A DNA stretch of 64,000 nucleotides from assembly GCA_019637685.1 (NCBI GenBank), contig JAHBVF010000018.1:62001-126000 (forward strand), read 5' to 3'. This stretch comes from Caldilineaceae bacterium (GTDB taxonomy: Bacteria > Chloroflexota > Anaerolineae > Caldilineales > Caldilineaceae). The position numbers and the translations under genes are program-made. The notes under the pieces are model-generated. The model made no database searches. It had not been told where the DNA came from and saw nothing but the letters and a program-made list of their open reading frames with translations. The number at the start of each line of letters is the position of its first letter. Position 1 is the first letter of the stretch. This document shows positions 1-64,000 of this stretch, one piece after another.

Positions 1-2925
1 CGCCCCAATCTCAGCAGCCCCTATGACTGGTATGTCTACTATTCTGGGAATACTGCCAATCTGTGTGCGCAACAAACAGGTGATCCCGACGGTGATGGAA
101 TCTCCGCCTACTATTTTGAGATCTACGACAGCGCTCAAAACTGGAACAGTGGATGGACTGGCAACAGTTGTGTCACAACAGGCGGGCTTGGCCCTTATGG
201 GTACAAATGGCATGTAAAGGTCCAGGATAGCCGGAACCTTGAAAGTGAATGGAGCGAGTCGTGGCACTTCACGCTCGTGAATCCAAATCTGTCGATCAAA
301 GAGCTTTACTTCCAACCCCAGGATAATAACGAACGAGTCAAGATTCGGGCCTGTACCGAAGGACAGGGAGGTGTTGGCATCACACTGCGGACGAGCGTCA
401 ACGATGCCAATGACGGCTCTGGCAATGGCACCTGGAGAATCATCCATGAACTGGGCGTTCCCTGTTACAACGAGCAAGATGCTCCGATCTGGACAGTGCT
501 GGATTACGCAAGTGGCCCCCATCGCGTCAGGGTAGAGGCCCGTGGATCGGGCAGTGGTTGGGATGGTACTGCTGTACGCGAAGAGACATTCAACATTCCC
601 TCAAACCTGCGTCCGAATTATCCATCCGGTCAAGAACCACAGAATAATGCTTCCCAGAATTCGCGCACTGTACAATTCAAGTGGAAAGAGACCTGGCGGA
701 CGACGAGCTACCGGTTGGAGGCTTATGATAACGAGCAGTACACGGGAACTCCTCTTCTGGACGTTTCGGTATCGGCTGGCACAACTGAATACGCTCACAC
801 ATTCCAAGGCAATTCATCGGTGGTCTTCTGGCGTGTCACAGCCAATGGTCCCTATGGATCACACTCCTCTACACAACGTTTCTACGTAGATACAGCACCG
901 CCAGTTTCTGCTGTTCAAGCACTGCCTGCAAAAGTCACCGAGACCCCATTCCCGGTGACATGGAGTGGAACCGACAACGTTTCCGGCATCCGCTGGTATC
1001 AGATTCAGGTGAAAGAGGGTATGCGTGCCGACAGCGGGTGGGTTGATTGGTTGGTGAATACTGCTGAAACATCGGGACTTTTCAACGGTAAATCGGGGGA
1101 AACCTACGCCTTCCGCGCCCGTGCCATGGATCAGGTTGGTAATTGGGAGACGTGGCCTACTGGCAACGGTGATACACAAACCGCGGTTGACCTGTCAACA
1201 GGAACACCGGGTGCCGATATGCCTGACCTGGCAGTACAGAGCTTGAATAGCTATCCGTTGACTCAAGATAGCCAGGTTGTCCAGGCAGTGGTACAGAACG
1301 TAGGGTCGCTTAGCACAGAGAACGGTTTCTACACTGACCTGTATGCCAATCGGCTGCCTACAGGCCCTGGCGATTATACAGGCAGCATCCAATTCTGGCT
1401 GAATAGCTCGGTTGAGCCGGGTGCTGCCATCACACTGACTACAGTCATTACACAGGCTTCCGAACTTCTGGTGGCAGCCACATCCAGCGCCACAGGCGAA
1501 AAGAGCATTACGCTCTATGCCCAGGCTGACTCGTCTGGGGTAGTCAGGGAGACATCGGAGACCAATAATATCTATATAAATGATCTGACCCTATGCTTTG
1601 CATCGCCTGATGACTATGAAGGGAACAACAGTCCAGCCAACGCGACATCGATATCGCTGGATCAGACGCAGCAACATAACCTGGCCACTGCTAATGATGA
1701 AGATTGGTTCAAATTTGTGGCAGGTTCAACAGAAAGCTACGTGGTGCGTACATTTGCTTTAGGAGCAGCCGCCGACACCTATCTCTACTTATACGCAGAG
1801 GATGGCAAGACATTATTGACCACAAATGACGATTATGCAGACGCACTGTCATCACAGATTGAATGGCTAGGATTAACGTCAGGCACCTATTACCTGCGCG
1901 TGCGTCAATGGAATCCAAACCAGAGTGGTTGTGGTACGAATTACTCGATTGAGGTAAAGGAAAATACAAATGGCTTGCGTATCTACCTTCCTGCCGTTGG
2001 CAAAAACGCAGAAGGCGGTGGACAAATTGCGATAACTGCAACGCCTACGCCTACGCCGACAAATACCCCTACGCCTACGCCAATACCAAAATTTCTTCGA
2101 CCAATCGTGTATGTGAGTTTTGAGAATGGTAACAATGAAATATACACAACGAAGGCAGATGGCTCAGATTCCAAAAGACTGACGAGCAACTCAGCCAATG
2201 ATCAAGGCCCATCGTGGGCGGGTGATGGAACGCGAATCGCATTTCAGTCGGATCGTGGCGGATTTAACCAAATATATGCTATGAACGCTGATGGTAGCAG
2301 TCAATATCGCTTACTCACATCCACAACTATTGATGAATGGCCACAATTCTCGCCTAGCAGTAGGTTAATTGCCTTTGCAAGTATTGGCGACTTTGGGAAT
2401 GGGTTTCGTACAGAGGTCTTTATCATGAATAGCGATGGCAGCAACGTACGACAGTTGACTCACACAACAGGAAGTACGGGAGATTTCAGTCACGGTTGCT
2501 GGCCGTCTGGGTGGTCTCCAGATAACACACAGATTCTCTATTACTGTTATGATAACGGCTACAATCAGATCAAGATTATGAGCGTTGATGGAAGTAATCA
2601 ACGTAGACTTGTAGACGGTATGCACTGGGACGCTATTCCAACGATGTCGCCAGATGGTACCAAAATCGCGTTCGCATCATTCCGTGATGGGAATTATGAG
2701 ATTTATGTGGCCGGGGCAGATGGAAGCAATGTCACGCGTCTTACCTATGCTCCTGAAGAGGATTGGCGACCGACCTGGTCTATGGACGGCACAAAAATAA
2801 TCTTTGAATCAAAACGTTCTGGTCCCACTGGCTTGTTTTTAATGAATTCAGATGGCAGCAGCCAAGTACCTCTCATTGTGAAAAGTGCCTATGTCGGACA
2901 GGGGAGTTGGGTATCGGAGCCCTAA
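1..2925 (+). CDS. Large secreted multidomain protein: Ig/FN3-like, CARDB, PPC and TolB-type propeller (5' end outside window)
   Basis: The frame is open from base 1, so the gene starts upstream and the ATG-like codon at 277 is internal. About 974 codons are visible. In order there are Ig/FN3-like modules (to about base 1200), a CARDB adhesion module beginning DLAVQSLN (about 1216-1590), a bacterial pre-peptidase C-terminal (PPC) domain with EDWFKFVAG and TYYLRVRQWNP (about 1610-1970), a LRIYLPAVGK segment, a Thr/Pro linker (about 2040-2090) and a C-terminal TolB/PD40-type beta-propeller with repeats such as GDGTRIAFQSDRGG and SPDGTKIAFASFRDGNYEIY. CARDB and PPC domains are typical of exported surface or protease-associated proteins. 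The protein is therefore inferred to be extracellular and to bind polymers or partners; no catalytic motif is visible in this part, but the missing N-terminus could carry one. Base composition is slightly less GC-rich than the following genes. Confidence 0.8.
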   Translation, partial: RPNLSSPYDWYVYYSGNTANLCAQQTGDPDGDGISAYYFEIYDSAQNWNSGWTGNSCVTTGGLGPYGYKWHVKVQDSRNLESEWSESWHFTLVNPNLSIKELYFQPQDNNERVKIRACTEGQGGVGITLRTSVNDANDGSGNGTWRIIHELGVPCYNEQDAPIWTVLDYASGPHRVRVEARGSGSGWDGTAVREETFNIPSNLRPNYPSGQEPQNNASQNSRTVQFKWKETWRTTSYRLEAYDNEQYTGTPLLDVSVSAGTTEYAHTFQGNSSVVFWRVTANGPYGSHSSTQRFYVDTAPPVSAVQALPAKVTETPFPVTWSGTDNVSGIRWYQIQVKEGMRADSGWVDWLVNTAETSGLFNGKSGETYAFRARAMDQVGNWETWPTGNGDTQTAVDLSTGTPGADMPDLAVQSLNSYPLTQDSQVVQAVVQNVGSLSTENGFYTDLYANRLPTGPGDYTGSIQFWLNSSVEPGAAITLTTVITQASELLVAATSSATGEKSITLYAQADSSGVVRETSETNNIYINDLTLCFASPDDYEGNNSPANATSISLDQTQQHNLATANDEDWFKFVAGSTESYVVRTFALGAAADTYLYLYAEDGKTLLTTNDDYADALSSQIEWLGLTSGTYYLRVRQWNPNQSGCGTNYSIEVKENTNGLRIYLPAVGKNAEGGGQIAITATPTPTPTNTPTPTPIPKFLRPIVYVSFENGNNEIYTTKADGSDSKRLTSNSANDQGPSWAGDGTRIAFQSDRGGFNQIYAMNADGSSQYRLLTSTTIDEWPQFSPSSRLIAFASIGDFGNGFRTEVFIMNSDGSNVRQLTHTTGSTGDFSHGCWPSGWSPDNTQILYYCYDNGYNQIKIMSVDGSNQRRLVDGMHWDAIPTMSPDGTKIAFASFRDGNYEIYVAGADGSNVTRLTYAPEEDWRPTWSMDGTKIIFESKRSGPTGLFLMNSDGSSQVPLIVKSAYVGQGSWVSEP

Positions 2926-2994
2926 GTTATCACATTACAGCCACTGTTGCGTCAAGCGCAGTCTATCATTTCAGGTATAACAACGATACTACCT

Positions 2995-3123
2995 GTCTTC
3001 AACAGGCAGGTGTTGAAGAACGGCTTACCCAACGAGGAGTACACGGATCACTGCCTGCGCTGTTTGCTGCCGGAACTGGGCAGTGTCGTAGATTGTGCAC
3101 TGATCGTGGAAGTACAGGGATAA
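2995..3123 (+). pseudogene. Decayed fragment of an RraA-like aldolase gene
   Basis: This stretch reads VFNRQVLKNGLPNEEY and continues to a TAA stop. It matches residues about 16-58 of the intact RraA-like gene at 4222-4884 (VFNALVLKNGLPNEEY), with most codons identical or synonymous. No start codon or 3' two-thirds is present. It is a remnant of a duplicate or of an earlier copy, about 1.2 kb upstream of the intact gene. I see no other gene between 2926 and 3204. Confidence 0.75.
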
Positions 3124-3204
3124 GTCAATGCAACCCCCAGCGCCCACGCCCTCCTCATCGCCGCGCCGCTACCCAACGAACCCGCCATGCACAACGTCCA
3201 ATCC

Positions 3205-3611
3205 CTATCCCTCGGTCTCCCAGTCTGCGAGGAGGAGATCGGGCACACGGGAGAACTCACGGGTGTTGTGGGTCACCAGCGTGCAACTGTGGGCCAGGGC
3301 GATGGCCGCGATCTGCAAATCGTGGGGCCAATCGGTGTGCCAACTTGCGCCAGTTGGGCGCGCAGAAGACCGGCGATATCGGCTGCGGCGTCGTCAAAGG
3401 GCAGAGAACGGTAGGGCAACAGAAATTGGCGCTGCACAACCAGGGAGCGTTGGGGATCGTGGCTGCGCTGGGCGCCATAGACCAACTCGGCCTTCACCAC
3501 CGAACAGACGACAATATCATTCGGCTGTAACGCCTGAAGCCGTTGTAATACGCCGGGCGCGCGCCCATTTAGATAGCGAATACAGACATTTGTGTCGAGC
3601 AGATAGGTCAT
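3205..3611 (-). pseudogene. VapC-like PIN-domain toxin, frameshifted
   Basis: The N-terminal part begins MTYLLDTNVCIRYLNGRAPG, the classic PIN start with the first metal-binding Asp (DTN). The second acidic residue lies in VKAELVYGA and the frame runs to GTPIG. The expected continuation [20 protein letters not shown] is present, but in the next frame. Adding one base in the G4 run at 3324-3327 (C4 in the gene) restores one frame of about 135 residues ending at 3205. VapC proteins are Mg-dependent RNases, typically about 130-140 residues. As sequenced, the last conserved Asp and the C-terminus are lost, so the toxin should be dead; a homopolymer sequencing error is the alternative. The start overlaps the antitoxin stop by four bases (ATGA). 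Confidence 0.8.
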
Positions 3612-3883
3612 TGCACCGGTTCTCGGATGTCGAAATCTTCCTGTTCGGGTCGGGTCAACGGGTCCTCAGCCAGCGCGCCGTAGGTCTGACCAAAATAGCC
3701 CGACGGCCAGCCCTGGTGTTGGGCCTGCAACAGGAGGGCTTCGTACTGTTCGTAATCGATCAACACCGCAGTAGGACGGCCGTGTTGGGTGATGGTGACG
3801 ACCGTCCCATTTTCCTGGATGCTGCGGATCACTGCGCTGGTTTGGCGGCGCAAGTCGGTGACTGGCATTATTCTTGTGTTCAT
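3608..3883 (-). CDS. Phd/YefM-family antitoxin
   Basis: A 91-residue protein beginning MNTRIMPVTDLRRQTSAVIR, followed by TVVTITQHGRPTAVLIDYEQYEALL, the standard Phd/YefM N-terminal DNA-binding fold. The C-terminal third is the part that normally wraps the toxin. The start at 3883 is chosen because AAGGAG lies just upstream and the family starts here; a longer frame upstream has no homology-like sequence. Translationally coupled to the PIN toxin downstream (ATGA overlap). Antitoxins of this family autorepress their operon with the toxin as co-repressor. With the toxin frameshifted it may now act alone. Confidence 0.85.
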   Translation of the reverse strand: MNTRIMPVTDLRRQTSAVIRSIQENGTVVTITQHGRPTAVLIDYEQYEALLLQAQHQGWPSGYFGQTYGALAEDPLTRPEQEDFDIREPVQ

Positions 3884-4117
3884 TTTGGCACGCTCCTTGG
3901 TACAGAATATGGCACACAATGCCAGTATACACGAAAATCTAGGAAATAGACAGCAGCCATCTGCCGCAGGCAGTATAGTCAAAATCCTCAGAAGTTATAG
4001 GGGGTAGAAGCCGTCAAAGAGCAGTCGTCCGGAGAACAAAAGGCTTTCCTTCAATATGCTGCAACAGACTCAATACAACGCTACGGCGAACTAAAACTTT
4101 TATCTATCCACAGATTT

Positions 4118-4169
4118 CACAGATGACACAGATTTTCCCTGTACTTCTGTGAAATCTGTGTCATCTGTG
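4118..4169. repeat. 18-bp perfect inverted repeat (intergenic hairpin)
   Basis: CACAGATGACACAGATTT at 4118-4135 is repeated as its reverse complement at 4152-4169 with a 16-nt loop. The imperfect pairing extends further out (TATCCACAGAT on both sides). It fills most of the gap between the antitoxin start (3883) and the RraA-like gene (4222). The rest of that gap shows nothing I can name; a promoter for the + strand gene is not obvious. Confidence 0.7.
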
Positions 4170-4221
4170 GATACTTATTTCATGGAATAGCCTAACTGAA
4201 TTACAAGGAAACCTACCCCAA

Positions 4222-4884
4222 ATGCAAGAGATCATCACCGCCCTGTCCCAATACGACACCGCCACCGTCTTCAACGCGCTGGTGTTGAAAAACGGCCTGC
4301 CCAACGAGGAATATACGGATCACCGCCTGCGCTGTCTGCTGCCGGAGTTGGGCAGTGTGGTCGGCTATGCGGTGACGGTGGAAGTGACCACCAACGACGC
4401 GGACGCGCCCGGTCTGGACTGGATGGACTACTACGCCTATCTGGAATCCCAGCCGGGGCCAACGGTGGCGGTGCTGAAGGATGTGGACTCGCGACCGGGG
4501 CGGGGGGCCAGCTTTGGCGATGGGATGGCCCGGCTGCACAAAAAGCTGGGGGTGGTCGGCGTGCTGGTGGATGGCACTATCCGGGACCTGGCCGGGATTC
4601 GCGAGGTGGGGCTGCCCGTCTGGGCCTGGGGCACAGTGCCCGGCCACGGCGTCTTCCAGGCCACCCGCATGGCCGCGCCCCTCACCGTCTGTCAACTGCG
4701 CGTCCGTCCCGGCGACCTACTGGTGGCCGACGGCGACGGCTGTGTGCGCATCCCCGTGGCTGATGCGGAAGAGGTCCTGCGCCTGGCCGGGGAAGTGCGG
4801 GCCAGAGAGCAGGCCATCTTCGATTCCTACGCCGCGCCCGATTTTTCCGTGGCCCGGATGCGGGCAGCGCGGGACAGACAATAA
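4222..4884 (+). CDS. RraA / HMG-aldolase family protein
   Basis: A 220-residue protein of the RraA/dimethylmenaquinone-methyltransferase-like fold. The signature region is GASFGDGMARLHKKLG followed by GVLVDGTIRDLAGIREVGLP; the G-x-x-R-D pattern (TIRD) holds the Arg and Asp that bind the oxoacid and metal in 4-hydroxy-4-methyl-2-oxoglutarate aldolases. A C-terminal GDLLVADGDGCVRIP is also typical. Family members are either class II pyruvate aldolases/oxaloacetate decarboxylases or the RNase E regulator RraA. With sugar-acid genes nearby an aldolase/decarboxylase role is more likely. Length is normal. It sits between two minus-strand toxin-antitoxin modules and has a partial copy at 2995-3123. 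Confidence 0.8.
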   Translation: MQEIITALSQYDTATVFNALVLKNGLPNEEYTDHRLRCLLPELGSVVGYAVTVEVTTNDADAPGLDWMDYYAYLESQPGPTVAVLKDVDSRPGRGASFGDGMARLHKKLGVVGVLVDGTIRDLAGIREVGLPVWAWGTVPGHGVFQATRMAAPLTVCQLRVRPGDLLVADGDGCVRIPVADAEEVLRLAGEVRAREQAIFDSYAAPDFSVARMRAARDRQ

Positions 4885-4905
4885 GCGCCTTGCAGGGGAT
4901 GTTGC

Positions 4906-5241
4906 CTACTCTTCGAGAAGTTTCTCAATTTGGGGAATCAGATTGGGGATGTCTTGAACAACGATTGCCCACACAATATCCAAATCCACATCAAAATAGC
5001 CGTGAATCAGACGGTTGCGCGTGCCGGCAATCGCAGCCCAGGGAATTTGTGGATTGCGCTGCCGCAGATCAGATGAAATGTTGCGCGATGCTTCGCCCAG
5101 AATCTCCAGAAGACGGACAACTGCCAGCGACAGCATTTCGTCGTTCTCCAAATTCGCCCGCTGGCGGCCTGCGGTGAACATCTCGATTTTTCGCGCCGCG
5201 TCCAGCATGTGGCGCAAATAGACGCGCTCATCCTTGGGCAT
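4906..5241 (-). CDS. hepT: HepT-like HEPN toxin (DUF86)
   Basis: A 111-residue helical HEPN protein starting [20 protein letters not shown]. It carries the RX4HXY active motif as RNRLIHGY near residue 82, the RNase centre of HepT toxins, whose Tyr is the site modified by the MntA partner. The start at 5241 is chosen because GAGGTG precedes it and the frame then overlaps the end of the upstream nucleotidyltransferase by 14 bases; an earlier possible start has no ribosome site. The overlap and gene order (mntA then hepT) are those of the MNT-HEPN toxin-antitoxin family. Confidence 0.85.
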
Positions 5242-5527
5242 ACTGCACCTCTGCGTCAGCAATCACTTGCTCGCGAAAATAGCGACTGAGAAAGGCGGGT
5301 GTGTGCAAATCCACCGGTCGGCCCAGAATTTGGGAAAGCTCATCCTGCATAGCAAAAAAAGCCAGACCCGGTGTATGGCCCGGTTCGAATTCGACCAATA
5401 CGTCCACATCACTCTCATCTCGATAGTCTGGCCTCAAAATAGAGCCGAAAAAGGAGAGTTGACGAATATGATGTTGACGACAAAAATCGGCAATCGCTTC
5501 TGAAGTGCCTTCCATTCTGTTTGTCAC
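5228..5527 (-). CDS. mntA: MntA-like minimal nucleotidyltransferase antitoxin
   Basis: A 99-residue minimal nucleotidyltransferase with [20 protein letters not shown]. This is an exact GSX10DXD motif, with DVD providing the metal ligands. In the known MNT-HEPN modules this enzyme AMPylates the HepT tyrosine and neutralises it. The GTG at 5527 is preferred because GAGGAG stands 8 bases upstream; an ATG four codons later (5515) is also possible. It overlaps hepT by 14 bases, so the two are made together. All catalytic residues are present, so this pair looks functional, unlike the PIN pair at 3205-3883. Confidence 0.85.
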
Positions 5528-5638
5528 ACCGAACACTCCTCTCTTTGACTTGCCTGTCAATCCGTCTGACGCGAGTATAGCATAGGGCAAAAGCACGAAC
5601 AATCTACAGCGATCAGCCGGATGTTGAACAGAACATTG

Positions 5639-5709
5639 GGACGCTGATTCACGCTGATTTCCACTGATTCAGAGAAATCATCTGCGTTTATCAGCATGAA
5701 TCAGTGTCC
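5639..5709. repeat. Inverted repeat, imperfect 20-bp arms
   Basis: GGACGCTGATTCACGCTGAT (5639-5658) is repeated in inverse orientation at 5690-5709 with few mismatches. It lies in the gap between mntA and the isomerase gene. The unit (TCAGCG/TGATTC words) resembles the inner part of the terminal-inverted-repeat elements described at 12009, 15037 and 22337. I see no gene in 5528-5863. Confidence 0.6.
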
Positions 5710-5863
5710 TGCCCTTTCACCTGGTGAATCACTACAAAGCCGCGAACAATCGGGCCATATAGCAGCAGCGTTGCGTTGCATTCCCCCACGCTCTACGGTA
5801 GACTGTACCCCCGAATCTCCTCCCGTTTCGCCTGTTCCCGTTTCAGACCGCAAGGAGTCACCC

Positions 5864-7333
5864 ATGCACCCGTTCACCCCACCCTCCACCTCCGCCCGCA
5901 TCGGTGTCTTCGGCATCGGCCTGGCCGCGTACTGGCCCCAGTTCGAAGGGCTGAAGGAACGGCTGGAAGGCTATCAGCGGGAAGTGGAGGCGAAGCTGGC
6001 CGAGATGGGCGGGCAGGTGATCTCCGCGGGGCTGGTGGACACGGCCCCGGCTGCCCAGGCCGCGGGTGATCTCTTCGCCCGGGAGAATGTGGATCTGATT
6101 GTCTGCTATGTGGGAACCTACGCCACCTCATCCCAGGTGTTGCCCGCGGTCCAGCGGCGCAAGGCCCCGGTGCTGGTTCTCAATCTCCAGCCCAGCCCCT
6201 CACTGGACTATCCCAACACCGACACCGCCGAATGGCTGGCCAACTGCTGCGCCTGCTGCGTGCCGGAGATCGCCAACGCCTTTGCCCGCAGCCGCGTCCA
6301 GTTCAACGTCGTCTCCGGTCTGCTCCAGCCCGCGCAAGGCACGGCCAACCGCTACTACGACCGGGCCTGGGCCGAGATTGAGGAGTGGGTGCTGGCCGCC
6401 GCTGTGCAGCACCAGCTCAGCTACAGCCGCATCGGTTTCCTGGGCCACACCTATCCGGGGATGCTGGATATGTACTCGGATTTCACCATGCACCACGCCC
6501 AGTTGGGCGTCCACGTGGAAGTGCTGGAAATGGACGACCTGCACAGCCGGGTGGACGCAGCCACAAGCGACGAGGTGGCCGCCAAAATCGCCGAAATCGA
6601 GCGCACCTTTCAGGTGGTGGAACCGGGCCGGGACAAAATCTCCCAACCGGTGACGGAAGAGGGGCTGGACTGGTCAGCCCGCGTCGCCTGTGGGCTGGAC
6701 CGGCTGGTGGCCGACTTTGCCCTGAACGGGCTGACCTATTACTACCGGGGACTGGATGGCAACCGCAACGAGGAACTGGGCGCGGGGCTGATTGTGGGCA
6801 ATTCCCTGCTCACGGCCAGGGGCATCCCCGCGTCCGGCGAGGGCGACCTGAAGACGTGCATCGCCATGCTGGCTATGGACCGGCTGGGCGCGGGCGGCTC
6901 CTTCACCGAATTCTATGCCATGGACTTTGTGGACGATTTTGTGCTCATGGGCCACGACGGGCCGGGCCACATCGCCATTGCCGAGGGCAAACCCATGCTG
7001 CGGGGTCTGGGCCTTTTCCACGGCAAGCGGGGCTACGGGCTGTCGGTGGAGTTCAAAGTCAGGACCGGGCCGGTGACGATTCTGGGCATGACCCAGACCG
7101 CGGAGGGGCGGCTGAAGCTGCTGGCCGCGGAAGGGGTCTCCGAGCCGGGGCCGACCTTCCAGATCGGCAACACCAACTCCCGCATCCGCTTTGGCCTGGA
7201 CCCGGCCACTTTTCTGAATCGCTGGGCCGAGGCCGGGGCCACCCATCACGTCGCGCTGGGGGTGGGGCAACAGGTGGGAAAGATTCGCAAACTGGCCCGG
7301 CTGTTGGATATGGAATTGGTTGTGATAGGCTAA
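5864..7333 (+). CDS. L-fucose/L-arabinose isomerase-family protein
   Basis: A 490-residue protein beginning MHPFTPPSTSARIGVFGIGL. The start at 5864 has AAGGAG seven bases upstream; the open frame extends to 5696 but that part is not protein-like. An N-terminal Rossmann-like domain contains VDLIVCYVGTYATSSQVLP, a sugar isomerase hallmark. The central part has GRDKISQPVTEEGLDWSARV, and the C-terminal catalytic domain carries EGDLKTCIAMLAMDRLG, then EFYAMDFVDD and HDGPGHIAIAEG, the Glu/Asp/His region that binds Mn in arabinose and fucose isomerases. It would interconvert an aldose and ketose in the cytoplasm. The substrate cannot be read from sequence. It is followed by a small ferredoxin-fold-like gene and a permease. 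Confidence 0.8.
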   Translation: MHPFTPPSTSARIGVFGIGLAAYWPQFEGLKERLEGYQREVEAKLAEMGGQVISAGLVDTAPAAQAAGDLFARENVDLIVCYVGTYATSSQVLPAVQRRKAPVLVLNLQPSPSLDYPNTDTAEWLANCCACCVPEIANAFARSRVQFNVVSGLLQPAQGTANRYYDRAWAEIEEWVLAAAVQHQLSYSRIGFLGHTYPGMLDMYSDFTMHHAQLGVHVEVLEMDDLHSRVDAATSDEVAAKIAEIERTFQVVEPGRDKISQPVTEEGLDWSARVACGLDRLVADFALNGLTYYYRGLDGNRNEELGAGLIVGNSLLTARGIPASGEGDLKTCIAMLAMDRLGAGGSFTEFYAMDFVDDFVLMGHDGPGHIAIAEGKPMLRGLGLFHGKRGYGLSVEFKVRTGPVTILGMTQTAEGRLKLLAAEGVSEPGPTFQIGNTNSRIRFGLDPATFLNRWAEAGATHHVALGVGQQVGKIRKLARLLDMELVVIG

Positions 7334-7406
7334 AAAACAGAACGCAGATAGCTTTTCTGGATCAGCGTCTATCTGCGTAAATCAGCGTCCAAAATTGGTG
7401 CTTCTC

Positions 7407-7712
7407 ATGCTCGTCATCATCGCCCACCTCTTCATGCACCCCGGCCAGGAAGTTGCCTTTCGGGTCTACGAGACCGCGGCCCTGGCCCGTTTTCGCGCCC
7501 ACGGCGGCGAAGTGCTGGCTGCCTTTCGCCCATCGCCCACGGCCGATGGCGAGCCGACGCCCGACGAAATCCACGTGCTGCGCATTGAATCCGAGGAAGC
7601 CTTCGCACTTTTCCGCGGCGACTGCGCACGGCGCGCCCTGGACGAACTGCGCGCACAGGCCATCCGCGAGACACGCATCTTTGTCAGCCAGGAGCATATC
7701 CCATACGACTGA
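7407..7712 (+). CDS. Small hypothetical protein, DUF1330/ABM-like
   Basis: About 101 residues, [22 protein letters not shown] and on to [19 protein letters not shown]. The pattern (beta-strand, F-x-x-Y-E helix, then a strand around the HVLRIES segment) is that of the dimeric alpha-beta barrel/DUF1330 group, but no catalytic residue is diagnostic. The ATG at 7407 is the likely start; a TTG four codons earlier is possible. The stop overlaps or abuts the reading frame of the following permease. Function unknown. Confidence 0.6.
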
Positions 7713-7732
7713 AAACCGCGCCTCTCTATCTG

Positions 7733-9340
7733 TTGCCCCTTCTCTTCCTGGCCGGGTTCTATTTCTACCCCCTGGCCGGGATTTTGCGTGTCAGCTTTGC
7801 CCAGGCCAGTGGGGGCGAAGCTGTGTGGATGCAGCCTTTCTTCTGGCGGGTGCTCTGGTTTACCACCTGGCAGGCTGGCGCGTCCACCCTGTTGACACTG
7901 CTGGTGGGGCTGCCCCTGGCCTGGCTCTTTGCCCGTTTTGACTTTCCCGGCAAGGGGCTGCTGCGGGCACTAACGACGATTCCTTTTGTGATGCCGACGG
8001 TTGTGGTGGCCGCGGCCTTCACGTCTCTCATCGGACCCAACGGGCTGCTCAACGGCTGGCTGATGCAGGCCCTCGCGCTGGATACGCCCCCCCTGCAACT
8101 ATTGCAGACGGTGTGGGTGATTCTGCTGGCCCACGTCTTTTACAATGTGAGCGTTGTCATCCGCACGGTCGGCTCCTTCTGGGCCAATCTCAGCCCCCGC
8201 TACGACGAAGCCGCGGCCGCGCTGGGGGCAGACCCGGCCCGCCGCTTGCGCGCGGTCACTCTGCCTCTGCTCCTGCCCAGCGTGACCGCGGCGGGGCTGC
8301 TCGTCTTTCTCTTCTGCTTCACCAGTTTTGGTGTGGTGTTGATTCTGGGCGGGCTGCGTTACGCCACCCTGGAAGTAGAAATCTACCGCCAGGCCATCAC
8401 CCTTTTCAATCTGCCCGCGGCCGCGCTGCTCTCGCTGGTGCAGATGGGGTTGACCTTTGGGGTGATGGCCGTCTATACCCGTGTCCAACGCCGAGCCAGT
8501 CTGGCGCTGAATCAACGCCCGGCCCGGTCCACGGCCCGCCGCCCCCGCTCCGCGCGGGAGACCGGGCTGGTCTATGGGGGGATGACGATTGCCCTGGTGC
8601 TGCTGTTGGCGCCCCTGGCCAGCCTGGCCTGGCAGAGTATTTCCCTGGGGGGACAGGGCTTGACGCTGGCCTATTTTGGGGAACTGGCCATCAATCGCCG
8701 GGGCAGTGCCTTCTTCGTGCCGCCGCTGATGGCTATCCGAAATTCGGTGCTGGTGGCCGTGGCGGTGGTGGCCCTGAGTCTGCTGCTGGGGATGATAAGT
8801 GCCTATCTGTTGGCCCGGCCCCGCAGCCGCTGGACAGCCCTGCTCGACCCCCTCTTTTTGCTGCCACTGGGCACATCCGCGGTGACCCTGGGGTTGGGCT
8901 ATATCGTTTCCATGGGCAGTCTGCGCGCCTCCCTGCTGCTGATCCCCATCGCGCATACGCTGATTGCCGCGCCCTTTGTGGTGCGCACCCTCCTGCCCGC
9001 CCTGCGCGGTCTGAACCCCCGGCTGCGGGAAGCGGGGGCCAGTCTGGGCGCGTCGCCCTTTCGCGTCTGGCGGGAGATCGATCTGCCCCTGCTGCGCCCG
9101 GCGCTGATTGTGGGCGCGGTCTTCGCCTTCACCATCAGCCTGGGCGAGTTCGGGGCCACGCTGCTCATCAGCCGCCCGGATTTCCCCACAATGCCGGTGG
9201 TCATCTATCAGGCCCTGAGCCAGCCCGGGCTGCTCAACTACGGCAAAGCCACGGCCATGAGTACGATTCTCATGGCCGTGGCCGGGGTGGGTCTGGTGTT
9301 GATCGAGCGGCTGCGCTGGGAAGGGAGTGGGGAGTTTTGA
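7733..9340 (+). CDS. ABC transporter double permease (ThiP/FbpB-like)
   Basis: A polytopic protein of about 535 residues with two permease halves, each with about six membrane segments and an EAA cytoplasmic loop: [20 protein letters not shown] near residue 162 and [20 protein letters not shown] near residue 440. This duplicated layout is that of thiamine (ThiP) and ferric-iron (FbpB) importers. No ATPase or binding-protein gene is adjacent, so the partners must be elsewhere. The start is uncertain. The frame is open further upstream and the first membrane helix appears to begin before the TTG at 7733; a CTG at 7709 or ATA at 7703 (AGGAG at 7690-7694) would include it and overlap the previous gene. 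Confidence 0.8.
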
Positions 9341-9354
9341 TGCTGCGTAAGGCG

Positions 9355-9405
9355 TGCTGCGTGCTGCGTGAGATCAGGTCGTGTGATCTCACGCAGCACG
9401 CAGCA
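9355..9405. repeat. 22-bp perfect hairpin between convergent genes
   Basis: The arms at 9355-9376 and 9384-9405 (starting TGCTGCGTGCTGCGTG) are perfect reverse complements with a 7-nt loop. It sits between the stop of the permease and the stop of the convergent dehydratase, where a bidirectional terminator would be expected, but there is no T-run. A close relative is at 24547-24603. Confidence 0.85.
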
Positions 9406-9412
9406 GACCCGC

Positions 9413-10603
9413 TCAGTCGAAGAAATCGCCTTCGCCGTCCTTCAGGTACTTCTTCGCCTCTTTCACATTAAACGTCACGCCCAGGCCGGGGCGATCCCAG
9501 ACGTCGATGTAGCTGTCCACCACAATCGGGTCGGGCAGCCCTTCGATAATGTCGTACCACCACTCGTTCTGGGCCACAGGATATTCAAAGGCGATGTAAT
9601 TGCGGGGCAGTGCCGCGGACATCTGCACCAGCGCGGCCAGACCGATAAGACCGTCGCCCGTGCCGTGGGGGGCCATCAGAATGCCGTGCAGGTCCGCGTA
9701 TTCGGCGATCCACTTGAGTTCGGCGATGCCGCCCACATCCGCGGGGTCTGGCCCCACAATATTGACCGCCTGCTTCTCGAATAGCTCTTTGAAATGCTGG
9801 CGCAGGAAAATCTGCTCGCCCGTATGGATGGGGGTGGAAGTGCTGCGGGTGACTTCCCGGTACTGGTCAGCCATCACATAAGGCGTGTAGTCGCCGGTGA
9901 GCAGGTCCTCCAGCCACATGACATTCAGCCCCTCCAGGGCTTTGGCCAGACGGGTGGCGTCGGGGATGGTCCAGCCGGGGCCGCAGTCCAGGGCCAGGCC
10001 CACTTCGTCGCCCAGCACCTCTTTCATCGCCTCCACACAGGCGATGACGTGCTTCAGCCCCTTTTCCGTGAGCGGCCCCCGGTTGGCGCTGCGCCCCCGC
10101 CTGTGAATCTCGCCGTAGGAAAAGTCGGGCACATTCTGGGGCATTCCGCTGTGATAGCCGATGCCCTGCTTGACGATTTTGAAGTTCTCTTTGGCTTCCA
10201 GCATCCACGCGCAATTTTCCGCGTAGTCCTGGGGTGAACTGCCCGCCATCGGCTTGCGCCTGGCCCCGTTATAGATCAGCACTTTGTCCCGGATTTTGCC
10301 GCCCAACAGTTTGTAGACGGGGATACCCGCGGCCTTGCCCGCGATGTCCCACAGGGCCATTTCGATGGCGCTGACCGCCGCGCCCCAGGGCTTGAAGCTG
10401 CCCATCCGCCGGATGTTGAGCATCACCCGTTCCACGTCCGTGGGGTCCTCGCCCACAATCAAATCTTTGTAAAAGAGAACCATCGGTTTTAGATAGGGTT
10501 TAAAGGACTCGGCCTGGCCGAAGCCGTCGATGCCCGCGTCGGTGGTGATGCGCACAATCGGATAATTGCCGATTATCGTGCATTTGAGATCGGTGATTTT
10601 CAT
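9413..10603 (-). CDS. Mandelate racemase/enolase-superfamily sugar-acid dehydratase
   Basis: A 396-residue enolase-superfamily protein, MKITDLKCTIIGNYPIVRI. The N-terminal capping domain contains WGAAVSAIEMALWDIAGKAAG, the signature of the family. In the barrel, VGLALDCGPGWT (Asp ligand), LNVMWLEDLLTGD (Glu ligand) and TPIHTGEQIF (third Glu) mark the Mg site, and LMAPHGTGDG carries a C-terminal catalytic His. This fits the galactonate/gluconate/fuconate dehydratase groups that remove water from aldonic acids. Substrate is not readable. The start at 10603 has GAGGAG seven bases upstream; an in-frame TTG at 10618 overlaps that ribosome site and is rejected. Confidence 0.85.
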   Translation of the reverse strand: MKITDLKCTIIGNYPIVRITTDAGIDGFGQAESFKPYLKPMVLFYKDLIVGEDPTDVERVMLNIRRMGSFKPWGAAVSAIEMALWDIAGKAAGIPVYKLLGGKIRDKVLIYNGARRKPMAGSSPQDYAENCAWMLEAKENFKIVKQGIGYHSGMPQNVPDFSYGEIHRRGRSANRGPLTEKGLKHVIACVEAMKEVLGDEVGLALDCGPGWTIPDATRLAKALEGLNVMWLEDLLTGDYTPYVMADQYREVTRSTSTPIHTGEQIFLRQHFKELFEKQAVNIVGPDPADVGGIAELKWIAEYADLHGILMAPHGTGDGLIGLAALVQMSAALPRNYIAFEYPVAQNEWWYDIIEGLPDPIVVDSYIDVWDRPGLGVTFNVKEAKKYLKDGEGDFFD

Positions 10604-10777
10604 CTGCATTCTCCTCAAGAATAAGGGGTTCAGGGAAATGGGTCCAGAGAAATAAGCCGGGAGAGACGGACTGTCCGCCCCATCCTATTATCCCGGAAGC
10701 AGGGGAATGCGCAAGTTGATGGAATCTCTTTGGCTTCCCTTTGGCCTTCTCACAGACAGGCAGCTATACTTAAACGT

Positions 10778-12010
10778 ATGCGTATTTTCGTCCTCACCCA
10801 CAACTATCCCCGCTTTGCCGGTGACTTCAGCGGCTCGTTCGTCCAGGCTCTCTGCCGGGAATGGATGGGCCAGGGCCAGCAGGTGGATGTGCTGGCCCCC
10901 TTTGACACGGGATACAATCGGACTTTGCGCGAAAAAGAGGGCGATGGGGAGACTCACCTGCGCCTCTTTCGGTATATCTGGCCGACCCGCTGGCATCAGG
11001 TGGGCTACGGGCGCAGTATGCAGTCGGATTTGCGCCTGCGTCTCAGCGGCTATCTGCTCAGCCCCTTCTTCTTTGTCGGGGGCATTCTGGCCGCGCTGGA
11101 CCACTGCCGTCGCCGTCGCCCGGATATCATCCACGCCCACTGGGCGCTGCCCAACGGCTTTATCGGCGCGGTCGTCAGCCGGCTGCTGGGGATTCCGCTG
11201 GTGGTCTCCATCCCCGGCTCGGACGCGCAGGTTGCCAACAGCAATCCGCTCTTTCGATGGATGGCCCGGTTCACCTTTGCCCAGGCGTCGCTGATCACCG
11301 CCAACAGCAGCAGCCTGCGGGACGCGGTGCAGCCTCTGGGCGCGGACCCGGCCAAATTCGAGATGATTGTCTACGGCGTGGACCCGGCCCGTCTGCGCCC
11401 GGACCCCGCGGGCACTGCGGGGTTGCGCGAACAATTGGGCATTGCCGAGACTGATGTGATGCTGCTGGCCGTGGGGCGAATGGTGGCAAAGAAGGGCTTC
11501 GATGTGCTGCTGCGTGCTCTGGCCCAGCCGGAACTGGGGGAGCGCCCGGTTGTCGCGGTGCTGGTGGGCACGGGCGACGAATGGGAAGCCTGGCAAGCGT
11601 TGGCCGATTCCCTGGGCCTGGCCGGGCGGGTGCGCTGGGTGGGGATTGTCCCCTTCGATGAAATCGGCGTCTGGTACAACGCCTGCGATCTGCTGGTGAT
11701 GCCCTCGGTCACCGCGCCCGCGGATGGGCTGAATGTCTGTGTGCCCGACGCCATGAGCTGTGGCAAGCCGGTGGTGGGGTCCACCGCGGCGGGCAATGAG
11801 CTGGCGATTGTGGACGGCGAGACCGGCTTCCTCGTGCCCGAAGGCGATCCCGCGGCGCTGGCCCAGGCCATTGCCGCGCTGGCAGACGACCCTTCTCTGC
11901 GGGCGCGGATGGGCGCGGCCGGTCGTCGCCGGGTGGAGAGCCATCTGGGCTGGCCTGTCCTGGCCCGACGCTACCTGCAACAATTCGAAAGATTGCGCAG
12001 AAAAGAATGA
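10778..12010 (+). CDS. GT4-type glycosyltransferase
   Basis: A 410-residue GT-B glycosyltransferase: MRIFVLTHNYPRFAGDFSGS at the N-terminus (acceptor domain with the usual flexible Gly-rich loop), DIIHAHWALPNGFIGAVVSR, then the C-terminal nucleotide-sugar domain with LLAVGRMVAKKGFDVLLRAL and the GT4 signature region MPSVTAPADGLNVCVPDAMS, where an Asp stands at the usual E-x7-E position. It would add a sugar to a lipid, glycan or protein acceptor at the inner membrane face. The start at 10778 matches the family N-terminus; the upstream open frame is not protein-like. Its stop codon lies inside a repeat element. A sugar aminotransferase gene follows, suggesting surface glycan synthesis. Confidence 0.85.
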   Translation: MRIFVLTHNYPRFAGDFSGSFVQALCREWMGQGQQVDVLAPFDTGYNRTLREKEGDGETHLRLFRYIWPTRWHQVGYGRSMQSDLRLRLSGYLLSPFFFVGGILAALDHCRRRRPDIIHAHWALPNGFIGAVVSRLLGIPLVVSIPGSDAQVANSNPLFRWMARFTFAQASLITANSSSLRDAVQPLGADPAKFEMIVYGVDPARLRPDPAGTAGLREQLGIAETDVMLLAVGRMVAKKGFDVLLRALAQPELGERPVVAVLVGTGDEWEAWQALADSLGLAGRVRWVGIVPFDEIGVWYNACDLLVMPSVTAPADGLNVCVPDAMSCGKPVVGSTAAGNELAIVDGETGFLVPEGDPAALAQAIAALADDPSLRARMGAAGRRRVESHLGWPVLARRYLQQFERLRRKE

Positions 12011-12139
12011 GTCTTCTGCAAAAAGCAAGAAATCTCCCGCTGAGACGCAGAGGCGCAGAGAAACTCAGGAGTGAAATTTGTCTGATCAGCGTTTATCTGC
12101 GTGAATCTGCGTCCTATTTGGCCTTCTTGCAGTAGAGTC
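12009..12139. repeat. MITE-like element, copy A (131 bp, terminal inverted repeats)
   Basis: The left end GAGTCTTCTGCAAAAAGC and the right end (reverse complement GACTCTACTGCAAGAAGG) form about 18-bp inverted termini. The inside holds a GACGCAGAGGCGCAGAGA segment and a GATCAGCGTTTATCTGCG segment. It overlaps the last two bases of the glycosyltransferase stop. Other copies: 15037-15165, 22337-22468 (inverse orientation) and 37311-37453. Confidence 0.75.
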
Positions 12140-12222
12140 AAAGAATAGAACACGGATGTTCTTTGCATCTCCGCATCTTTGCAGCTTTGCGTTAATTTTT
12201 TGGTTAAAAGGAGTAGTGACGG

Positions 12223-13305
12223 ATGATTCCTGTGGTGGATTTGCGGGCTGAATACGAGTTGGTAAAAGCCGAGATCGACGCGGCTGTGCGGCGGGTTCTC
12301 GACAGCGGCTGGTACATTTTGGGCCAGGAAGTGGCCGCGTTCGAGACCGAATTTGCCGACTGGTGTGGGGTTTCGGGCGCGGTGGGTGTGGGCAACGGCA
12401 CCGACGCCCTGCACATTGCCCTGCGCGCCTGCGGTGTCCGCGCGGGCGACGAAGTAATTACCGTCGCCCACACGGCCGTGGCCACGGCCGCGGCCATTGC
12501 CCTCACCGGCGCAACACCCGTCTTTGTGGACATCGATCCCGCCACCTACACCCTGGACCCGGCGCGGCTGGCAGAGGCCATCACCCCCCGCACCAAAGCC
12601 GTCATTCCCGTCCACCTCTACGGCCACCCCGCGGATTTGGACGGGATTCTGCCCATCGCCCAAAAGGCAGGGCTGCGGGTGATCGAAGACTGCGCCCAGG
12701 CCCACGGCGCCGAGTGGCAGGGGCAACGGGTGGGCAGTTTCGGCGATCTGGCCTGCTTCTCCTTCTACCCCACCAAAAATCTGGGCGCGCTGGGCGACGG
12801 CGGCGCGGTCGCGGGCAACGACCCGGCCCTGCTGGAGCGGGTGCGCCTGCTGCGGGAATACGGCTGGAAGCCGGAGAACCGCTACGTTTCAGAGATTGAG
12901 GGGATGAACAGCCGTCTGGACGAAATGCAGGCGGCCATCCTGCGGGTGAAACTGGCCCATCTGGACGGCTGGAACGAGCACCGCCGGGGATTGGCGGAAA
13001 TCTATGCCACCCACCTGCCCGCTTCTGTGGTCAAGCCAGTGGCGCGGCCCGGCTGCCGTCACGTCTATCATCTTTACGTCGTCCGCTCCCCGGATCGGGA
13101 CAGCCTGCGGGAGAAGCTGCGGGCCGCGGGCGTGGCGACGGGCATCCACTACCCGGTTCCCGTCCACCAGCAGGCCGCCTACCGCCACCTGCCGCGGGTC
13201 TCGCTGCCCGTCACGGAAAAGGTCGCGGGCGAGATTCTCTCCCTGCCCATGCACTCCACATTGACCGCAGGACAGATTGAGCAGGTCTGCGCGGCGTTCT
13301 CCTGA
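12223..13305 (+). CDS. DegT/DnrJ/EryC1/StrS-type sugar aminotransferase
   Basis: A 360-residue PLP enzyme of the DegT/DnrJ/EryC1/StrS family. It begins MIPVVDLRAEYELVKAEIDA, has GNGTDALHIALRA (cofactor phosphate), VIEDCAQAHGAEW (Asp that contacts the pyridine ring) and SFYPTKNLGALGDGGAV with the PLP lysine. A C-terminal YRHLPRVSLPVTEKVAGEIL tail is also typical. These enzymes transfer an amino group to keto-sugar nucleotides for surface glycans or antibiotics. AAAAGGAG stands 10 bases upstream of the start. It follows a glycosyltransferase in the same direction, though about 210 bp and a repeat element separate them. Confidence 0.9.
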   Translation: MIPVVDLRAEYELVKAEIDAAVRRVLDSGWYILGQEVAAFETEFADWCGVSGAVGVGNGTDALHIALRACGVRAGDEVITVAHTAVATAAAIALTGATPVFVDIDPATYTLDPARLAEAITPRTKAVIPVHLYGHPADLDGILPIAQKAGLRVIEDCAQAHGAEWQGQRVGSFGDLACFSFYPTKNLGALGDGGAVAGNDPALLERVRLLREYGWKPENRYVSEIEGMNSRLDEMQAAILRVKLAHLDGWNEHRRGLAEIYATHLPASVVKPVARPGCRHVYHLYVVRSPDRDSLREKLRAAGVATGIHYPVPVHQQAAYRHLPRVSLPVTEKVAGEILSLPMHSTLTAGQIEQVCAAFS

Positions 13306-13420
13306 GCCTGTCGCCAACTACTGAGTTTCATTCCCAAAAAGCCTGGAATCTGCGGCGTCTGCACGCATCTGTGCCCCACTTTTTCGTGCTGATTGTGCTC
13401 GGCAGTGCGCTCTCTGGCTG

Positions 13421-14068
13421 TCAAATTTCAGCCGACGGGCAGAGATCGGCCAGGACGCACTGGGCGCAGAGGGGCTTGCGGGCATTGCAGATCCGCCGCC
13501 CGTGGAAAATGAGCAGATGGGAAATGTCGATCCAGTCGGACTGGGGCAGGAGTGCCATCAGTTCCTTCTCAATTTTCTCCGGCGTGGAGCCTTCCACCAG
13601 TCCCAGCCGCTGGGAGAGCCGCTTGACGTGGGTGTCCACCACCACCCCGCTGGCCAGGCCAAAGCCGACGCCCCGCACCACATTGGCTGTCTTGCGCGCC
13701 ACCCCGTGCAGAGAGAGCAGATCGTCCATCTCCCGCGGCACTTCCCCGCCAAAGCGCTCGCAGATGGCCGCGCTGGATTCTTGCAGGGATTTGGCTTTGT
13801 TGCGAAAGAAGCCGGTGGAGCGGATGACTGCCTCCAGTTCGGCCCGATCCGCGGCGGCCATTGCCTGCGGGGTGGGGTAGCGTTCAAAAAGCGCGGGTGT
13901 CACCAGATTGACCCGCTCGTCGGTGCATTGGGCCGACAAAATTGTGGCGCAGAGCAGCTCGAAGGCATTACGGTGGTGGAGCGCGCATTCTGCGTCCGGG
14001 TGGGCCTGGCGCAGGCGACGGGTGATCTCGGCGATACGTTCGCTGGCTGGCGCAGTGGTCGTGGTCAT
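13421..14068 (-). CDS. nth: Endonuclease III (DNA glycosylase/AP lyase)
   Basis: A 215-residue endonuclease III. It shows LLCATILSAQCTDERVN, the helix-hairpin-helix LSLHGVARKTANVV with the catalytic Lys, VVVDTHVKRLSQRLG with the catalytic Asp, and the C-terminal 4Fe-4S loop with Cys spacing C-x6-C-x2-C-x5-C (CNARKPLCAQCVLADLC). It removes oxidised pyrimidines and nicks the abasic site in base excision repair. Length and all key residues are normal. It is convergent with the aminotransferase gene and divergent from the beta-propeller gene at 14241. Confidence 0.95.
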   Translation of the reverse strand: MTTTTAPASERIAEITRRLRQAHPDAECALHHRNAFELLCATILSAQCTDERVNLVTPALFERYPTPQAMAAADRAELEAVIRSTGFFRNKAKSLQESSAAICERFGGEVPREMDDLLSLHGVARKTANVVRGVGFGLASGVVVDTHVKRLSQRLGLVEGSTPEKIEKELMALLPQSDWIDISHLLIFHGRRICNARKPLCAQCVLADLCPSAEI

Positions 14069-14240
14069 GGGTTCCTCCCTCTGGTTTGATAGTTTTGTCT
14101 ATGCCCAGTCTACTATAGACCGGTCTTCCATCTCCATTTGCGTCTCCCCCTAAAATGTCTATACTGAAACAGATACACGCAGCAAAAAAAATCTCCAACC
14201 GTCAATCTCTTTTCGCCACCACCCCCTAGGAGAATCCGCC

Positions 14241-14924
14241 ATGACCACCAAAATTGCCCACGTGGAACCCAAATTCAAGAGTCCCGGCTCTCACCCCAAC
14301 GGCATCCAGGCCACGCCGGAAGGTCTGTGGTGCATCGATCAGGCGAGCCACAAACTCACCCGCCAGGACTGGGAAACCGGGAAGATCAACTTTGAAGCCC
14401 AGACCGACACCCTCCATTCCAGCGGCATTACTCTGGGCGGCGGCTATCTCTGGATCTCCTCCACCTACGAAGTCAAGATTGCCAAACTGGACCCGGAGAC
14501 AGGCAAAACCATCGCCAAATACGACTCCCCCGGCGCGGGGATTGTGGCCTGGCGGCAGGGCGCGCCCGACGCCGGTGTCACCGGCGCGCACGGGCTGGAA
14601 TGGAAGGATGGCAAACTCTACGTGGCCTCGCCCCCGTCTCAGATGGTACACGTGATGGACCCGGAGACGTGGGAAGAAGTCCACCGCTTCCGCGCGCCGG
14701 GGCTGCGGGTCCACGGCCTGGCCTGGGGCCGGGATGGCTTTCTGTGGGCCGCGGACACCAGCGCGGGGACGGTCAATCTGCTGGACACCGCGGATGGCCG
14801 GGTGATGGATGTAATACGGGTGGAGGCGCCGGTAGAAGTCCACGCGCTGACGATCCACGAGGACGTGCTCTGGTATGCGGACGCGGAGACGTGCCAAATC
14901 GGGCGATTGGTTGTAAACGCATAA
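14241..14924 (+). CDS. Predicted beta-propeller protein (Vgb/SMP-30-like)
   Basis: A 227-residue protein of repeated four-strand blades: HPNGIQATPEGLWCIDQASH, SSGITLGGGYLWISSTYEVK, GAHGLEWKDGKLYVASPPSQ, VHGLAWGRDGFLWAADTSAG and HALTIHEDVLWYADAETCQI. The regular H-x-G-x2-h...LW/LY spacing resembles virginiamycin B lyase and SMP-30/NHL-type propellers. Five to six blades are visible and there is no signal peptide, so it is probably cytoplasmic. Possible roles are a lactonase, lyase or sensor, but no catalytic set is certain. AGGAG lies eight bases upstream of the start. Confidence 0.7.
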   Translation: MTTKIAHVEPKFKSPGSHPNGIQATPEGLWCIDQASHKLTRQDWETGKINFEAQTDTLHSSGITLGGGYLWISSTYEVKIAKLDPETGKTIAKYDSPGAGIVAWRQGAPDAGVTGAHGLEWKDGKLYVASPPSQMVHVMDPETWEEVHRFRAPGLRVHGLAWGRDGFLWAADTSAGTVNLLDTADGRVMDVIRVEAPVEVHALTIHEDVLWYADAETCQIGRLVVNA

Positions 14925-15036
14925 GGCGCAAATCCAATGCGGGCGACAGAAATGCGCGGCATCTGGCCGAGCCTATCAGCGTCATCCGCGTTCCATGCAC
15001 AATTCGTGAAAATCTTTTTTATCCGTGAACACCCGT

Positions 15037-15165
15037 GAATCCGCTGCAAAGGGCCAGATTCTCCCGCCAAGACGCAGAGACGCCGAGAAATTCAGGAGTG
15101 ACATCCGTGTGTATCCGCGTAATTCTGTGTCCATCCGTGGCTGAAAATGCTTTTTGCAGTTGAGC
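15037..15165. repeat. MITE-like element, copy B (129 bp)
   Basis: The left end GAATCCGCTGCAAAGGGCC and the right end (reverse complement GGCTCAACTGCAAAAAGC) are inverted. Inside are GACGCAGAGACGCCGAGAAA and ATCCGTGTGTATCCGCG words as in copy A. It occupies most of the 269-bp gap between the propeller gene and the PLP enzyme at 15194. Confidence 0.7.
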
Positions 15166-15193
15166 CATCCGTGTTCTTTTGTAAGGGTCACCT

Positions 15194-16375
15194 ATGACAA
15201 CCAATGACAACTGGCGGATGGAGACCGTCGCCATCCACGCCGGCAAAGAGATCGACCCCACTACCGGCGCGGTGATGCCGCCCCTGCACCTTTCCACCAC
15301 CTACGAACGCAAGGCCGACGGCTCCTATCACAACGGCTTTATGTACATTCGCGGGGACAACCCCACCCGGCGCTCTCTGGAAGACGCGCTCTGTGCGCTG
15401 GAAGGGGGCATCTGCGCGGCCACCTTTGCGTCAGGAATGGCCGCGATTATGACCGTCTTTCAGGCCCTGCGCCCCGGCGATCACGTGCTGATCCCCGACG
15501 ACATCTACTTTGGCACAAAAGTGATGATTGCAGAGCTTTTCACCCCCTGGGGGCTGAGCAGCGAAGCGGTGGATATGACCGATCTGGACGCGGTGCGGGC
15601 GGCTATGCGTCCCAACACCAGAATGCTCTGGATCGAGACGCCGTCCAATCCCCTGCTCAAAATCACAGACATTGCAGCAGTGGCGGAGATTGCCCACGAA
15701 GCCGGCGCGATTCTGGTCTGTGACAGCACCTGGCCTTCCCCCGCGCTGCAACGCACGCTGGAACTGGGCGCGGACCTCTCCGTCCACGCCACCACCAAAT
15801 ATCTGGGCGGCCACAGCGATATGCTGGGCGGCGCGGTGATCGCCAAGGAAAACAGCCCCTTTTTCGATTCTGTACGGATGATCCAGCAGAATGGCGGCGC
15901 GGTCCCTTCGCCTTTTGACTGCTGGCTGCTGTTGCGGGGTATCCGCACACTGCCCTATCGCATGCGCGGCCACTGTGAAAACGCGCAACGGGTGGCGGAC
16001 TATCTGTCCCACCACCCGAAGATCGAAAAAGTGTATTATCCCGGCCTGGCCAGCCACCCCGGCCACGCCATCGCCGCCCGCCAGATGTCCGGCTTCGGCG
16101 GGATGCTCTCCATCGGGCTGGCCCCGGACAGCCTGCACACGGGCGAGCAGAACGCCCGACGCATGGCCAACCGCACAAAGCTCTTTGTCCAGGCCACCAG
16201 TCTGGGCGGCGTGGAAAGCCTCATCGAACACCGGGCCTCCATCGAAGGGGCGGTAACCAACGCGCCAGCCAATCTTCTGCGTCTCTCCGTCGGTCTGGAA
16301 CACCCGGACGATATTATCGCCGATCTGGAACAGGCGTTGTCGGATGAGGTAACGTTGGAGCGTTTGAGCGTTTGA
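15194..16375 (+). CDS. Cys/Met-metabolism PLP enzyme (cystathionine gamma-synthase/lyase-like)
   Basis: A 393-residue PLP-dependent enzyme of the trans-sulfuration family. It shows AVMPPLHLSTTYERKADG, MYIRGDNPTRRSLEDAL, TFASGMAAIMTVFQALRPGD (cofactor phosphate), DIYFGTKVMI with the stacking Tyr, and SVHATTKYLGGHSDMLGGAV with the PLP lysine. The usual DNTFATP stretch is DSTWPSP here. The family includes cystathionine gamma-synthase, cystathionine lyases and methionine gamma-lyase; these cannot be told apart safely. The last residues (ERLSV) are encoded by the start of the repeat array that flanks the next gene, so the C-terminus may have been altered by that repeat. Confidence 0.85.
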   Translation: MTTNDNWRMETVAIHAGKEIDPTTGAVMPPLHLSTTYERKADGSYHNGFMYIRGDNPTRRSLEDALCALEGGICAATFASGMAAIMTVFQALRPGDHVLIPDDIYFGTKVMIAELFTPWGLSSEAVDMTDLDAVRAAMRPNTRMLWIETPSNPLLKITDIAAVAEIAHEAGAILVCDSTWPSPALQRTLELGADLSVHATTKYLGGHSDMLGGAVIAKENSPFFDSVRMIQQNGGAVPSPFDCWLLLRGIRTLPYRMRGHCENAQRVADYLSHHPKIEKVYYPGLASHPGHAIAARQMSGFGGMLSIGLAPDSLHTGEQNARRMANRTKLFVQATSLGGVESLIEHRASIEGAVTNAPANLLRLSVGLEHPDDIIADLEQALSDEVTLERLSV

Positions 16376-16446
16376 GCGTTTGAACGGTGGAGCGTTTGAG
16401 CGTTGGAGCGTTTGAGCGTTTGAGCGGTGGAGCGGTGGAGTAGAGG
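16354..16446. repeat. Left inverted-repeat array (GAGCGTTT/GAGCGGTG units)
   Basis: Tandem 8-bp units GAGCGTTT, GAGCGTTG and GAGCGGTG run from the 3' end of the previous gene to just before the four-helix-bundle gene. The stretch at 16416-16440 is present as an exact 25-bp reverse complement at 16850-16874 on the other side of that gene. Confidence 0.85.
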
Positions 16447-16452
16447 AGCCGA

Positions 16453-16827
16453 GTGGTGGATCAACATCAGGCTTTGCGAGACCGCACGAGGCGGTTTGCC
16501 AGTCGCATTATCAAGCTGTATGCCTATCTCCAGCAGCAATATCATTACAACGACGCGGCCCTGGTGATTGGCAAACAACTGTTGAGATCGGGTACTGGCT
16601 GTGCTGCCAACCACCGGGAGGCCAAGCACTCACGCAGCCGGGCGGATCGGATCGCCAAGTTCTATATCGTCGTCCAGGAACTGGAAGAAAGTGCTCTCTG
16701 GCTTGAACTGCTACGTGAACACGAAATGGCCCACGTTGAGGGAATCGATCAACTGCTCGACGAAACCAACCAGATGATCAGCATATTTATTGCCAGCATC
16801 AATACCCTGCGCAGCACAAATTCTTGA
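16453..16827 (+). CDS. Four-helix-bundle protein (S23/IVS-encoded type)
   Basis: A 124-residue all-helical protein with QLLRSGTGCAANHREAKHSR, the hallmark of the 23S rRNA intervening-sequence (S23) four-helix-bundle family, and a Glu-rich helix EELEES-like segment near residue 77. Members encoded inside 23S rRNA IVSs are known, and relatives (Avd) assist diversity-generating retroelements, but free-standing copies have no known role. GTG codons at 16453 and 16456 both follow AGAGGAG. The gene is enclosed by inverted repeat arrays that touch both neighbouring genes, so it looks like an inserted cassette rather than part of an operon. Confidence 0.8.
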   Translation: MVDQHQALRDRTRRFASRIIKLYAYLQQQYHYNDAALVIGKQLLRSGTGCAANHREAKHSRSRADRIAKFYIVVQELEESALWLELLREHEMAHVEGIDQLLDETNQMISIFIASINTLRSTNS

Positions 16828-16837
16828 CTCGACGCCT

Positions 16838-16908
16838 ACCGCTCAAACGCTCCACCGCTCCACCGCTCAAACGCTCCTGCGCTCCTGCGCTCCTGCGCTC
16901 CTGCGCGC
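16838..16908. repeat. Right inverted-repeat array
   Basis: CTCAAACGCTCC and CACCGCTC units (the inverse of the left array) are followed by four GCTCCTGC units, ending at the stop of the minus-strand aldolase gene. It contains the reverse complement (16850-16874) of 16416-16440. Confidence 0.85.
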
Positions 16909-17631
16909 CTACGACTGAAAAATCGTCACGCCCAAATCCCGATATTTCTGCCGCTCTTCCGGTTTGGTTCCTGTGCCCATGGCGATGTGTACCCCCGTGC
17001 CCGCCAGTTGATCCCGCACGCTGGCCATGCACTCTTCCACTGTCTGCAAAGGGAAGTGGGGGTGCAGTTCCATACTGAATTGCAGATCGTTCGGCCCAAA
17101 AGTGACATGGGTGATGCCCGGTCGCAGCAGCCGCCCGATGTTCGTCACCGTCTGCACAGATTCGATCTGAATGCTCAGCAGGACAGTGTTGTTCCACCAG
17201 GCCGCGTATTCCAGCCGGGAAGAGGGCGCTTCTTTGGAGCGCACGCCCAGCCGGTTGGCCCCGCCCCAACTGCGCCGCCCAACAGTGCCATAATAGGCAT
17301 AGTCGATGGCGTCGTCCACACTGTACTGCTCCATCACCTCTGGAACCAGACAGCCCGTCGGCCCCAGATCGAAGAAGCGGCCCACTTTGTGCGCATCCCG
17401 GGTGTGGGGGATGCGCAACTGGACGGGAATGCCCAATTCCTCGGCTGCACCGGTAAAGGCCACCAGCAGGTGATCGCTGTAGGCCGAGTGCTGGCTGTCC
17501 AGCCAGATGAAATCGCAGTCAGCTTTGGCCCAGTTCGCGGCCAGTTCCTCTTTGCTCCACTCGATGTTGGAACGCAGGGCAACCACCTCTTCGCCCGCCT
17601 GAATACGCGCCCGTAAATTCTTTGCTGCCAT
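16909..17631 (-). CDS. HpcH/HpaI-type aldolase
   Basis: A 240-residue class II aldolase-like barrel: DFIWLDSQHSAYSDHLL carries the active-site His, QLRIPHTRDAHKV the Arg that binds the oxoacid, LLSIQIESVQTVTNI the Glu metal ligand, and VTFGPNDLQFSMEL the Asp ligand. This matches 2-keto-3-deoxy-sugar-acid and 4-hydroxy-2-oxoheptanedioate aldolases, which release pyruvate. DSQH replaces the more usual DxEH. The start at 17631 has AAGGA upstream; the frame beyond lies in repeat DNA. Such aldolases would act after dehydratases like the one at 9413. Its final codons border the inverted repeat array. Confidence 0.8.
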   Translation of the reverse strand: MAAKNLRARIQAGEEVVALRSNIEWSKEELAANWAKADCDFIWLDSQHSAYSDHLLVAFTGAAEELGIPVQLRIPHTRDAHKVGRFFDLGPTGCLVPEVMEQYSVDDAIDYAYYGTVGRRSWGGANRLGVRSKEAPSSRLEYAAWWNNTVLLSIQIESVQTVTNIGRLLRPGITHVTFGPNDLQFSMELHPHFPLQTVEECMASVRDQLAGTGVHIAMGTGTKPEERQKYRDLGVTIFQS

Positions 17632-17686
17632 TTTTCTAGTCCTTGTCTGGTTGTGTTGGGTAAAAATGCAAGACGAAGCGTAGTGC

Positions 17687-17714
17687 GTAGTGCGTGTACT
17701 GGTACACGCACTAC
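17687..17714. repeat. 13-bp perfect hairpin (GTAGTGCGTGTAC)
   Basis: GTAGTGCGTGTAC at 17687-17699 pairs perfectly with 17702-17714, and weaker pairing continues outwards through CGTAGTGC and GCACCACG words. It lies between two minus-strand genes (stop at 17746, start at 17631). It is a looser relative of the hairpins at 9355 and 24547. Confidence 0.65.
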
Positions 17715-17745
17715 GTTCCACGCACCACGAAAAAATTCCCCGAAA

Positions 17746-18543
17746 TTACGTTGTCGGATAGACGATGTGACTGTTGCGCGGAATAATCAGCGGCGACGGC
17801 CCGTCCGCGGGGAACTGGGCCGCCCATTCGGCAGGATCGTAATCCCGTTTGACAAAACAGGCCCGGTGCGCGGGAACCGCGTGGGAAAGCCCGACGGCCT
17901 GGGCCATCTTCACACTGCCGGCAAAGAAGGGGAACTCGCCTTCGTTGGGATGGGTGGTGAGAAAACCGATCTGGGGCTGCAACGCGGCCACAGGCTGGGT
18001 CAGCGCCGGGTGCTCGGCAAAGGTGTTGATGGGATCGCCGGAGAAGTAGAGGCGCACGCCGTCAACCGCCACGACGTATCCCAGATGGGTGACATCCGGC
18101 GGCTTGATGCCCGCGGCCGGGTCGCCTGCTGGCGGCTTGGCATAGACCGCGTGGACGCTGAAGCCCGCCAGTTCCACCGCTTCCCCGGCCTGGATGACCT
18201 GCGTGTGGGATGGGTCCACATCTGTCTCGGCCAGAATATTGTCGATGCTCTCCTGGGGGCCGACAAAACGGCAATCTGGAAAAGCGGCCCAAATGCGGCT
18301 GATGGATTCGGGCCAGGTGTGGTCGCCGTGATTGTGGGTGAGCAGCACGAAATCCGTGGGCAGTGTCGCTTCGTCCAGGGGTGGCTGGGCGTGGATAAAA
18401 CGCTCCGGCGCGCGTTGCCGGGGAAAGTAGGGATCCACCTGGACGACAGTGCCCGCGGCGTTCTTCACCGCGTAGCAGCTTTGCTCGAACCAGTGGATCG
18501 CCACATGATTTTTTGGGACAGAGAGAGTAGCGAGGGGGTGCAT
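17746..18543 (-). CDS. Metallo-beta-lactamase-fold hydrolase (UlaG-like)
   Basis: A 265-residue MBL-fold protein. FVLLTHNHGDHTWPES is the HxHxDH metal motif. GVRLYFSGDPINTF gives the bridging Asp, and FVGPQESIDNILAETDVDPS plus the IHWFEQSCYAVKN opening resemble UlaG-like lactonases. UlaG opens L-ascorbate-6-phosphate lactone; many relatives have unknown substrates. The start at 18543 has AAGGAAA upstream. It is followed on the same strand by the aldolase at 16909, so a sugar-acid role is plausible. Confidence 0.8.
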   Translation of the reverse strand: MHPLATLSVPKNHVAIHWFEQSCYAVKNAAGTVVQVDPYFPRQRAPERFIHAQPPLDEATLPTDFVLLTHNHGDHTWPESISRIWAAFPDCRFVGPQESIDNILAETDVDPSHTQVIQAGEAVELAGFSVHAVYAKPPAGDPAAGIKPPDVTHLGYVVAVDGVRLYFSGDPINTFAEHPALTQPVAALQPQIGFLTTHPNEGEFPFFAGSVKMAQAVGLSHAVPAHRACFVKRDYDPAEWAAQFPADGPSPLIIPRNSHIVYPTT

Positions 18544-18697
18544 AGCATTTCCTTCTGGAGTGGGTAAAGGTTGATTCCTCCAACGATACCCCAAGTTGGG
18601 TTTGATGTCCATTTGGAGAATCGAACGGGTATGCTATCATCAGCCCACACCCGTCCGGCGTCGCGCCGTGGAATAGTTACAGAAAGAGAGGATCGCC

Positions 18698-21600
18698 ATG
18701 CGCGCCTTCTGCACCGCCCTCTTCCTCTGCCTCCTGGCCGCGTTCATCCCCGCCCGCGCCCAGGCCATAGCCATCCCCATTGACACCGACCGCATCTATT
18801 TTGATATGGACGCACACAGTACGAGCCTGGAGAAGGACACGGGCAACGCCTCCCTGCCCCTGCCCAGCCAGGTGATCAGCAGTTCGGTGGGCAACACGGC
18901 CAGCGTCTCCATCAGCGCCGCGCCCGGCGAGGCAGGCGTGGTGAAAGCATCGGTGGGCCTCTCGCTGACGTGGGAGACCGGCGGCCAGGAATGGGACGCG
19001 GTGCAGGACATTCCTGTGGAGGTGCGGGTGGACTTCCGTTACAATCTGACGTCCCACTGGACCACCCACATGGGAAGTTCCAACGCGGGCGTCTCCATCA
19101 CGCCTGTGGGGGCGGGCTGGTTTGACTTTCTCGGTTTCGAGAGCCAGGAAAGCGACAGCCGGGGGCAGCGGGCGGTGGTCAGTTTCATCACCACCCCGGC
19201 CAAACTGGACCAGCAGCTTCTCTTTCATGTCTACGCCCAGGCCCACACCAAAGGTGGGCAGGAGGTCCAAAACAACGCCCAGGCCACTGTGACGGTAAAT
19301 TCCGTCAATTTTATCTGGCGGCCACCGGAACCGGACCTGGAAGCGACCGGCCTGGAAGTAACCCAGGCCGTGCAGGATTTGAACAACAGCGTGCGTCTGG
19401 TCGCGGGCAAACGCACATTCGTGCGCTTTCACGTGCGCTCCACCACCCACGCCACCTTCCGCACCTTTGCCCACCTGCGCGCCGAGAGCGCCACCGAACT
19501 CTTCACCCTGCGCCCGGTCAACCCCGGCCAGCTTATCCACGTGCGCCCCAATCCCAGCCGGGAGGTGACGGACCACGCCTTTCTCTTTGAGTTGCCCACG
19601 AGTCTGACCGCGGCCGGCACGCTCACCCTGACAGCGGAACTCAATCCCCAGCAGGACTGGCGGCCCCGCAACCCAGTGGAGAGCAGCTACGCCAACAACA
19701 GCCGCACGGTGACCGTCAACTTCGAGGCGACGCCGGGGCTGCACCTGGTGGTCTATCGGGTGACGTACAACACGGCCGACGGGCGCACGTGGACAACGCC
19801 CCTGAGCCACACACTGGTAATGGTCAGTTGGCTACGCGCAGTCTACCCAATCTCCGCTGTGAGCATTCGCGACCGCACCCTCGTTTTCACCGGCGGGCTG
19901 CCCAGTTGCGAGCGCATCAACAGCGAACTGCGTTCTGCCCGGCGTTGGGACAGCCTCTATGACTTTGTGGGTGTGGGCGCAAAAGTGCCCGCCAACGCCC
20001 ACTACTACGCGCTGGTGGACGATCGGGGCTACGAAGCCACCGACGACGCCACCACCCCGGACGATCTGGACACGTTTATGCGCGGGTGTAGCGATCTGCC
20101 CGGCTTCGCCTCTTCGGGTCCAGCAGGCGTGCCCCGGCTGACAGCCGAAGGAAAAGCACTCTTTACCAGTTGGGAGACGGATGGCAGCTACGGCGACTGG
20201 TACGCGGGCCACGAACTGGCCCACAGCTTTGGCCGTCGCCATCCGGGCCGCTGCCGCAACCAGCCCAGAGACGCCGCCCATCCGGCCACAGGCGATCACC
20301 CCAACGGCGACATCAGCCCCAGCGCGACGGGGAATAACGCGGCCTATGGCTTCGACATTCGCAGCCGCCAGGTGTTGTCGGGCACGCTCTGGAAGGATGT
20401 GATGACCTATTGTGATCGCCAGTGGATCAGCGACTTCACCAGCGAGGGCTTGCAGACCGCATTCCAGTCCCAGGCCCTGGCCGCCCAGTTGACGGCCCAG
20501 TCGAGCGCGCCGGTGGCAGTGGCCGCAGATTCTCTGCTGGTGCAGGGTCTGATTGCGCCGGACAATTCGGGCGCAATTCTGGCACCGATCTTTCATCTGC
20601 CCGGCGTCCCTGCACCCGCGCCTGCGCCCAGCGGCGAGTATGCGATTCTCCTGAAAGATGGAAGCGGCGGGGAGCTGGCCCGGATTCCCTTCACCCCGTC
20701 CACCGCGGAATACGGCCCACCCGCACCGGGTGAAGAGGGGAGCGAGACGGTAGCCGGTCTGCTCTTTGCCGAGCAGATCGCGCCAGCGTCCGGCGCGGAA
20801 CGGGTGGAGATCGTCCACGGCGGCACAGTGCTGACGAATATCCAGCCGGGCACGGCCCCGCCAACGGTCACTGTGACCAGTCCCAACGGGGGCGAGATTG
20901 TGGCGGGCGATACGCTGACTGTCACTTGGAGCGCCAGCGACCCGGACGGGGACCCGCTGCTCGCCAACATTCAGTACAGCCCGGACGGGGGCGCGTCCTG
21001 GGTGATGCTGGCCCAGCGTGTGGCCGGCCCATCCGCGGCCATCAGCACAACGAACACACCGGCTGGGGCCGCCGCGCTGGTACGGGTCTGGGTGTCGGAC
21101 GGGCTGCACAGCGCAGCGGACATATCGGACGCGGCCTTCACGGTTCCCAACCGCGCCCCGGCCATAGAAATTACTTCACCCCCGGACGGTACAACCGCGG
21201 TGCTCAACCAAACAGTCCACTTCGCCGCCATTGCCATTGACCCAGACAGCGGCCTGCTGGACGGCAACGCCATCGCCTGGTCATCCCATCTGGACGGGGC
21301 ACTGGGCACGGGCGACGACCTGGCCTATGCCGGGATGACACAGGGGCCGCACGTCATCAGCGCGGTGGCCGACGACGGCGCAGGCGGGGTCATCACAGCC
21401 ACGCGCACGATTACCGTTGTCTACTCGCCCGCGCTGGCCCCGGCAGTGGCCGACAGCCTGCTGATCAACCCGTCCGAAATCTCCCTGCAGCCGGGCGCGG
21501 CCATCACCCGCGGCCTGATCTATGCGGACAATCAGAACACGGCCAAAGGCTTGGAATGGCAGGCGAACAGCGACGCGTCCTGGCTGACGCTGGGCGCGGC

Positions 21601-21793
21601 GAGCGGCCCCACACCGGACGAAATCCGTGTGGGCTACAACGGTTCTGGCCTGGCCGCGGGGCATTACACCGGCACACTGACTATCACCAGCCCGGATGTG
21701 GCCGATGTGCGTACAGTCCCAGTCTATCTGGCGCTTGCAGAGGAAGAGCAGGAGAAAGAGCAACTCTGGCTGCCAGTGGTGGCAGGCCAGTGA
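18698..21793 (+). CDS. Secreted metzincin-like metalloprotease with Ig-like and BACON-type domains
   Basis: A 1031-residue exported protein. It has a signal peptide (FCTALFLCLLAAFIPARAQA). A CARDB-like region begins near residue 208 (DLEATGLEVTQAVQDLNNSV). Near residue 508 it contains HELAHSFGRRH, a perfect HExxHxxGxxH zinc site. A downstream VMTYCDRQWISD could act as the met-turn region. The C-terminal third has Ig-like modules (VTSPNGGEIVAGDTLTVTWS) and a BACON-like module (PSEISLQPGAA; ASWLTLGAASG). It ends in LWLPVVAGQ after a Glu/Gln-rich stretch. Inferred function: extracellular zinc protease acting on proteins or peptidic polymers. No operon partner; it is divergent from the UlaG-like gene. 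Confidence 0.8.
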   Translation: MRAFCTALFLCLLAAFIPARAQAIAIPIDTDRIYFDMDAHSTSLEKDTGNASLPLPSQVISSSVGNTASVSISAAPGEAGVVKASVGLSLTWETGGQEWDAVQDIPVEVRVDFRYNLTSHWTTHMGSSNAGVSITPVGAGWFDFLGFESQESDSRGQRAVVSFITTPAKLDQQLLFHVYAQAHTKGGQEVQNNAQATVTVNSVNFIWRPPEPDLEATGLEVTQAVQDLNNSVRLVAGKRTFVRFHVRSTTHATFRTFAHLRAESATELFTLRPVNPGQLIHVRPNPSREVTDHAFLFELPTSLTAAGTLTLTAELNPQQDWRPRNPVESSYANNSRTVTVNFEATPGLHLVVYRVTYNTADGRTWTTPLSHTLVMVSWLRAVYPISAVSIRDRTLVFTGGLPSCERINSELRSARRWDSLYDFVGVGAKVPANAHYYALVDDRGYEATDDATTPDDLDTFMRGCSDLPGFASSGPAGVPRLTAEGKALFTSWETDGSYGDWYAGHELAHSFGRRHPGRCRNQPRDAAHPATGDHPNGDISPSATGNNAAYGFDIRSRQVLSGTLWKDVMTYCDRQWISDFTSEGLQTAFQSQALAAQLTAQSSAPVAVAADSLLVQGLIAPDNSGAILAPIFHLPGVPAPAPAPSGEYAILLKDGSGGELARIPFTPSTAEYGPPAPGEEGSETVAGLLFAEQIAPASGAERVEIVHGGTVLTNIQPGTAPPTVTVTSPNGGEIVAGDTLTVTWSASDPDGDPLLANIQYSPDGGASWVMLAQRVAGPSAAISTTNTPAGAAALVRVWVSDGLHSAADISDAAFTVPNRAPAIEITSPPDGTTAVLNQTVHFAAIAIDPDSGLLDGNAIAWSSHLDGALGTGDDLAYAGMTQGPHVISAVADDGAGGVITATRTITVVYSPALAPAVADSLLINPSEISLQPGAAITRGLIYADNQNTAKGLEWQANSDASWLTLGAASGPTPDEIRVGYNGSGLAAGHYTGTLTITSPDVADVRTVPVYLALAEEEQEKEQLWLPVVAGQ

Positions 21794-21806
21794 GGGGGAG
21801 AACTTG

Positions 21807-21862
21807 AACGCAAAGTGGCAAAGGAAATGGGAATCCCCTTTGCGCCTTTGCCTCTTTGCGTT
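21807..21862. repeat. Hairpin with near-perfect 18-bp arms
   Basis: AACGCAAAGTGGCAAAGG at 21807 pairs with the inverse at 21845-21862 with one mismatch. It lies between the stop of the secreted protease and the stop of the convergent rhaM gene, where a bidirectional terminator would sit. Confidence 0.65.
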
Positions 21863-21875
21863 GAGTCTATTTGCA

Positions 21876-22196
21876 TCAGTCCAGGTGGAAGACCTCTTCC
21901 AGTTCCATCATCATTTCATCGGCGTGGCCGCCGCCTAATCCTTCAAAGAAGGAAGCCATCATCGCCTGCCAACGCTTATTGACCTCTTCTTTGGACATTC
22001 CAGCTTTGGCCGCGGTGTAGTCCGGCGTCTCGAAGTAGCCGAAGAGCAGACCGTCGGGACGCATAAAGAGCGAATAGTTCTGCCAGCCGTGGCGGCTCAG
22101 CGCGTCCAGCATTTCCGGCCAGACCGCGGCGTGATGGGCTTTGTATTCGTCGATCTTCTCCTGCTTGACTTTCAACAAAAAGCCGATGCGTTGCAT
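21876..22196 (-). CDS. rhaM: L-rhamnose mutarotase
   Basis: A 106-residue protein, MQRIGFLLKVKQEKIDEYKA, with HHAAVWPEMLDALSRHGWQN, YSLFMRPDGLLFGYFET and a C-terminal MMMELEEVFHLD. This is the L-rhamnose mutarotase (DUF718) family, a dimeric ferredoxin-like barrel whose His near the N-terminus converts alpha and beta rhamnose. Length is exactly that of the family. GGAG precedes the start. No other rhamnose gene is adjacent, so its partners must lie elsewhere; the isomerase at 5864 is a candidate user of a 6-deoxy sugar. Confidence 0.92.
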   Translation of the reverse strand: MQRIGFLLKVKQEKIDEYKAHHAAVWPEMLDALSRHGWQNYSLFMRPDGLLFGYFETPDYTAAKAGMSKEEVNKRWQAMMASFFEGLGGGHADEMMMELEEVFHLD

Positions 22197-22336
22197 TGGG
22201 GTTCTCCTATCGAGTCGGGATTGTGAAATGAGTGAATGACCAGCGCCAATTGTAACTTAAAAAAAACAAACCGGGTAAGCACAATACGATGCATCAAACC
22301 GCTCAGCACCCAAAATCTATTGCCTGATCTATTTTT

Positions 22337-22468
22337 GACTCTACTGCAGAAAGCCTTTTGAGCCACTGATAGACACTGATAAACGCTGATAAAAAGAAGG
22401 ATTCTCTCCTAAAATTCTCTGCGACTCCGCGTCTCCGCGGGAGAAATTGACCTTTTCGCAGTGGACTC
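22337..22468. repeat. MITE-like element, copy C (132 bp, inverse orientation)
   Basis: It opens with GACTCTACTGCAGAAAG and closes with CTTTTCGCAGTGGACTC. Read on the minus strand it has the same inner order as copy A: a GGAGACGCGGAGTCGCAGAG segment, then ATCAGCGTTTATC. The remainder of 22197-22595 shows no gene; a GTAGGTCACGTTTGCAGCGTGAC stretch near 22517 is a further small repeat-like sequence. Confidence 0.75.
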
Positions 22469-22595
22469 ATTTTTCATCCGCAACAAGTCGGACCTACGAA
22501 TACCACCTGATTTTGTAGGTCACGTTTGCAGCGTGACAGTCAATGGGTGTTCCACCATCGTCCTGACCAATACAAATTTTTGAAATTCATGGCAA

Positions 22596-22631
22596 ATCTA
22601 TATTGACAAACTTCAATATAGATGATATATT
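22596..22631 (+). promoter_or_regulatory. arsR promoter with overlapping ArsR operator
   Basis: TTGACA (22603-22608), a 17-bp spacer and TATATT (22626-22631) form a strong sigma-70-type promoter. The perfect palindrome ATCTATATTG-N8-CAATATAGAT (22596-22623) covers the -35 and most of the spacer, so a bound ArsR dimer would block RNA polymerase. The arsR GTG lies 31 bases downstream. Confidence 0.85.
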
Positions 22632-22661
22632 CGTTTCAGTGATGAAGAAAAGGAGCAAGCC

Positions 22662-23063
22662 GTGGCGTTGGAAAGTCTGTTGACACAGGAAATCGAAGCT
22701 GGCGAATGTTGCACAACCGCTGATGCTGGAACCGGTAGCTGCTGTGCGCCCGGCCCGGTGCTGGGGATGGCAGTAGAGTCGGCGGAGAACCTGGCCCAAT
22801 TGTTCAAAGCCATCAGCAGCCCGGTGCGGGTACAGATGCTCGACATCCTCAGCCGCCACGCCGGAGAGGTCTGTGTCTGTGACATCGAAAGCCAGTTCGA
22901 ACTCTCCCAGCCGACCATCTCCCACCACCTGGGCGTGCTGCGCAAGGCCGGTCTGATCGAGAGCGAGCAGCGAGGGCTGTGGGCTTTCTATTTCGTGCGT
23001 CCGGCCGCGCTGGAACAAGTGCGGGGCTGGCTGGCTGGCATAGCCGCTGACAAACGCGGATAA
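22662..23063 (+). CDS. arsR: ArsR-family arsenic-responsive repressor
   Basis: A 133-residue winged-helix repressor. LFKAISSPVRVQMLDILSRH opens the DNA-binding domain. GEVCVCDIESQFELSQPTIS contains the ELCVCDL-type arsenite motif (two Cys) leading into the recognition helix, then HHLGVLRKAGLIESEQRG. An N-terminal extension has two extra Cys pairs (GECCTTAD and GSCCAPGP), which may add metal ligands. GTG start with AAGGAG eight bases upstream. It is the first gene of a three-gene arsenic operon and should repress it from the palindrome at 22596. Confidence 0.9.
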   Translation: MALESLLTQEIEAGECCTTADAGTGSCCAPGPVLGMAVESAENLAQLFKAISSPVRVQMLDILSRHAGEVCVCDIESQFELSQPTISHHLGVLRKAGLIESEQRGLWAFYFVRPAALEQVRGWLAGIAADKRG

Positions 23064-23140
23064 TCGCGGATGGGAAGAGAGCCGGTCTCTTTTTTTGCTC
23101 CCTATATTGATGTTTTTCGATGTAGTGTCAGGAGGGAAGA

Positions 23141-23602
23141 ATGCAACCAGAAATTACGCTGTCGATTGAAGCTGTTGCCCCCGGTGACGTGGCCGCGCTC
23201 TACAATCTGCTGCGGGCATCCAATCTGCCTATCGATGGGTTGTCCGCGCATCTGACGGACACACTCGTCGCCAAAGCGAACGAACAGGTCGTTGGCAGCG
23301 CGGCATTAGAACGCTACGGACATTCGGCCCTTCTCCGTTCGGTGGCTGTGGCGGAGCCGTGGCGGGGCACAGGGCTGGGACGCCAACTGGTCGAGTCGGC
23401 GTTTGATTTGGCCCGCCGCCAGCGGGTGCAACGGCTCTATCTGCTCACAGAAACCGCGGCGGAATGGTTTCCCCGTTTTGGTTTTGTACCGGTTGAACGT
23501 TCTGCCGTAGACCCGGCAGTGCGACAATCCGTCGAATTTGCCAGTGCCTGTCCCGACAGCGCACAGGCGATGCTCTTGACATTTGCACCGACTGACAATT
23601 GA
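23141..23602 (+). CDS. arsN2: ArsN2-like GNAT acetyltransferase
   Basis: A 153-residue GNAT protein. LLRSVAVAEPWRGTGLGRQL is the acetyl-CoA binding loop (R-x-x-G-x-G/A). LYLLTETAAEWFPRFGFVPV and the late SVEFASACPDSAQAML are typical of ArsN2, the acetyltransferase recurring in arsenic operons. ArsN1 is known to acetylate arsinothricin and phosphinothricin; the ArsN2 substrate is not established. AGGAGGG stands just before the start. The 77-bp gap after arsR holds a second weak palindrome (TTGATG...CGATG near 23109), which may be another ArsR site. Confidence 0.8.
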   Translation: MQPEITLSIEAVAPGDVAALYNLLRASNLPIDGLSAHLTDTLVAKANEQVVGSAALERYGHSALLRSVAVAEPWRGTGLGRQLVESAFDLARRQRVQRLYLLTETAAEWFPRFGFVPVERSAVDPAVRQSVEFASACPDSAQAMLLTFAPTDN

Positions 23603-23663
23603 TCCCATTCTTTTCATACACGCAGTTCAAACATTGCAGTTTCATATTCTACAGGAGAATCGT

Positions 23664-24542
23664 ATGTCAACCTACCTTCGCACACCCGACGCCATCAAAT
23701 CGGAAGTGCAGAATCGCTATGGACAGGTCGCTGATGAAAATTTGCAGGTGGCTGCCGCGGGCAGTTGTTGCGGGCCAAGCAGCGGCGCGGGCAGCAGCGG
23801 CGATAGTTGCTGTAGCCCAAGCGACAGCAGCAGTTGCGGCAGCCCCCTCTATCTGGGCGAAGACCTGACCGAACTGCCCGAAGCCGCTGTGGCCAGCTCG
23901 CGCGGCTGTGGCAATCCCCAGACCATTGCGGGGCTGAAAGCCGGGGAAGTTGTGCTGGACCTCGGCTCCGGCGGCGGGCTGGATGTGCTGTTGGCCGCGC
24001 GCCAGGTGGGGCCGACGGGCTTTGTCTATGGCGTGGACATGACCGACAAAATGTTGGAACTGGCCCGCGCCAACGCGGCCAAAATCGGGGCCACGAATGT
24101 GGAATTCCGCAAGGGCGAGTTGGAGAATCTGCCCCTGCCCGACAATTCAGTGGATGTGATTATCTCCAACTGTGTGGTCAATCTCTCTCCGGAGAAGGAA
24201 AATGCCCTGAGCGAAGCCTATCGGGTGCTGAAACCGGGCGGACGGCTCGCCATCTCCGACATTGTGGTGGACGGCGACCTGAGCGGCTTCCCTGTCTCCG
24301 AAGCCCAAATCCGGGCCGGGCTGAGCTGGGCCGGCTGCATCGCCGGTGCGCTGACAATTGACCAGTTTACCGGCCTGCTGGAAAGCGCTGGTTTTGGCGA
24401 GATCGACATCGAAATCCAGCACCGCTACAATCTGGACGACTTTCTGGGCGAACTGCCCACGGAACTGAGCAGCCTGGAACCGACGGTTGTGCAGGAGTTG
24501 GTGGGCCGCTTCACCAGCAGCGCTGTGCGGGCGCAGAAGTAA
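23664..24542 (+). CDS. arsM: Arsenite S-adenosylmethionine methyltransferase
   Basis: A 292-residue ArsM. The N-terminal tail is Cys-rich ([25 protein letters not shown]). The SAM domain has [20 protein letters not shown] and [18 protein letters not shown]. The three cysteines that bind As(III) are in [26 protein letters not shown] and [12 protein letters not shown]. It methylates arsenite to mono-, di- and trimethyl forms. The start at 23664 has AGGAG eight bases upstream; the frame further upstream is intergenic. Last gene of the operon. No efflux pump (ArsB/Acr3) or reductase gene is adjacent, so methylation seems to be the local detoxification route. Confidence 0.93.
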
Positions 24543-24546
24543 TCTA

Positions 24547-24603
24547 CTGCGTGCTGCGTACTCCGTGAGGACAGGCAATCCTCACGGAGTACGCAGCACG
24601 CAG
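24547..24603. repeat. 25-bp perfect hairpin between convergent genes
   Basis: The arms 24547-24571 and 24579-24603 (opening CTGCGTGCTGCGTAC) pair without mismatch around a 7-nt loop. It lies between the stops of arsM and the convergent protease II gene. It shares the GTGCTGCGT core with the hairpin at 9355. Confidence 0.9.
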
Positions 24604-24611
24604 CATATCTT

Positions 24612-26663
24612 TTACCCCACCTGATCGATCAGAAACGCGTACTCAAACGCGGTCTCTTCCAGATAGTCGTAACGGCCCGACGCGCCGCCGTGGCCCGCGC
24701 CCATATTCGTCTTGAGCAGGAGCAGATTGTCGTCGGTCTTGCGGGTGCGCAGCAGGGCCACCCATTTGGCCGGTTCCCAGTACTGGACACGGGGATCGTT
24801 TAGCCCCGCGGTGGCCAGAATGGCCGGATACGCCTTCGCCTCCACATTGTCATAGGGCGAATAGCTCTTCATGTAGGCATAGAACTCCGGGTCCGCGGGG
24901 TTGCCCCACTCCTCCCATTCGATAACCGTCAGGGGAATCGTCGGGTCCAGCATTGTGTTGATCACATCCACAAAAGGCACATGCGCGATCACAGCCCGGA
25001 AGAGGTCCGGGCGCAGATTGGCCACAGCCCCCATCAACAGACCGCCAGCACTGCCGCCCAGCGCGGCCAGCTTTTCGGGCCGGGTAAAGCCAGCTTCGAT
25101 CAGATGTTCCGCCGCTGCAATGAAATCGGTAAAAGTGTTCATTTTGTGCAGGAACTTGCCCTTTTCCTTCCAGGCCCGGCCCATCTCGCCGCCGCCGCGG
25201 ATGTGGGCAATGGCAAAGACATAGCCCCGCTGGAGCAGACTTACCCGGCTGCTGTTGAAGCTGGGATCGATGCTGGCCCCGTAGGAGCCGTAGCCGTAGA
25301 GAAGTGTCGGGTTGCTGCCATCCAGCGCGATGTCTTTGGGATAGACGACAGAAAGGGGAATCTGTGTCCCGTCGCTGGCCGTGGCCCACACCCGCTCGGA
25401 CCGGTAGTCATCCGGGTTGTAGCCCTTCACTTCGTCCTGCTTCTTCATCTCCCGCTGGCGGGTGTCCATTGCGTAGTCAAAGACCGTCGGCGGGGAGACC
25501 AGCGAAGTGTAGCCGTAGCGCAGCACCCGGCTGTTGTAGTTGGGATTTTCGCCAGAGCCAACGGTGTAGACCGGTTCCGGCTGTTCGATGCGGTAATGCG
25601 CTCCGCTCTGGGCATCCTGCACTCGAATCTGGCGCAGCCCGGCCTCCCGCTCGTGGATCACCAGAAAATCCCGGAAGGCTTCCACCCGATCCACCTTCAC
25701 CGCGGGGCGGTGGGGGATGAACTCCCGCCAGTTTTCCCGGCCCGGCGCGTCCACCGGCGCGGTCATCACCCGGAAGTTCTCGGCTTCCCAGTTGGTGGTG
25801 ATGTAGAGCCTCTCCTGGCCCGCCGCGTCCCGGTGATGCTCCACACTGTACTCCATCTGGTGTACCCGGGGCTGGACCACACGGGGCAGCGCGGCCGGAT
25901 CGCCCGCGTCGATCAGATGGACTTCCTGGGTCACCGCGCTGCGCAGGTGGGCGATGACAAAGCGATCACTTTTGGTTTTGTACAGGTTCAGGAAATAGCT
26001 CTCGTCCGGTTCGTGAAAGAGCAATTCGTCTGTGGACGGGTCGCTGCCCAGTCGGTGGCGGAAGAGTTTATAGGGGCGCATGGCCGCGTCCAGCACAGTG
26101 TAGTAGAGGGATGAATTGTCATTGCTCCACTCCAGCCCGTAATAGGTTTTCGTCACCACATCGGGCAGCAGTTCCCCGGTCTTCAGGTCCTTCACCCGCA
26201 GGGTATAGTTCTCCGAGCCGTTGTCATCCAGGCCATAGGCCAGGAACCGCTGGTCCGGGCTAACCGCGAAGTTGCCCAGTCGCATATATTTCTTGCTCTC
26301 GGCCTCCCGGTTCAGATCGAGCAGCACCTCTTCCGGTGCGTCCAGGCTGCCCACCTTGCGGCAATAGATGGCGTACTGCTTGCCCTCTTCCGTGCGCCGG
26401 TAGTAGAAAAAGCCATTCTTCTCCACGGGCACAGATTCGTCGGTCTCTTTGATGCGCCCCTTCATCTCGGCAAAAAGTTCTTTTTGCAGCCCTTCGGTGT
26501 GGGCCATGGACGCTTCTGTGTAGGCATTCTCCGCCTCCAGATAGGCGATCGTCTCCGGGTTGTCCCGTTCTCGCAGCCAATAATAATTGTCGATACGCCG
26601 GTCGCCGTGGTTGACAGATTCCACGGGTTTGACCGCCGCGATGGGAGGGATGGGGGTAGACAT
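24612..26663 (-). CDS. ptrB: Protease II (oligopeptidase B), S9A family
   Basis: A 683-residue S9 serine peptidase. The N-terminal seven-blade propeller gates a C-terminal alpha/beta-hydrolase domain. The nucleophile is in LAALGGSAGGLLMGAV, the Asp in ATAGLNDPRVQYWEPAKWVA and the His in NMGAGHGGASGRYDYL. The stretch LLYGYGSYGASIDPSFN is typical of oligopeptidase B, which cuts after Arg/Lys in short peptides in the cytoplasm. Length and key residues are normal. No signal peptide. The cupin gene at 26707 lies upstream on the same strand. Confidence 0.93.
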   Translation of the reverse strand: MSTPIPPIAAVKPVESVNHGDRRIDNYYWLRERDNPETIAYLEAENAYTEASMAHTEGLQKELFAEMKGRIKETDESVPVEKNGFFYYRRTEEGKQYAIYCRKVGSLDAPEEVLLDLNREAESKKYMRLGNFAVSPDQRFLAYGLDDNGSENYTLRVKDLKTGELLPDVVTKTYYGLEWSNDNSSLYYTVLDAAMRPYKLFRHRLGSDPSTDELLFHEPDESYFLNLYKTKSDRFVIAHLRSAVTQEVHLIDAGDPAALPRVVQPRVHQMEYSVEHHRDAAGQERLYITTNWEAENFRVMTAPVDAPGRENWREFIPHRPAVKVDRVEAFRDFLVIHEREAGLRQIRVQDAQSGAHYRIEQPEPVYTVGSGENPNYNSRVLRYGYTSLVSPPTVFDYAMDTRQREMKKQDEVKGYNPDDYRSERVWATASDGTQIPLSVVYPKDIALDGSNPTLLYGYGSYGASIDPSFNSSRVSLLQRGYVFAIAHIRGGGEMGRAWKEKGKFLHKMNTFTDFIAAAEHLIEAGFTRPEKLAALGGSAGGLLMGAVANLRPDLFRAVIAHVPFVDVINTMLDPTIPLTVIEWEEWGNPADPEFYAYMKSYSPYDNVEAKAYPAILATAGLNDPRVQYWEPAKWVALLRTRKTDDNLLLLKTNMGAGHGGASGRYDYLEETAFEYAFLIDQVG

Positions 26664-26706
26664 CAGTGCTGATTCCTTGTGTGTGAGTTTGTTCGGGTGA
26701 CTGAAT

Positions 26707-27018
26707 TTAGGCGATTCCCATCAGAATCACCAGCCGTTCGCTGCCCCGGTTGACAACGCCGTGGGGCACGCCCGCCGCGGCCCAGACGGTCACGCCCGGC
26801 CCCGCGCCGCGGGTTTCTTCGCCCACCGTAAATTCGCCCGTGCCTTCCAGCACAAAGTAGAATTTGTCCTGATCGTCGTGGCTGTGTACGTGCTGGGCCT
26901 GGCCCGGTTCCAGGCAGTTCAGCCCCAGCAGCAGCCGCTCGGACTGGTAGAGGGTGGCTTTGTAGTGCTTATCGGCGCGTTCGCCCACAAGACCGCGATA
27001 GTCTGTGAAATTGCCCAT
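26707..27018 (-). CDS. Small cupin protein
   Basis: A 103-residue single cupin: LEPGQAQHVHSHDDQDKFYF is cupin motif 1 with the metal-binding His residues and Glu/Asp position, and WAAAGVPHGVVNRGSERLVI is motif 2 with the last His. Such proteins bind a metal and may be isomerases, dioxygenases or sugar-acid binding proteins; the substrate is unknown. AAGGAG lies six bases before the start. A 14-bp hairpin lies 23 bases upstream of the start codon. Confidence 0.8.
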   Translation of the reverse strand: MGNFTDYRGLVGERADKHYKATLYQSERLLLGLNCLEPGQAQHVHSHDDQDKFYFVLEGTGEFTVGEETRGAGPGVTVWAAAGVPHGVVNRGSERLVILMGIA

Positions 27019-27040
27019 TGGATTCTCCTTTGATTGAACA

Positions 27041-27072
27041 GAAGTTCGACTTTTCGGAAAAAGTCGAACTTC
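27041..27072 (-). repeat. AAGTCGAACTT stem, copy 1 (14-bp perfect)
   Basis: GAAGTTCGACTTTT and AAAAGTCGAACTTC pair perfectly around a 4-nt loop, 23 bases upstream of the cupin start. A TATACT -10-like box in the minus direction lies at 27088-27093, so the stem may be in the 5' untranslated RNA. Confidence 0.7.
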
Positions 27073-27132
27073 TTCGATTACACAATCAGTATACCCTACG
27101 CCAAACCGTCAGGCGACATCGCGCTGACAACA

Positions 27133-27693
27133 TCATCCCTTCCTCTTGTCATCTTGTCCTCTTGTCATTCCCTCCGCTTCCAACCGCGCCACCAGCGCCA
27201 CCAATTCCAGCGGCGTGTGAATCGTATAGTCCGGCTGCTCCCATACATCCGCGGGAATCTTCGAGCGCCGGGGCGACCAGTCCAGCCAGACGCTGACCAG
27301 TCCCAGGCGGTTGGCCCCGGCGATGTCCCGGCCCAGATGATTGCCCACCATCACCACCCGCGAGTACTCATCCGGGCCGATGTTCAACTGTTCCAACGCG
27401 CGGGTAAACATCCGGACGTCGGGTTTGGAGACGCCGACTTCCTCCGAAATGGCGTAGACATCAAAAAGTTCGTACAGCCCATAAGGGCCGAGATTGTTGG
27501 TGAAGGTGGCGACCGGGCCATCCGCCACCAGAGCCAGAGGATAGCCCCGCTCCTTCAGCGTGCGCACAGTCTCGGCCGCGCCCGGAATCAACTCTGCGGC
27601 CAGGCTGATATCCCCCGCGCTCTTCACTTCCGTTGCTTCATCAATGAGTGTATCACCGCAATCCAGACAGATGGCACGAATTTTGCGCTGCAC
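27133..27693 (-). CDS. HAD-family hydrolase
   Basis: A 186-residue HAD phosphatase-like protein. Motif I is ICLDCGDTLIDE; the nucleophile Asp is present but the usual D-x-D spacing is changed to DCGD, as in some family branches. Motif II is ALVADG (here an Ala-Asp-Gly replaces the usual Ser/Thr-Asn). VGVSKPDVRMFTRAL gives the motif III Lys, and VVMVGNHLGRDIAGANRLG is motif IV with GN-x4-D. It probably hydrolyses a phosphorylated sugar or nucleotide. GTG start with AAAGGGGA upstream. Confidence 0.8.
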   Translation of the reverse strand: MQRKIRAICLDCGDTLIDEATEVKSAGDISLAAELIPGAAETVRTLKERGYPLALVADGPVATFTNNLGPYGLYELFDVYAISEEVGVSKPDVRMFTRALEQLNIGPDEYSRVVMVGNHLGRDIAGANRLGLVSVWLDWSPRRSKIPADVWEQPDYTIHTPLELVALVARLEAEGMTRGQDDKRKG

Positions 27694-27786
27694 AGGGATT
27701 CCCCTTTCTGAAAAACAATAGAGTCCAGCAGTCTTGGGGTTTTTGAAAGAGCAGGACTGACCCGGCGTAGAGAAAGTCGTACTTTC

Positions 27787-27795
27787 TGCTATAAT
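27787..27795 (+). promoter_or_regulatory. Extended -10 promoter with adjoining palindrome
   Basis: TGCTATAAT is an extended -10 box. Directly upstream is the near-palindrome AGAAAGTCGTACTTTCT, a candidate operator. No good -35 is visible. It points towards the histidine kinase gene (start 27984), leaving a leader of about 180 bases in which I see no gene. Confidence 0.5.
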
Positions 27796-27983
27796 AACAT
27801 CTGCTGGTCTGACAGCGCAGCCGTAGAAGTTATTGTACAGATTGTCATACAGATTGCTGGAACGTAACTGCTCAGGTACGTCGCATCCAAAGCCTGGATA
27901 GTTACGCTGGAACTATCTCTGCCCAAGGAATCCCATTGGGTTTGGTAGTGTAGCTGAAACAGCACAGCGTGAGGAGTAAAACG

Positions 27984-29255
27984 ATGGCAGAGGAAGAGCG
28001 TGAAAGCTTGGCTGATAAACCGAACCAAAGACCGTTTCTTGCCGCCCATCAGCAGATGACAAAGCCGGAGAAATCCAGTACGACAGGGAATGGATTGGAC
28101 ACTCAGCAGCAGATCACATATGCGGCTGAGGTTTTTCAGACGAATGTCACTGTGCGCAGTCTCCTGGAATCGCTGGCCGAGGGCGTTGTGGTTGTGAATG
28201 CCAAGAGTCAGATTATCTTCTTCAATCCGCGCGCGCAGGAGCTATTTGGATACACCGCGGCTGAAGTGAAGGCCAAGCCCCTTTCGGTTTTGCTCCCCGA
28301 ACGCTTTGTAAATCTTCACGCTAGCCATACCAATACTTATTTTGCCCATCCTCGCCGCCGTCCAATGGGTGACAATCGGGACCTGTGGGGCCGACGTAAA
28401 AATGGGGAAGAATTCCCCATCGAAGTCAGCTTGAGCTATTTGGACACAGAAATGGGCCTCTTCGGCGTGGCCTACATAACTGACATCAGCGCGCAACGGC
28501 GCAGGGAGCAGGACTTAAAGGCGCGCAACCAGGAACTGGATGCCTTCGCGCATATGGTGGCCCACGACCTCAAGTCATCCCTGGCATTGCAGATCGGCTT
28601 AGCCGAATTGCTTCAGGCTGACTACACTTCTATGTCAGCAGACCAGATCAGCGAGAGTCTGTCCGCGATTGTCTCTGCCGGACGTAAAATGGATTCAATT
28701 ATCGAGGAAATGCTGCTTTTTGCCAGCTTGCGCAATCAGTCAGTGGAGACCGGGCCGGTGGATTCAGAACCCCTGCTCGTCAGCGTCACCCAGCGCCTGC
28801 AACAGGAGATCAAGGACAAGAACGCCCGCATTGAACTTCCCCAGAAATTCGTATGGGCCTGCGGCTATGCCCCCTGGCTGGAAGAAGTCTGGTTCAATTA
28901 TGTGAGCAATGCTATCAAATATGGCGGCGAATCCCCGGTTATACGCGTGGGCAGCGAAGAACGCGGGGAAACGGTCCGCTTTTGGGTGACGGACTACGGC
29001 CAGGGCCTGCGGGAAAAGGATATGCAGGGCCTTTTTGAGCCTTTCTCCCGCCGACACGACGACAGCCTGCCCGGCCACGGCTTGGGGCTTTCTATTGTCA
29101 AGCGGATTATCACCAGGCTGAACGGGTCTGTTGGCGTTACCAGCCAGCCTGGCGAGGGAAGTACATTTTACTTCATTCTGCCTGCCGTCGAACACTGCGC
29201 TGGCGTTAATTCCAGTGGCGGCAACCGTAGTAAAGACAATTCCAGCGATGGCTAA
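27984..29255 (+). CDS. PAS-domain sensor histidine kinase (orphan)
   Basis: A 423-residue kinase. One PAS domain (about residues 55-165: IIFFNPRAQELFGYTAAEV, WGRRKNGEEFPIEVSLSYLD), a HisKA dimerisation segment with the phospho-accepting His (FAHMVAHDLKSSLALQ, near 187), and an ATPase domain with N box NYVSNAIKYG, G1 TDYGQGLREKD and G2 PGHGLGLSIVK. No membrane helix or signal peptide, so it is a soluble sensor. No response regulator is adjacent. The ATG at 27984 is used because GTGAGGAG just upstream serves as the ribosome site; the GTG of that sequence is not the start. Confidence 0.88.
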   Translation: MAEEERESLADKPNQRPFLAAHQQMTKPEKSSTTGNGLDTQQQITYAAEVFQTNVTVRSLLESLAEGVVVVNAKSQIIFFNPRAQELFGYTAAEVKAKPLSVLLPERFVNLHASHTNTYFAHPRRRPMGDNRDLWGRRKNGEEFPIEVSLSYLDTEMGLFGVAYITDISAQRRREQDLKARNQELDAFAHMVAHDLKSSLALQIGLAELLQADYTSMSADQISESLSAIVSAGRKMDSIIEEMLLFASLRNQSVETGPVDSEPLLVSVTQRLQQEIKDKNARIELPQKFVWACGYAPWLEEVWFNYVSNAIKYGGESPVIRVGSEERGETVRFWVTDYGQGLREKDMQGLFEPFSRRHDDSLPGHGLGLSIVKRIITRLNGSVGVTSQPGEGSTFYFILPAVEHCAGVNSSGGNRSKDNSSDG

Positions 29256-29371
29256 AATAGGACACCCATGAAAACCGGAGTTTGACCAGCGCCGACCAGA
29301 GAAAGCTGTGGCCTCGCTGTTCCTGACCCGCTACTGCTGAAAATTCCCCCTTCCACCCGGAGATACCTTTT

Positions 29372-31027
29372 GTGACCACTACCGCATTGCGCTTATCAGC
29401 CGTCCTCCCCGCCTTGGCCGCGCAGGTTGACGAATTGCGCCATTGGCAGATTCTCGATCCGGAAAGCCCGGATGTGGGCGCGCTGATCAACCCCGGCTAT
29501 GGCTGCGCTGATAACAAGACGACCAGCGCCTTTGTCACCCAAGCTGCCTATCTGCTGCTGGCAAACGGCACAGACGACGCCGACCTGTTGGCCCGCATGG
29601 ATGCTGCCGCCGCCTATCTGCTCACCGCCCAGAGACCCAGCGGCAACATCGATCTCGCCTCTGTCAACATCGATTCCGGTCCGGACACGGGCTTTACCGT
29701 CCAGCAGCTATGCACAATCTTTGAGTTGGCCCGGCGGGATCAGCGGGCAGGCGCTGGCTGGCACTCCCTGTTGGCAAAGCTGGAATCCTTCATTCGCCGG
29801 GCTGTAGACGGGATGAAAATCGGCGGTTTTCACACGCCCAACCACCGCTGGGTCATCTGCTCGGCTCTGGCCCAGGCCAAAAGCCTCTTCCCCGACCTGG
29901 ACGTGGCCGATGTCGTCCATAGCTACCTGGCCGAGGGCTATGACATTGACAGCGAAGGCGCCTTCATCGAGCGCAGCGTGGGCGTCTATGACGCGGTCAA
30001 TGACCGCTCCCTCCTCTTTATCCAGGAACACTGGGATTCCCCCAGCGCGCTGGAGGCTGTGGCGCGTAATCTGGACTTCTGCCTGCATCTGCTCCACGCC
30101 GATGGCAGCGCGGAGACCGGTCTTTCCCGTCGCCAGGACTACGGAACCCGCGCTGTGGCCGCGGGGCTGGTCCATTGCTATCTCCTCCACAACCATTTTG
30201 CGTCCCATCCCCGGTCAGTGGCAGCCGCCCACTGGCTGTGGGATGCCAATGCCGCGGGCGAGAATCTGCTCTGGACGGTCTACGCGCTGCTCAAATGTGG
30301 CGACCCGGCCCCGGCATCGGCCGCTCTGCCCACCCGCTACAGCCGCCACTTTGCCCACAACGGAATCTGGCGGCTGCGCCAGGAGCGGCTCAGTGCCTCT
30401 GTCTTTCGGGACGCCACTCGTCTGCTCAGCCTCGTCCACGGCCAGGCCGAACTGACCAGTCTGAAGATCAGCCAGACTTATTTTGGTGGTGGGTGTGGTC
30501 ACTTCTATGGGGAGACGCTGGCGGTGACAGATGGGGTGGGCGTCCTGGCTTCCGGCGGGCTGCGCCGACACCGGCGGCCCGGCTATGAACTGCCTCTGGG
30601 CCGTCCTGTGCCGCCGGAGGAGTGGAACGCCACCTTTGCCCAGCGGGAACTCTACGAACTGCCCCCAGCCGCCAGCACATTGACTATTCGCGAAGCCGCA
30701 GGCGGGCTGGACTTTCACTATCGCAATCAAGAGAGTGTGGACGGGGTAGCCGTGCAGATCGCCCTGGATTTTCCGCCTGGCGGGGTTTGGGAGAGTGACG
30801 ACACCCGCACAATTCCCTGCGCGGGCCAGCCCATTTTTCTAAAGCAGGGCTACGGCCAGATGCGCTACGGCAGCGATGTAATCCGCATTGGTCCCGGCGC
30901 GATGGCCCACGCAATGTGGCCCATGCGCGAGGCAGAGCCAGCCCCCCATCACGTGCGGGTCCTGCTCACCTTTTGGACGCCGGTAAACTTTCAGTTCCAA
31001 ATTCGGGCGTTTCGGGGTGTGGGCTGA
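29372..31027 (+). CDS. Uncharacterised protein, possible alpha-toroid carbohydrate-active enzyme
   Basis: A 551-residue protein I do not recognise by name. The N-terminal two-thirds are helical repeats with conserved polar patches (GYGCADNKTTSAFVTQAAYL, IGGFHTPNHRWVICSALAQA, LSRRQDYGTRAVAAGLVHCY), a look shared with (alpha/alpha)6 toroids of heparinase-type lyases and glycoside hydrolases. The C-terminal third is beta-rich (FGGGCGHFYGETLAVTDGVG). His-Arg in FHTPNHRW and Tyr in SRRQDYGTR are candidate catalytic residues. No signal peptide, so it would act inside the cell. GTG start with GGAG upstream. Function is inferred from fold appearance only. Confidence 0.5.
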   Translation: MTTTALRLSAVLPALAAQVDELRHWQILDPESPDVGALINPGYGCADNKTTSAFVTQAAYLLLANGTDDADLLARMDAAAAYLLTAQRPSGNIDLASVNIDSGPDTGFTVQQLCTIFELARRDQRAGAGWHSLLAKLESFIRRAVDGMKIGGFHTPNHRWVICSALAQAKSLFPDLDVADVVHSYLAEGYDIDSEGAFIERSVGVYDAVNDRSLLFIQEHWDSPSALEAVARNLDFCLHLLHADGSAETGLSRRQDYGTRAVAAGLVHCYLLHNHFASHPRSVAAAHWLWDANAAGENLLWTVYALLKCGDPAPASAALPTRYSRHFAHNGIWRLRQERLSASVFRDATRLLSLVHGQAELTSLKISQTYFGGGCGHFYGETLAVTDGVGVLASGGLRRHRRPGYELPLGRPVPPEEWNATFAQRELYELPPAASTLTIREAAGGLDFHYRNQESVDGVAVQIALDFPPGGVWESDDTRTIPCAGQPIFLKQGYGQMRYGSDVIRIGPGAMAHAMWPMREAEPAPHHVRVLLTFWTPVNFQFQIRAFRGVG

Positions 31028-31055
31028 TAGCCGAGCCGGGGTGCTGTGGCTCGCG

Positions 31056-31379
31056 TCACCCCAGCGCTTCTCCGTGAATAATATGCCAGTGCAGATGCTT
31101 GGAGTCCTGATAGTCACCCAAATTGGTGAGGACACGACAGGCCCCGTATTCACTCAGCACCTGGCCCGCGACTTCCTGGATAACCCCCATCAATTCAGCC
31201 AGCAGCCGGGGATCGTCCAGCGTCAACAGCGAATCCACATGGCGTTTGGGAAAGACGACGATATGCACCGGGTAGAAGGGGCGGGTGTGGTGATAGGCCA
31301 ACACATTGGCTGTCTCTTTCACCCGCTCCACCGGTGTGCGCCCACTCATCACTTCGTGGCAGTAGAAGTCGGATGTCAT
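31056..31379 (-). CDS. HIT-family nucleotide hydrolase/transferase
   Basis: A 107-residue HIT protein. SKHLHWHIIHG is the His triad (H-x-H-x-H), with VLAYHHTRPFYPVHIVVFPK and VLTNLGDYQDSKHLHW preceding it. Such proteins remove AMP or related leaving groups from nucleotide conjugates. The start at 31379 is the first Met fitting the family; no clear ribosome site is seen. It is convergent with the gene at 29372 and downstream of the spondin-domain gene. Confidence 0.85.
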   Translation of the reverse strand: MTSDFYCHEVMSGRTPVERVKETANVLAYHHTRPFYPVHIVVFPKRHVDSLLTLDDPRLLAELMGVIQEVAGQVLSEYGACRVLTNLGDYQDSKHLHWHIIHGEALG

Positions 31380-31410
31380 TTGCTCGGTCCAGCGGTGTTT
31401 GCAACGGGAA

Positions 31411-31475
31411 AAAAGATCCACGAAGTTCACGAAGCAGCCCAAAGGCAGGCTTGGCTTTTGTGAACTTCGCGGATC
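31411..31475 (-). terminator. Hairpin terminator after the spondin-domain gene
   Basis: On the minus strand GATCCGCGAAGTTCAC (31475-31460) pairs with GTGAACTTCGTGGATC (31430-31415), one mismatch, followed directly by a T-run. The loop is long (29 nt), which weakens the call. Confidence 0.6.
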
Positions 31476-31511
31476 ACTCGATGGTACGGCGCTACTATTC
31501 TACATTCGACA

Positions 31512-32270
31512 CTATTCTACATTCGACGCCGAGCGGGAGATCAGTGGCAGCATCAGCAGTTTGGGTGGCACATCCCGCCGGATCAGTGTCAGCCGGGCCA
31601 CGGGCTGCGCGGAGAAGGGGCTGACCCCTTTCAGCGATTGTATGGGCTGGTGCTGCTGGGTTTCCGGGTTGCTGGTGGAATAGTCGCTGCCTTCTTCGGT
31701 GCCCGCGTCGTAGGGGTAGAGATCGACGACAATCTGCTGCTGCCATTGGCCCTGGCCATCGCGCAGAGGCAGAGCTGATACCCCGGCAAACCAGTCGGGG
31801 CTGGGTGCAATCATGGAAATCAGCGTCAGATACGCATAATCACCGCTGACCAGCACATCTGTCAGTGTAATCACCGCGGGTGAGGTTAGACCCGGTCCAT
31901 TGATCCGGGTGTAGACGGTGCTGGCGACAATCGCCGCGTCGATCTCCTGGTTGAAGAGGGTTGTGCCGCCGGTCTCGGCCACCTGCTCCACACCGGCGGA
32001 GGCCAGCCCATCGCTTTTCCAAAACGCTACTTCGCTTTTGTGCAGCGCCCCCACCAGCGGCGACCAGTGGGCACCGCCAGGAAACGCACCTGCCCCGTTG
32101 GGGTGGGGATGGGTGGTCTGGCTCCACAGACCTTCAAAGACAATATCATAGCGGGCACTGGGCGAGGGGATTGTATTGTTGCCCCCATCCGGCTTGTGTT
32201 CCTGGGCCGAAACCCCCGCAGCCAACAGACAGAATAGCGCAGTGAATACAAACAAGGCGCGGCGTAGCAT
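31512..32270 (-). CDS. Secreted spondin_N-domain protein
   Basis: A 252-residue exported protein. Signal peptide RALFVFTALFCLLAAGVSAQ. The mature part has YDIVFEGLWSQTTHPHPNG, GAHWSPLVGALHKSEVAFWK and GLASAGVEQVAETGGTTLF, which match the spondin N-terminal domain (W-x2-THP and AHWSP motifs). This domain mediates matrix adhesion in animals; bacterial copies are extracellular and uncharacterised. AGGAGG stands six bases before the start at 32270; the long open frame upstream is not protein-like. A 15-bp direct repeat (TATTCTACATTCGAC) lies at and after the stop. Confidence 0.75.
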   Translation of the reverse strand: MLRRALFVFTALFCLLAAGVSAQEHKPDGGNNTIPSPSARYDIVFEGLWSQTTHPHPNGAGAFPGGAHWSPLVGALHKSEVAFWKSDGLASAGVEQVAETGGTTLFNQEIDAAIVASTVYTRINGPGLTSPAVITLTDVLVSGDYAYLTLISMIAPSPDWFAGVSALPLRDGQGQWQQQIVVDLYPYDAGTEEGSDYSTSNPETQQHQPIQSLKGVSPFSAQPVARLTLIRRDVPPKLLMLPLISRSASNVE

Positions 32271-32379
32271 AGCATACCTCCTGGGCAATGGATTCTTGAA
32301 GTGTCCCCAGTATATCCGCCCAGCCCCTTCAAGTCCTTGCCAAAAGGTTATGGCTTGCTCAACAGACTGACGTGCCCGC

Positions 32380-33405
32380 CTATTCCCAGACTTTCTCCCA
32401 CTGGCGGCTCTCGGCCGAGCGATAGATGGCAAAGGCTGTGCGTAGCTCGCCCAGAGAATATTCCGGGCTTGCCTCCAGCGCTGTGCCGTCCAGCACTGCA
32501 CCGGCAAAGTCGTTCAATTCATAGCCAAAAGCCGCGGCCCGCCCCTCGTCCTTCTGCCCGCTAATCACCTTTCCGCCAGGATTCTCACTGTCGAAGAGCA
32601 GCACCCGTCCACCCCGCCCTTTTTCAACCAGAATCTCACCCAGTGTGCCCGTCACTCGGAACTCTTCGCCAGGCCCCATTGCCACACCGGCTGTCAGCGT
32701 GTCCAACACAGCCACAACCCCCGAACGGAAGCGCAGAATCGACCGGGCCAAAGATTCCCCATCCATCTCGACCAGGGGACGACCCGTCACCGCCACCACT
32801 TCTTCAATTTCTCCCAGCCACATGCGTAGCGGTCGAATCCAGTGCGCGCCGCCGTCCATTGTAATCCCGCCGCCCGCCATCGCCAGATCGTAGCGCCAGG
32901 GCCGGGGACCTCCGCTGCCGGGCCTGACTGGTCCGCCGAAAAAGGCACGGGCTGTGATAATCTCGCCAATCGTGCCGGATTCAATCAGTTCTCGCACGGC
33001 CCGGGCGTCTGGCCAATATTGGGCCTGTTCTGCCACCATAAAAACCGTGCCCGCCTTTTTGGCCGCGGTCAGAATCCGCTGGGCGCTCTCCAGAGTGTGG
33101 GCCATGGGTTTTTCCAGCACCACGTGCTTGCCCGCAGCAAAGGCGAGTGTTGCTGCCTCTTCGTGCAGGGCGTGGGGCAGCAGAATGTCCACCGCGGCAA
33201 AGTCGCCCTGGGCCAGGGCATCCGCCAGCGACGTAAAGGGCGTGGCGCCTGTCTGTTCTGCCATCGCGTCTGCCCGTTGCGCGTCTGTGTCCACCACCGC
33301 CGTCACGTGGATCCGGGGCGAGTGGGCCTGAATCCCCTTCCAATGGGCCTGCGCGATACCACCACAGCCGACCAGTGCAATTTTCAATTTGTGTGCGTCT
33401 GTCAT
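32380..33405 (-). CDS. Gfo/Idh/MocA-family oxidoreductase
   Basis: A 341-residue NAD(P)-dependent oxidoreductase. KIALVGCGGIAQAHWKGIQA is the Rossmann nucleotide loop. VVLEKPMAHTLESAQRILTA has the EKP motif with the catalytic Lys. GGITMDGGAHWIRPLRMWLG carries the D-x3-H active-site pair. Members oxidise or reduce sugars, inositols and related polyols. Its start overlaps the stop of the WD40 gene by four bases (ATGA), so the two are translationally coupled. Confidence 0.88.
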   Translation of the reverse strand: MTDAHKLKIALVGCGGIAQAHWKGIQAHSPRIHVTAVVDTDAQRADAMAEQTGATPFTSLADALAQGDFAAVDILLPHALHEEAATLAFAAGKHVVLEKPMAHTLESAQRILTAAKKAGTVFMVAEQAQYWPDARAVRELIESGTIGEIITARAFFGGPVRPGSGGPRPWRYDLAMAGGGITMDGGAHWIRPLRMWLGEIEEVVAVTGRPLVEMDGESLARSILRFRSGVVAVLDTLTAGVAMGPGEEFRVTGTLGEILVEKGRGGRVLLFDSENPGGKVISGQKDEGRAAAFGYELNDFAGAVLDGTALEASPEYSLGELRTAFAIYRSAESRQWEKVWE

Positions 33406-35270
33406 TGTTCGTTCTCTTTCGTGGAATTTTGTGGATATGCCAACATTCGAACACTGCCGTCCTCGTCACCCACAGCCAACCAGCCATCTGCGCTTGCAGC
33501 CATGCGGGAGAAGGCTGCGTCCAATTCCTGGCGCAGCCCCGCGTCCCCGCCTGTGTCGTGCCAGCCGCAGACAGCGCCATCCCCGCCCGCGGAGAGCAGA
33601 TACTTCCCATCCGGCGTGAACGCGGCACCCGCTACCCACGCCTGGTGCGCGGGCCACCGCCCCGAGATTTTTGCCCCGGGCAGAGTCAGGCAGACCAACT
33701 GGCCGCTTTCCAGGCCAACTGCCACCTGTCGTCCATCCGGCCTGACCGCCAGTGCCTCTACTGCTTCGCCAAAGTCTGTTTCTGTGCCACTGTCTGTGTG
33801 GATGTCTCTGCCCACGCCTGTGGACAAATCCCACAGACGGAGCGTCCCATTCTCATCTGCAGAGAGCAGGCCCGTGCCATTCGGCAAAAAAGCCACAGCC
33901 AATACACCGCCCCGATGCCCGGTGAGAATGTGCCGACGCTCGCCGGTCTTCAAATCCCAAACCACCACCGCCCACGTGTCAGTCCCCACCGCGGCCAGCC
34001 CGCCATCGGACGAGACGGCCAGAGCCAGCAGCGCGCCCCGCTGTTCCCCCAGCCGGATGCCGGGCCGCGCAAAACCGGCTCCCCCCGCCAGCCCAAAGCG
34101 CATCAGTCCACCGGCACCGTCGCCCACCAGAACACCGCCGCCGGGCAGGGCAGCCAGCGCAAAAAGCGGAACGTCGCCAGCCAGCCGATCCAATGGCTCA
34201 CCGCTTTGTGTATCCCACAGGCACAGAACCCCATCCTCGCCGCAACTGACCAAACAACGGCCATTACTGGCGAAAGCCAGCCCGGTGACAGGCCCGGTGT
34301 GGCCCTGGCGAAAGGGGCGGCTCAGCCCGTCCCAGCTCCAGAGTGCGCCGGTGTGATCCTGCGCTCCGGTCAATATCTGCGCGTCGTCTGGGCTGAGCGC
34401 GAGGGAAGTGATGGGAGCCGTGTGGGCGGCCAGGCGCGAAAGTATCACCCCATCGGCCAGCCGCCGCACACAGAGATCACCGCTGTTGTCCGCGGAGAGC
34501 AGATGTTGCCCGTCGCTCGTCAGGGCCAGGGCGCGCACCCCGCCCGTATGCCCGTCCCACGTGGCCAGCAGCGCGCCAGTGGCCAGCTCCCAGCAGCGCA
34601 ACAGACGATCATCCGAGCCGGTGATCAGCCGCGCCCCGTCCGGCGTCACCGCCAGGCAGGAAACATAGCCGCCCTGCACAGGAATCAGATCCATTTCACT
34701 GCCATCAGCCAGAGACCAGACGCGCAGGGTCTGGTCATCGCCCGCGCTGATGGCCCGCTGACCATCCGGGGTCAGCGCGGCCGCGGGAATCCGGTCTGTG
34801 TGGCCCACAAACTGGCCCACAGCTTCGCCGGATAAGGCATCCCACAGGCGCAATGTCCTATCGTCTGAAGTGGAAAGAAGCATTCCCCCGGAGGTGAGGT
34901 GGAGGGAACGCACCGCGGCGGTGTGGCCGCGCAATGTATGGGTGCAACTGCCGTCGGCCAGATGCCAGGCGCGCAGTGTGCCGTCCATCGAAGCAGAAAA
35001 GGCGGATCGGCCGTCGCTGTTCACAACCACAGACGTGACCGGCGCGGTGTGGCCGGTCAGCGCGGCCTGGGCTGCACCCGTTCGCAAATCCCAGACTAGT
35101 ACCGCGCCGTCTGCCCCGCCTGTGAGCGCCCGACCGCCGCCGGGCAAAAAGGCGACGCACTGCACTGCCCCCGCGTGGCCGCTCAGGCGTTGCAGCAGGG
35201 CCGGGGGCTGGGCGTGGGTGGCCCAGCGTATGGACAAAGGTGTGGGGGATGGGGGCGGGGGCAGATTCAT
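33402..35270 (-). CDS. WD40-repeat protein, 14 blades
   Basis: A 622-residue protein made almost wholly of WD40 repeats. I count 14, from LSGHAGAVQCVAFLPGG to DAAFSRMAASADGWLAVGDE; most keep GH near the start and WD-like ends (LRLWD, LVWD). Fourteen repeats would make two seven-blade propellers. No kinase, protease or membrane domain is attached and no signal peptide is seen, so it is probably a cytoplasmic scaffold. It lies between thymidine kinase and the Gfo/Idh oxidoreductase and overlaps the latter. Confidence 0.9.
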   Translation of the reverse strand: MNLPPPPSPTPLSIRWATHAQPPALLQRLSGHAGAVQCVAFLPGGGRALTGGADGAVLVWDLRTGAAQAALTGHTAPVTSVVVNSDGRSAFSASMDGTLRAWHLADGSCTHTLRGHTAAVRSLHLTSGGMLLSTSDDRTLRLWDALSGEAVGQFVGHTDRIPAAALTPDGQRAISAGDDQTLRVWSLADGSEMDLIPVQGGYVSCLAVTPDGARLITGSDDRLLRCWELATGALLATWDGHTGGVRALALTSDGQHLLSADNSGDLCVRRLADGVILSRLAAHTAPITSLALSPDDAQILTGAQDHTGALWSWDGLSRPFRQGHTGPVTGLAFASNGRCLVSCGEDGVLCLWDTQSGEPLDRLAGDVPLFALAALPGGGVLVGDGAGGLMRFGLAGGAGFARPGIRLGEQRGALLALAVSSDGGLAAVGTDTWAVVVWDLKTGERRHILTGHRGGVLAVAFLPNGTGLLSADENGTLRLWDLSTGVGRDIHTDSGTETDFGEAVEALAVRPDGRQVAVGLESGQLVCLTLPGAKISGRWPAHQAWVAGAAFTPDGKYLLSAGGDGAVCGWHDTGGDAGLRQELDAAFSRMAASADGWLAVGDEDGSVRMLAYPQNSTKENEQ

Positions 35271-35291
35271 AGAAGATTCATAGAACGGGGA

Positions 35292-35981
35292 TCAACCGGC
35301 TTCCTGGCCGTCCGTGTCGATTCCGCCGATTCCGTCAATTCCGTCAATTCCGTCCGCGCTCACAGAAATCCCTGTTTGCGTTCCGGTGGCGATTGCGCTC
35401 TGGCGGCCCGGCACAGAATGGCAGGCCCGACAACGGGCCTCGTAGCTCTCGCTGCCCCCCACCAGAATGACTGGATCGTCATAGCGCGCGGGGCGTCCAT
35501 CGATCAGCCGTTGGGTGCGGCTGGCCGACGCGCCACAGACCACACAGATGGCGTGAAGTTTGTCCACATCTTCGGCCAGAGCCATCAACAGGGGCATAGG
35601 CCCAAAGGGTTCGCTTCGAAAGTCCTGATCCAGCCCCGCGGCAATCACGCGTATGCCCCGATCGGCCAGTTCGCCGCATACATCGGCAATGGCCCAATCA
35701 AAGAACTGCACTTCGTCGATAGCGACTACTTCGGTTTCTGGTGCAATCAGGCCGAGAATGTCCACAGCATTTTCTACCACAACCGCGTCTCCCCTGGCCA
35801 CGCCGTTGTGGGACGCGACCCGTTCCAGGCCGTAGCGGTTGTCCAGGCGGGGTTTGAAAATCTGGATTTTTCGCCGGGCGATTTCGGCACGGCGGATGCG
35901 GCGCAGGAGTTCTTCGGTTTTGCCACTGAACATTGAACCGCAGATCAGTTCCACGTGGCCGCCGCCGGGTTGGTCTTGCAT
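35292..35981 (-). CDS. tdk: Thymidine kinase
   Basis: A 229-residue type II thymidine kinase. [20 protein letters not shown] is the P-loop, [18 protein letters not shown] the Walker B/lasso Asp, and [17 protein letters not shown] follows. Two zinc-binding Cys pairs (AICVVCGA and ARCRACHS) are present. It makes dTMP from thymidine in the salvage pathway. The last 25 residues are a low-complexity Gly/Ile/Asp tail from a DNA microsatellite (ATTCCGTCA units), unlike other family members. AGGA lies nine bases upstream of the start. Only 24 bp separate it from a terminator behind rpmE. Confidence 0.95.
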
Positions 35982-36004
35982 TGCAAAATCCTCCCTTTCT
36001 GATC

Positions 36005-36040
36005 AAAAAGGCAGAGACGAATTGGATTCATCTCTGCCTT
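36005..36040 (-). terminator. Rho-independent terminator after rpmE
   Basis: Arms 36026-36040 and 36008-36022 pair over 15 bp with one mismatch and a 3-nt loop. On the minus strand the stem is followed by a T5 run. It ends the ribosomal protein operon just before tdk. Confidence 0.85.
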
Positions 36041-36071
36041 CTGAAACTTTCATAGGAGCGAACCAGACTGC

Positions 36072-36419
36072 TTAGGCTGCATCTTCGGTCGCATATTTGG
36101 CCACCACATCGGCCGCCGCCTTTTCCGGATCGTCGCCCCGCGCACGTGCTTTGCGGGCTGCCTCTTCGGATTCCCGGCGTACTTTCGCTTCGATCTCCTG
36201 GCGGGCGCTGACGCTCTGGCGTGCTTCCAGCCGTTTGACAAAACGCTCGACACGGCCCACTGTGTCCACAATGCGCTGTTCACCCGTGTAGAAGGGGTGG
36301 CACTGGCTGCAAATGCTGACTTGAATTGCGGGGACGGTGCTGCCTGTCAGCCAACTGTTGCCACAGGCGCAGGTGACCTGGGCATTTTCGTAATAGGTCG
36401 GATGGATTTCGGCTCTCAT
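36072..36419 (-). CDS. rpmE: Ribosomal protein L31 (zinc type, extended C-terminus)
   Basis: A 115-residue L31. [20 protein letters not shown] and [20 protein letters not shown] give the four Cys of the zinc-binding type, followed by [10 protein letters not shown]. The core is about 67 residues. The extra 45 residues form a charged helix ([20 protein letters not shown]), a lineage-specific extension. The start at 36419 overlaps the rpmA stop by four bases (ATGA). Confidence 0.95.
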
Positions 36420-36685
36420 TGTACCTGTACCTTCTCCGGGTAAACGCTGACGCGTTTCCGGTTCTTCTTTTCCCACTCGAAGGTTACATACCCGTCGGTG
36501 GTTGCATAAAGTGTGTCATCTTTGCCGCGGCCTACGTTCGTGCCAGGGAAGATGCGTGTCCCCCGCTGGCGAACAATAATGCTGCCGGCCGTTACTTCTT
36601 CTCCGCCGTAGCGTTTGACGCCCAGACGCTGCCCGTTGGAGTCACGATTGTTGCGGCTAGAGCCGCCACCTTTTTTGTGTGCCAT
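36416..36685 (-). CDS. rpmA: Ribosomal protein L27
   Basis: An 89-residue L27 with the standard N-terminus [40 protein letters not shown] and [20 protein letters not shown]. Its tail reaches the peptidyl-transferase centre of the 50S subunit. No Firmicutes-type N-terminal extension is present. It follows rplU after 60 bp and overlaps rpmE. Confidence 0.97.
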
Positions 36686-36745
36686 TTTCGTTGATCCTTT
36701 CGTCCATAGAAAACCAACCCGATGTGGGCCAGTTTGGGCAGTCTG

Positions 36746-37057
36746 TTATGCGTCGATCGACTCAATCTGTAGCCGGGTCAAATATTGGCGATGGCCCCGG
36801 CGCACCCGAATACGTTTCTTGGGGCGATAGCGAAAGACAAGAATTTTCTCGCCTCGATGTTGCCCGGTAATCTTCGCTGTGACAGTAGCCCCGTCTACAA
36901 TCGGTTGACCAATCTTCACATCGTCCCCATTGGAGACGAGCAATACATCGGTCAGACGAATGGTGTCGCCGACGTTGCCGTCCAGCTTTTCCACCTCAAA
37001 AATATCGCCGGGGGTCACCCGGTATTGCTTTCCGCCTGTGCGTACAACTGCGTGCAT
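36746..37057 (-). CDS. rplU: Ribosomal protein L21
   Basis: A 103-residue L21: MHAVVRTGGKQYRVTPGDIF, KITGQHRGEKILVFRYRPKK and IRVRRGHRQYLTRLQIESID. It binds 23S rRNA near L20. AAAAGGAG stands before the ATG at 37057; the frame upstream to 37264 is a leader and not protein. First gene of rplU-rpmA-rpmE. The gap 37058-37688 holds this leader, a MITE-like element and a hairpin; I see no further gene in it. Confidence 0.97.
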   Translation of the reverse strand: MHAVVRTGGKQYRVTPGDIFEVEKLDGNVGDTIRLTDVLLVSNGDDVKIGQPIVDGATVTAKITGQHRGEKILVFRYRPKKRIRVRRGHRQYLTRLQIESIDA

Positions 37058-37310
37058 GAGTTTTCTCCTTTTGACCGCGTTCGGGTGCGCAGATTCCCCG
37101 AAACTTTGTCTGGCGGTTCTGGGGCGGCCCTCTGTCAATAAAGACTGGCCCCAAATGGACGACATAACAAAGCAATGCTGAATGAACAAAAAACCGGGGT
37201 AGACAGGCCAAGGGCCGCTACCCACACGAAGGATAAGTATAGCCGATCTGCGCGCCTGCGTCAAAACCGGTATGATCTACTTTGCAGTAGACTCTGGCGA
37301 ATGCCGGGTT

Positions 37311-37453
37311 GAGTTCACTGCAAAAAGGTCAATTTCACCGCGGAGTCGCAGAGGGCGCGGAGGCAACGCGGCGAGATTCAGGAGAAAAACTCCGCGAACC
37401 TCCGCGTTCCCCGCGACTCCGCGGTGAGTTTAGAGGCTTTTTGCAGTGGAGTC
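37311..37453. repeat. MITE-like element, copy D (143 bp)
   Basis: The ends GAGTTCACTGCAAAAAGG and CTTTTTGCAGTGGAGTC are inverted. The inside is rich in CCGCGGAGTCGCAGAG words and is nearly self-complementary (ACCGCGGAGTCGC against GCGACTCCGCGGT). An isolated right-end-like sequence (TTTGCAGTAGACTC) lies just upstream at 37281-37294. Confidence 0.75.
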
Positions 37454-37553
37454 ATAGAAAGTTTGCGAAAAATAGTCTGCCACCTGAGCCACTGAGCATA
37501 GGGAGAAAAGAGCACAAGTACAGCTTGGCGGAAATAACCCAATAACTTCTGAC

Positions 37554-37602
37554 GTTGTGCGTGGTGCGTGTACCAGTTCACGGACTACGCACAACGCACA
37601 AC
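37554..37602. repeat. Imperfect hairpin (GTTGTGCGTGGTGCGTG)
   Basis: GTTGTGCG at 37554 pairs with CGCACAAC at the right end, with broken pairing inside. It resembles the hairpin at 17687 (GTGCGTGGTGCGT words). Confidence 0.5.
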
Positions 37603-37688
37603 AAAATTCATAGGCGTATTTACGCTGCTCTGTACTAAGAAAAGAGAAACCCTCTGTGTTCTCAGTGGTTCAGTGGTGAGCCAGACGG

Positions 37689-38606
37689 TCAAATCTCTTT
37701 CAACGCCAGCAGTCCCGCTCCGATGGCTGGCTCCGCCTGGGGATGGATGATTTTGACGCTGGGGGCGAAGGCTCTCACGGCCTGCTCCACCAGCCCCGCG
37801 TAGAAACCGGGGCGCAGCAGACCGCCCGCCATCACCAGCGGGAAATCGTCGCCCATTGCCAGGCCGACGGCCACGGCTTGTACGGCCACGGCCAGCCCGC
37901 TGGCCGCCTTTTCTAGAATCGCCAGCGCCACGGGATCGCCTGCTTGCGCGCAGCCGATGGCCTGGGGCGCGACCGACGCAAAGCGTTCCCAGGCCGTGTC
38001 CGCGTAGGTCCAGGGGATCAGTTCGCTGGGGTTCTTCATTCCCAACTGGCCCAGAATCGCTCCTGTCAGGGAAGTCTCTGGCCCGCGGCCATCCGCGGCC
38101 CACATCACAGCGGCCAGGCTGTCCGCGCCGATGGCGTAGCCACTGCCGGGATCGCCCAGCAGCGCGCCCGTGCCGCCCGCCCGTCTGCTCTGCCTGGAAT
38201 GGTCAAAGCCATAGACGATCATCCCTGTGCCGCTGATCAGCACCAGCCCGTAGACATCGCCGCCTGTGCCCGCGGAGAGAGCTACCACCGCGTCGTTGTG
38301 GATGGCTGTGGCGGCCTGGGGCGCAAGCTCGGCCAGCCACGCCTGCATTCGCGCCCGATCATCCGGGCGGTCAACGCCGGACGCGCCGATGCAGATGGCG
38401 GCCACATCGGCCAGACTTCGGCCCGCTTTGCGCAGCGCCTGTTCCGACACAGCCCACAGGTTGTTCCGCGCCGTCTCCACACCCACGCTGTTCCAGTTGG
38501 TGGAGCCAGCCTGTGCCCGGCCCAACACCTGCTGTTCGCGGTTCATCACCACCGCGACGGTCTTTGTCCCGCCGCCGTCAATACCCAGCACAATCGGTGA
38601 TGTCAT
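37689..38606 (-). CDS. N-acetylglucosamine kinase-like BadF/BadG ATPase
   Basis: A 305-residue ASKHA-fold kinase. IVLGIDGGGTKTVAVVMNRE is the first phosphate loop, IGASGVDRPDDRARMQAWLA and VYGLVLISGTGMIVYGFDHS the second, and GALLGDPGSGYAIGADSLAA is typical of bacterial and human GlcNAc kinases. The ATG at 38606 has GAGGAA upstream. The next gene upstream on this strand is anmK, so the pair probably phosphorylates amino sugars recovered from cell wall. Confidence 0.85.
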   Translation of the reverse strand: MTSPIVLGIDGGGTKTVAVVMNREQQVLGRAQAGSTNWNSVGVETARNNLWAVSEQALRKAGRSLADVAAICIGASGVDRPDDRARMQAWLAELAPQAATAIHNDAVVALSAGTGGDVYGLVLISGTGMIVYGFDHSRQSRRAGGTGALLGDPGSGYAIGADSLAAVMWAADGRGPETSLTGAILGQLGMKNPSELIPWTYADTAWERFASVAPQAIGCAQAGDPVALAILEKAASGLAVAVQAVAVGLAMGDDFPLVMAGGLLRPGFYAGLVEQAVRAFAPSVKIIHPQAEPAIGAGLLALKEI

Positions 38607-38668
38607 AAGTTTCCTCACTGCTGTGAATGCGAACCGACGGCAGACGACAGACCGCCGACCGCGTCGGA

Positions 38669-39925
38669 CTACACGCCGTCAGTCGTTCGCCGTCCGCGGT
38701 CAATCCCAAAAAGCTGTCCAAAATTCCGTCCCGGCGTGATTTTGCCCAGCACCCGCTCGCCCGCCGCGCCGGTACAGGCGGGCACATTGCCGGGCCACCC
38801 GTGAACTGTCAGCCAGGCCAGGAGCGCGAAGGTCAGGGCCTCTTTGCTGTCACCGTCGCCGGGCGCGTCGGGCAAATCCGCGTGGAAAAGCACTGGCACG
38901 TCTCGCCCCAATTTCTGGCGCAACTGATAGGAAATTCGTTCCACCAGCAGCGGATTGCGTGCGCCGCCACCGGCCAACACCACCTGGGCGATGGGTGCTG
39001 GGGCAAAGCGCGCGTAGGCATCGGCAATGGAAGCGGCGGTCAGTTCGGTGAGGGTGGCGATGAAGTCGGCGGGAGAGAGACCGGCAGCCTCGGCTTCGCC
39101 CTGCCACTGTTCGCCCAGACCCGCGCTGAAAAGTTCCCGTCCGGTGGTTTTGGGGGGCTGGCGCAGAAAGTAGGGGTGTTGCAGCCAGCGGTGAACCAAT
39201 TCCGCAGAGGGTGTGCCCTGGCGGGCCAGTCGGCTGTCCTTGTCGAAAGTCTGTGCGCCGCCGGTCATCTGCACCGCGGCCCAGTCGATGAGCGCGTTGC
39301 CGGGACCGGTGTCGAAGGCCAGGGGAGCCGCGGCGGAATCTTCCCGCGGGGGCAGGAATGTTACATTGCCGATGCCGCCGATATTTTGCAAGGCCCGGCA
39401 GCAGCCCGCACGCCAATCTCCCGCACGCCAGCCGCCCAGCCCGGAATCCGGGCGCATGAGCAGCCAATCGAAGATCGAGACCAGCGGCGCGCCTTGCCCA
39501 CCCGCGGCCACATCGGCCACCCGGAAATCGGCCACAGTTGTAATGCCTGTCTCCTCGGCAATCACCGCGGCCTCGCCGATTTGCAGGGTGGAGTGGACCT
39601 GTCCATCCGCCACTTCGTGCCAGATTGTCTGGCCGTGGGAACCGATGAGGTCTACATCTGCCGGTGTCAGGCCCGCGGCGTCGATCACTGCCAATGCTGC
39701 CTGGGCAAAGCGCTGTCCGAGCTGAAAGTTGGCCCGACACAGGGCGCGGGCATCGGTCTGAGTGGCAAAGAGGCGGAAGATTTCGGCCCGCTCGTCGGCC
39801 GCCCAGGGCAGCGCGGTCGCGGCTATCTGGCGCATCTGCACCCGGCCAGCGCTCTCCCCGATTTCGGCCAATACCGCGTCGATTCCATCTGCCGACGTTC
39901 CGCTCATCAGGCCAATGACGCGCAT
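38669..39925 (-). CDS. anmK: 1,6-anhydro-N-acetylmuramic acid kinase
   Basis: A 418-residue AnmK: RVIGLMSGTSADGIDAVLAE at the N-terminus, VDLIGSHGQTIWHEVADGQV, VADFRVADVAAGGQGAPLVS, LQNIGGIGNVTFLPP and FDTGPGNALIDWAAVQMTGG, with AQVVLAGGGARNPLLVERIS near the end. It opens and phosphorylates anhydroMurNAc from peptidoglycan turnover, giving MurNAc-6-phosphate. The start at 39925 matches the family N-terminus. A GlcNAc-kinase-like gene lies 63 bp downstream. Confidence 0.95.
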   Translation of the reverse strand: MRVIGLMSGTSADGIDAVLAEIGESAGRVQMRQIAATALPWAADERAEIFRLFATQTDARALCRANFQLGQRFAQAALAVIDAAGLTPADVDLIGSHGQTIWHEVADGQVHSTLQIGEAAVIAEETGITTVADFRVADVAAGGQGAPLVSIFDWLLMRPDSGLGGWRAGDWRAGCCRALQNIGGIGNVTFLPPREDSAAAPLAFDTGPGNALIDWAAVQMTGGAQTFDKDSRLARQGTPSAELVHRWLQHPYFLRQPPKTTGRELFSAGLGEQWQGEAEAAGLSPADFIATLTELTAASIADAYARFAPAPIAQVVLAGGGARNPLLVERISYQLRQKLGRDVPVLFHADLPDAPGDGDSKEALTFALLAWLTVHGWPGNVPACTGAAGERVLGKITPGRNFGQLFGIDRGRRTTDGV

Positions 39926-39982
39926 CAAGAAAGTTCCTGTGGATGGAAATGAATACAGTGTAAACAAAGCTATTCGACTACA

Positions 39983-40012
39983 GAAGGACTTTTCTGAAAA
40001 GTCGAACTTCTA
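39983..40012 (-). repeat. AAGTCGAACTT stem, copy 2 (imperfect)
   Basis: AGAAGGACTTTTC pairs with GAAAAGTCGAACTTCT with a mismatch. It lies about 57 bases upstream of the anmK start, comparable to the stems at 27041 and 60163. Confidence 0.55.
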
Positions 40013-40077
40013 CGCCCAAAAAAACTTCGTTGACGCTGCAATGAATGAACAGCCGACTGTTCATTTGTAGGCCAAAA

Positions 40078-40134
40078 AGGGGAAGCGCGAAACGCGAAGT
40101 CAGGTCACTGATCTCACGTTTCACGCTTCTCCCC
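40078..40134. repeat. Long inverted repeat, imperfect 25-bp arms
   Basis: GGGGAAGCGCGAAACGCGAA pairs with the inverse ending CACGCTTCTCCCC, with a few mismatches. It lies between the stop of the RNase J gene and the anmK leader. Confidence 0.6.
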
Positions 40135-40164
40135 AACGTATTACATCTATACTGCCCTACCCAT

Positions 40165-41895
40165 TTACACCTCAATCACCACCGGCAGGATCATCGGGCG
40201 GCGGCCCATTTCCCGGTGGCAGAACGAAGATAGTTGGTTGCGTATCTTGCGGGTGAGAACGGATGCAGGCGTGTTGGGCTTGATTTCGTTGCGCACAGTA
40301 TCGCTGGCCCGTTTGAGCAGCCCTTCGTTGTCGCGCACATAGACAAAGCCGCGGGTAATAATCTCCGGCCCAAAGAGGATGGAGCCGTCGAATTCATCCA
40401 GGGCGACGATACAGACCATAAAACCGTCGTTGCCCAGATGGCTGCGGTCGCGCAGAACGACTGTGCCGATGTCGCCTACGCCCAGCCCATCCACAAAGAC
40501 GTGGGCCGCGTTCACGTGCTCGCCCAAACGCCCCTGTATGTCTTCGCCGTCGTCAAAATAGCCAAATTCCAACACCTGACCGTCTTCGATGACAAAGACC
40601 TTTTCTTCGGGCACGCCGGTTTCCACAGCCAGTTCGCCGTGGAGCACCAGATGGCGGTATTCGCCGTGGACGGGCACAAAGAAGTTGGGACGCACCAATT
40701 CCAGCATATGCTGATAGTCGGCTCGTCCGCCGTGGCCGCTCACGTGGACCGAATCGGCCAGTTCGTGATAGACAACTTTCGCACCCTGGCGATAGAGATT
40801 GTCCACTGTGCGGTTGAAGAGTTCTTCGTTGCCGGGGATGGGCACAGCGCTCAACACAACTGTGTCGCCCTTGCGCAGGGTGAGCTGGCGGTGATCCCCC
40901 ATACTCATACGCACCATCGCGCTGGTCGGTTCGCCCTGGCTGCCTGTGGCTACAATCGTCACGTGGCTGGCGGGCAGTTCTTCCATCTCGCGGGCCGAAA
41001 GCAGCTCCTCTGGCGTAATGTCCAGATAGCCCAGTTTCATGGAAATTTTCACATTGTTGACCATCGACCGGCCCACCGCGCCCACCTGGCGCTGGTGGCG
41101 TCGGGAAACATTGATGATCTGCTGGACACGGCTCACATTGCTGGCAAAGGTGGCGAGAATCACCCGGCCCGGTGCTTTGGCAAAGACCTCATCCAGCCCC
41201 GCCTCCACCGTGCGTTCGCTGGGCGTTGTGCCCAGGCTTTCCACATTTGTGCTGTCTGCCATCAGGAGCAGCACACCCTCGTCGCCCCAGCGTTTGAGCT
41301 TGTCGGTTTCGGTCGGTTTGCCATCCACCGGTGTGGGGTCGAATTTGTAGTCGCTGGTCATAATCACACGGCCAGCCGGGGTCATAATGGACACACCCAC
41401 ACTGTCGGGGAAGCTGTGGCAGGTGTGGAAAAATTCGACGGTAAAGGGGGCCAGATCGATCACATCATCTTCGGTGACTGTATTCAACCGCACCTGTCCC
41501 AGCAGATTCTGCTCGCTCAGCTTGCCTTCCAACAGGCCGCGGGTCAGGGCTGTGGCGTAGATGGGTGCGTCGATACCCTCTTCGACCAGATAGGGCAGCG
41601 CGCCGATGTGATCTTCGTGGCCGTGGGTGAGGACAATGGCCCGCACCCAGGATTTGCGCTCCAGCACATATTCAATGTCAGGGATCACCACATCGACCCC
41701 GTGCATATCGCTGTCAGGGAACATCAATCCGGCATCCACAATAAGGATATTCTCGCCGGATTCGATGACCATCATATTTTTGCCGATTTCCCCCAGACCG
41801 CCCAGGGGAACCATACGCAGATCAGCAGGAATGTCCGCGATCTGCACGTCAGTTGTTGGCTGGTCATCCGCGACCAGTACTGCTTCATTGTTCAT
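40165..41895 (-). CDS. rnj: Ribonuclease J
   Basis: A 576-residue MBL/beta-CASP RNase. VRAIVLTHGHEDHIGALPYL is the HxHxDH zinc motif. VEFFHTCHSFPDSVGVSIMT and VIMTSDYKFDPTPVDGKPTE follow. The beta-CASP region includes VTIVATGSQGEPTSAMVRMS, SVHVSGHGGRADYQHMLELV and PVHGEYRHLVLHGEL. The C-terminal domain ends near REMGRRPMILPVVIEV. RNase J has 5'-3' exo- and endonuclease activity and replaces RNase E in many bacteria. AAAGGAG stands before the start. Length and metal ligands are normal. Confidence 0.96.
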   Translation of the reverse strand: MNNEAVLVADDQPTTDVQIADIPADLRMVPLGGLGEIGKNMMVIESGENILIVDAGLMFPDSDMHGVDVVIPDIEYVLERKSWVRAIVLTHGHEDHIGALPYLVEEGIDAPIYATALTRGLLEGKLSEQNLLGQVRLNTVTEDDVIDLAPFTVEFFHTCHSFPDSVGVSIMTPAGRVIMTSDYKFDPTPVDGKPTETDKLKRWGDEGVLLLMADSTNVESLGTTPSERTVEAGLDEVFAKAPGRVILATFASNVSRVQQIINVSRRHQRQVGAVGRSMVNNVKISMKLGYLDITPEELLSAREMEELPASHVTIVATGSQGEPTSAMVRMSMGDHRQLTLRKGDTVVLSAVPIPGNEELFNRTVDNLYRQGAKVVYHELADSVHVSGHGGRADYQHMLELVRPNFFVPVHGEYRHLVLHGELAVETGVPEEKVFVIEDGQVLEFGYFDDGEDIQGRLGEHVNAAHVFVDGLGVGDIGTVVLRDRSHLGNDGFMVCIVALDEFDGSILFGPEIITRGFVYVRDNEGLLKRASDTVRNEIKPNTPASVLTRKIRNQLSSFCHREMGRRPMILPVVIEV

Positions 41896-41930
41896 TCAGT
41901 TTCTCCTTTATGAAAAGAATCTATAACTAT

Positions 41931-41948
41931 AAAAACGCCGGACGGCGT
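41931..41948 (-). terminator. Rho-independent terminator after the UDG gene
   Basis: On the minus strand ACGCC-GTCC-GGCGT is a compact stem (41948-41935) followed by T5 (41935-41931 region). It lies 36 bases behind the uracil-DNA glycosylase stop and just before the RNase J start. Confidence 0.65.
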
Positions 41949-41983
41949 CACGCGCCCAGCGCACCGATCTGTTTGGGAAGTTG

Positions 41984-42580
41984 TCAAAGCTGTTCCAGCA
42001 AACCCGGCAACTTCTGCATATCCGCCGCGAAAGCATCCCGCCACCGGGGGTTGCGCAGGGCCGCGGCCGGGTGGAACATAGCCAGGGCCATCCGCCCCGG
42101 GCTGATCTGCTTTGTCTGGCCGTGAATCCGGGTGATGCGTTCCCCCGGAAACCAGCGCTGCATACTGAACCGTCCCAGTGTCACCACCACAGAGGGAGCG
42201 AGCAGTTCGATCTGTCGATCCAAATAGGGCCAGCACGCGGCCAACTCGTCCGGGCGCGGGTCCCGATTGTCTGGTGGACGGCATTTCACCACACTTGTGA
42301 TGAAGACATCCTCCCGTCGCAATCCCACGCTCTCGATCATCCCATCCAAGAAGCGCCCACTGCGCCCGACAAAAGGACGCCCCAGTCGGTCTTCCTCCGC
42401 GCCCGGCCCTTCGCCCACAAAGACAATCTGGGGCGAAAAGTCACCTTCGCCAGGGACCGTATGGGTGCGGGTCTCACACAGGCGGCAGCGCGTACACGAA
42501 CGAATATCGCTTTCCAGGCGCAGAATCGCCTGGATACGATCTTCGTTTGACAAATGAGCGCTTTCCGGTGTCCGATCCAT
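41984..42580 (-). CDS. Family 4 uracil-DNA glycosylase
   Basis: A 198-residue type 4 UDG. The 4Fe-4S cysteines include CTRCRLCETRTHTVPGEG near the N-terminus. IVFVGEGPGAEEDRLGRPFV is the catalytic motif, VFITSVVKCRPPDNRDPRPD carries another conserved Cys, and MALAMFHPAAALRNP is the DNA-minor-groove His motif. It removes uracil from DNA; this family is common in thermophiles and Chloroflexota. Start at 42580, with a weak GAGAG upstream. I see no gene in 42581-42811. Confidence 0.92.
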   Translation of the reverse strand: MDRTPESAHLSNEDRIQAILRLESDIRSCTRCRLCETRTHTVPGEGDFSPQIVFVGEGPGAEEDRLGRPFVGRSGRFLDGMIESVGLRREDVFITSVVKCRPPDNRDPRPDELAACWPYLDRQIELLAPSVVVTLGRFSMQRWFPGERITRIHGQTKQISPGRMALAMFHPAAALRNPRWRDAFAADMQKLPGLLEQL

Positions 42581-42811
42581 ACATACTCTCTGCCCAGTGG
42601 ATCGCCCAATCGATCCAAACGTGCTACGGGTATCTTACCCATTGTACCGTTGAACAGGGCTTCTTGTCCACTGTCGGCCAACCTGTTAAAACCAAAAATC
42701 ACCTGTTGCCACCAAAGGGTCCAGCCAGCCGGAAAAGAAAAGACGTGACCCAAACTGTTTTGTTGCTTGCCTTCCATCTGTTGCTATTTGCCGGTCTGCA
42801 CAGCCTGCTGG

Positions 42812-43699
42812 CTATGGGTGCTGTGAAGGCGTGGGCGCGCCCACGGCCAGCGCAATTTCGGCGGCCACCCGTGCATTGTTTTTGAGCAGGGCCAGATTGG
42901 CGCGCAAGCTGCGTTCGCCGGTCAATTCGGCGATGCGGGTGAGCAGAAATGGCGTCACCTCTGCCGAGCGCAGCCCCCGATTGGCCGCCTCTGCCACGGC
43001 CTGTTCGATGGCCGGTTCAATCTCTGCCGCGGGGATTTCGTCCTCCGCGGGCACGGGCACGGTGACCAGCAGACCACCGGGCAATCCCAGCTCCCGCTTG
43101 GCCTGCCAGATGGCAGCTACCTCCGCGGGGCTGTCACAGCGCACATCCACCGGCAGGCCGCTGCGCCGGCTGTAGAAGGCGGGGAAATCGTCTGTGCCAT
43201 AGCCAATCACTGTCACCCCGTGGGTCTCCAGATATTCCAGCGTGGCGGGCAGGTCGAGGATGGCTTTGGCGCCCGCACAGACAACAATCACCCCTGTCTG
43301 TGCCAACTCCTGCAAATCCGCGCTCACATCGCTGCTTGTCCCCACGCCCCCGTGGCGATGAATGCCCCCGATGCCGCCGGTAGCGAAGACTTCAACCCCG
43401 GCCCGTGCCGCAATCCACATTGTGGTGGCGACGGTTGTGGCGCCATCCTCCTGGCGGGCGGCCACAATCGGCAGATCCCGACGGCTGACCTTGCGCACAT
43501 TCGGCGCGGTTGCCAGATGTTCGATCTGGGCGGGCGTGAGTCCGGCGATCATTTCCCCCGCGATAATACCGACTGTTTTGGGGTGTGCGCCCTGGCCGCG
43601 GATGATGGCTTCCATCTCCTGGGCCAGTTGCAGGTTGCGGGGATAGGGCAAGCCGTGGGAAATAACCGTCGATTCGAGAGCAACAAAAGGTGTTGTCAT
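42812..43699 (-). CDS. psuG: Pseudouridine-5'-phosphate glycosidase
   Basis: A 295-residue PsuG: FVALESTVISHGLPYPRNLQ, HPKTVGIIAGEMIAGLTPAQ, KVSRRDLPIVAARQEDGATT, FATGGIGGIHRHGGVGTSSD and TVIGYGTDDFPAFYSRRSGL all match the family, including the Lys and Asp residues of the active site. It splits (or reverses formation of) pseudouridine-5'-phosphate to uracil and ribose-5-phosphate. The usual partner kinase PsuK is not adjacent. Upstream on the same strand are a tiny open frame and an ATPase-winged helix regulator. Confidence 0.95.
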   Translation of the reverse strand: MTTPFVALESTVISHGLPYPRNLQLAQEMEAIIRGQGAHPKTVGIIAGEMIAGLTPAQIEHLATAPNVRKVSRRDLPIVAARQEDGATTVATTMWIAARAGVEVFATGGIGGIHRHGGVGTSSDVSADLQELAQTGVIVVCAGAKAILDLPATLEYLETHGVTVIGYGTDDFPAFYSRRSGLPVDVRCDSPAEVAAIWQAKRELGLPGGLLVTVPVPAEDEIPAAEIEPAIEQAVAEAANRGLRSAEVTPFLLTRIAELTGERSLRANLALLKNNARVAAEIALAVGAPTPSQHP

Positions 43700-43720
43700 A
43701 AAAGAGATATCTCACTCCAT

Positions 43721-43843
43721 TCATTGGGCAGGGCGATACCCGTCGCCCCAAGAATTATCCGGGTGTTGGGCAATCCACCAGGCAAAAAGGCTGGCGGGTG
43801 TGGAGAGGATGCCCGCACCCATCAGCGCCCAAACTGCTGTCAT
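43721..43843 (-). CDS. Possible 40-residue membrane peptide
   Basis: An open frame of 40 codons, MTAVWALMGAGILSTPASLF then a Trp-Trp-containing hydrophobic end and a polar tail. It has one membrane-length segment. It starts eight bases after the regulator stop and ends 21 bases before psuG, fitting tightly between the two. GAAGGA is directly against the start, which is too close to be ideal. No homologue is known to me, so it could be chance. Confidence 0.35.
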   Translation of the reverse strand: MTAVWALMGAGILSTPASLFAWWIAQHPDNSWGDGYRPAQ

Positions 43844-43851
43844 TCCTTCAC

Positions 43852-45063
43852 TCAGCCAATACCGTTGACCGGCACATATCGATAGCCCTGGCCCCATTCG
43901 TTGTCAATCGTCCCCACCGCGCCGTTGAATTCGCTCAACCGCTGGCGCAGACGGCGAATCCCTTCCTGCACCCGACGAACCGAGCCGTCGGGCCGCTGCC
44001 AGACCTCCGCCAACAGTTCGTCTACGGAGACAATTGTGCCCGGTCGCTGCAAAAAGTAGAGGAGCAGAGATTTTTCCTGGGGCGTAAAGCGATGGCTCTC
44101 CCGCTCCACCAGCGCGTGGACTGCCTGCTGGTCTGGCTCCACAGGTGGAGACACCGCGGGGTCAGCCTCCAACTTCAGGGCCAGATAATCTTGCAGCAGC
44201 GGAGAAAGAAGCCGGTAGCTGTGGCCAGCGATCCCGGCCATCCCCTGCACCAGCAGCCAATTCATCAGTTCGGTCTGGGGCGGCGCAATCTCGTCAAAAC
44301 GCAGCGGACCCCGAAGCATTCGGCGCAACAGATCAGAGACGGGCCTGTCGCCCTTCTCGTCGTGACAGTCAACGGCCCGCCACTGGCTGTCAAAGAGCAG
44401 GCGACCGTAGACCGCGGCCAGGCGCAGGCGGAGCAGTGGCAAGTGATCCGCGCTTACAGAGCCGCGGCCCGTCAGCATTCCGGCTACATCAGCCACCAGA
44501 TCGTCGATCCGGTCCAGCAGAAAGGGATGCCCCCCACACCATTCCAGCAGGGGCGCGACCAGCGGCTCCGCATCGGGCAGTTCTGCCAGCCCAGAACGAA
44601 CCACCCGCTCCGCTTCCTCGCTGCCGATCAGACTCAGAAAATTCTGCTGGAAACAGGGCAATATCCCCCCCACATCCATATCGATCTCATAGAGCGGAAC
44701 GCGGCTCGCCAGGAGCAGGCCCGCGGTCCCTGGGGCGATCGCCAACCACTCGCCCCAAATGGATTTGTCCTCAGCCTGCCAACGATCAATGGCGTGGAAA
44801 TTATCCAATAAGAAAATCGGACCTTTTTCCGCCCCAGGCAGATCGGGCGGTTTCTGGCCGGGACCCACCTGCGCGCAGTTGATGGAAATGACAGTCAGGC
44901 CGCGGCCTGCCGTTGCCGGCAATGTCTGGGCCAGATGGGCCAGCACCGCACTCTTGCCCAGCAGCGGACCACCTACCAGGGAAACACTGACGGGCTGTTC
45001 CGCGCACAGATTCTGGACAATGCGTTGCAGCGAAGGCCGCGCAAAGATGGACGTGTTGTGCAT
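43852..45063 (-). CDS. STAND-like ATPase fused to OmpR-type winged helix
   Basis: A 403-residue regulator. The N-terminal half is a P-loop ATPase: SVSLVGGPLLGKSAVLAHLA (Walker A), GPIFLLDNFHAIDRWQAE (Walker B, Asp-Asn), and LLASRVPLYEIDMDVGG (sensor-like Arg). LEWCGGHPFLLDRIDDLVAD is typical of STAND/AAA modules. The C-terminal 95 residues form an OmpR/PhoB-type effector domain: HRFTPQEKSLLLYFLQRPGT, SVDELLAEVWQRPDGSVRRV and IDNEWGQGYRYVP. No receiver domain or sensor is present. It probably activates transcription in an ATP-dependent way. The start at 45063 is the first Met consistent with the fold; ribosome site weak. Confidence 0.8.
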   Translation of the reverse strand: MHNTSIFARPSLQRIVQNLCAEQPVSVSLVGGPLLGKSAVLAHLAQTLPATAGRGLTVISINCAQVGPGQKPPDLPGAEKGPIFLLDNFHAIDRWQAEDKSIWGEWLAIAPGTAGLLLASRVPLYEIDMDVGGILPCFQQNFLSLIGSEEAERVVRSGLAELPDAEPLVAPLLEWCGGHPFLLDRIDDLVADVAGMLTGRGSVSADHLPLLRLRLAAVYGRLLFDSQWRAVDCHDEKGDRPVSDLLRRMLRGPLRFDEIAPPQTELMNWLLVQGMAGIAGHSYRLLSPLLQDYLALKLEADPAVSPPVEPDQQAVHALVERESHRFTPQEKSLLLYFLQRPGTIVSVDELLAEVWQRPDGSVRRVQEGIRRLRQRLSEFNGAVGTIDNEWGQGYRYVPVNGIG

Positions 45064-45300
45064 CTTTACTATCTTTCGTGGAATAGTTGTGGGCAAATGT
45101 GGACAATGGGGCAACATCCCATTTTTGCGCCAACAACGGCTGTGGAACAACCTGAGTATAGCACAGGATTGCCGATTTTGCACACGAAAATTGTGTGATT
45201 TGTGCGTGTTTGTATCTTTGTTTGTGGATATTGTGGGGTGAGGGCGGGGGAACAGAACAGGCGGAGTAGATATCCGCGCAGTCTATCCCCCCGCTTTGGG

Positions 45301-48018
45301 CTAGGGAATGTTCGGCGTGGGCAGAACTGAGGGTGGCTCAATAGGGCCAACAGCGCTTGGCGTCTCTGTGGGGAGTGGGATGGGTGTGGGCGCGCTGGCT
45401 TCCGGTGTGGGTGTCCAGGTAGGCGTCCAGGTGGGGGTTAGCGTCGGCGAGGGTGTGACAGTTGGCTCCAGATTGTCCACCATCACCCGCACCCGGCTCT
45501 CGTAGCTGTTGCCAAAGGTGTCTCGCACCACCAGGCGCAGGGTGTGGGGACCGTTCGTCAGCGCGCGGGTGTCCCACTGACCCAGAATGCCCCCCGCCGA
45601 GGGTTGATCGATGGGTCCCCAGATGGCACCGCTGAACGCGCCCGGGTCGTGGCTGACGCCGTATTGAAGCTCGTAGCTGGCGAAAGCGGGCACATTGGCA
45701 ACACCCACGGCGGTGATGATTCCCCGTACGGATTGCCCCTCGCCGGGCTGGGTAATCTGCACTTCCGGGGGAAAATCAAAGAGTGTGCTTTCCTCGGCAG
45801 GGGGCTGGGGAATGCCGTGGTTTTCGGCCCATTCCCGGTATTGGGCGGGGTAGACTTTGAATGCCCTTTCCTCGATCATTTCGGCGGGGGTGAACTCGCC
45901 TGCCCGTTGCCCGGTCACTTTGTCGATTTTGATATTTTGCCACAGGTCTGCTTCCGCGGGCAGGGGCGGGCGGTCCGCGGCAAACCAGCGCACGGCTCTT
46001 TCCGGGCAGGCCGGGCTGGGCAGTGTGCCCGTATCCGCGCAGACCTCCACCTGTTGCACCCCCTCTGGTACAGGGAAGGTGGACGGGGGCGTGTTTGCCA
46101 GCGCGGTCTGCATAAAACGATTCCAAATCGGGCCTGCGCCACCCACGCCAGAGATGTTCTGCATTTCTGCGTTGCTGGCATTGCCCACCCAGACGCCCGT
46201 GACCAATTCCGGCGTATAGCCGATAGTCAGCGCGTCCCGGTAGTCATTGGTTGTGCCGGTTTTGACAGCCGCGGCCCGGCCCAGGTTGAGCACCGAGTTC
46301 GGGCCAAATGTGGGGGTGCGGGCCACATTGTCGCTGAGCATTTGGCTGATCAAGAAAGTATCCACCGGGCTGATCACCTGCTGCCCCTGGGCCAGACCGT
46401 CTAGCCGACAGGGGACCGGCGTGTCAATTGCGCAGACAACATTACCCTCCCCATCCTCGATTTTTATAATTGCCTGGGGTGCCCGGCGTAGACCGCCATT
46501 GGCAAGCACGGCAAACGCGCCTGTCATCTCCAGCAGGGGAATTTCGCCGCCGCCCAGACTCAGGCTCAGTCCGTAGTCTGGGCGGGTGAGCGTAGTAATC
46601 CCCAGCCGCTGGGCCAGGGGGAGAAAATTCTGCACGCCCACAAATTCCAGCGCCCGCACCGCGGGGATGTTGTAGCTATTGGCCAGAGAGGCAGCCACTG
46701 TCAGAATGCCGTGCTCCTGCTCGTCGTAATTTTTTGGATGATAGGGCGGATTGGCCCCGTCTGGGAAGTCCTGCTCGATGTCGGCCACCAGTGTGCCGGG
46801 TGTCCAGCGTTCGTTCTGAGGCCGATTGGGGTTTTCAAACGCGGCCAGATAGACCAGCGGTTTGATGGAACTGCCCGGCTGGCGGGGGGCCAGGGCCATA
46901 TTGACCTGGCCGTCAATCTCCACATTGTCGAAATCCGCGCTGCCCACCAGCGCCAGAATTTCACCGCTGCGCGGGTCCATGGCCACCAGCGCGCCGTTGG
47001 AGACATTGCGGGCTGCCAAGGATTGCACCTGCTCGGCCACAATTGCCTGCGCCGTATTCTGCAATTCCAGGTCCAGGGAAGTGGTCACATTCAACCCGAC
47101 CCGGTAGAGCGCCTCTGGCCCCAGGAGCGTTTCCAACTGCTGGCGCACGTAGAGGGTGAAATGGGGCGCGAGAAAGTCATAGCGCACGGGCACATAGGCC
47201 AGCGGCTCCAGCCAGGCCGCGTCTGCCTCCGCCGGTGTGATAGCTTCCGTTTCCACCATCAGGCGCAGAACAACAGCCTGGCGTTCCTTTACCCGCTCCG
47301 GCTGGGTATAGGGATCGTAATAGGCCGGGGCCTGGGGCAAACCGGCCAACATCGCCGCCTCGCCCAGTGTTAACTCGCTCACATCCTTGTCAAAATAGGT
47401 TTCCGCGGCCGCGTCCGCGCCATAGGCCAGATTGCCGTAGTAGACTTCGTTGAGATAGATTTCCAGAATCTGTTCTTTGGAATAGCGGCGACTTACCTCA
47501 GCAGCCAGAATCGCCTCTTTGATTTTGCGTGTGGCTGAGCGCTCGGAAGTGAGAAAGACCAGTTTCACCAATTGCTGGGGAATTGTAGACGCGCCGGAGA
47601 CAAACTCCCGCTCCCGCACCGCGTAGTAGACGGCCCGGGTCAGGGCCACGGGATCGATCCCCGGATGACGGTAGAAATTGGCGTCTTCTGTGGCAATTGT
47701 CGCCTTTTGCAGCCAAGGGGAGATTCGGTCCAGGGAGACGGCTACCCGGCGTCCTTCGTTGGGGTCAAAGGTTTCATTGAGCAATTCGCCGTTGCGGTCA
47801 TAGATGCGCGTACTCTGAAAAGAGCTGGCCTGCTTCGCCAATTCGTCGGGCAGGGGCAGATCCGCAGCAATCTGGGCATAGGCCACAATCAGACCGGCCA
47901 GTCCAAGAAAGGCGACGATCAGAAAAGTAACCGCGCCGGTCAGCAGCCCGCGGCCAAAGGATCGGGTGGGACGCGGGTCCGTGGGTTGGGGATTGGGTTC
48001 AAGCTGGTATTGTTGCAT
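45301..48018 (-). CDS. Class A penicillin-binding protein (GT51 + transpeptidase)
   Basis: A 905-residue bifunctional PBP. One N-terminal membrane helix ([20 protein letters not shown]). GT51 domain with [15 protein letters not shown] (catalytic Glu), [11 protein letters not shown] and [20 protein letters not shown]. Transpeptidase with [13 protein letters not shown] (SxxK), [12 protein letters not shown] (SxN) and [17 protein letters not shown] (KTG). After it come an Ig-like region and a Thr/Pro-rich tail (TPTWTPTPE) of about 45 residues. It polymerises and crosslinks peptidoglycan outside the membrane, so the cell keeps a peptidoglycan wall, in line with the anmK pathway. The gene is monocistronic. 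Confidence 0.95.
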
Positions 48019-48108
48019 AGGAATCTTTGACTGTTCTACAGGTCACGCTCGACGCGTGGCAGTATCTTGTGGCGGTGGGTGTGCCAATGCTGTCCTGACT
48101 ATTCCCCT

Positions 48109-49623
48109 TCAGCCGGGCCATTGCCAGGGCAGCGTATTTTGATACACAAAGGCCGCGGTGTGTAGCGCCTGAAAGAGAATGAGCGGCAGACCCGCGGCCA
48201 ATATCCGTTGGGGCGCGGTGACAACCCGGGGCAGCGCCCAGACCAGCAGCAGTGTGCTGGGAATTGTCGAAAGGCTGAATAAGTCCCAATCCCGCTGGCC
48301 GCCGTAGTCAGGGTTCCAGAGCCAAACGAAAAGCCAATAGCAGACTGCGGCCATCAATAAAAACAGGGCAGCGCGCCTTTCGCCCGCGGGCAGTGCGCTG
48401 AAAATAGAACGCCACCCGGAGCGAATTGTTCCCGCCCCGATCAGCAGCAGAGAGGGCAATACCACCGGCGCGACCAACACCTGCTCGTTCAAAAAATCCC
48501 GCAGATGGGGCCAGCTAAAGAGTGTGTAGTGCTCCCAACGGGTGGTGGTGGCAAAGAGTGGGACCAGCCAGCGCCCATCGCCGCCACCGGGCCGGTCCGT
48601 GCTAAAGAGCGCGGCCAACCCGTGCCCGCCCGTTTCCATCAACAGCAGCGTGCTGCCCGCCACCAGCACAACCGGCAGGGCGACCTCCATCAACCCGCGC
48701 CAGCCGGAAAGCCGGCCCCGTTGCCATCGCGTCCATCCCACATAAAGGAGGGAAGGCGAGAGAACGATTGTGCTGGGATGGGTGGCGTTGAGCAGGGCCA
48801 GCACCAGCGCGGCCAGCCAAAGCGGTCGCTTACCCTTCAGCGCGGCCAGCCCAATCCACAGATAGGCCAGAATCCCCGCCGCGGCAAAGCTGTAATTTTC
48901 CACATAGCCAAAAAAGAGTTGCACAACCCCCAGCGACGTCAGCAATCCAAAGCTGAGCCAGGCCGGTGCCAAATCTTTCATCCGGCTTAATTGAAGAACG
49001 ACAGCCAGATAGAACACCCCGGCCAGCGGACTGAGCAGCCGATAGACCGGCGTCGCGTCGTTCCATTCAAAGCGCTGGTGAAAGGATAGCCATAGCTGGC
49101 TGTGCAGGAAAACATCCAGAGGCGCCTGCCAGGAGTGGGTCAGACGCAGCGCGGGGTCGGGCCAGGCCATGGCATTGGCGAGTATATAGGCATCGCCCCA
49201 GCGGGTGTGGACAATGGGGAAGGCACAGAAGGCCGCGAGCAGAAGGATGGCCAAAACAATCAGGCCGGATGGGAAAGCCGAACTGTTCGCCACCGTTTCC
49301 CCGCCGACTGCTTCCACAGTCGTCTTTACAGCCGCCTTTGTCGCGCGTCGCGCCATCCACAGCATCACGCCAACGAGCACACCCGCGGCCAGCCACACAA
49401 CCGCCGGCGGCGGGTAGCGCACGGGCCAGAATCCCCACCAGAGAGCCTCGGCTTCGCCTGTCTCCGGCAGTGCCCCCTGGGTGGCGGGCAGGGTCAGAAC
49501 ATACAGATGCAGCCCAATCAGAAGGGCCAGCAGCCCATAGAGCAAAAGAACGATCTGCTGTTCTCCATGCCTTTTCTGATTCCTTGTCCAATTCCCGATA
49601 AAGCGATTCGTTGAGGTTTGCAT
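48109..49623 (-). CDS. Polytopic membrane protein, possible GT-C-type
   Basis: A 504-residue protein with about 11-12 predicted membrane segments, e.g. [35 protein letters not shown] and [20 protein letters not shown]. The extracytoplasmic loop [20 protein letters not shown] and the [18 protein letters not shown] segment recall GT-C glycosyltransferase-like proteins, but no DxD motif is certain. Function unknown. The neighbours PBP and DUF2723-like protein suggest the envelope. Start at 49623 without a clear ribosome site. Confidence 0.6.
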
Positions 49624-49641
49624 TGGGCGCTATGGATAAAC

Positions 49642-49668
49642 GTGCCGGGCACATACAGTGCCCGGCAC
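49642..49668 (-). terminator. Hairpin terminator after the SH3 lipoprotein gene
   Basis: GTGCCGGGCAC (49642-49652) and GTGCCCGGCAC (49658-49668) pair perfectly around 5 nt. On the minus strand the stem is followed by GTTTAT. It is 62 bases behind the lipoprotein stop and 19 before the next gene's start. Confidence 0.7.
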
Positions 49669-49729
49669 GGGGTGAAACGTATAACGGGTGAATTTGTGTT
49701 CGCACAGATTACGAGTCGACCTTCACCGG

Positions 49730-51370
49730 CTACTGATACGTCACATATTCAGCAGAAACCCAAGTGGGACCAGCAATCTTGGGCAGGAAGAGCAGCGCCC
49801 ACTTGCCGTCCAGACTGACACCGATGGCGTAGCGGGTGTCGCCGTCGTAGACGTGGCCGACGATCTCGCCGTCCAGCGTGGGCGCATTGCGTACCCGCAG
49901 GCGGGGGCCGCCGGTTTTGACAGTGACGTTGCCATACTTCACATTCAGGCCAGCCGGGCTGATATCCAGCAATTCGCTGCCTACCCAGGCTTGCCCATCC
50001 GTGCCGGGGAAGTAGATGCGTACCCATTGGCCGTCTGCACTCTTCTCGGCCACAGGATAAACTTCACCGGCCAGTGCGCCGCCCACGATGGGAGCATCAG
50101 CCATTGGCCCGCTGCGCACTCGGGCAGAGCGGGTGTTGACTGTGGCCAGTTCGGCACTGGTTATGCCGGTCATGGCCGCGGCCTCCCCAACAGGCATGGC
50201 AGGTTCGCCGCCTGCGACAGCCGGCGTCGCGGCAGGTGTGGCAGGCGGTGCAAGGGTGGGGGCAACCGTTGGCGCAACGGTCGGTTCAATAGTAGAAGCC
50301 GCAGTCGGCTCCGCAGCAGGCGCTGTCGTTGGTGCAACGGTAGGTTCAACAGTGGGAGCCGCTGTCGGTTCTGTCGTCGGCGCTGTCGTCGGCTCCGTAG
50401 TGGGCACAACAGTCGATTCTGTCGTCGGCGCTGTCGTCGGCTCAACAGTGGGAGCCGCTGTCGGGGCGACGGTGGGAGTGGCCGTAGCCTCTGATACAAC
50501 GGGCGCGCCCACGGAATAGGCCATACTGAGCGGCGCGCCGTCCACCATCACCGGAACATCCGCTCCGGGGAATTCGTAGGTTCCTACGACGCCAGCGTCC
50601 TCGTGTAACATCAGATGGACGGTTTCTGTGGCCGCGTCCGTGTCAATGGGCACGACCACATCAGTGTTCTCACCCTCGGCCAGCGCGGCATAGCCGATGA
50701 CAGGACCAAATGTGCCGCCGTCATCCGCGTGAACAACCAGCCAGCCCGCGCTGGACGACGTAATCGAAGGGATTGTCAACTCGCCATCGACGATTTGCAG
50801 AGAGGCTGGATCCACATTCAGTGTCAGTGTAGCCTTCTCCGTTGCCATCTCACCGGCAGCAGGCGTCGCCGTCTCTTCAGCCACTGGTGTGGCATTTTCG
50901 CCGCCGGTAGTCGGCTCTTCGGCTGTCATCTCCCCCGCCACAGGCAGGGCCATGACATCGCCATCAACTGTGACAAACTCGGCGGCGATCCATCCCAGCG
51001 TATCCACATCGGGAATCTGCACCTGAAGCCACGTGCCGTCTTCGCTGCGCGCAACAATCTTCACGCTGTCGCTCTGGCGCAGGCCAGCCACAATAGGCGA
51101 ATCCGGGTCCGCGTCCTGGCGCACACGCAGGGAGTTGGCACTGACCGTAGCCGTGACAGACTCCATCTCACCCGACATACTCTCTGCCGTGGCAATAGCT
51201 TCGATCTGGGTCTTGTTCAGGGCTTCCAGAATTTCGGCCTGTCGGGTCGGGTCCACAGGAACTGGTGTCAGCAACAGCGAAATATCTCCCTGAAAGGGGT
51301 AGCAGCCGGCAAAGGTGATGGTTGCAGCCACAATCACCCCAAGCCAGGATGCCCGAAAATGTCTACTCAT
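49730..51370 (-). CDS. SH3b-domain lipoprotein with long Ala/Val/Pro/Thr linker
   Basis: A 546-residue lipoprotein. The signal ends in ATITFAGCYPF, with the lipobox Cys. A first SH3b domain is near residues 77-135 (SANSLRVRQDADPDSPIVAG, GWIAAEFVTVDG). A linker follows of PTxEPTTAPTTEST-like repeats (about residues 295-385), encoded by tandem DNA repeats. Two more SH3b domains close the protein (NTRSARVRSGPMADAPIVGG and GGPRLRVRNAPTLDGEIVGH). SH3b domains bind cell-wall peptides, so it probably sits on the outer face of the membrane and touches peptidoglycan. AGGAGG lies four bases before the start. Confidence 0.85.
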   Translation of the reverse strand: MSRHFRASWLGVIVAATITFAGCYPFQGDISLLLTPVPVDPTRQAEILEALNKTQIEAIATAESMSGEMESVTATVSANSLRVRQDADPDSPIVAGLRQSDSVKIVARSEDGTWLQVQIPDVDTLGWIAAEFVTVDGDVMALPVAGEMTAEEPTTGGENATPVAEETATPAAGEMATEKATLTLNVDPASLQIVDGELTIPSITSSSAGWLVVHADDGGTFGPVIGYAALAEGENTDVVVPIDTDAATETVHLMLHEDAGVVGTYEFPGADVPVMVDGAPLSMAYSVGAPVVSEATATPTVAPTAAPTVEPTTAPTTESTVVPTTEPTTAPTTEPTAAPTVEPTVAPTTAPAAEPTAASTIEPTVAPTVAPTLAPPATPAATPAVAGGEPAMPVGEAAAMTGITSAELATVNTRSARVRSGPMADAPIVGGALAGEVYPVAEKSADGQWVRIYFPGTDGQAWVGSELLDISPAGLNVKYGNVTVKTGGPRLRVRNAPTLDGEIVGHVYDGDTRYAIGVSLDGKWALLFLPKIAGPTWVSAEYVTYQ

Positions 51371-51588
51371 AGGTCCTCCTCTGCGACGAAGCAGTATCGT
51401 GTGGAACAATAACCGAACAATAAATAGCCTAGAAAATAAGTGCGTGAAAGGGATCGACTGACTGGCCCACAACGTTGGCTCACATCATAAAGCGGCTGAT
51501 TCCACAAATATCAGCCGTTTATCGTGCGCGTTACACACGCGTCATTATCGCACGCCCCCGCGTCCTTGACAAATGCCCGCCTTCCCCA

Positions 51589-53442
51589 TCAGGGCAAATT
51601 CTGGGGAATGGGCAAGGACATCCGCCCCACTTCGGCCACAGTGGCTTCGTCGTAGACGATCACCAACAATTCGACGCTCCCAGGAGGCCGCGGCAGGTCG
51701 TAGGCGTCCTGTACAATCTCGCCGGGCAGCCAGGCCAGGGTCGCCGCGACCTGGCGCAATGGATAGCGATCCTCCGCCCGTAGCACTTCGCCGCTGCTGC
51801 TCAGCAGACGCAGGGAAAGCTTCAATCGCTGGGAAAGCTGCACTGTTGGCCGCCAGTAGAGGACGACGCGCAGGGCCGGGTCGCCCGGCTGGTCCAGAAC
51901 GTCCAGATCGTAGCCAGTCAGTTGCAATTGCCCGTCGGCCAGGGCGAGTTCGGTGGCGTGGGTCGGCGTGCCCGCCTGGGATTCGCCCCGGGGCCAGACC
52001 CGCACCAGCACGCCTTCGCCGCTGAAACTGTAGGCGTATTCGATGCCCGCCACCTCTTGCGTCAGATAGACAGGCAGCCCCGCGGCCACAGACTGCTCCA
52101 CAAAAGCCCGGCGTTCGTCCGGGTTGTCCAGGGGCACAGCCTGGGCATTGGGGGCCATCCCCGCGCTGGCCTGCATAAATTGCAGGGCGGTCGTCTGGCC
52201 GCGCAGGCCGACGACGCGGCTGTTGGGCGGAAAGTCGACACTGGCGAGCGCGAGCGCGTAGTTGTGCGCGGCCCAATCGTCGCTGCGGTTGACTGGCGGG
52301 CCGTGCCCTATCGCGCTGGAAAAGCCTAGGGGAATCACCAAAAACAGAACCACCACCCACTGCCTCCACTCGCGCATATCAATCGACCACCGGAGCGGCG
52401 GCAGTTGGGACATGAGTAAACCCATCCCATTCCCTGCGCCCAACGCCAGGCAGAGAAAAACCGGCAACCAAAAAACTTCCACATCCGCCACCCGGTAGTT
52501 GAGGGCAAAGAGCAGATTGGCGGCGAGAGTCAGCCAGACCAGTCCCCACTCGGCGCGTCTGGCCGAACGCACAACGCCTGCCCCCAATCCAATGACGGCC
52601 AACCCCAGAAACAGCCACCCGAACTGGGACACAGCCAATGCCAGCCAATCCGCTGGCGTGCGGGCGACGGCCAGGGGATTGGCGCTGAAGAAGCCGGTGT
52701 AACCGCTGGCCAGCACGTGCCGCCAGAAGCCCGCCCAGGTGTTGGCGTAATCGCCCTGCAGATCGACCGCGCCCCTTGCCGCGCGCAGAGGAATGTACAA
52801 ATAGAGCAGCAGCGGAAGCAGAAAAGCGCCGATCCAGCCCAACCAGCGGACTTGCGGGCGGCGCAGGCGGGGTTGGGTCCACAGCAGATAGAGCGCGAGG
52901 CCGGGCAGGAGCAGGACTGCCGTGCGGTGGTGGGTGAGGGAAAGCCCGGCCAGCCCGCAGAGCAGTGTAACCTGGCGGTTGGATGGCTGCTTGCCCAATG
53001 AAATAGCAGTGTAGAGGATGGCCACCACAAAAAGATTGTGCAGGGCGTAGACTTCGGCCACAGTTGTCTGGCTCCACCAGACCGGGCTGAGAGCAAAAAC
53101 AGCGGCCGCGGCCAGTCCCCCCCACGGGTTGCCCCCGGTCAGGCGTCTTCCCAGCAGATAGAGCAGGGCAATCGTTCCTGCCCCGGCCAGCGCGCTGAAG
53201 AGGTTCATGCGCCAGGCCCAGTTGCCGAAGGGGAAGACGACCCGGCTCCACAGACCGCCCAGGAGGGTGTAGAGCGGGTAGCCGGTGGGGTGGGCAATGG
53301 CAAAGGTGGGCGCGACCAGTTGGAATTCCAGACTGTCGTCGAAGAGTTCGACAATCCCCGGCGCGGCTGTCAAGGCATATAAAAGCAAAGCCGCCAGGCC
53401 AACCAGCCAGCCACCTCCTGCATCCCAGACGCTCTTTTTCAC
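51589..53442 (-). CDS. DUF2723-type membrane protein (GT-C-like)
   Basis: A 617-residue polytopic protein. The N-terminal TAAPGIVELFDDSLEFQLVA and FAIAHPTGYPLYTLLGGLWS match the DUF2723 signature, a GT-C-like group proposed to act as protein O-mannosyltransferases. At least nine membrane segments follow. A large soluble C-terminal part begins near residue 400. The GTG at 53442 is used as start because AGGAG stands eight bases upstream; a TTG ten codons earlier is also in frame. It would add sugars to exported proteins, in keeping with the Ser/Thr/Pro-rich secreted proteins nearby. Confidence 0.82.
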   Translation of the reverse strand: MKKSVWDAGGGWLVGLAALLLYALTAAPGIVELFDDSLEFQLVAPTFAIAHPTGYPLYTLLGGLWSRVVFPFGNWAWRMNLFSALAGAGTIALLYLLGRRLTGGNPWGGLAAAAVFALSPVWWSQTTVAEVYALHNLFVVAILYTAISLGKQPSNRQVTLLCGLAGLSLTHHRTAVLLLPGLALYLLWTQPRLRRPQVRWLGWIGAFLLPLLLYLYIPLRAARGAVDLQGDYANTWAGFWRHVLASGYTGFFSANPLAVARTPADWLALAVSQFGWLFLGLAVIGLGAGVVRSARRAEWGLVWLTLAANLLFALNYRVADVEVFWLPVFLCLALGAGNGMGLLMSQLPPLRWSIDMREWRQWVVVLFLVIPLGFSSAIGHGPPVNRSDDWAAHNYALALASVDFPPNSRVVGLRGQTTALQFMQASAGMAPNAQAVPLDNPDERRAFVEQSVAAGLPVYLTQEVAGIEYAYSFSGEGVLVRVWPRGESQAGTPTHATELALADGQLQLTGYDLDVLDQPGDPALRVVLYWRPTVQLSQRLKLSLRLLSSSGEVLRAEDRYPLRQVAATLAWLPGEIVQDAYDLPRPPGSVELLVIVYDEATVAEVGRMSLPIPQNLP

Positions 53443-53640
53443 CCAAATTTCTCCTGTCTTTTTTGTCCACAATCAGCCCTACTTTACCACACATTTGGGG
53501 TAGGCATGGGTTTTTGGTATGATTGCAGACTAGATTTTCGTGCGCGGCAAAATGATAGGCCGCCAGGTGAATCAGATGAATGGCCGTTTTGCGAGGCCAA
53601 TTCACTGGTCGCCCGCTGACACACCTCAGGATGACAGCCG

Positions 53641-55134
53641 ATGGATGTATCCGACTACTGGTTCCTAGTCGCTGCCGCACTCTCTTTTCTTGTACCTGCT
53701 GGACTCATTTTGATTGGCTCTGCCGGGATCGACCCGCAACGTTCCTGGGCTGCTGCTCTGGCTGGGCTGACGGCCATTGGACTGGCTGGCATCGGTTATT
53801 GGGCTGTGGGGTTTGCGTTCCAGTTCGGTGGCATCGGCCTTTTTTATAATGAACCGAGCCTGTTGGGTCTGGTGTTGGAGTGGAGCGCGCTGCCCGCCAA
53901 TTGGGGCAATGGCTGGGGAATGGCCGGGCTGAGCGGATGGTTTCTCAGCGGTGATGGGATGACTCCGGCTGCGTTCGCTCTCTTTTTGGCCCATCTGCCC
54001 TGGGCTGCGACAACGGCTGTGCTGCCTGTGCTTGCCCTGCGCGGCCGCACGCCGGCCCTGGCAACTCTTCTGCTGTCCCTGCTCACTGGCGCGGTTCTCT
54101 ACCCCCTGGCTGGGAATTGGGTGCAGGGGGGCGGCTGGCTGGCAGCACTGGGGCGAAATTTGGGTCTGGGCCACGGAATGGTTGACTTCGGCGGCGCGGG
54201 CACAGTCTTTCTTCTGGCCGCGGCTGTCACCAGTGCCGCGCTCCTCGTCTGGCTTCCCCGCCAATCTCCCCGCGCGCTGGCCGATCCCAATCTGCCTGCT
54301 GTCCATTTGCCGATGCTGGCTGTTGTGGGCGCGCTGCTGCTACCCGTGGGCGTTTTGGGCTGGAGTTGGTCCAACCCGATTCAGGCCGGGATTATCGGGG
54401 AGTTGGGGCCTCTGCGGGGCAGTGTCAACAGCCTGCTCTTTGTCATCACCGGTTCACTGGTTCCTGCTTTTTACACGTGGTTTGTCGCTGGCGAAAGCGA
54501 CCCGATGATGGCCGCCAGAGGCATGGCCGCGGGGGCGATTGCCGGTCTGGGCGCGGGGCCATTTGTCCCGCCGCTCGCGGCGCTGGTGGTGGGGCTGTTG
54601 GCCGGGGGATCGGTCCCTTTCATCACTTTTGCTGTCAACCGGCTGTTGCGGCTCAACGACAGCGCGGGGATTGTCAGTATGACCGCGATTCCGGCCCTGC
54701 TCGGTCTGTTGTCGGTGGGGCTGTTTGCCGATGGCTCGGTGGGCGCGGGCTGGCAGATGATAGGCACAACCAGCCATCTAGGGGTGACCGGCCAGGGGGT
54801 GACCGGTCTGCTGGCGGCATCGGGCTTTGTGGCTGACTTTCCCGGCCAGTTGCAGGCCCAGGTGATCGGCGCAGTGGCCCTGCTGCTCTGGGGTTTTGTG
54901 GTTGGCAGCGTCATTTGCGTGCCGTTGGCTGCCTTGGCCCACGGCATCGAACTTGCCACCGGGGCCAGCCAAAAGGGAGCAATGGACGTGGACAGATCGC
55001 TGGCTTCCCAGTACGCAACAGAAGAGATAAATGGTGTGGCAGACGCACGGGATGCTACGGGTCTTTATGTGCCGGCCACGGGACGCCGACAGTGGGCCGA
55101 GCCAGCCGTGGAAACGCGGCCAGCCCAGGAGTAG
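53641..55134 (+). CDS. Amt/Rh-like membrane protein lacking the twin histidines
   Basis: A 497-residue polytopic protein with 11-12 membrane segments and an Amt-like course: GYWAVGFAFQFGGIG early, VDFGGAGTVFLLAAAV in the middle, and MAAGAIAGLGAGPFVPPLAA then LNDSAGIVSMTAIPALLGLL later. These correspond to the Amt motifs YWxxGxxxAFG, DFAGGTVVH, ATGxVAGLVAITPAAG and DAFGVHGVGG. In the two histidine-bearing motifs the aligned positions are Leu (GTVFLL) and Val (AGIVS). The C-terminal 50 residues are a soluble tail. It may transport a different small molecule or act as a sensor. No glnK gene is adjacent. Confidence 0.7.
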   Translation: MDVSDYWFLVAAALSFLVPAGLILIGSAGIDPQRSWAAALAGLTAIGLAGIGYWAVGFAFQFGGIGLFYNEPSLLGLVLEWSALPANWGNGWGMAGLSGWFLSGDGMTPAAFALFLAHLPWAATTAVLPVLALRGRTPALATLLLSLLTGAVLYPLAGNWVQGGGWLAALGRNLGLGHGMVDFGGAGTVFLLAAAVTSAALLVWLPRQSPRALADPNLPAVHLPMLAVVGALLLPVGVLGWSWSNPIQAGIIGELGPLRGSVNSLLFVITGSLVPAFYTWFVAGESDPMMAARGMAAGAIAGLGAGPFVPPLAALVVGLLAGGSVPFITFAVNRLLRLNDSAGIVSMTAIPALLGLLSVGLFADGSVGAGWQMIGTTSHLGVTGQGVTGLLAASGFVADFPGQLQAQVIGAVALLLWGFVVGSVICVPLAALAHGIELATGASQKGAMDVDRSLASQYATEEINGVADARDATGLYVPATGRRQWAEPAVETRPAQE

Positions 55135-55138
55135 TTCC

Positions 55139-55732
55139 CTACCCGGCCAGCGGAAAACGTCCCAACACAGTGTAGACTGTCCCGCCTGGCCGCACATCGC
55201 TGCGCATCAGCACCAATTCAGAGACTTCCCACTGGCCCAATTCTTGGGCCAGTTTTGTGTGCGCGGCCAAGAGCGCGGCTGCCTGGGTGATCAGCCGGTT
55301 AGGGGCATCCCGGCTGGTTCGGGCCACTGTCAGATGGGGGTGAAACCCCTGACGCTCTTGGGCAAAACCGCATTCCCGCACGCCCATTTCCACTGCTGTC
55401 TGCACCCCCGCCAGCGCGGCCACGTGGCCCCCGATCCCCACCCACAGCACCCGCATTTTGCGCCAGTTGGGAAACGCGCCCAGGCCGTTCAACGCCAGTG
55501 AGAAGGGCGGGCAGGCGGCTGTTGTCGTCTTCAGCAGCGCGTCGATCTGTTGGCGCTGGCCGGCGCTTGTGTCGCCCAGAAAACGCAGGGTGAGGTGATA
55601 ATTCCCCGCCGGGCTCCAGTGCAGGGCAGACGCCGCGTTCTGTTCTGCCAGCAACGCGGCCAGTTTGCCGACGGCAGCAGAGACGCGGTTGCGGAGGTCT
55701 TGGGGAGGCTCGACGGCGATGAATGTACGCAT
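55139..55732 (-). CDS. thpR: RNA 2',3'-cyclic phosphodiesterase (2'-5' RNA ligase-like)
   Basis: A 197-residue 2H phosphoesterase. The two H-x-T motifs are in NYHLTLRFLGDTSAGQR and GFHPHLTVARTSRDAPN. MRTFIAVEPPQDLRNRVSAA is the family N-terminus, and VSELVLMRSDVRPGGTVYTV the C-terminal strand. Members open 2',3'-cyclic phosphates and can ligate tRNA halves in vitro. The start at 55732 matches the family. It is convergent with the Amt-like gene, the two stops being five bases apart. Confidence 0.93.
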   Translation of the reverse strand: MRTFIAVEPPQDLRNRVSAAVGKLAALLAEQNAASALHWSPAGNYHLTLRFLGDTSAGQRQQIDALLKTTTAACPPFSLALNGLGAFPNWRKMRVLWVGIGGHVAALAGVQTAVEMGVRECGFAQERQGFHPHLTVARTSRDAPNRLITQAAALLAAHTKLAQELGQWEVSELVLMRSDVRPGGTVYTVLGRFPLAG

Positions 55733-55819
55733 GGATTCAGCGGATAGTGGCGATGCGGCGGACGGCTGTGTGGGTTGAAGAGATGGGGCAGCACCCAATT
55801 GGGTCACTTAGCCAACCCG

Positions 55820-56356
55820 CTACACTTTTTGTTCCCCGCCTTCCTCTTCCTGCTCACCCCCAAAACGCCAGCGGGTGGCCGTGCCGGGGAAGTCGCTTTC
55901 CAGCCAGGCCAGGGCGCGCTGGGGACGCAGGCGCAGGGTGTAGGGATAGTCCCCCGGATCGTCCGGTTGCTGCGGTCCCAGTTGGATGTCGTACTTTGCC
56001 CCGTATAGCTGGTACAGACGGGCCAGCACCGAACGGTCGGTGACTGTTTCGGCTCTCCCCTCCAGCACAACCGCTTCGTCGCCGCTCTCCAGATGGACGG
56101 CGATGGCCGGGTTGGCCGCCAGATTGCGCCCTTTGACCGAAGCCGGGTCTGTGCCAAAGTAGACCGCGTCCTCCATCCAGACGCCCCAGACGGGCATCAC
56201 GTGGGGGCGGCCATCGGGTCGGGTCGTGGCGATCCAATAGTTGCGAGAGCGTTCCAGCCGCTCGGCAACCCAACTCCAGGGCAGCAGCCCTTTGCCTTCG
56301 TTCTCCGGCAACAGGCCATAGCCCGCAGCCATTCCAGGACGGTCGATTGTCGGCAT
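55820..56356 (-). CDS. Pyridoxamine 5'-phosphate oxidase-fold protein
   Basis: A 178-residue flavin-reductase-like split-barrel protein: LERSRNYWIATTRPDGRPHV, MPVWGVWMEDAVYFGTDPAS, VKGRNLAANPAIAVHLESGD and EAVVLEGRAETVTDRSVLAR. This is the PNPOx-like family that binds FMN, F420 or haem; the cofactor and substrate are not clear. Actinobacterial relatives are F420-dependent. GGAG lies before the start at 56356. It follows the tricorn-like gene on the same strand after 44 bases. Confidence 0.8.
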   Translation of the reverse strand: MPTIDRPGMAAGYGLLPENEGKGLLPWSWVAERLERSRNYWIATTRPDGRPHVMPVWGVWMEDAVYFGTDPASVKGRNLAANPAIAVHLESGDEAVVLEGRAETVTDRSVLARLYQLYGAKYDIQLGPQQPDDPGDYPYTLRLRPQRALAWLESDFPGTATRWRFGGEQEEEGGEQKV

Positions 56357-56400
56357 GGATAGCTCCTTTGGGTAGGGAGGAAATCTGTGTCCCGCTTGTG

Positions 56401-60141
<3,741 letters not shown>

Positions 60142-60162
60142 GCAACCCCGCTTTGTGACCAG

Positions 60163-60188
60163 AAGTCGAACTTAGGGAAGTTCGACTT
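60163..60188 (-). repeat. AAGTCGAACTT stem, copy 3
   Basis: AAGTCGAACTT and AAGTTCGACTT pair perfectly around 4 nt, 22 bases upstream of the tricorn start. On the plus strand it is followed by a T7 run, so it could also act as a terminator in that direction. Confidence 0.65.
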
Positions 60189-60212
60189 TTTTTGTATAGA
60201 AGATAGACGAGT

Positions 60213-60242
60213 AGTATACCGTTCTGTTCGACGGGCTGGCAA
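60213..60242 (-). promoter_or_regulatory. Candidate sigma-70 promoter of the tricorn-like gene
   Basis: On the minus strand TTGCCA (60242-60237), 18-bp spacer and TATACT (60218-60213) point to the gene starting at 60141. The transcript would begin near 60206 and carry the hairpin at 60163-60188. Confidence 0.6.
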
Positions 60243-60458
60243 ATTTTTTGGCAACTATCGAGCTAAAGGAGAGGGGAAAGGCAAAGGGCAAAAGGCAATG
60301 TCCTGAGCTGGTAGGTTGAGCTCGTCGAAACCCTGTCGAAGGGGCAAGGCAAGAGGCGTAGTGTCTCGTCGCCTGCTCTGCGGACGAGGAGGATACGTTC
60401 GCTGTAACGATTGGCGGGGTTGTGTTTGGACAGGGGGTGGGGCTAGAAAACAGATGAC

Positions 60459-60493
60459 AAAAGGCCGGGCGTGAATAGCACGCCCGGCCTTTT
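60459..60493 (-). terminator. Strong hairpin terminator behind the truncated secreted-protein gene
   Basis: AAAAGGCCGGGCGTG and CACGCCCGGCCTTTT are perfect 15-bp arms around 5 nt, with T/A runs on both sides. It lies 33 bases behind the stop of the minus-strand gene at 60526. The rest of 60243-60458 shows no gene; 60299-60343 has a GAGCTCGTCGAAACCCTG/GTCGAAGGGG stretch of a widespread intergenic repeat type. Confidence 0.85.
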
Positions 60494-60525
60494 GTCTGGT
60501 CTAGGTTGTCAGGCTTTGGTCAATC

Positions 60526-61269
60526 CTATTTGACCGCCGCGTAGCCCATCATCCCGTCTTTGTTCTGGTAGGAAGGGTCCCCCGAACGGTCGAAACTGAC
60601 CATCAGGGCCAGATTAGCCGGGCTGCCCACACCGGAGCCGTTGAGTCCGCCGGGAATTTCAGGCGGTGAGCCGGTCGTCCACCAGAAGTTGACGGCTGCA
60701 TTCACCGGAACATTGGGTTTTGTGGCCGAAGTACCCGTGCTGCTCCCGTTCGGATTGAAGTAGTGAAGTTGGACAGAGACCGGGCTGCTATTCCTATTCT
60801 GGGCCTGAATGCCTGTGTAGGTCCAGGGATTGGTTTTCTGGATGTGGGCCATGCCCAGACTGCTGTTGAGGCTGCTGACCCCTTCGTACTGGGTGACGCC
60901 GTAGCGGCTGTTTGCTACATCGAAGCGGTCGTACTGGGCCATCACGGCCAGGGGGCCACCTCTGAGAACCTCGACTGTGGCCGAGCCGAAGAAGCCGGCG
61001 GGCATGCCGGTTGGCCGCCAGAAGTTGGCCGAACGGTAGGGGCCGACAGTCTTATCCCGCGTCAATGTGGGTGTGCCCGAGTTGAGAGGATAGTATTTGA
61101 GGCGAAAAGTTGTGTTGCTGCCACTGGCATTTTGCACTTGCAACGAACTGTCGTAGCCGTTGTACTCCCGGCCTGTGGTGGAGGCGTAGAGGAAGTTGGC
61201 CGGTTGGCTCTCGGCCCGGTAGCTGCCCGCCAGATAGGGGGTGGTGATGACGCCGTTGCCGTCGACCAG
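60526..61269 (-). pseudogene. Secreted repeat protein, 5' end removed by an IS21-family insertion
   Basis: The open frame reads LVDGNGVITTPYLAGSYRAE at the junction and continues to a TAG at 60526, so the first part of the gene is lost beyond 61270, where the insertion element begins. Two repeats of about 100 residues remain (SSLQVQNASGSNTTFRLKYY; TGIQAQNRNSSPVSVQLHYF), each ending in hydrophobic/aromatic strands and a MxxFDR/AQYDRF motif. They look like extracellular beta-sandwich repeats. No start codon or signal peptide remains in the window. The TTG at 61143 could in principle start a short protein, but without export it would be useless. Confidence 0.7.
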
Positions 61270-61398
61270 GTGTTTTTGATAGCATAAAATCGCGGAGGTA
61301 GAGAGAGAAAGAGATCCTCAGAAATCGCGGAGGTAGACGCATCTCCGGTAAGGTAAGAGGGCAGAATTGTCAGCCCACGAACCGAAACGGAGGAGGAG

Positions 61399-62931
61399 AT
61401 GCTAACCGTGACCGACTATGCCCGAATTCGCTATGCCTACTACGTCGAGAAAAAGAGTATGAAAGAGATCGAACGGAGGTGGGGTCATAGCTACTGGACC
61501 ATACGCAAGGCGCTGGATGCGCCGGAACCAGCGCCCTACCAGCGCGAGAAAGCCAAAGAAGCGCCGGTGTTGGGGGCGTACAAAGCCAGGATAGAAGAGC
61601 TGCTGGCGGAGAGCGAACGACTGCCCCGCAAGCAGCGCTACACCAGCCGCAAAATCTACGAGACCATCCAGCAACTGGGCTATACAGGGGCGGAATCGAG
61701 CGTGCGCCGCTACGTGGGCCGGGTACGCAAAGCCAGCCGACGGCCTGCGGTCTTCCTACCCCTGGCCTTTGACCCCGATCAGGACGCCCAGATGGACTGG
61801 GGTGAAGCCCAGGTGGTGATGGCCGGGGAAGAGCGCACGGTGCAACTTTTCATAATGCGCCTGTGCTACTCCCGCCGACGCTTTGTCATGGCCTTTCCCA
61901 CCCAGCGCCAGGAAGCCTTCTTCTGGGGGCATGTCCAGGCCTTTGCTCATTTCCAGGGCATCCCCCAGCGCATCAGCTACGACAACCTCAAGACGGCCGT
62001 GCAGCGGATTCTGGTCGGGCGCAACCGGCAGGAACAGACCAGCTTTACCAGCCTGCGCAGCCACTACCTCTTCGAGAGCCGCTACTGCACACCGGGGGCC
62101 GGCCACGAGAAGGGCGGGGTGGAGAGCGATGTGGGCTATGTGCGCCGCAACTTTCTCACCCCTCTGCCCCAGGTGGCCGACTTCAGCGAACTGAACCAGC
62201 TCTTGCGCCAGGCCTGCCTGACCGATGACAAGCGCCATCCAGACCGGGCCACCCAGAGTCGGGCCCAGTTGTGGCGAGAAGAATGCCCCCATCTGACACC
62301 CCTGCCTGCCCACGCCTTCGCCTGCTGCATCTCTCGCCAGGTGACCCTCAACGGCTACAGCCAGGTGACCTTTGAGACCAACCGCTATTCTGTGCCCAGC
62401 CACCTGGCCCGCAAACAGATGGTACTGCGGGCCTACCCCTTTCACATCGAGATTGTGGCCGACAACCAGGTGATTGCCAACCATACCCGCTGTTATGACC
62501 GACAACAGGAGATTCTCGACCCGCTTCACTATCTGCCCTTGCTGGCCCAACGACCGGGCGCCTTTGAACACGCCCTGCCCTTGCGCCGTTGGCGAGAGCA
62601 GTGGCCGCCTGCCTACGAGGAGTTGCTCCAGCATCTGCGCAGCCACTGTGAGAGCGAAAGCCAGGCCGTGGGCCACTTTGTCCAGGTCCTGGACCTGCAC
62701 CAGGGCTATGCCGCCGACACGGTGCAGGCTGCTGTGGAGATGGCTGTGGCCGAAGGTCTGACCAGTGTGGCCGGGGTGCGCTTCTGTCTTGACCGGCTGC
62801 TGGATGTCACACCCAGCCTGCCGCCTCTGGACCTGACACACCGGCCTGAACTGCTTCTGGCCAACGACGAATTGCCTCCCCTCCAGCGCTACGATCTCTT
62901 TCTTGAGGAGGCGCATCATGCCCACGCCTGA
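61399..62931 (+). CDS. istA: IS21-family transposase IstA
   Basis: A 510-residue DDE transposase. Helix-turn-helix part: [20 protein letters not shown]. The catalytic triad is in [12 protein letters not shown] (first Asp), [15 protein letters not shown] (second Asp) and [17 protein letters not shown] (Glu). The C-terminal beta-barrel region contains [17 protein letters not shown]. It cuts and joins the IS ends, helped by the IstB ATPase. GGAGGAG directly precedes the start. It overlaps istB by 14 bases, as is usual. Confidence 0.95.
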
Positions 62932-63718
62932 CACGTTTGATACACTCTCGTTGGAAAGCCAGTTGCGCACCCTCCATCTGGCGGCCATCCTCAAAGGCTA
63001 TGGGTCTGTGGCCCAGGAAGCGGCCGAGCAGGAGTGGTCCTACATCCACTATCTGGCCCACCTGATGGACCAGGAGAGCCAACGCCGCACCCGCAACCGG
63101 CTGCAACGCCGCATTCAGGCGGTGTCCTGAGCTTGACGAAGGGAGGCCCGCTTTCCCCTGCTCAAGGAGTTGGCCGACTTCGACTTTGCCGCCATCCCCT
63201 CTCTCAAACGGCAGCTTGTCCTGGAACTGGCCCAGGGCCACTATCGAAACCGAGCCGAATCCATTCTGTTGGTGGGCAATCCGGGTCTGGGCAAGAGCCA
63301 CATTGCCATCGCTTTGGGGCTGGCTGCCTGTCGTCAGGACCAGCGGGTGCGCTTCTACACCGTCACCCATCTGGTCAACGCCCTGCAGGAGGCCCAAGCC
63401 AACCACCAGTTGCCCGCCTTTGTGGAGAAGGCCTTGCGCCATCACCTCATCATCCTGGACGAGTTCGGCTATGTGCCCTTCTCGCCTACGGGTGCCCAAC
63501 TGCTCTTTCAGTTCTGTTCCGCGCTCCACGAGCGCACCTCGTTGCTGCTCACCACCAATCTGCCCTTCAGCCAGTGGGTGCAGGTGTTGGGGGATGAGCG
63601 GCTGACCACAGCTCTCCTCGACCGGCTGACCTTTCAGAGCCACATTCTGGAGTTCCGGGGTGATTCCTACCGTCTGCGCCAGAGCATCAGCCAGCGGGAT
63701 CGGGAGCAGGAGGGATAG
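62918..63718 (+). pseudogene. istB: IstB ATPase, interrupted by a 24-bp insertion with two stops
   Basis: Start ATG 62918 (GAGGAG upstream). [20 protein letters not shown] to RRIQA is normal, then the frame meets TGA at 63128 and 63134 inside a 24-bp insertion. Directly after it the same frame continues [40 protein letters not shown] (Walker A) and [20 protein letters not shown] (Walker B) to 63718. IstB is an AAA+ ATPase that selects target DNA for IstA. As sequenced a full protein cannot be made, so this copy should be unable to move without help. Confidence 0.88.
63122..63145. repeat. 24-bp repeat insertion in istB
   Basis: GTGTCCTGAGCTTGACGAAG followed by GGAG sits exactly between codons; removing it restores an open istB frame. 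The CCTGAGCTTG-n-CGAAGG core is the type found in intergenic repeats and resembles 60299-60343 in this window. Confidence 0.75.
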
Positions 63719-63804
63719 GCCCAGTGATGGACGTCGTTTGTTGTTGTTGTTGTTGCTTTGGCTGCATGCCTGTTACGAAATGCTTGTAACGCTGGAGACC
63801 CCCT
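63719..63804. other. Short gap with GTT/TTG microsatellite inside the element
   Basis: Between istB and the next ORF is a run of GTT triplets (about 63735-63758). No regulatory signal is recognised besides a GGAG just before the next start. Confidence 0.5.
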
Positions 63805-64000
63805 ATGATTCGTCTCGATTTGGACCTCTCGGAATGGACTCTGCTCCATGACCTGCTGGCTGCTTCTGTGCTGGCTGACTCGGCTGGGCACAAGGATGGG
63901 TTGCTCGACAAACTCCTGGCTGCCCATACCCTCGCCACTATCACCCGCACTTGTCCTGCCTGTCGTCAGAGTTTCACTCAACCCAAGACAGGCCGCCCGG
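63805..64000 (+). CDS. Third ORF within or behind the IS21 element (3' end outside window)
   Basis: The frame opens MIRLDLDLSEWTLLHDLLAA and runs 65 codons to the window end without a stop. It includes RTCPACRQSFTQPK, a Cys-x2-Cys pair that may bind zinc. GGAG lies nine bases upstream. Since no right IS end is seen before it, it is probably a passenger gene of the element. Family not recognised. Confidence 0.55.
   Translation, partial: MIRLDLDLSEWTLLHDLLAASVLADSAGHKDGLLDKLLAAHTLATITRTCPACRQSFTQPKTGRP

Follow-up and report, generated by a model that had tools for sequence, protein, structure and literature searches.

The window, a 64,000-nucleotide stretch of a Caldilineaceae contig (JAHBVF010000018.1, positions 62,001 to 126,000), contains a small gene enclosed by two arrays of short tandem repeats in opposite orientation. 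The gene (16453..16827, + strand) encodes a 124-amino-acid IVP/S23 four-helix-bundle protein that exceeds the curated cut-offs of both PF05635 (E = 3.6e-11, 43.7 bits vs a cut-off of 33.8) and TIGR02436 (E = 2.4e-17, 63.1 bits vs 24), and this family (PF05635) is the sole profile match within the element. The AlphaFold model is a predicted four-helix bundle with a pLDDT of 94; its best PDB matches in Foldseek are 2rld (TM about 0.8-0.9) and 2gsc, and Avd is also matched (4dwl, 8ub7). The gene has a G+C content of 0.53, compared with 0.60 for the whole window.

The left array (16353..16440, + strand) comprises 11 tandem 8-bp units with the consensus GAGCGTTT/GAGCGGTG and the variants CGTTTGAG, CGTTGGAG, and CGGTGGAG. 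The right array (16838..16910, - strand) comprises about nine inverted 8-bp units that read ACCGCTCA/CGCTCCTG on the + strand, with outer units drifting to GAGCGCAG. The original prediction had described this arrangement, including an exact 25-bp inverted match, and both were borne out by TRF, a repeat search, and a listing of the units, with the two halves of the exact repeat at 16416..16440 (+ strand) and 16850..16874 (- strand). The flanks of the gene have a complementarity score of 67; when the same geometry was placed at random 2,875 times across the window, the highest score was 28. The RNA of the element has a strong predicted fold (z = -6.15).

Both arrays reach the stop codons of the host neighbors, as had also been proposed. 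The upstream gene (15194..16375, + strand) encodes a cystathionine gamma-synthase-like enzyme whose last codons lie inside the left array (...LERLSV*), and orthologs of this enzyme that have no element at the window site stop earlier, with (V)GLE* in two of three. The downstream gene (16909..17721, - strand) encodes an HpcH/HpaI aldolase-like protein and has its stop at the right array. Within the genome, the repeat unit is essentially limited to this locus, with one short relative at C20:13656. The window also holds two hairpins of inverted arrays that enclose no gene, with no strand assigned to either. The first, at 9341..9405, has the unit CGTGCTG, the same as an IVP element elsewhere in the genome (G000:C48), and the second, at 4109..4169, has a unit of about CACAGATTT, for which there is no matching IVP element among those sampled.

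The association between IVP genes and inverted arrays is evidently general and extends far beyond the single locus originally described. The host genome (G000, 6.3 Mb) contains about eleven IVP genes, most of them between inverted short-repeat arrays, with units that differ from locus to locus, including GGGAATTA, TGACAGGA, GTTGATTG, CGTGAAA, GAGCGTTT, and others. Flanks were scored for 81 IVP genes, each with as much as 20 kb of surrounding sequence, in 17 Anaerolineae genomes, and compared with 545 other genes from the same stretches and with random placements; the genomes compared are mostly metagenome-assembled. A complementarity score of at least 30 was reached by 66 of the 81 IVP loci (81%) vs 12 of the 545 other genes (2%), and a score of at least 33 by 56/81 vs 9/545 (odds ratio 133, p = 2.5e-50). 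Arms are undetectable at about 15-20% of IVP loci. The element is about 540 bp long (interquartile range 484-594), and the upstream arm, read on the gene strand, is richer in G than in C in 72 of 78 cases. The IVP genes at L081 (G006:C54, 2594-12600) and L101 (G002:C255, 9543-10560) are surrounded by inverted 7-bp arrays in unusually dense or long clusters.

Plasmid copies from other phyla, sampled by tblastn rather than collected exhaustively, have the same architecture. In one set, 12 of 14 copies score above the 95th percentile of the controls, 10 of these above the 99th, and in a second set 8 of 10 score above the 99th percentile. Together, arms are present in 20 of 24 plasmid copies, from Cyanobacteria, Gemmatimonadota, Proteobacteria (Azospirillum), and Chloroflexota. 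A Bacteroidota copy put through the same flank test had no complementary flanks.

The sequence of the repeat unit is tied to the type of protein. Across 50 independent sites, protein similarity correlates with unit similarity (Mantel r = 0.37, null standard deviation 0.03, p ≤ 0.0005), and the correlation persists when only pairs between families or phyla are used (r = 0.29, p ≤ 0.0005) and when only cross-phylum pairs are used with permutation within phyla (r = 0.20, p ≤ 0.0005). Similar IVPs at unrelated sites tend to share both unit sequence and period. Arms of TGACAGG occur at six non-orthologous loci in three genera and two families, CGTRNNN arms in three families, GGGTGTA arms in one Caldilineaceae genome and one Calothrix plasmid, and GATTTTAG arms on one Gloeocapsa and one Chlorohelix plasmid. 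There is thus good support for the view that protein type predicts the repeat unit, with a pairing loose enough for some proteins of fair similarity to differ in unit (L230/L231) and an IVP tree built from few alignment columns. Since neutral DNA would be unrecognizable at 60-70% protein identity, the unit has presumably been kept by selection, and the simplest reason would be that the protein recognizes it, although the correlation could stem partly from joint transmission rather than recognition. The 3′ end of the window enzyme and the site of locus L005 hinted that units might be copied from the host target site; as a general rule this was dropped, since the unit goes with the type of protein at different sites and in different phyla.

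The two arms of an element resemble each other more than they resemble the arms of its orthologs. Among orthologous insertions with more than 15% difference between their IVPs, the arm match is 38.6 within a locus vs 28.4 between orthologs (p = 1.7e-4, n = 24), a test from which the inverted orthologs of the window element were left out because their host flanks match. Left and right arms therefore appear, on clear comparative evidence, to evolve in concert, and the number of units varies between orthologs.

Arrays without a gene are common. In 1.25 Mb of sequence from relatives, 199 inverted array pairs were catalogued, of which 67 surround an IVP gene, and many of the remainder are hairpins with loops of 4-30 bp. 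The units of these hairpins fit the arms of IVP elements in their own genome more closely than the arms found in related genomes (p = 0.001) or in other groups (p = 5e-7). Other gene-less hairpins have units that match none of the sampled IVP elements.

Near-identical copies at non-orthologous sites of sister species provide good support for movement of the element, insofar as movement can be read from present-day genomes. Two copies with 91% identical IVPs and TGACAGGG arms (G002:C313 and G005:C7) lie at different sites, and in other species these sites are empty or hold an unrelated repeat or gene-less hairpins with a different unit. Hairpins of different units also replace one another at orthologous sites. 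A further copy in the host genome (L001:1380-1970, G000:C56) lies in a hybrid histidine kinase gene, within the HATPase domain, with the kinase frame open through the whole element and the IVP read in another frame, and the same site in the sister species has only a short, gene-less, in-frame hairpin. A search for a clean target-site duplication found none, and the junction at the empty site has diverged too far to be read; gene-less or empty sites also exist for L002 and L007 that are too diverged for exact junctions.

At the window site, the element has evidently flipped in place, judging by its orthologs. The gene has one orientation in G000 and G004 and the other in G001 and G006, next to the same enzyme in all four and to the same HpcH gene in all except G004, where the downstream flank differs (L058, L059, and L060 are identical to G001, G006, and G004 over the compared stretch). 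Since G000 and G001, a well-supported sister pair, have opposite orientations, parsimony requires at least two inversions. Orientation is conserved at about 17 other orthologous sites, and inversion is thus not frequent everywhere. The original prediction of a self-contained, stem-flanked unit agrees with this recurrent architecture, the differing sites, the gene-less counterparts, and the flip in place. Of the picture that had been set against it, a single stable copy with conserved neighbors and without arrays at homologs, only the conservation of neighbors at the window site was found; the rest fails.

Some insertions have neighbors of separate interest. At the site of the L005 element, the sister species G002 and G001 (L206 and L208) have two small genes, which presumably resemble a DUF433/DUF5615 pair, ahead of a right-hand array in the same place. 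At L010 (G000:C36:44013) and its orthologs, the element is in frame with a downstream aminotransferase, giving an open frame of 575 amino acids, and an insertion of this type may alter the start of the aminotransferase. The L010 element lies between genes taken here to be argB-like and argD-like.

Taken together, these results make the window element a probable representative of small mobile elements, about 540 bp in length, that form a widespread class. The interpretation favored here, with a confidence somewhat above even, is a mobile IVP element with cognate repeats that spreads in the manner of RAYT/REPIN systems with no recognizable transposase. The strongest competing explanation operates at the RNA level, as a generalized intervening sequence in which the arms form a stem in the transcript, RNase III cuts it, and the IVP binds the RNA of its own stem; selection would then favor harmless insertion in transcripts, and movement would be rare and incidental. 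Intervening sequences (IVSs) of rRNA contain the same protein family in the same layout, an ORF in a stem-loop, and in Coxiella the S23 ORF of the IVS is preceded by three to four tandem heptamers (GACAGAT), variable in number (PMC4990558). The strong predicted fold of the window RNA and the L001 copy, with its open kinase frame, also fit. Taken alone, however, an RNA-level role leaves the non-orthologous copies, the unit-matched gene-less hairpins, and the in-place inversion unexplained, and some copies are antisense to operons, including nrdB/nrdA in L142 and cas2/cas1 in L234; this explanation is considered unlikely.

Less likely still is that the hairpins are independent, non-autonomous repeats moved by, for example, Y1/RAYT-type transposases, with IVPs as passengers or as domesticated repeat-binding regulators. 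Counts of IVP and Y1_Tnp genes correlate across genomes (rho 0.59), and the hairpins whose units lack any sampled IVP, as well as the replacement of hairpins by others of a different unit at orthologous sites, are what such independent repeats might produce. Passenger genes, however, should not have units that follow protein type from one family or phylum to another, and the draft genomes from which helpers were counted, which may miss genes, include 11 of 45 IVP-bearing genomes with no Y1_Tnp match and five with neither a Y1 nor a reverse transcriptase match, two of these five being less than 90% complete. A reverse transcriptase or Y1 transposase was accordingly rejected as a universal, obligatory helper because of these five genomes, and a Y1 helper could still act in many of the others.

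The least credible explanation, that ordinary tandem repeats expanded by slippage beside an unrelated gene and became inverted by chance or local duplication, accommodates the known expansion of short repeats and the differing unit numbers of orthologs but is refuted for the examined set by the other-gene control (66/81 vs 12/545 with complementary flanks, or 81% vs 2%), and units that follow protein type and similar loci in other phyla also argue against it.

The original prediction had also mentioned links to retroelements, for Avd, and to 23S rRNA, for S23-type proteins. No RVT_1 reverse transcriptase was detected in 22 of the 45 IVP-bearing genomes, which counts against a retroelement link, and the single RVT_1 match of the host genome is on another contig (C23), outside the element. 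Rfam families, those of rRNA included, had no match in the window or at twelve further loci with IVP genes, and a link to 23S rRNA was likewise not seen.

Copies also occur in the neighborhood of defense genes. Of the 24 plasmid loci, nine are within cas operons or other defense-like operons on plasmids of cyanobacteria and Chlorohelix, in some cases in antisense orientation; these comprise cas operons (L143, L145, L151, L229, and L234) and methylase/helicase or HEPN operons (L228, L230, L231, and L232). Either an insertion bias or a shared plasmid context could account for this placement. A role as a component of a defense system was rejected, as PADLOC gave no match for five IVPs and most copies in defense operons carry arrays. 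No IVP relatives were found in phage records. IVP genes listed between cas genes have previously been read as possible CRISPR functions (PMC3936711), whereas most copies examined here have inverted arrays and look like insertions.

Several known systems share some of these features. The protein belongs to PF05635/TIGR02436 IVP (S23) by profile scores and predicted four-helix fold, as do the proteins of the 23S rRNA IVSs of Leptospira and Coxiella, in which the ORF likewise lies in a stem-loop of terminal inverted repeats, preceded in Coxiella by tandem heptamers, as here (PMC4990558). In contrast to those IVSs, the copies described here are in and between protein-coding genes, with none seen in rRNA and only protein genes next to the window element, and they have clade-specific 7-8 bp arrays, gene-less hairpins, in-place inversion, and spread over multiple sites. 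REPIN-RAYT systems (Bertels and Rainey 2011, PMC3116915) similarly combine inverted-repeat hairpins, a cognate protein gene, and many gene-less, non-autonomous copies that share repeats with the protein locus, as found here. Unlike RAYTs, the element encodes only an IVP, a four-helix bundle for which no catalytic site is known, in place of a Y1/HUH tyrosine transposase, its arms are tandem arrays, and its gene is inside the hairpin. Insertion sequences and MITEs are defined by a transposase, fixed terminal inverted repeats, and target-site duplication, and the element departs from them, with variable arrays as termini. Avd of diversity-generating retroelements (DGRs) has the same fold (Foldseek 4dwl and 8ub7). 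DGRs combine a reverse transcriptase with template and variable repeats; the element has no reverse transcriptase, and RVT_1 matches are not required genome-wide.

The dispersed 7-8 bp arrays catalogued in the 1.25 Mb of relatives are the same kind of repeat as cyanobacterial STRRs, the heptamer arrays of Xanthomonas (GGGAATC) and Nostoc (GGGGA(C/T)T; PMC4692102), and the TAACTGA repeats (PMC4679880), all of them short tandem heptamers. Convergent heptamer pairs number about 70 per Xanthomonas genome, and no general association of heptamer repeats with mobile elements is reported (PMC4692102). The passages on these repeats in both papers make no link to IVP genes (PMC4692102, PMC4679880).

A possible mechanism would begin with an IVP oligomer binding arrays of its cognate unit, probably on a folded hairpin or cruciform. 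An IVP relative from Xanthomonas is a pentamer in its solved structure (PMC4990558), and in a DGR the homing target requires a DNA hairpin or cruciform (PMC3240598), which, given the fold shared with Avd, makes it plausible that proteins of this fold bind hairpins. Bound IVP might then let the host replication or repair machinery, or some helper, copy the element to new sites, and by acting in trans it would allow gene-less hairpins to be copied as well. The element could be flipped, and its arms kept alike, by recombination between them or by a template switch from one inverted arm to the other, and slippage would change the number of units. We infer both the binding of cognate repeats and the chemistry of movement in this scheme. 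More broadly, the chances appear evenly balanced that IVPs, as oligomeric four-helix bundles, recognize clade-specific 7-8 bp repeats and mobilize the hairpins made of them, gene-less ones among them, as the core of a transposase-less mobile class in multiple phyla, with the cyanobacterial and Xanthomonas repeats and the rRNA IVSs as its products.

The protein family, the rRNA IVSs, the heptamer repeats, and the IVP genes in cas loci (PMC3936711) were each known separately. In the open-access literature, no report linking short repeats to IVP genes was found. The finding suggests a mobile element that spreads with no recognizable transposase, and it offers an origin for the short tandem-repeat arrays known for decades in cyanobacteria and other bacteria. 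IVP genes in cas operons can be reinterpreted as likely insertions, and the loci described here constitute a ready-made set of protein-repeat specificity pairs. For a common bacterial family listed as "function unknown" since the 1990s, these results point to a possible role and, in the cognate repeat, to a partner that can be tested.
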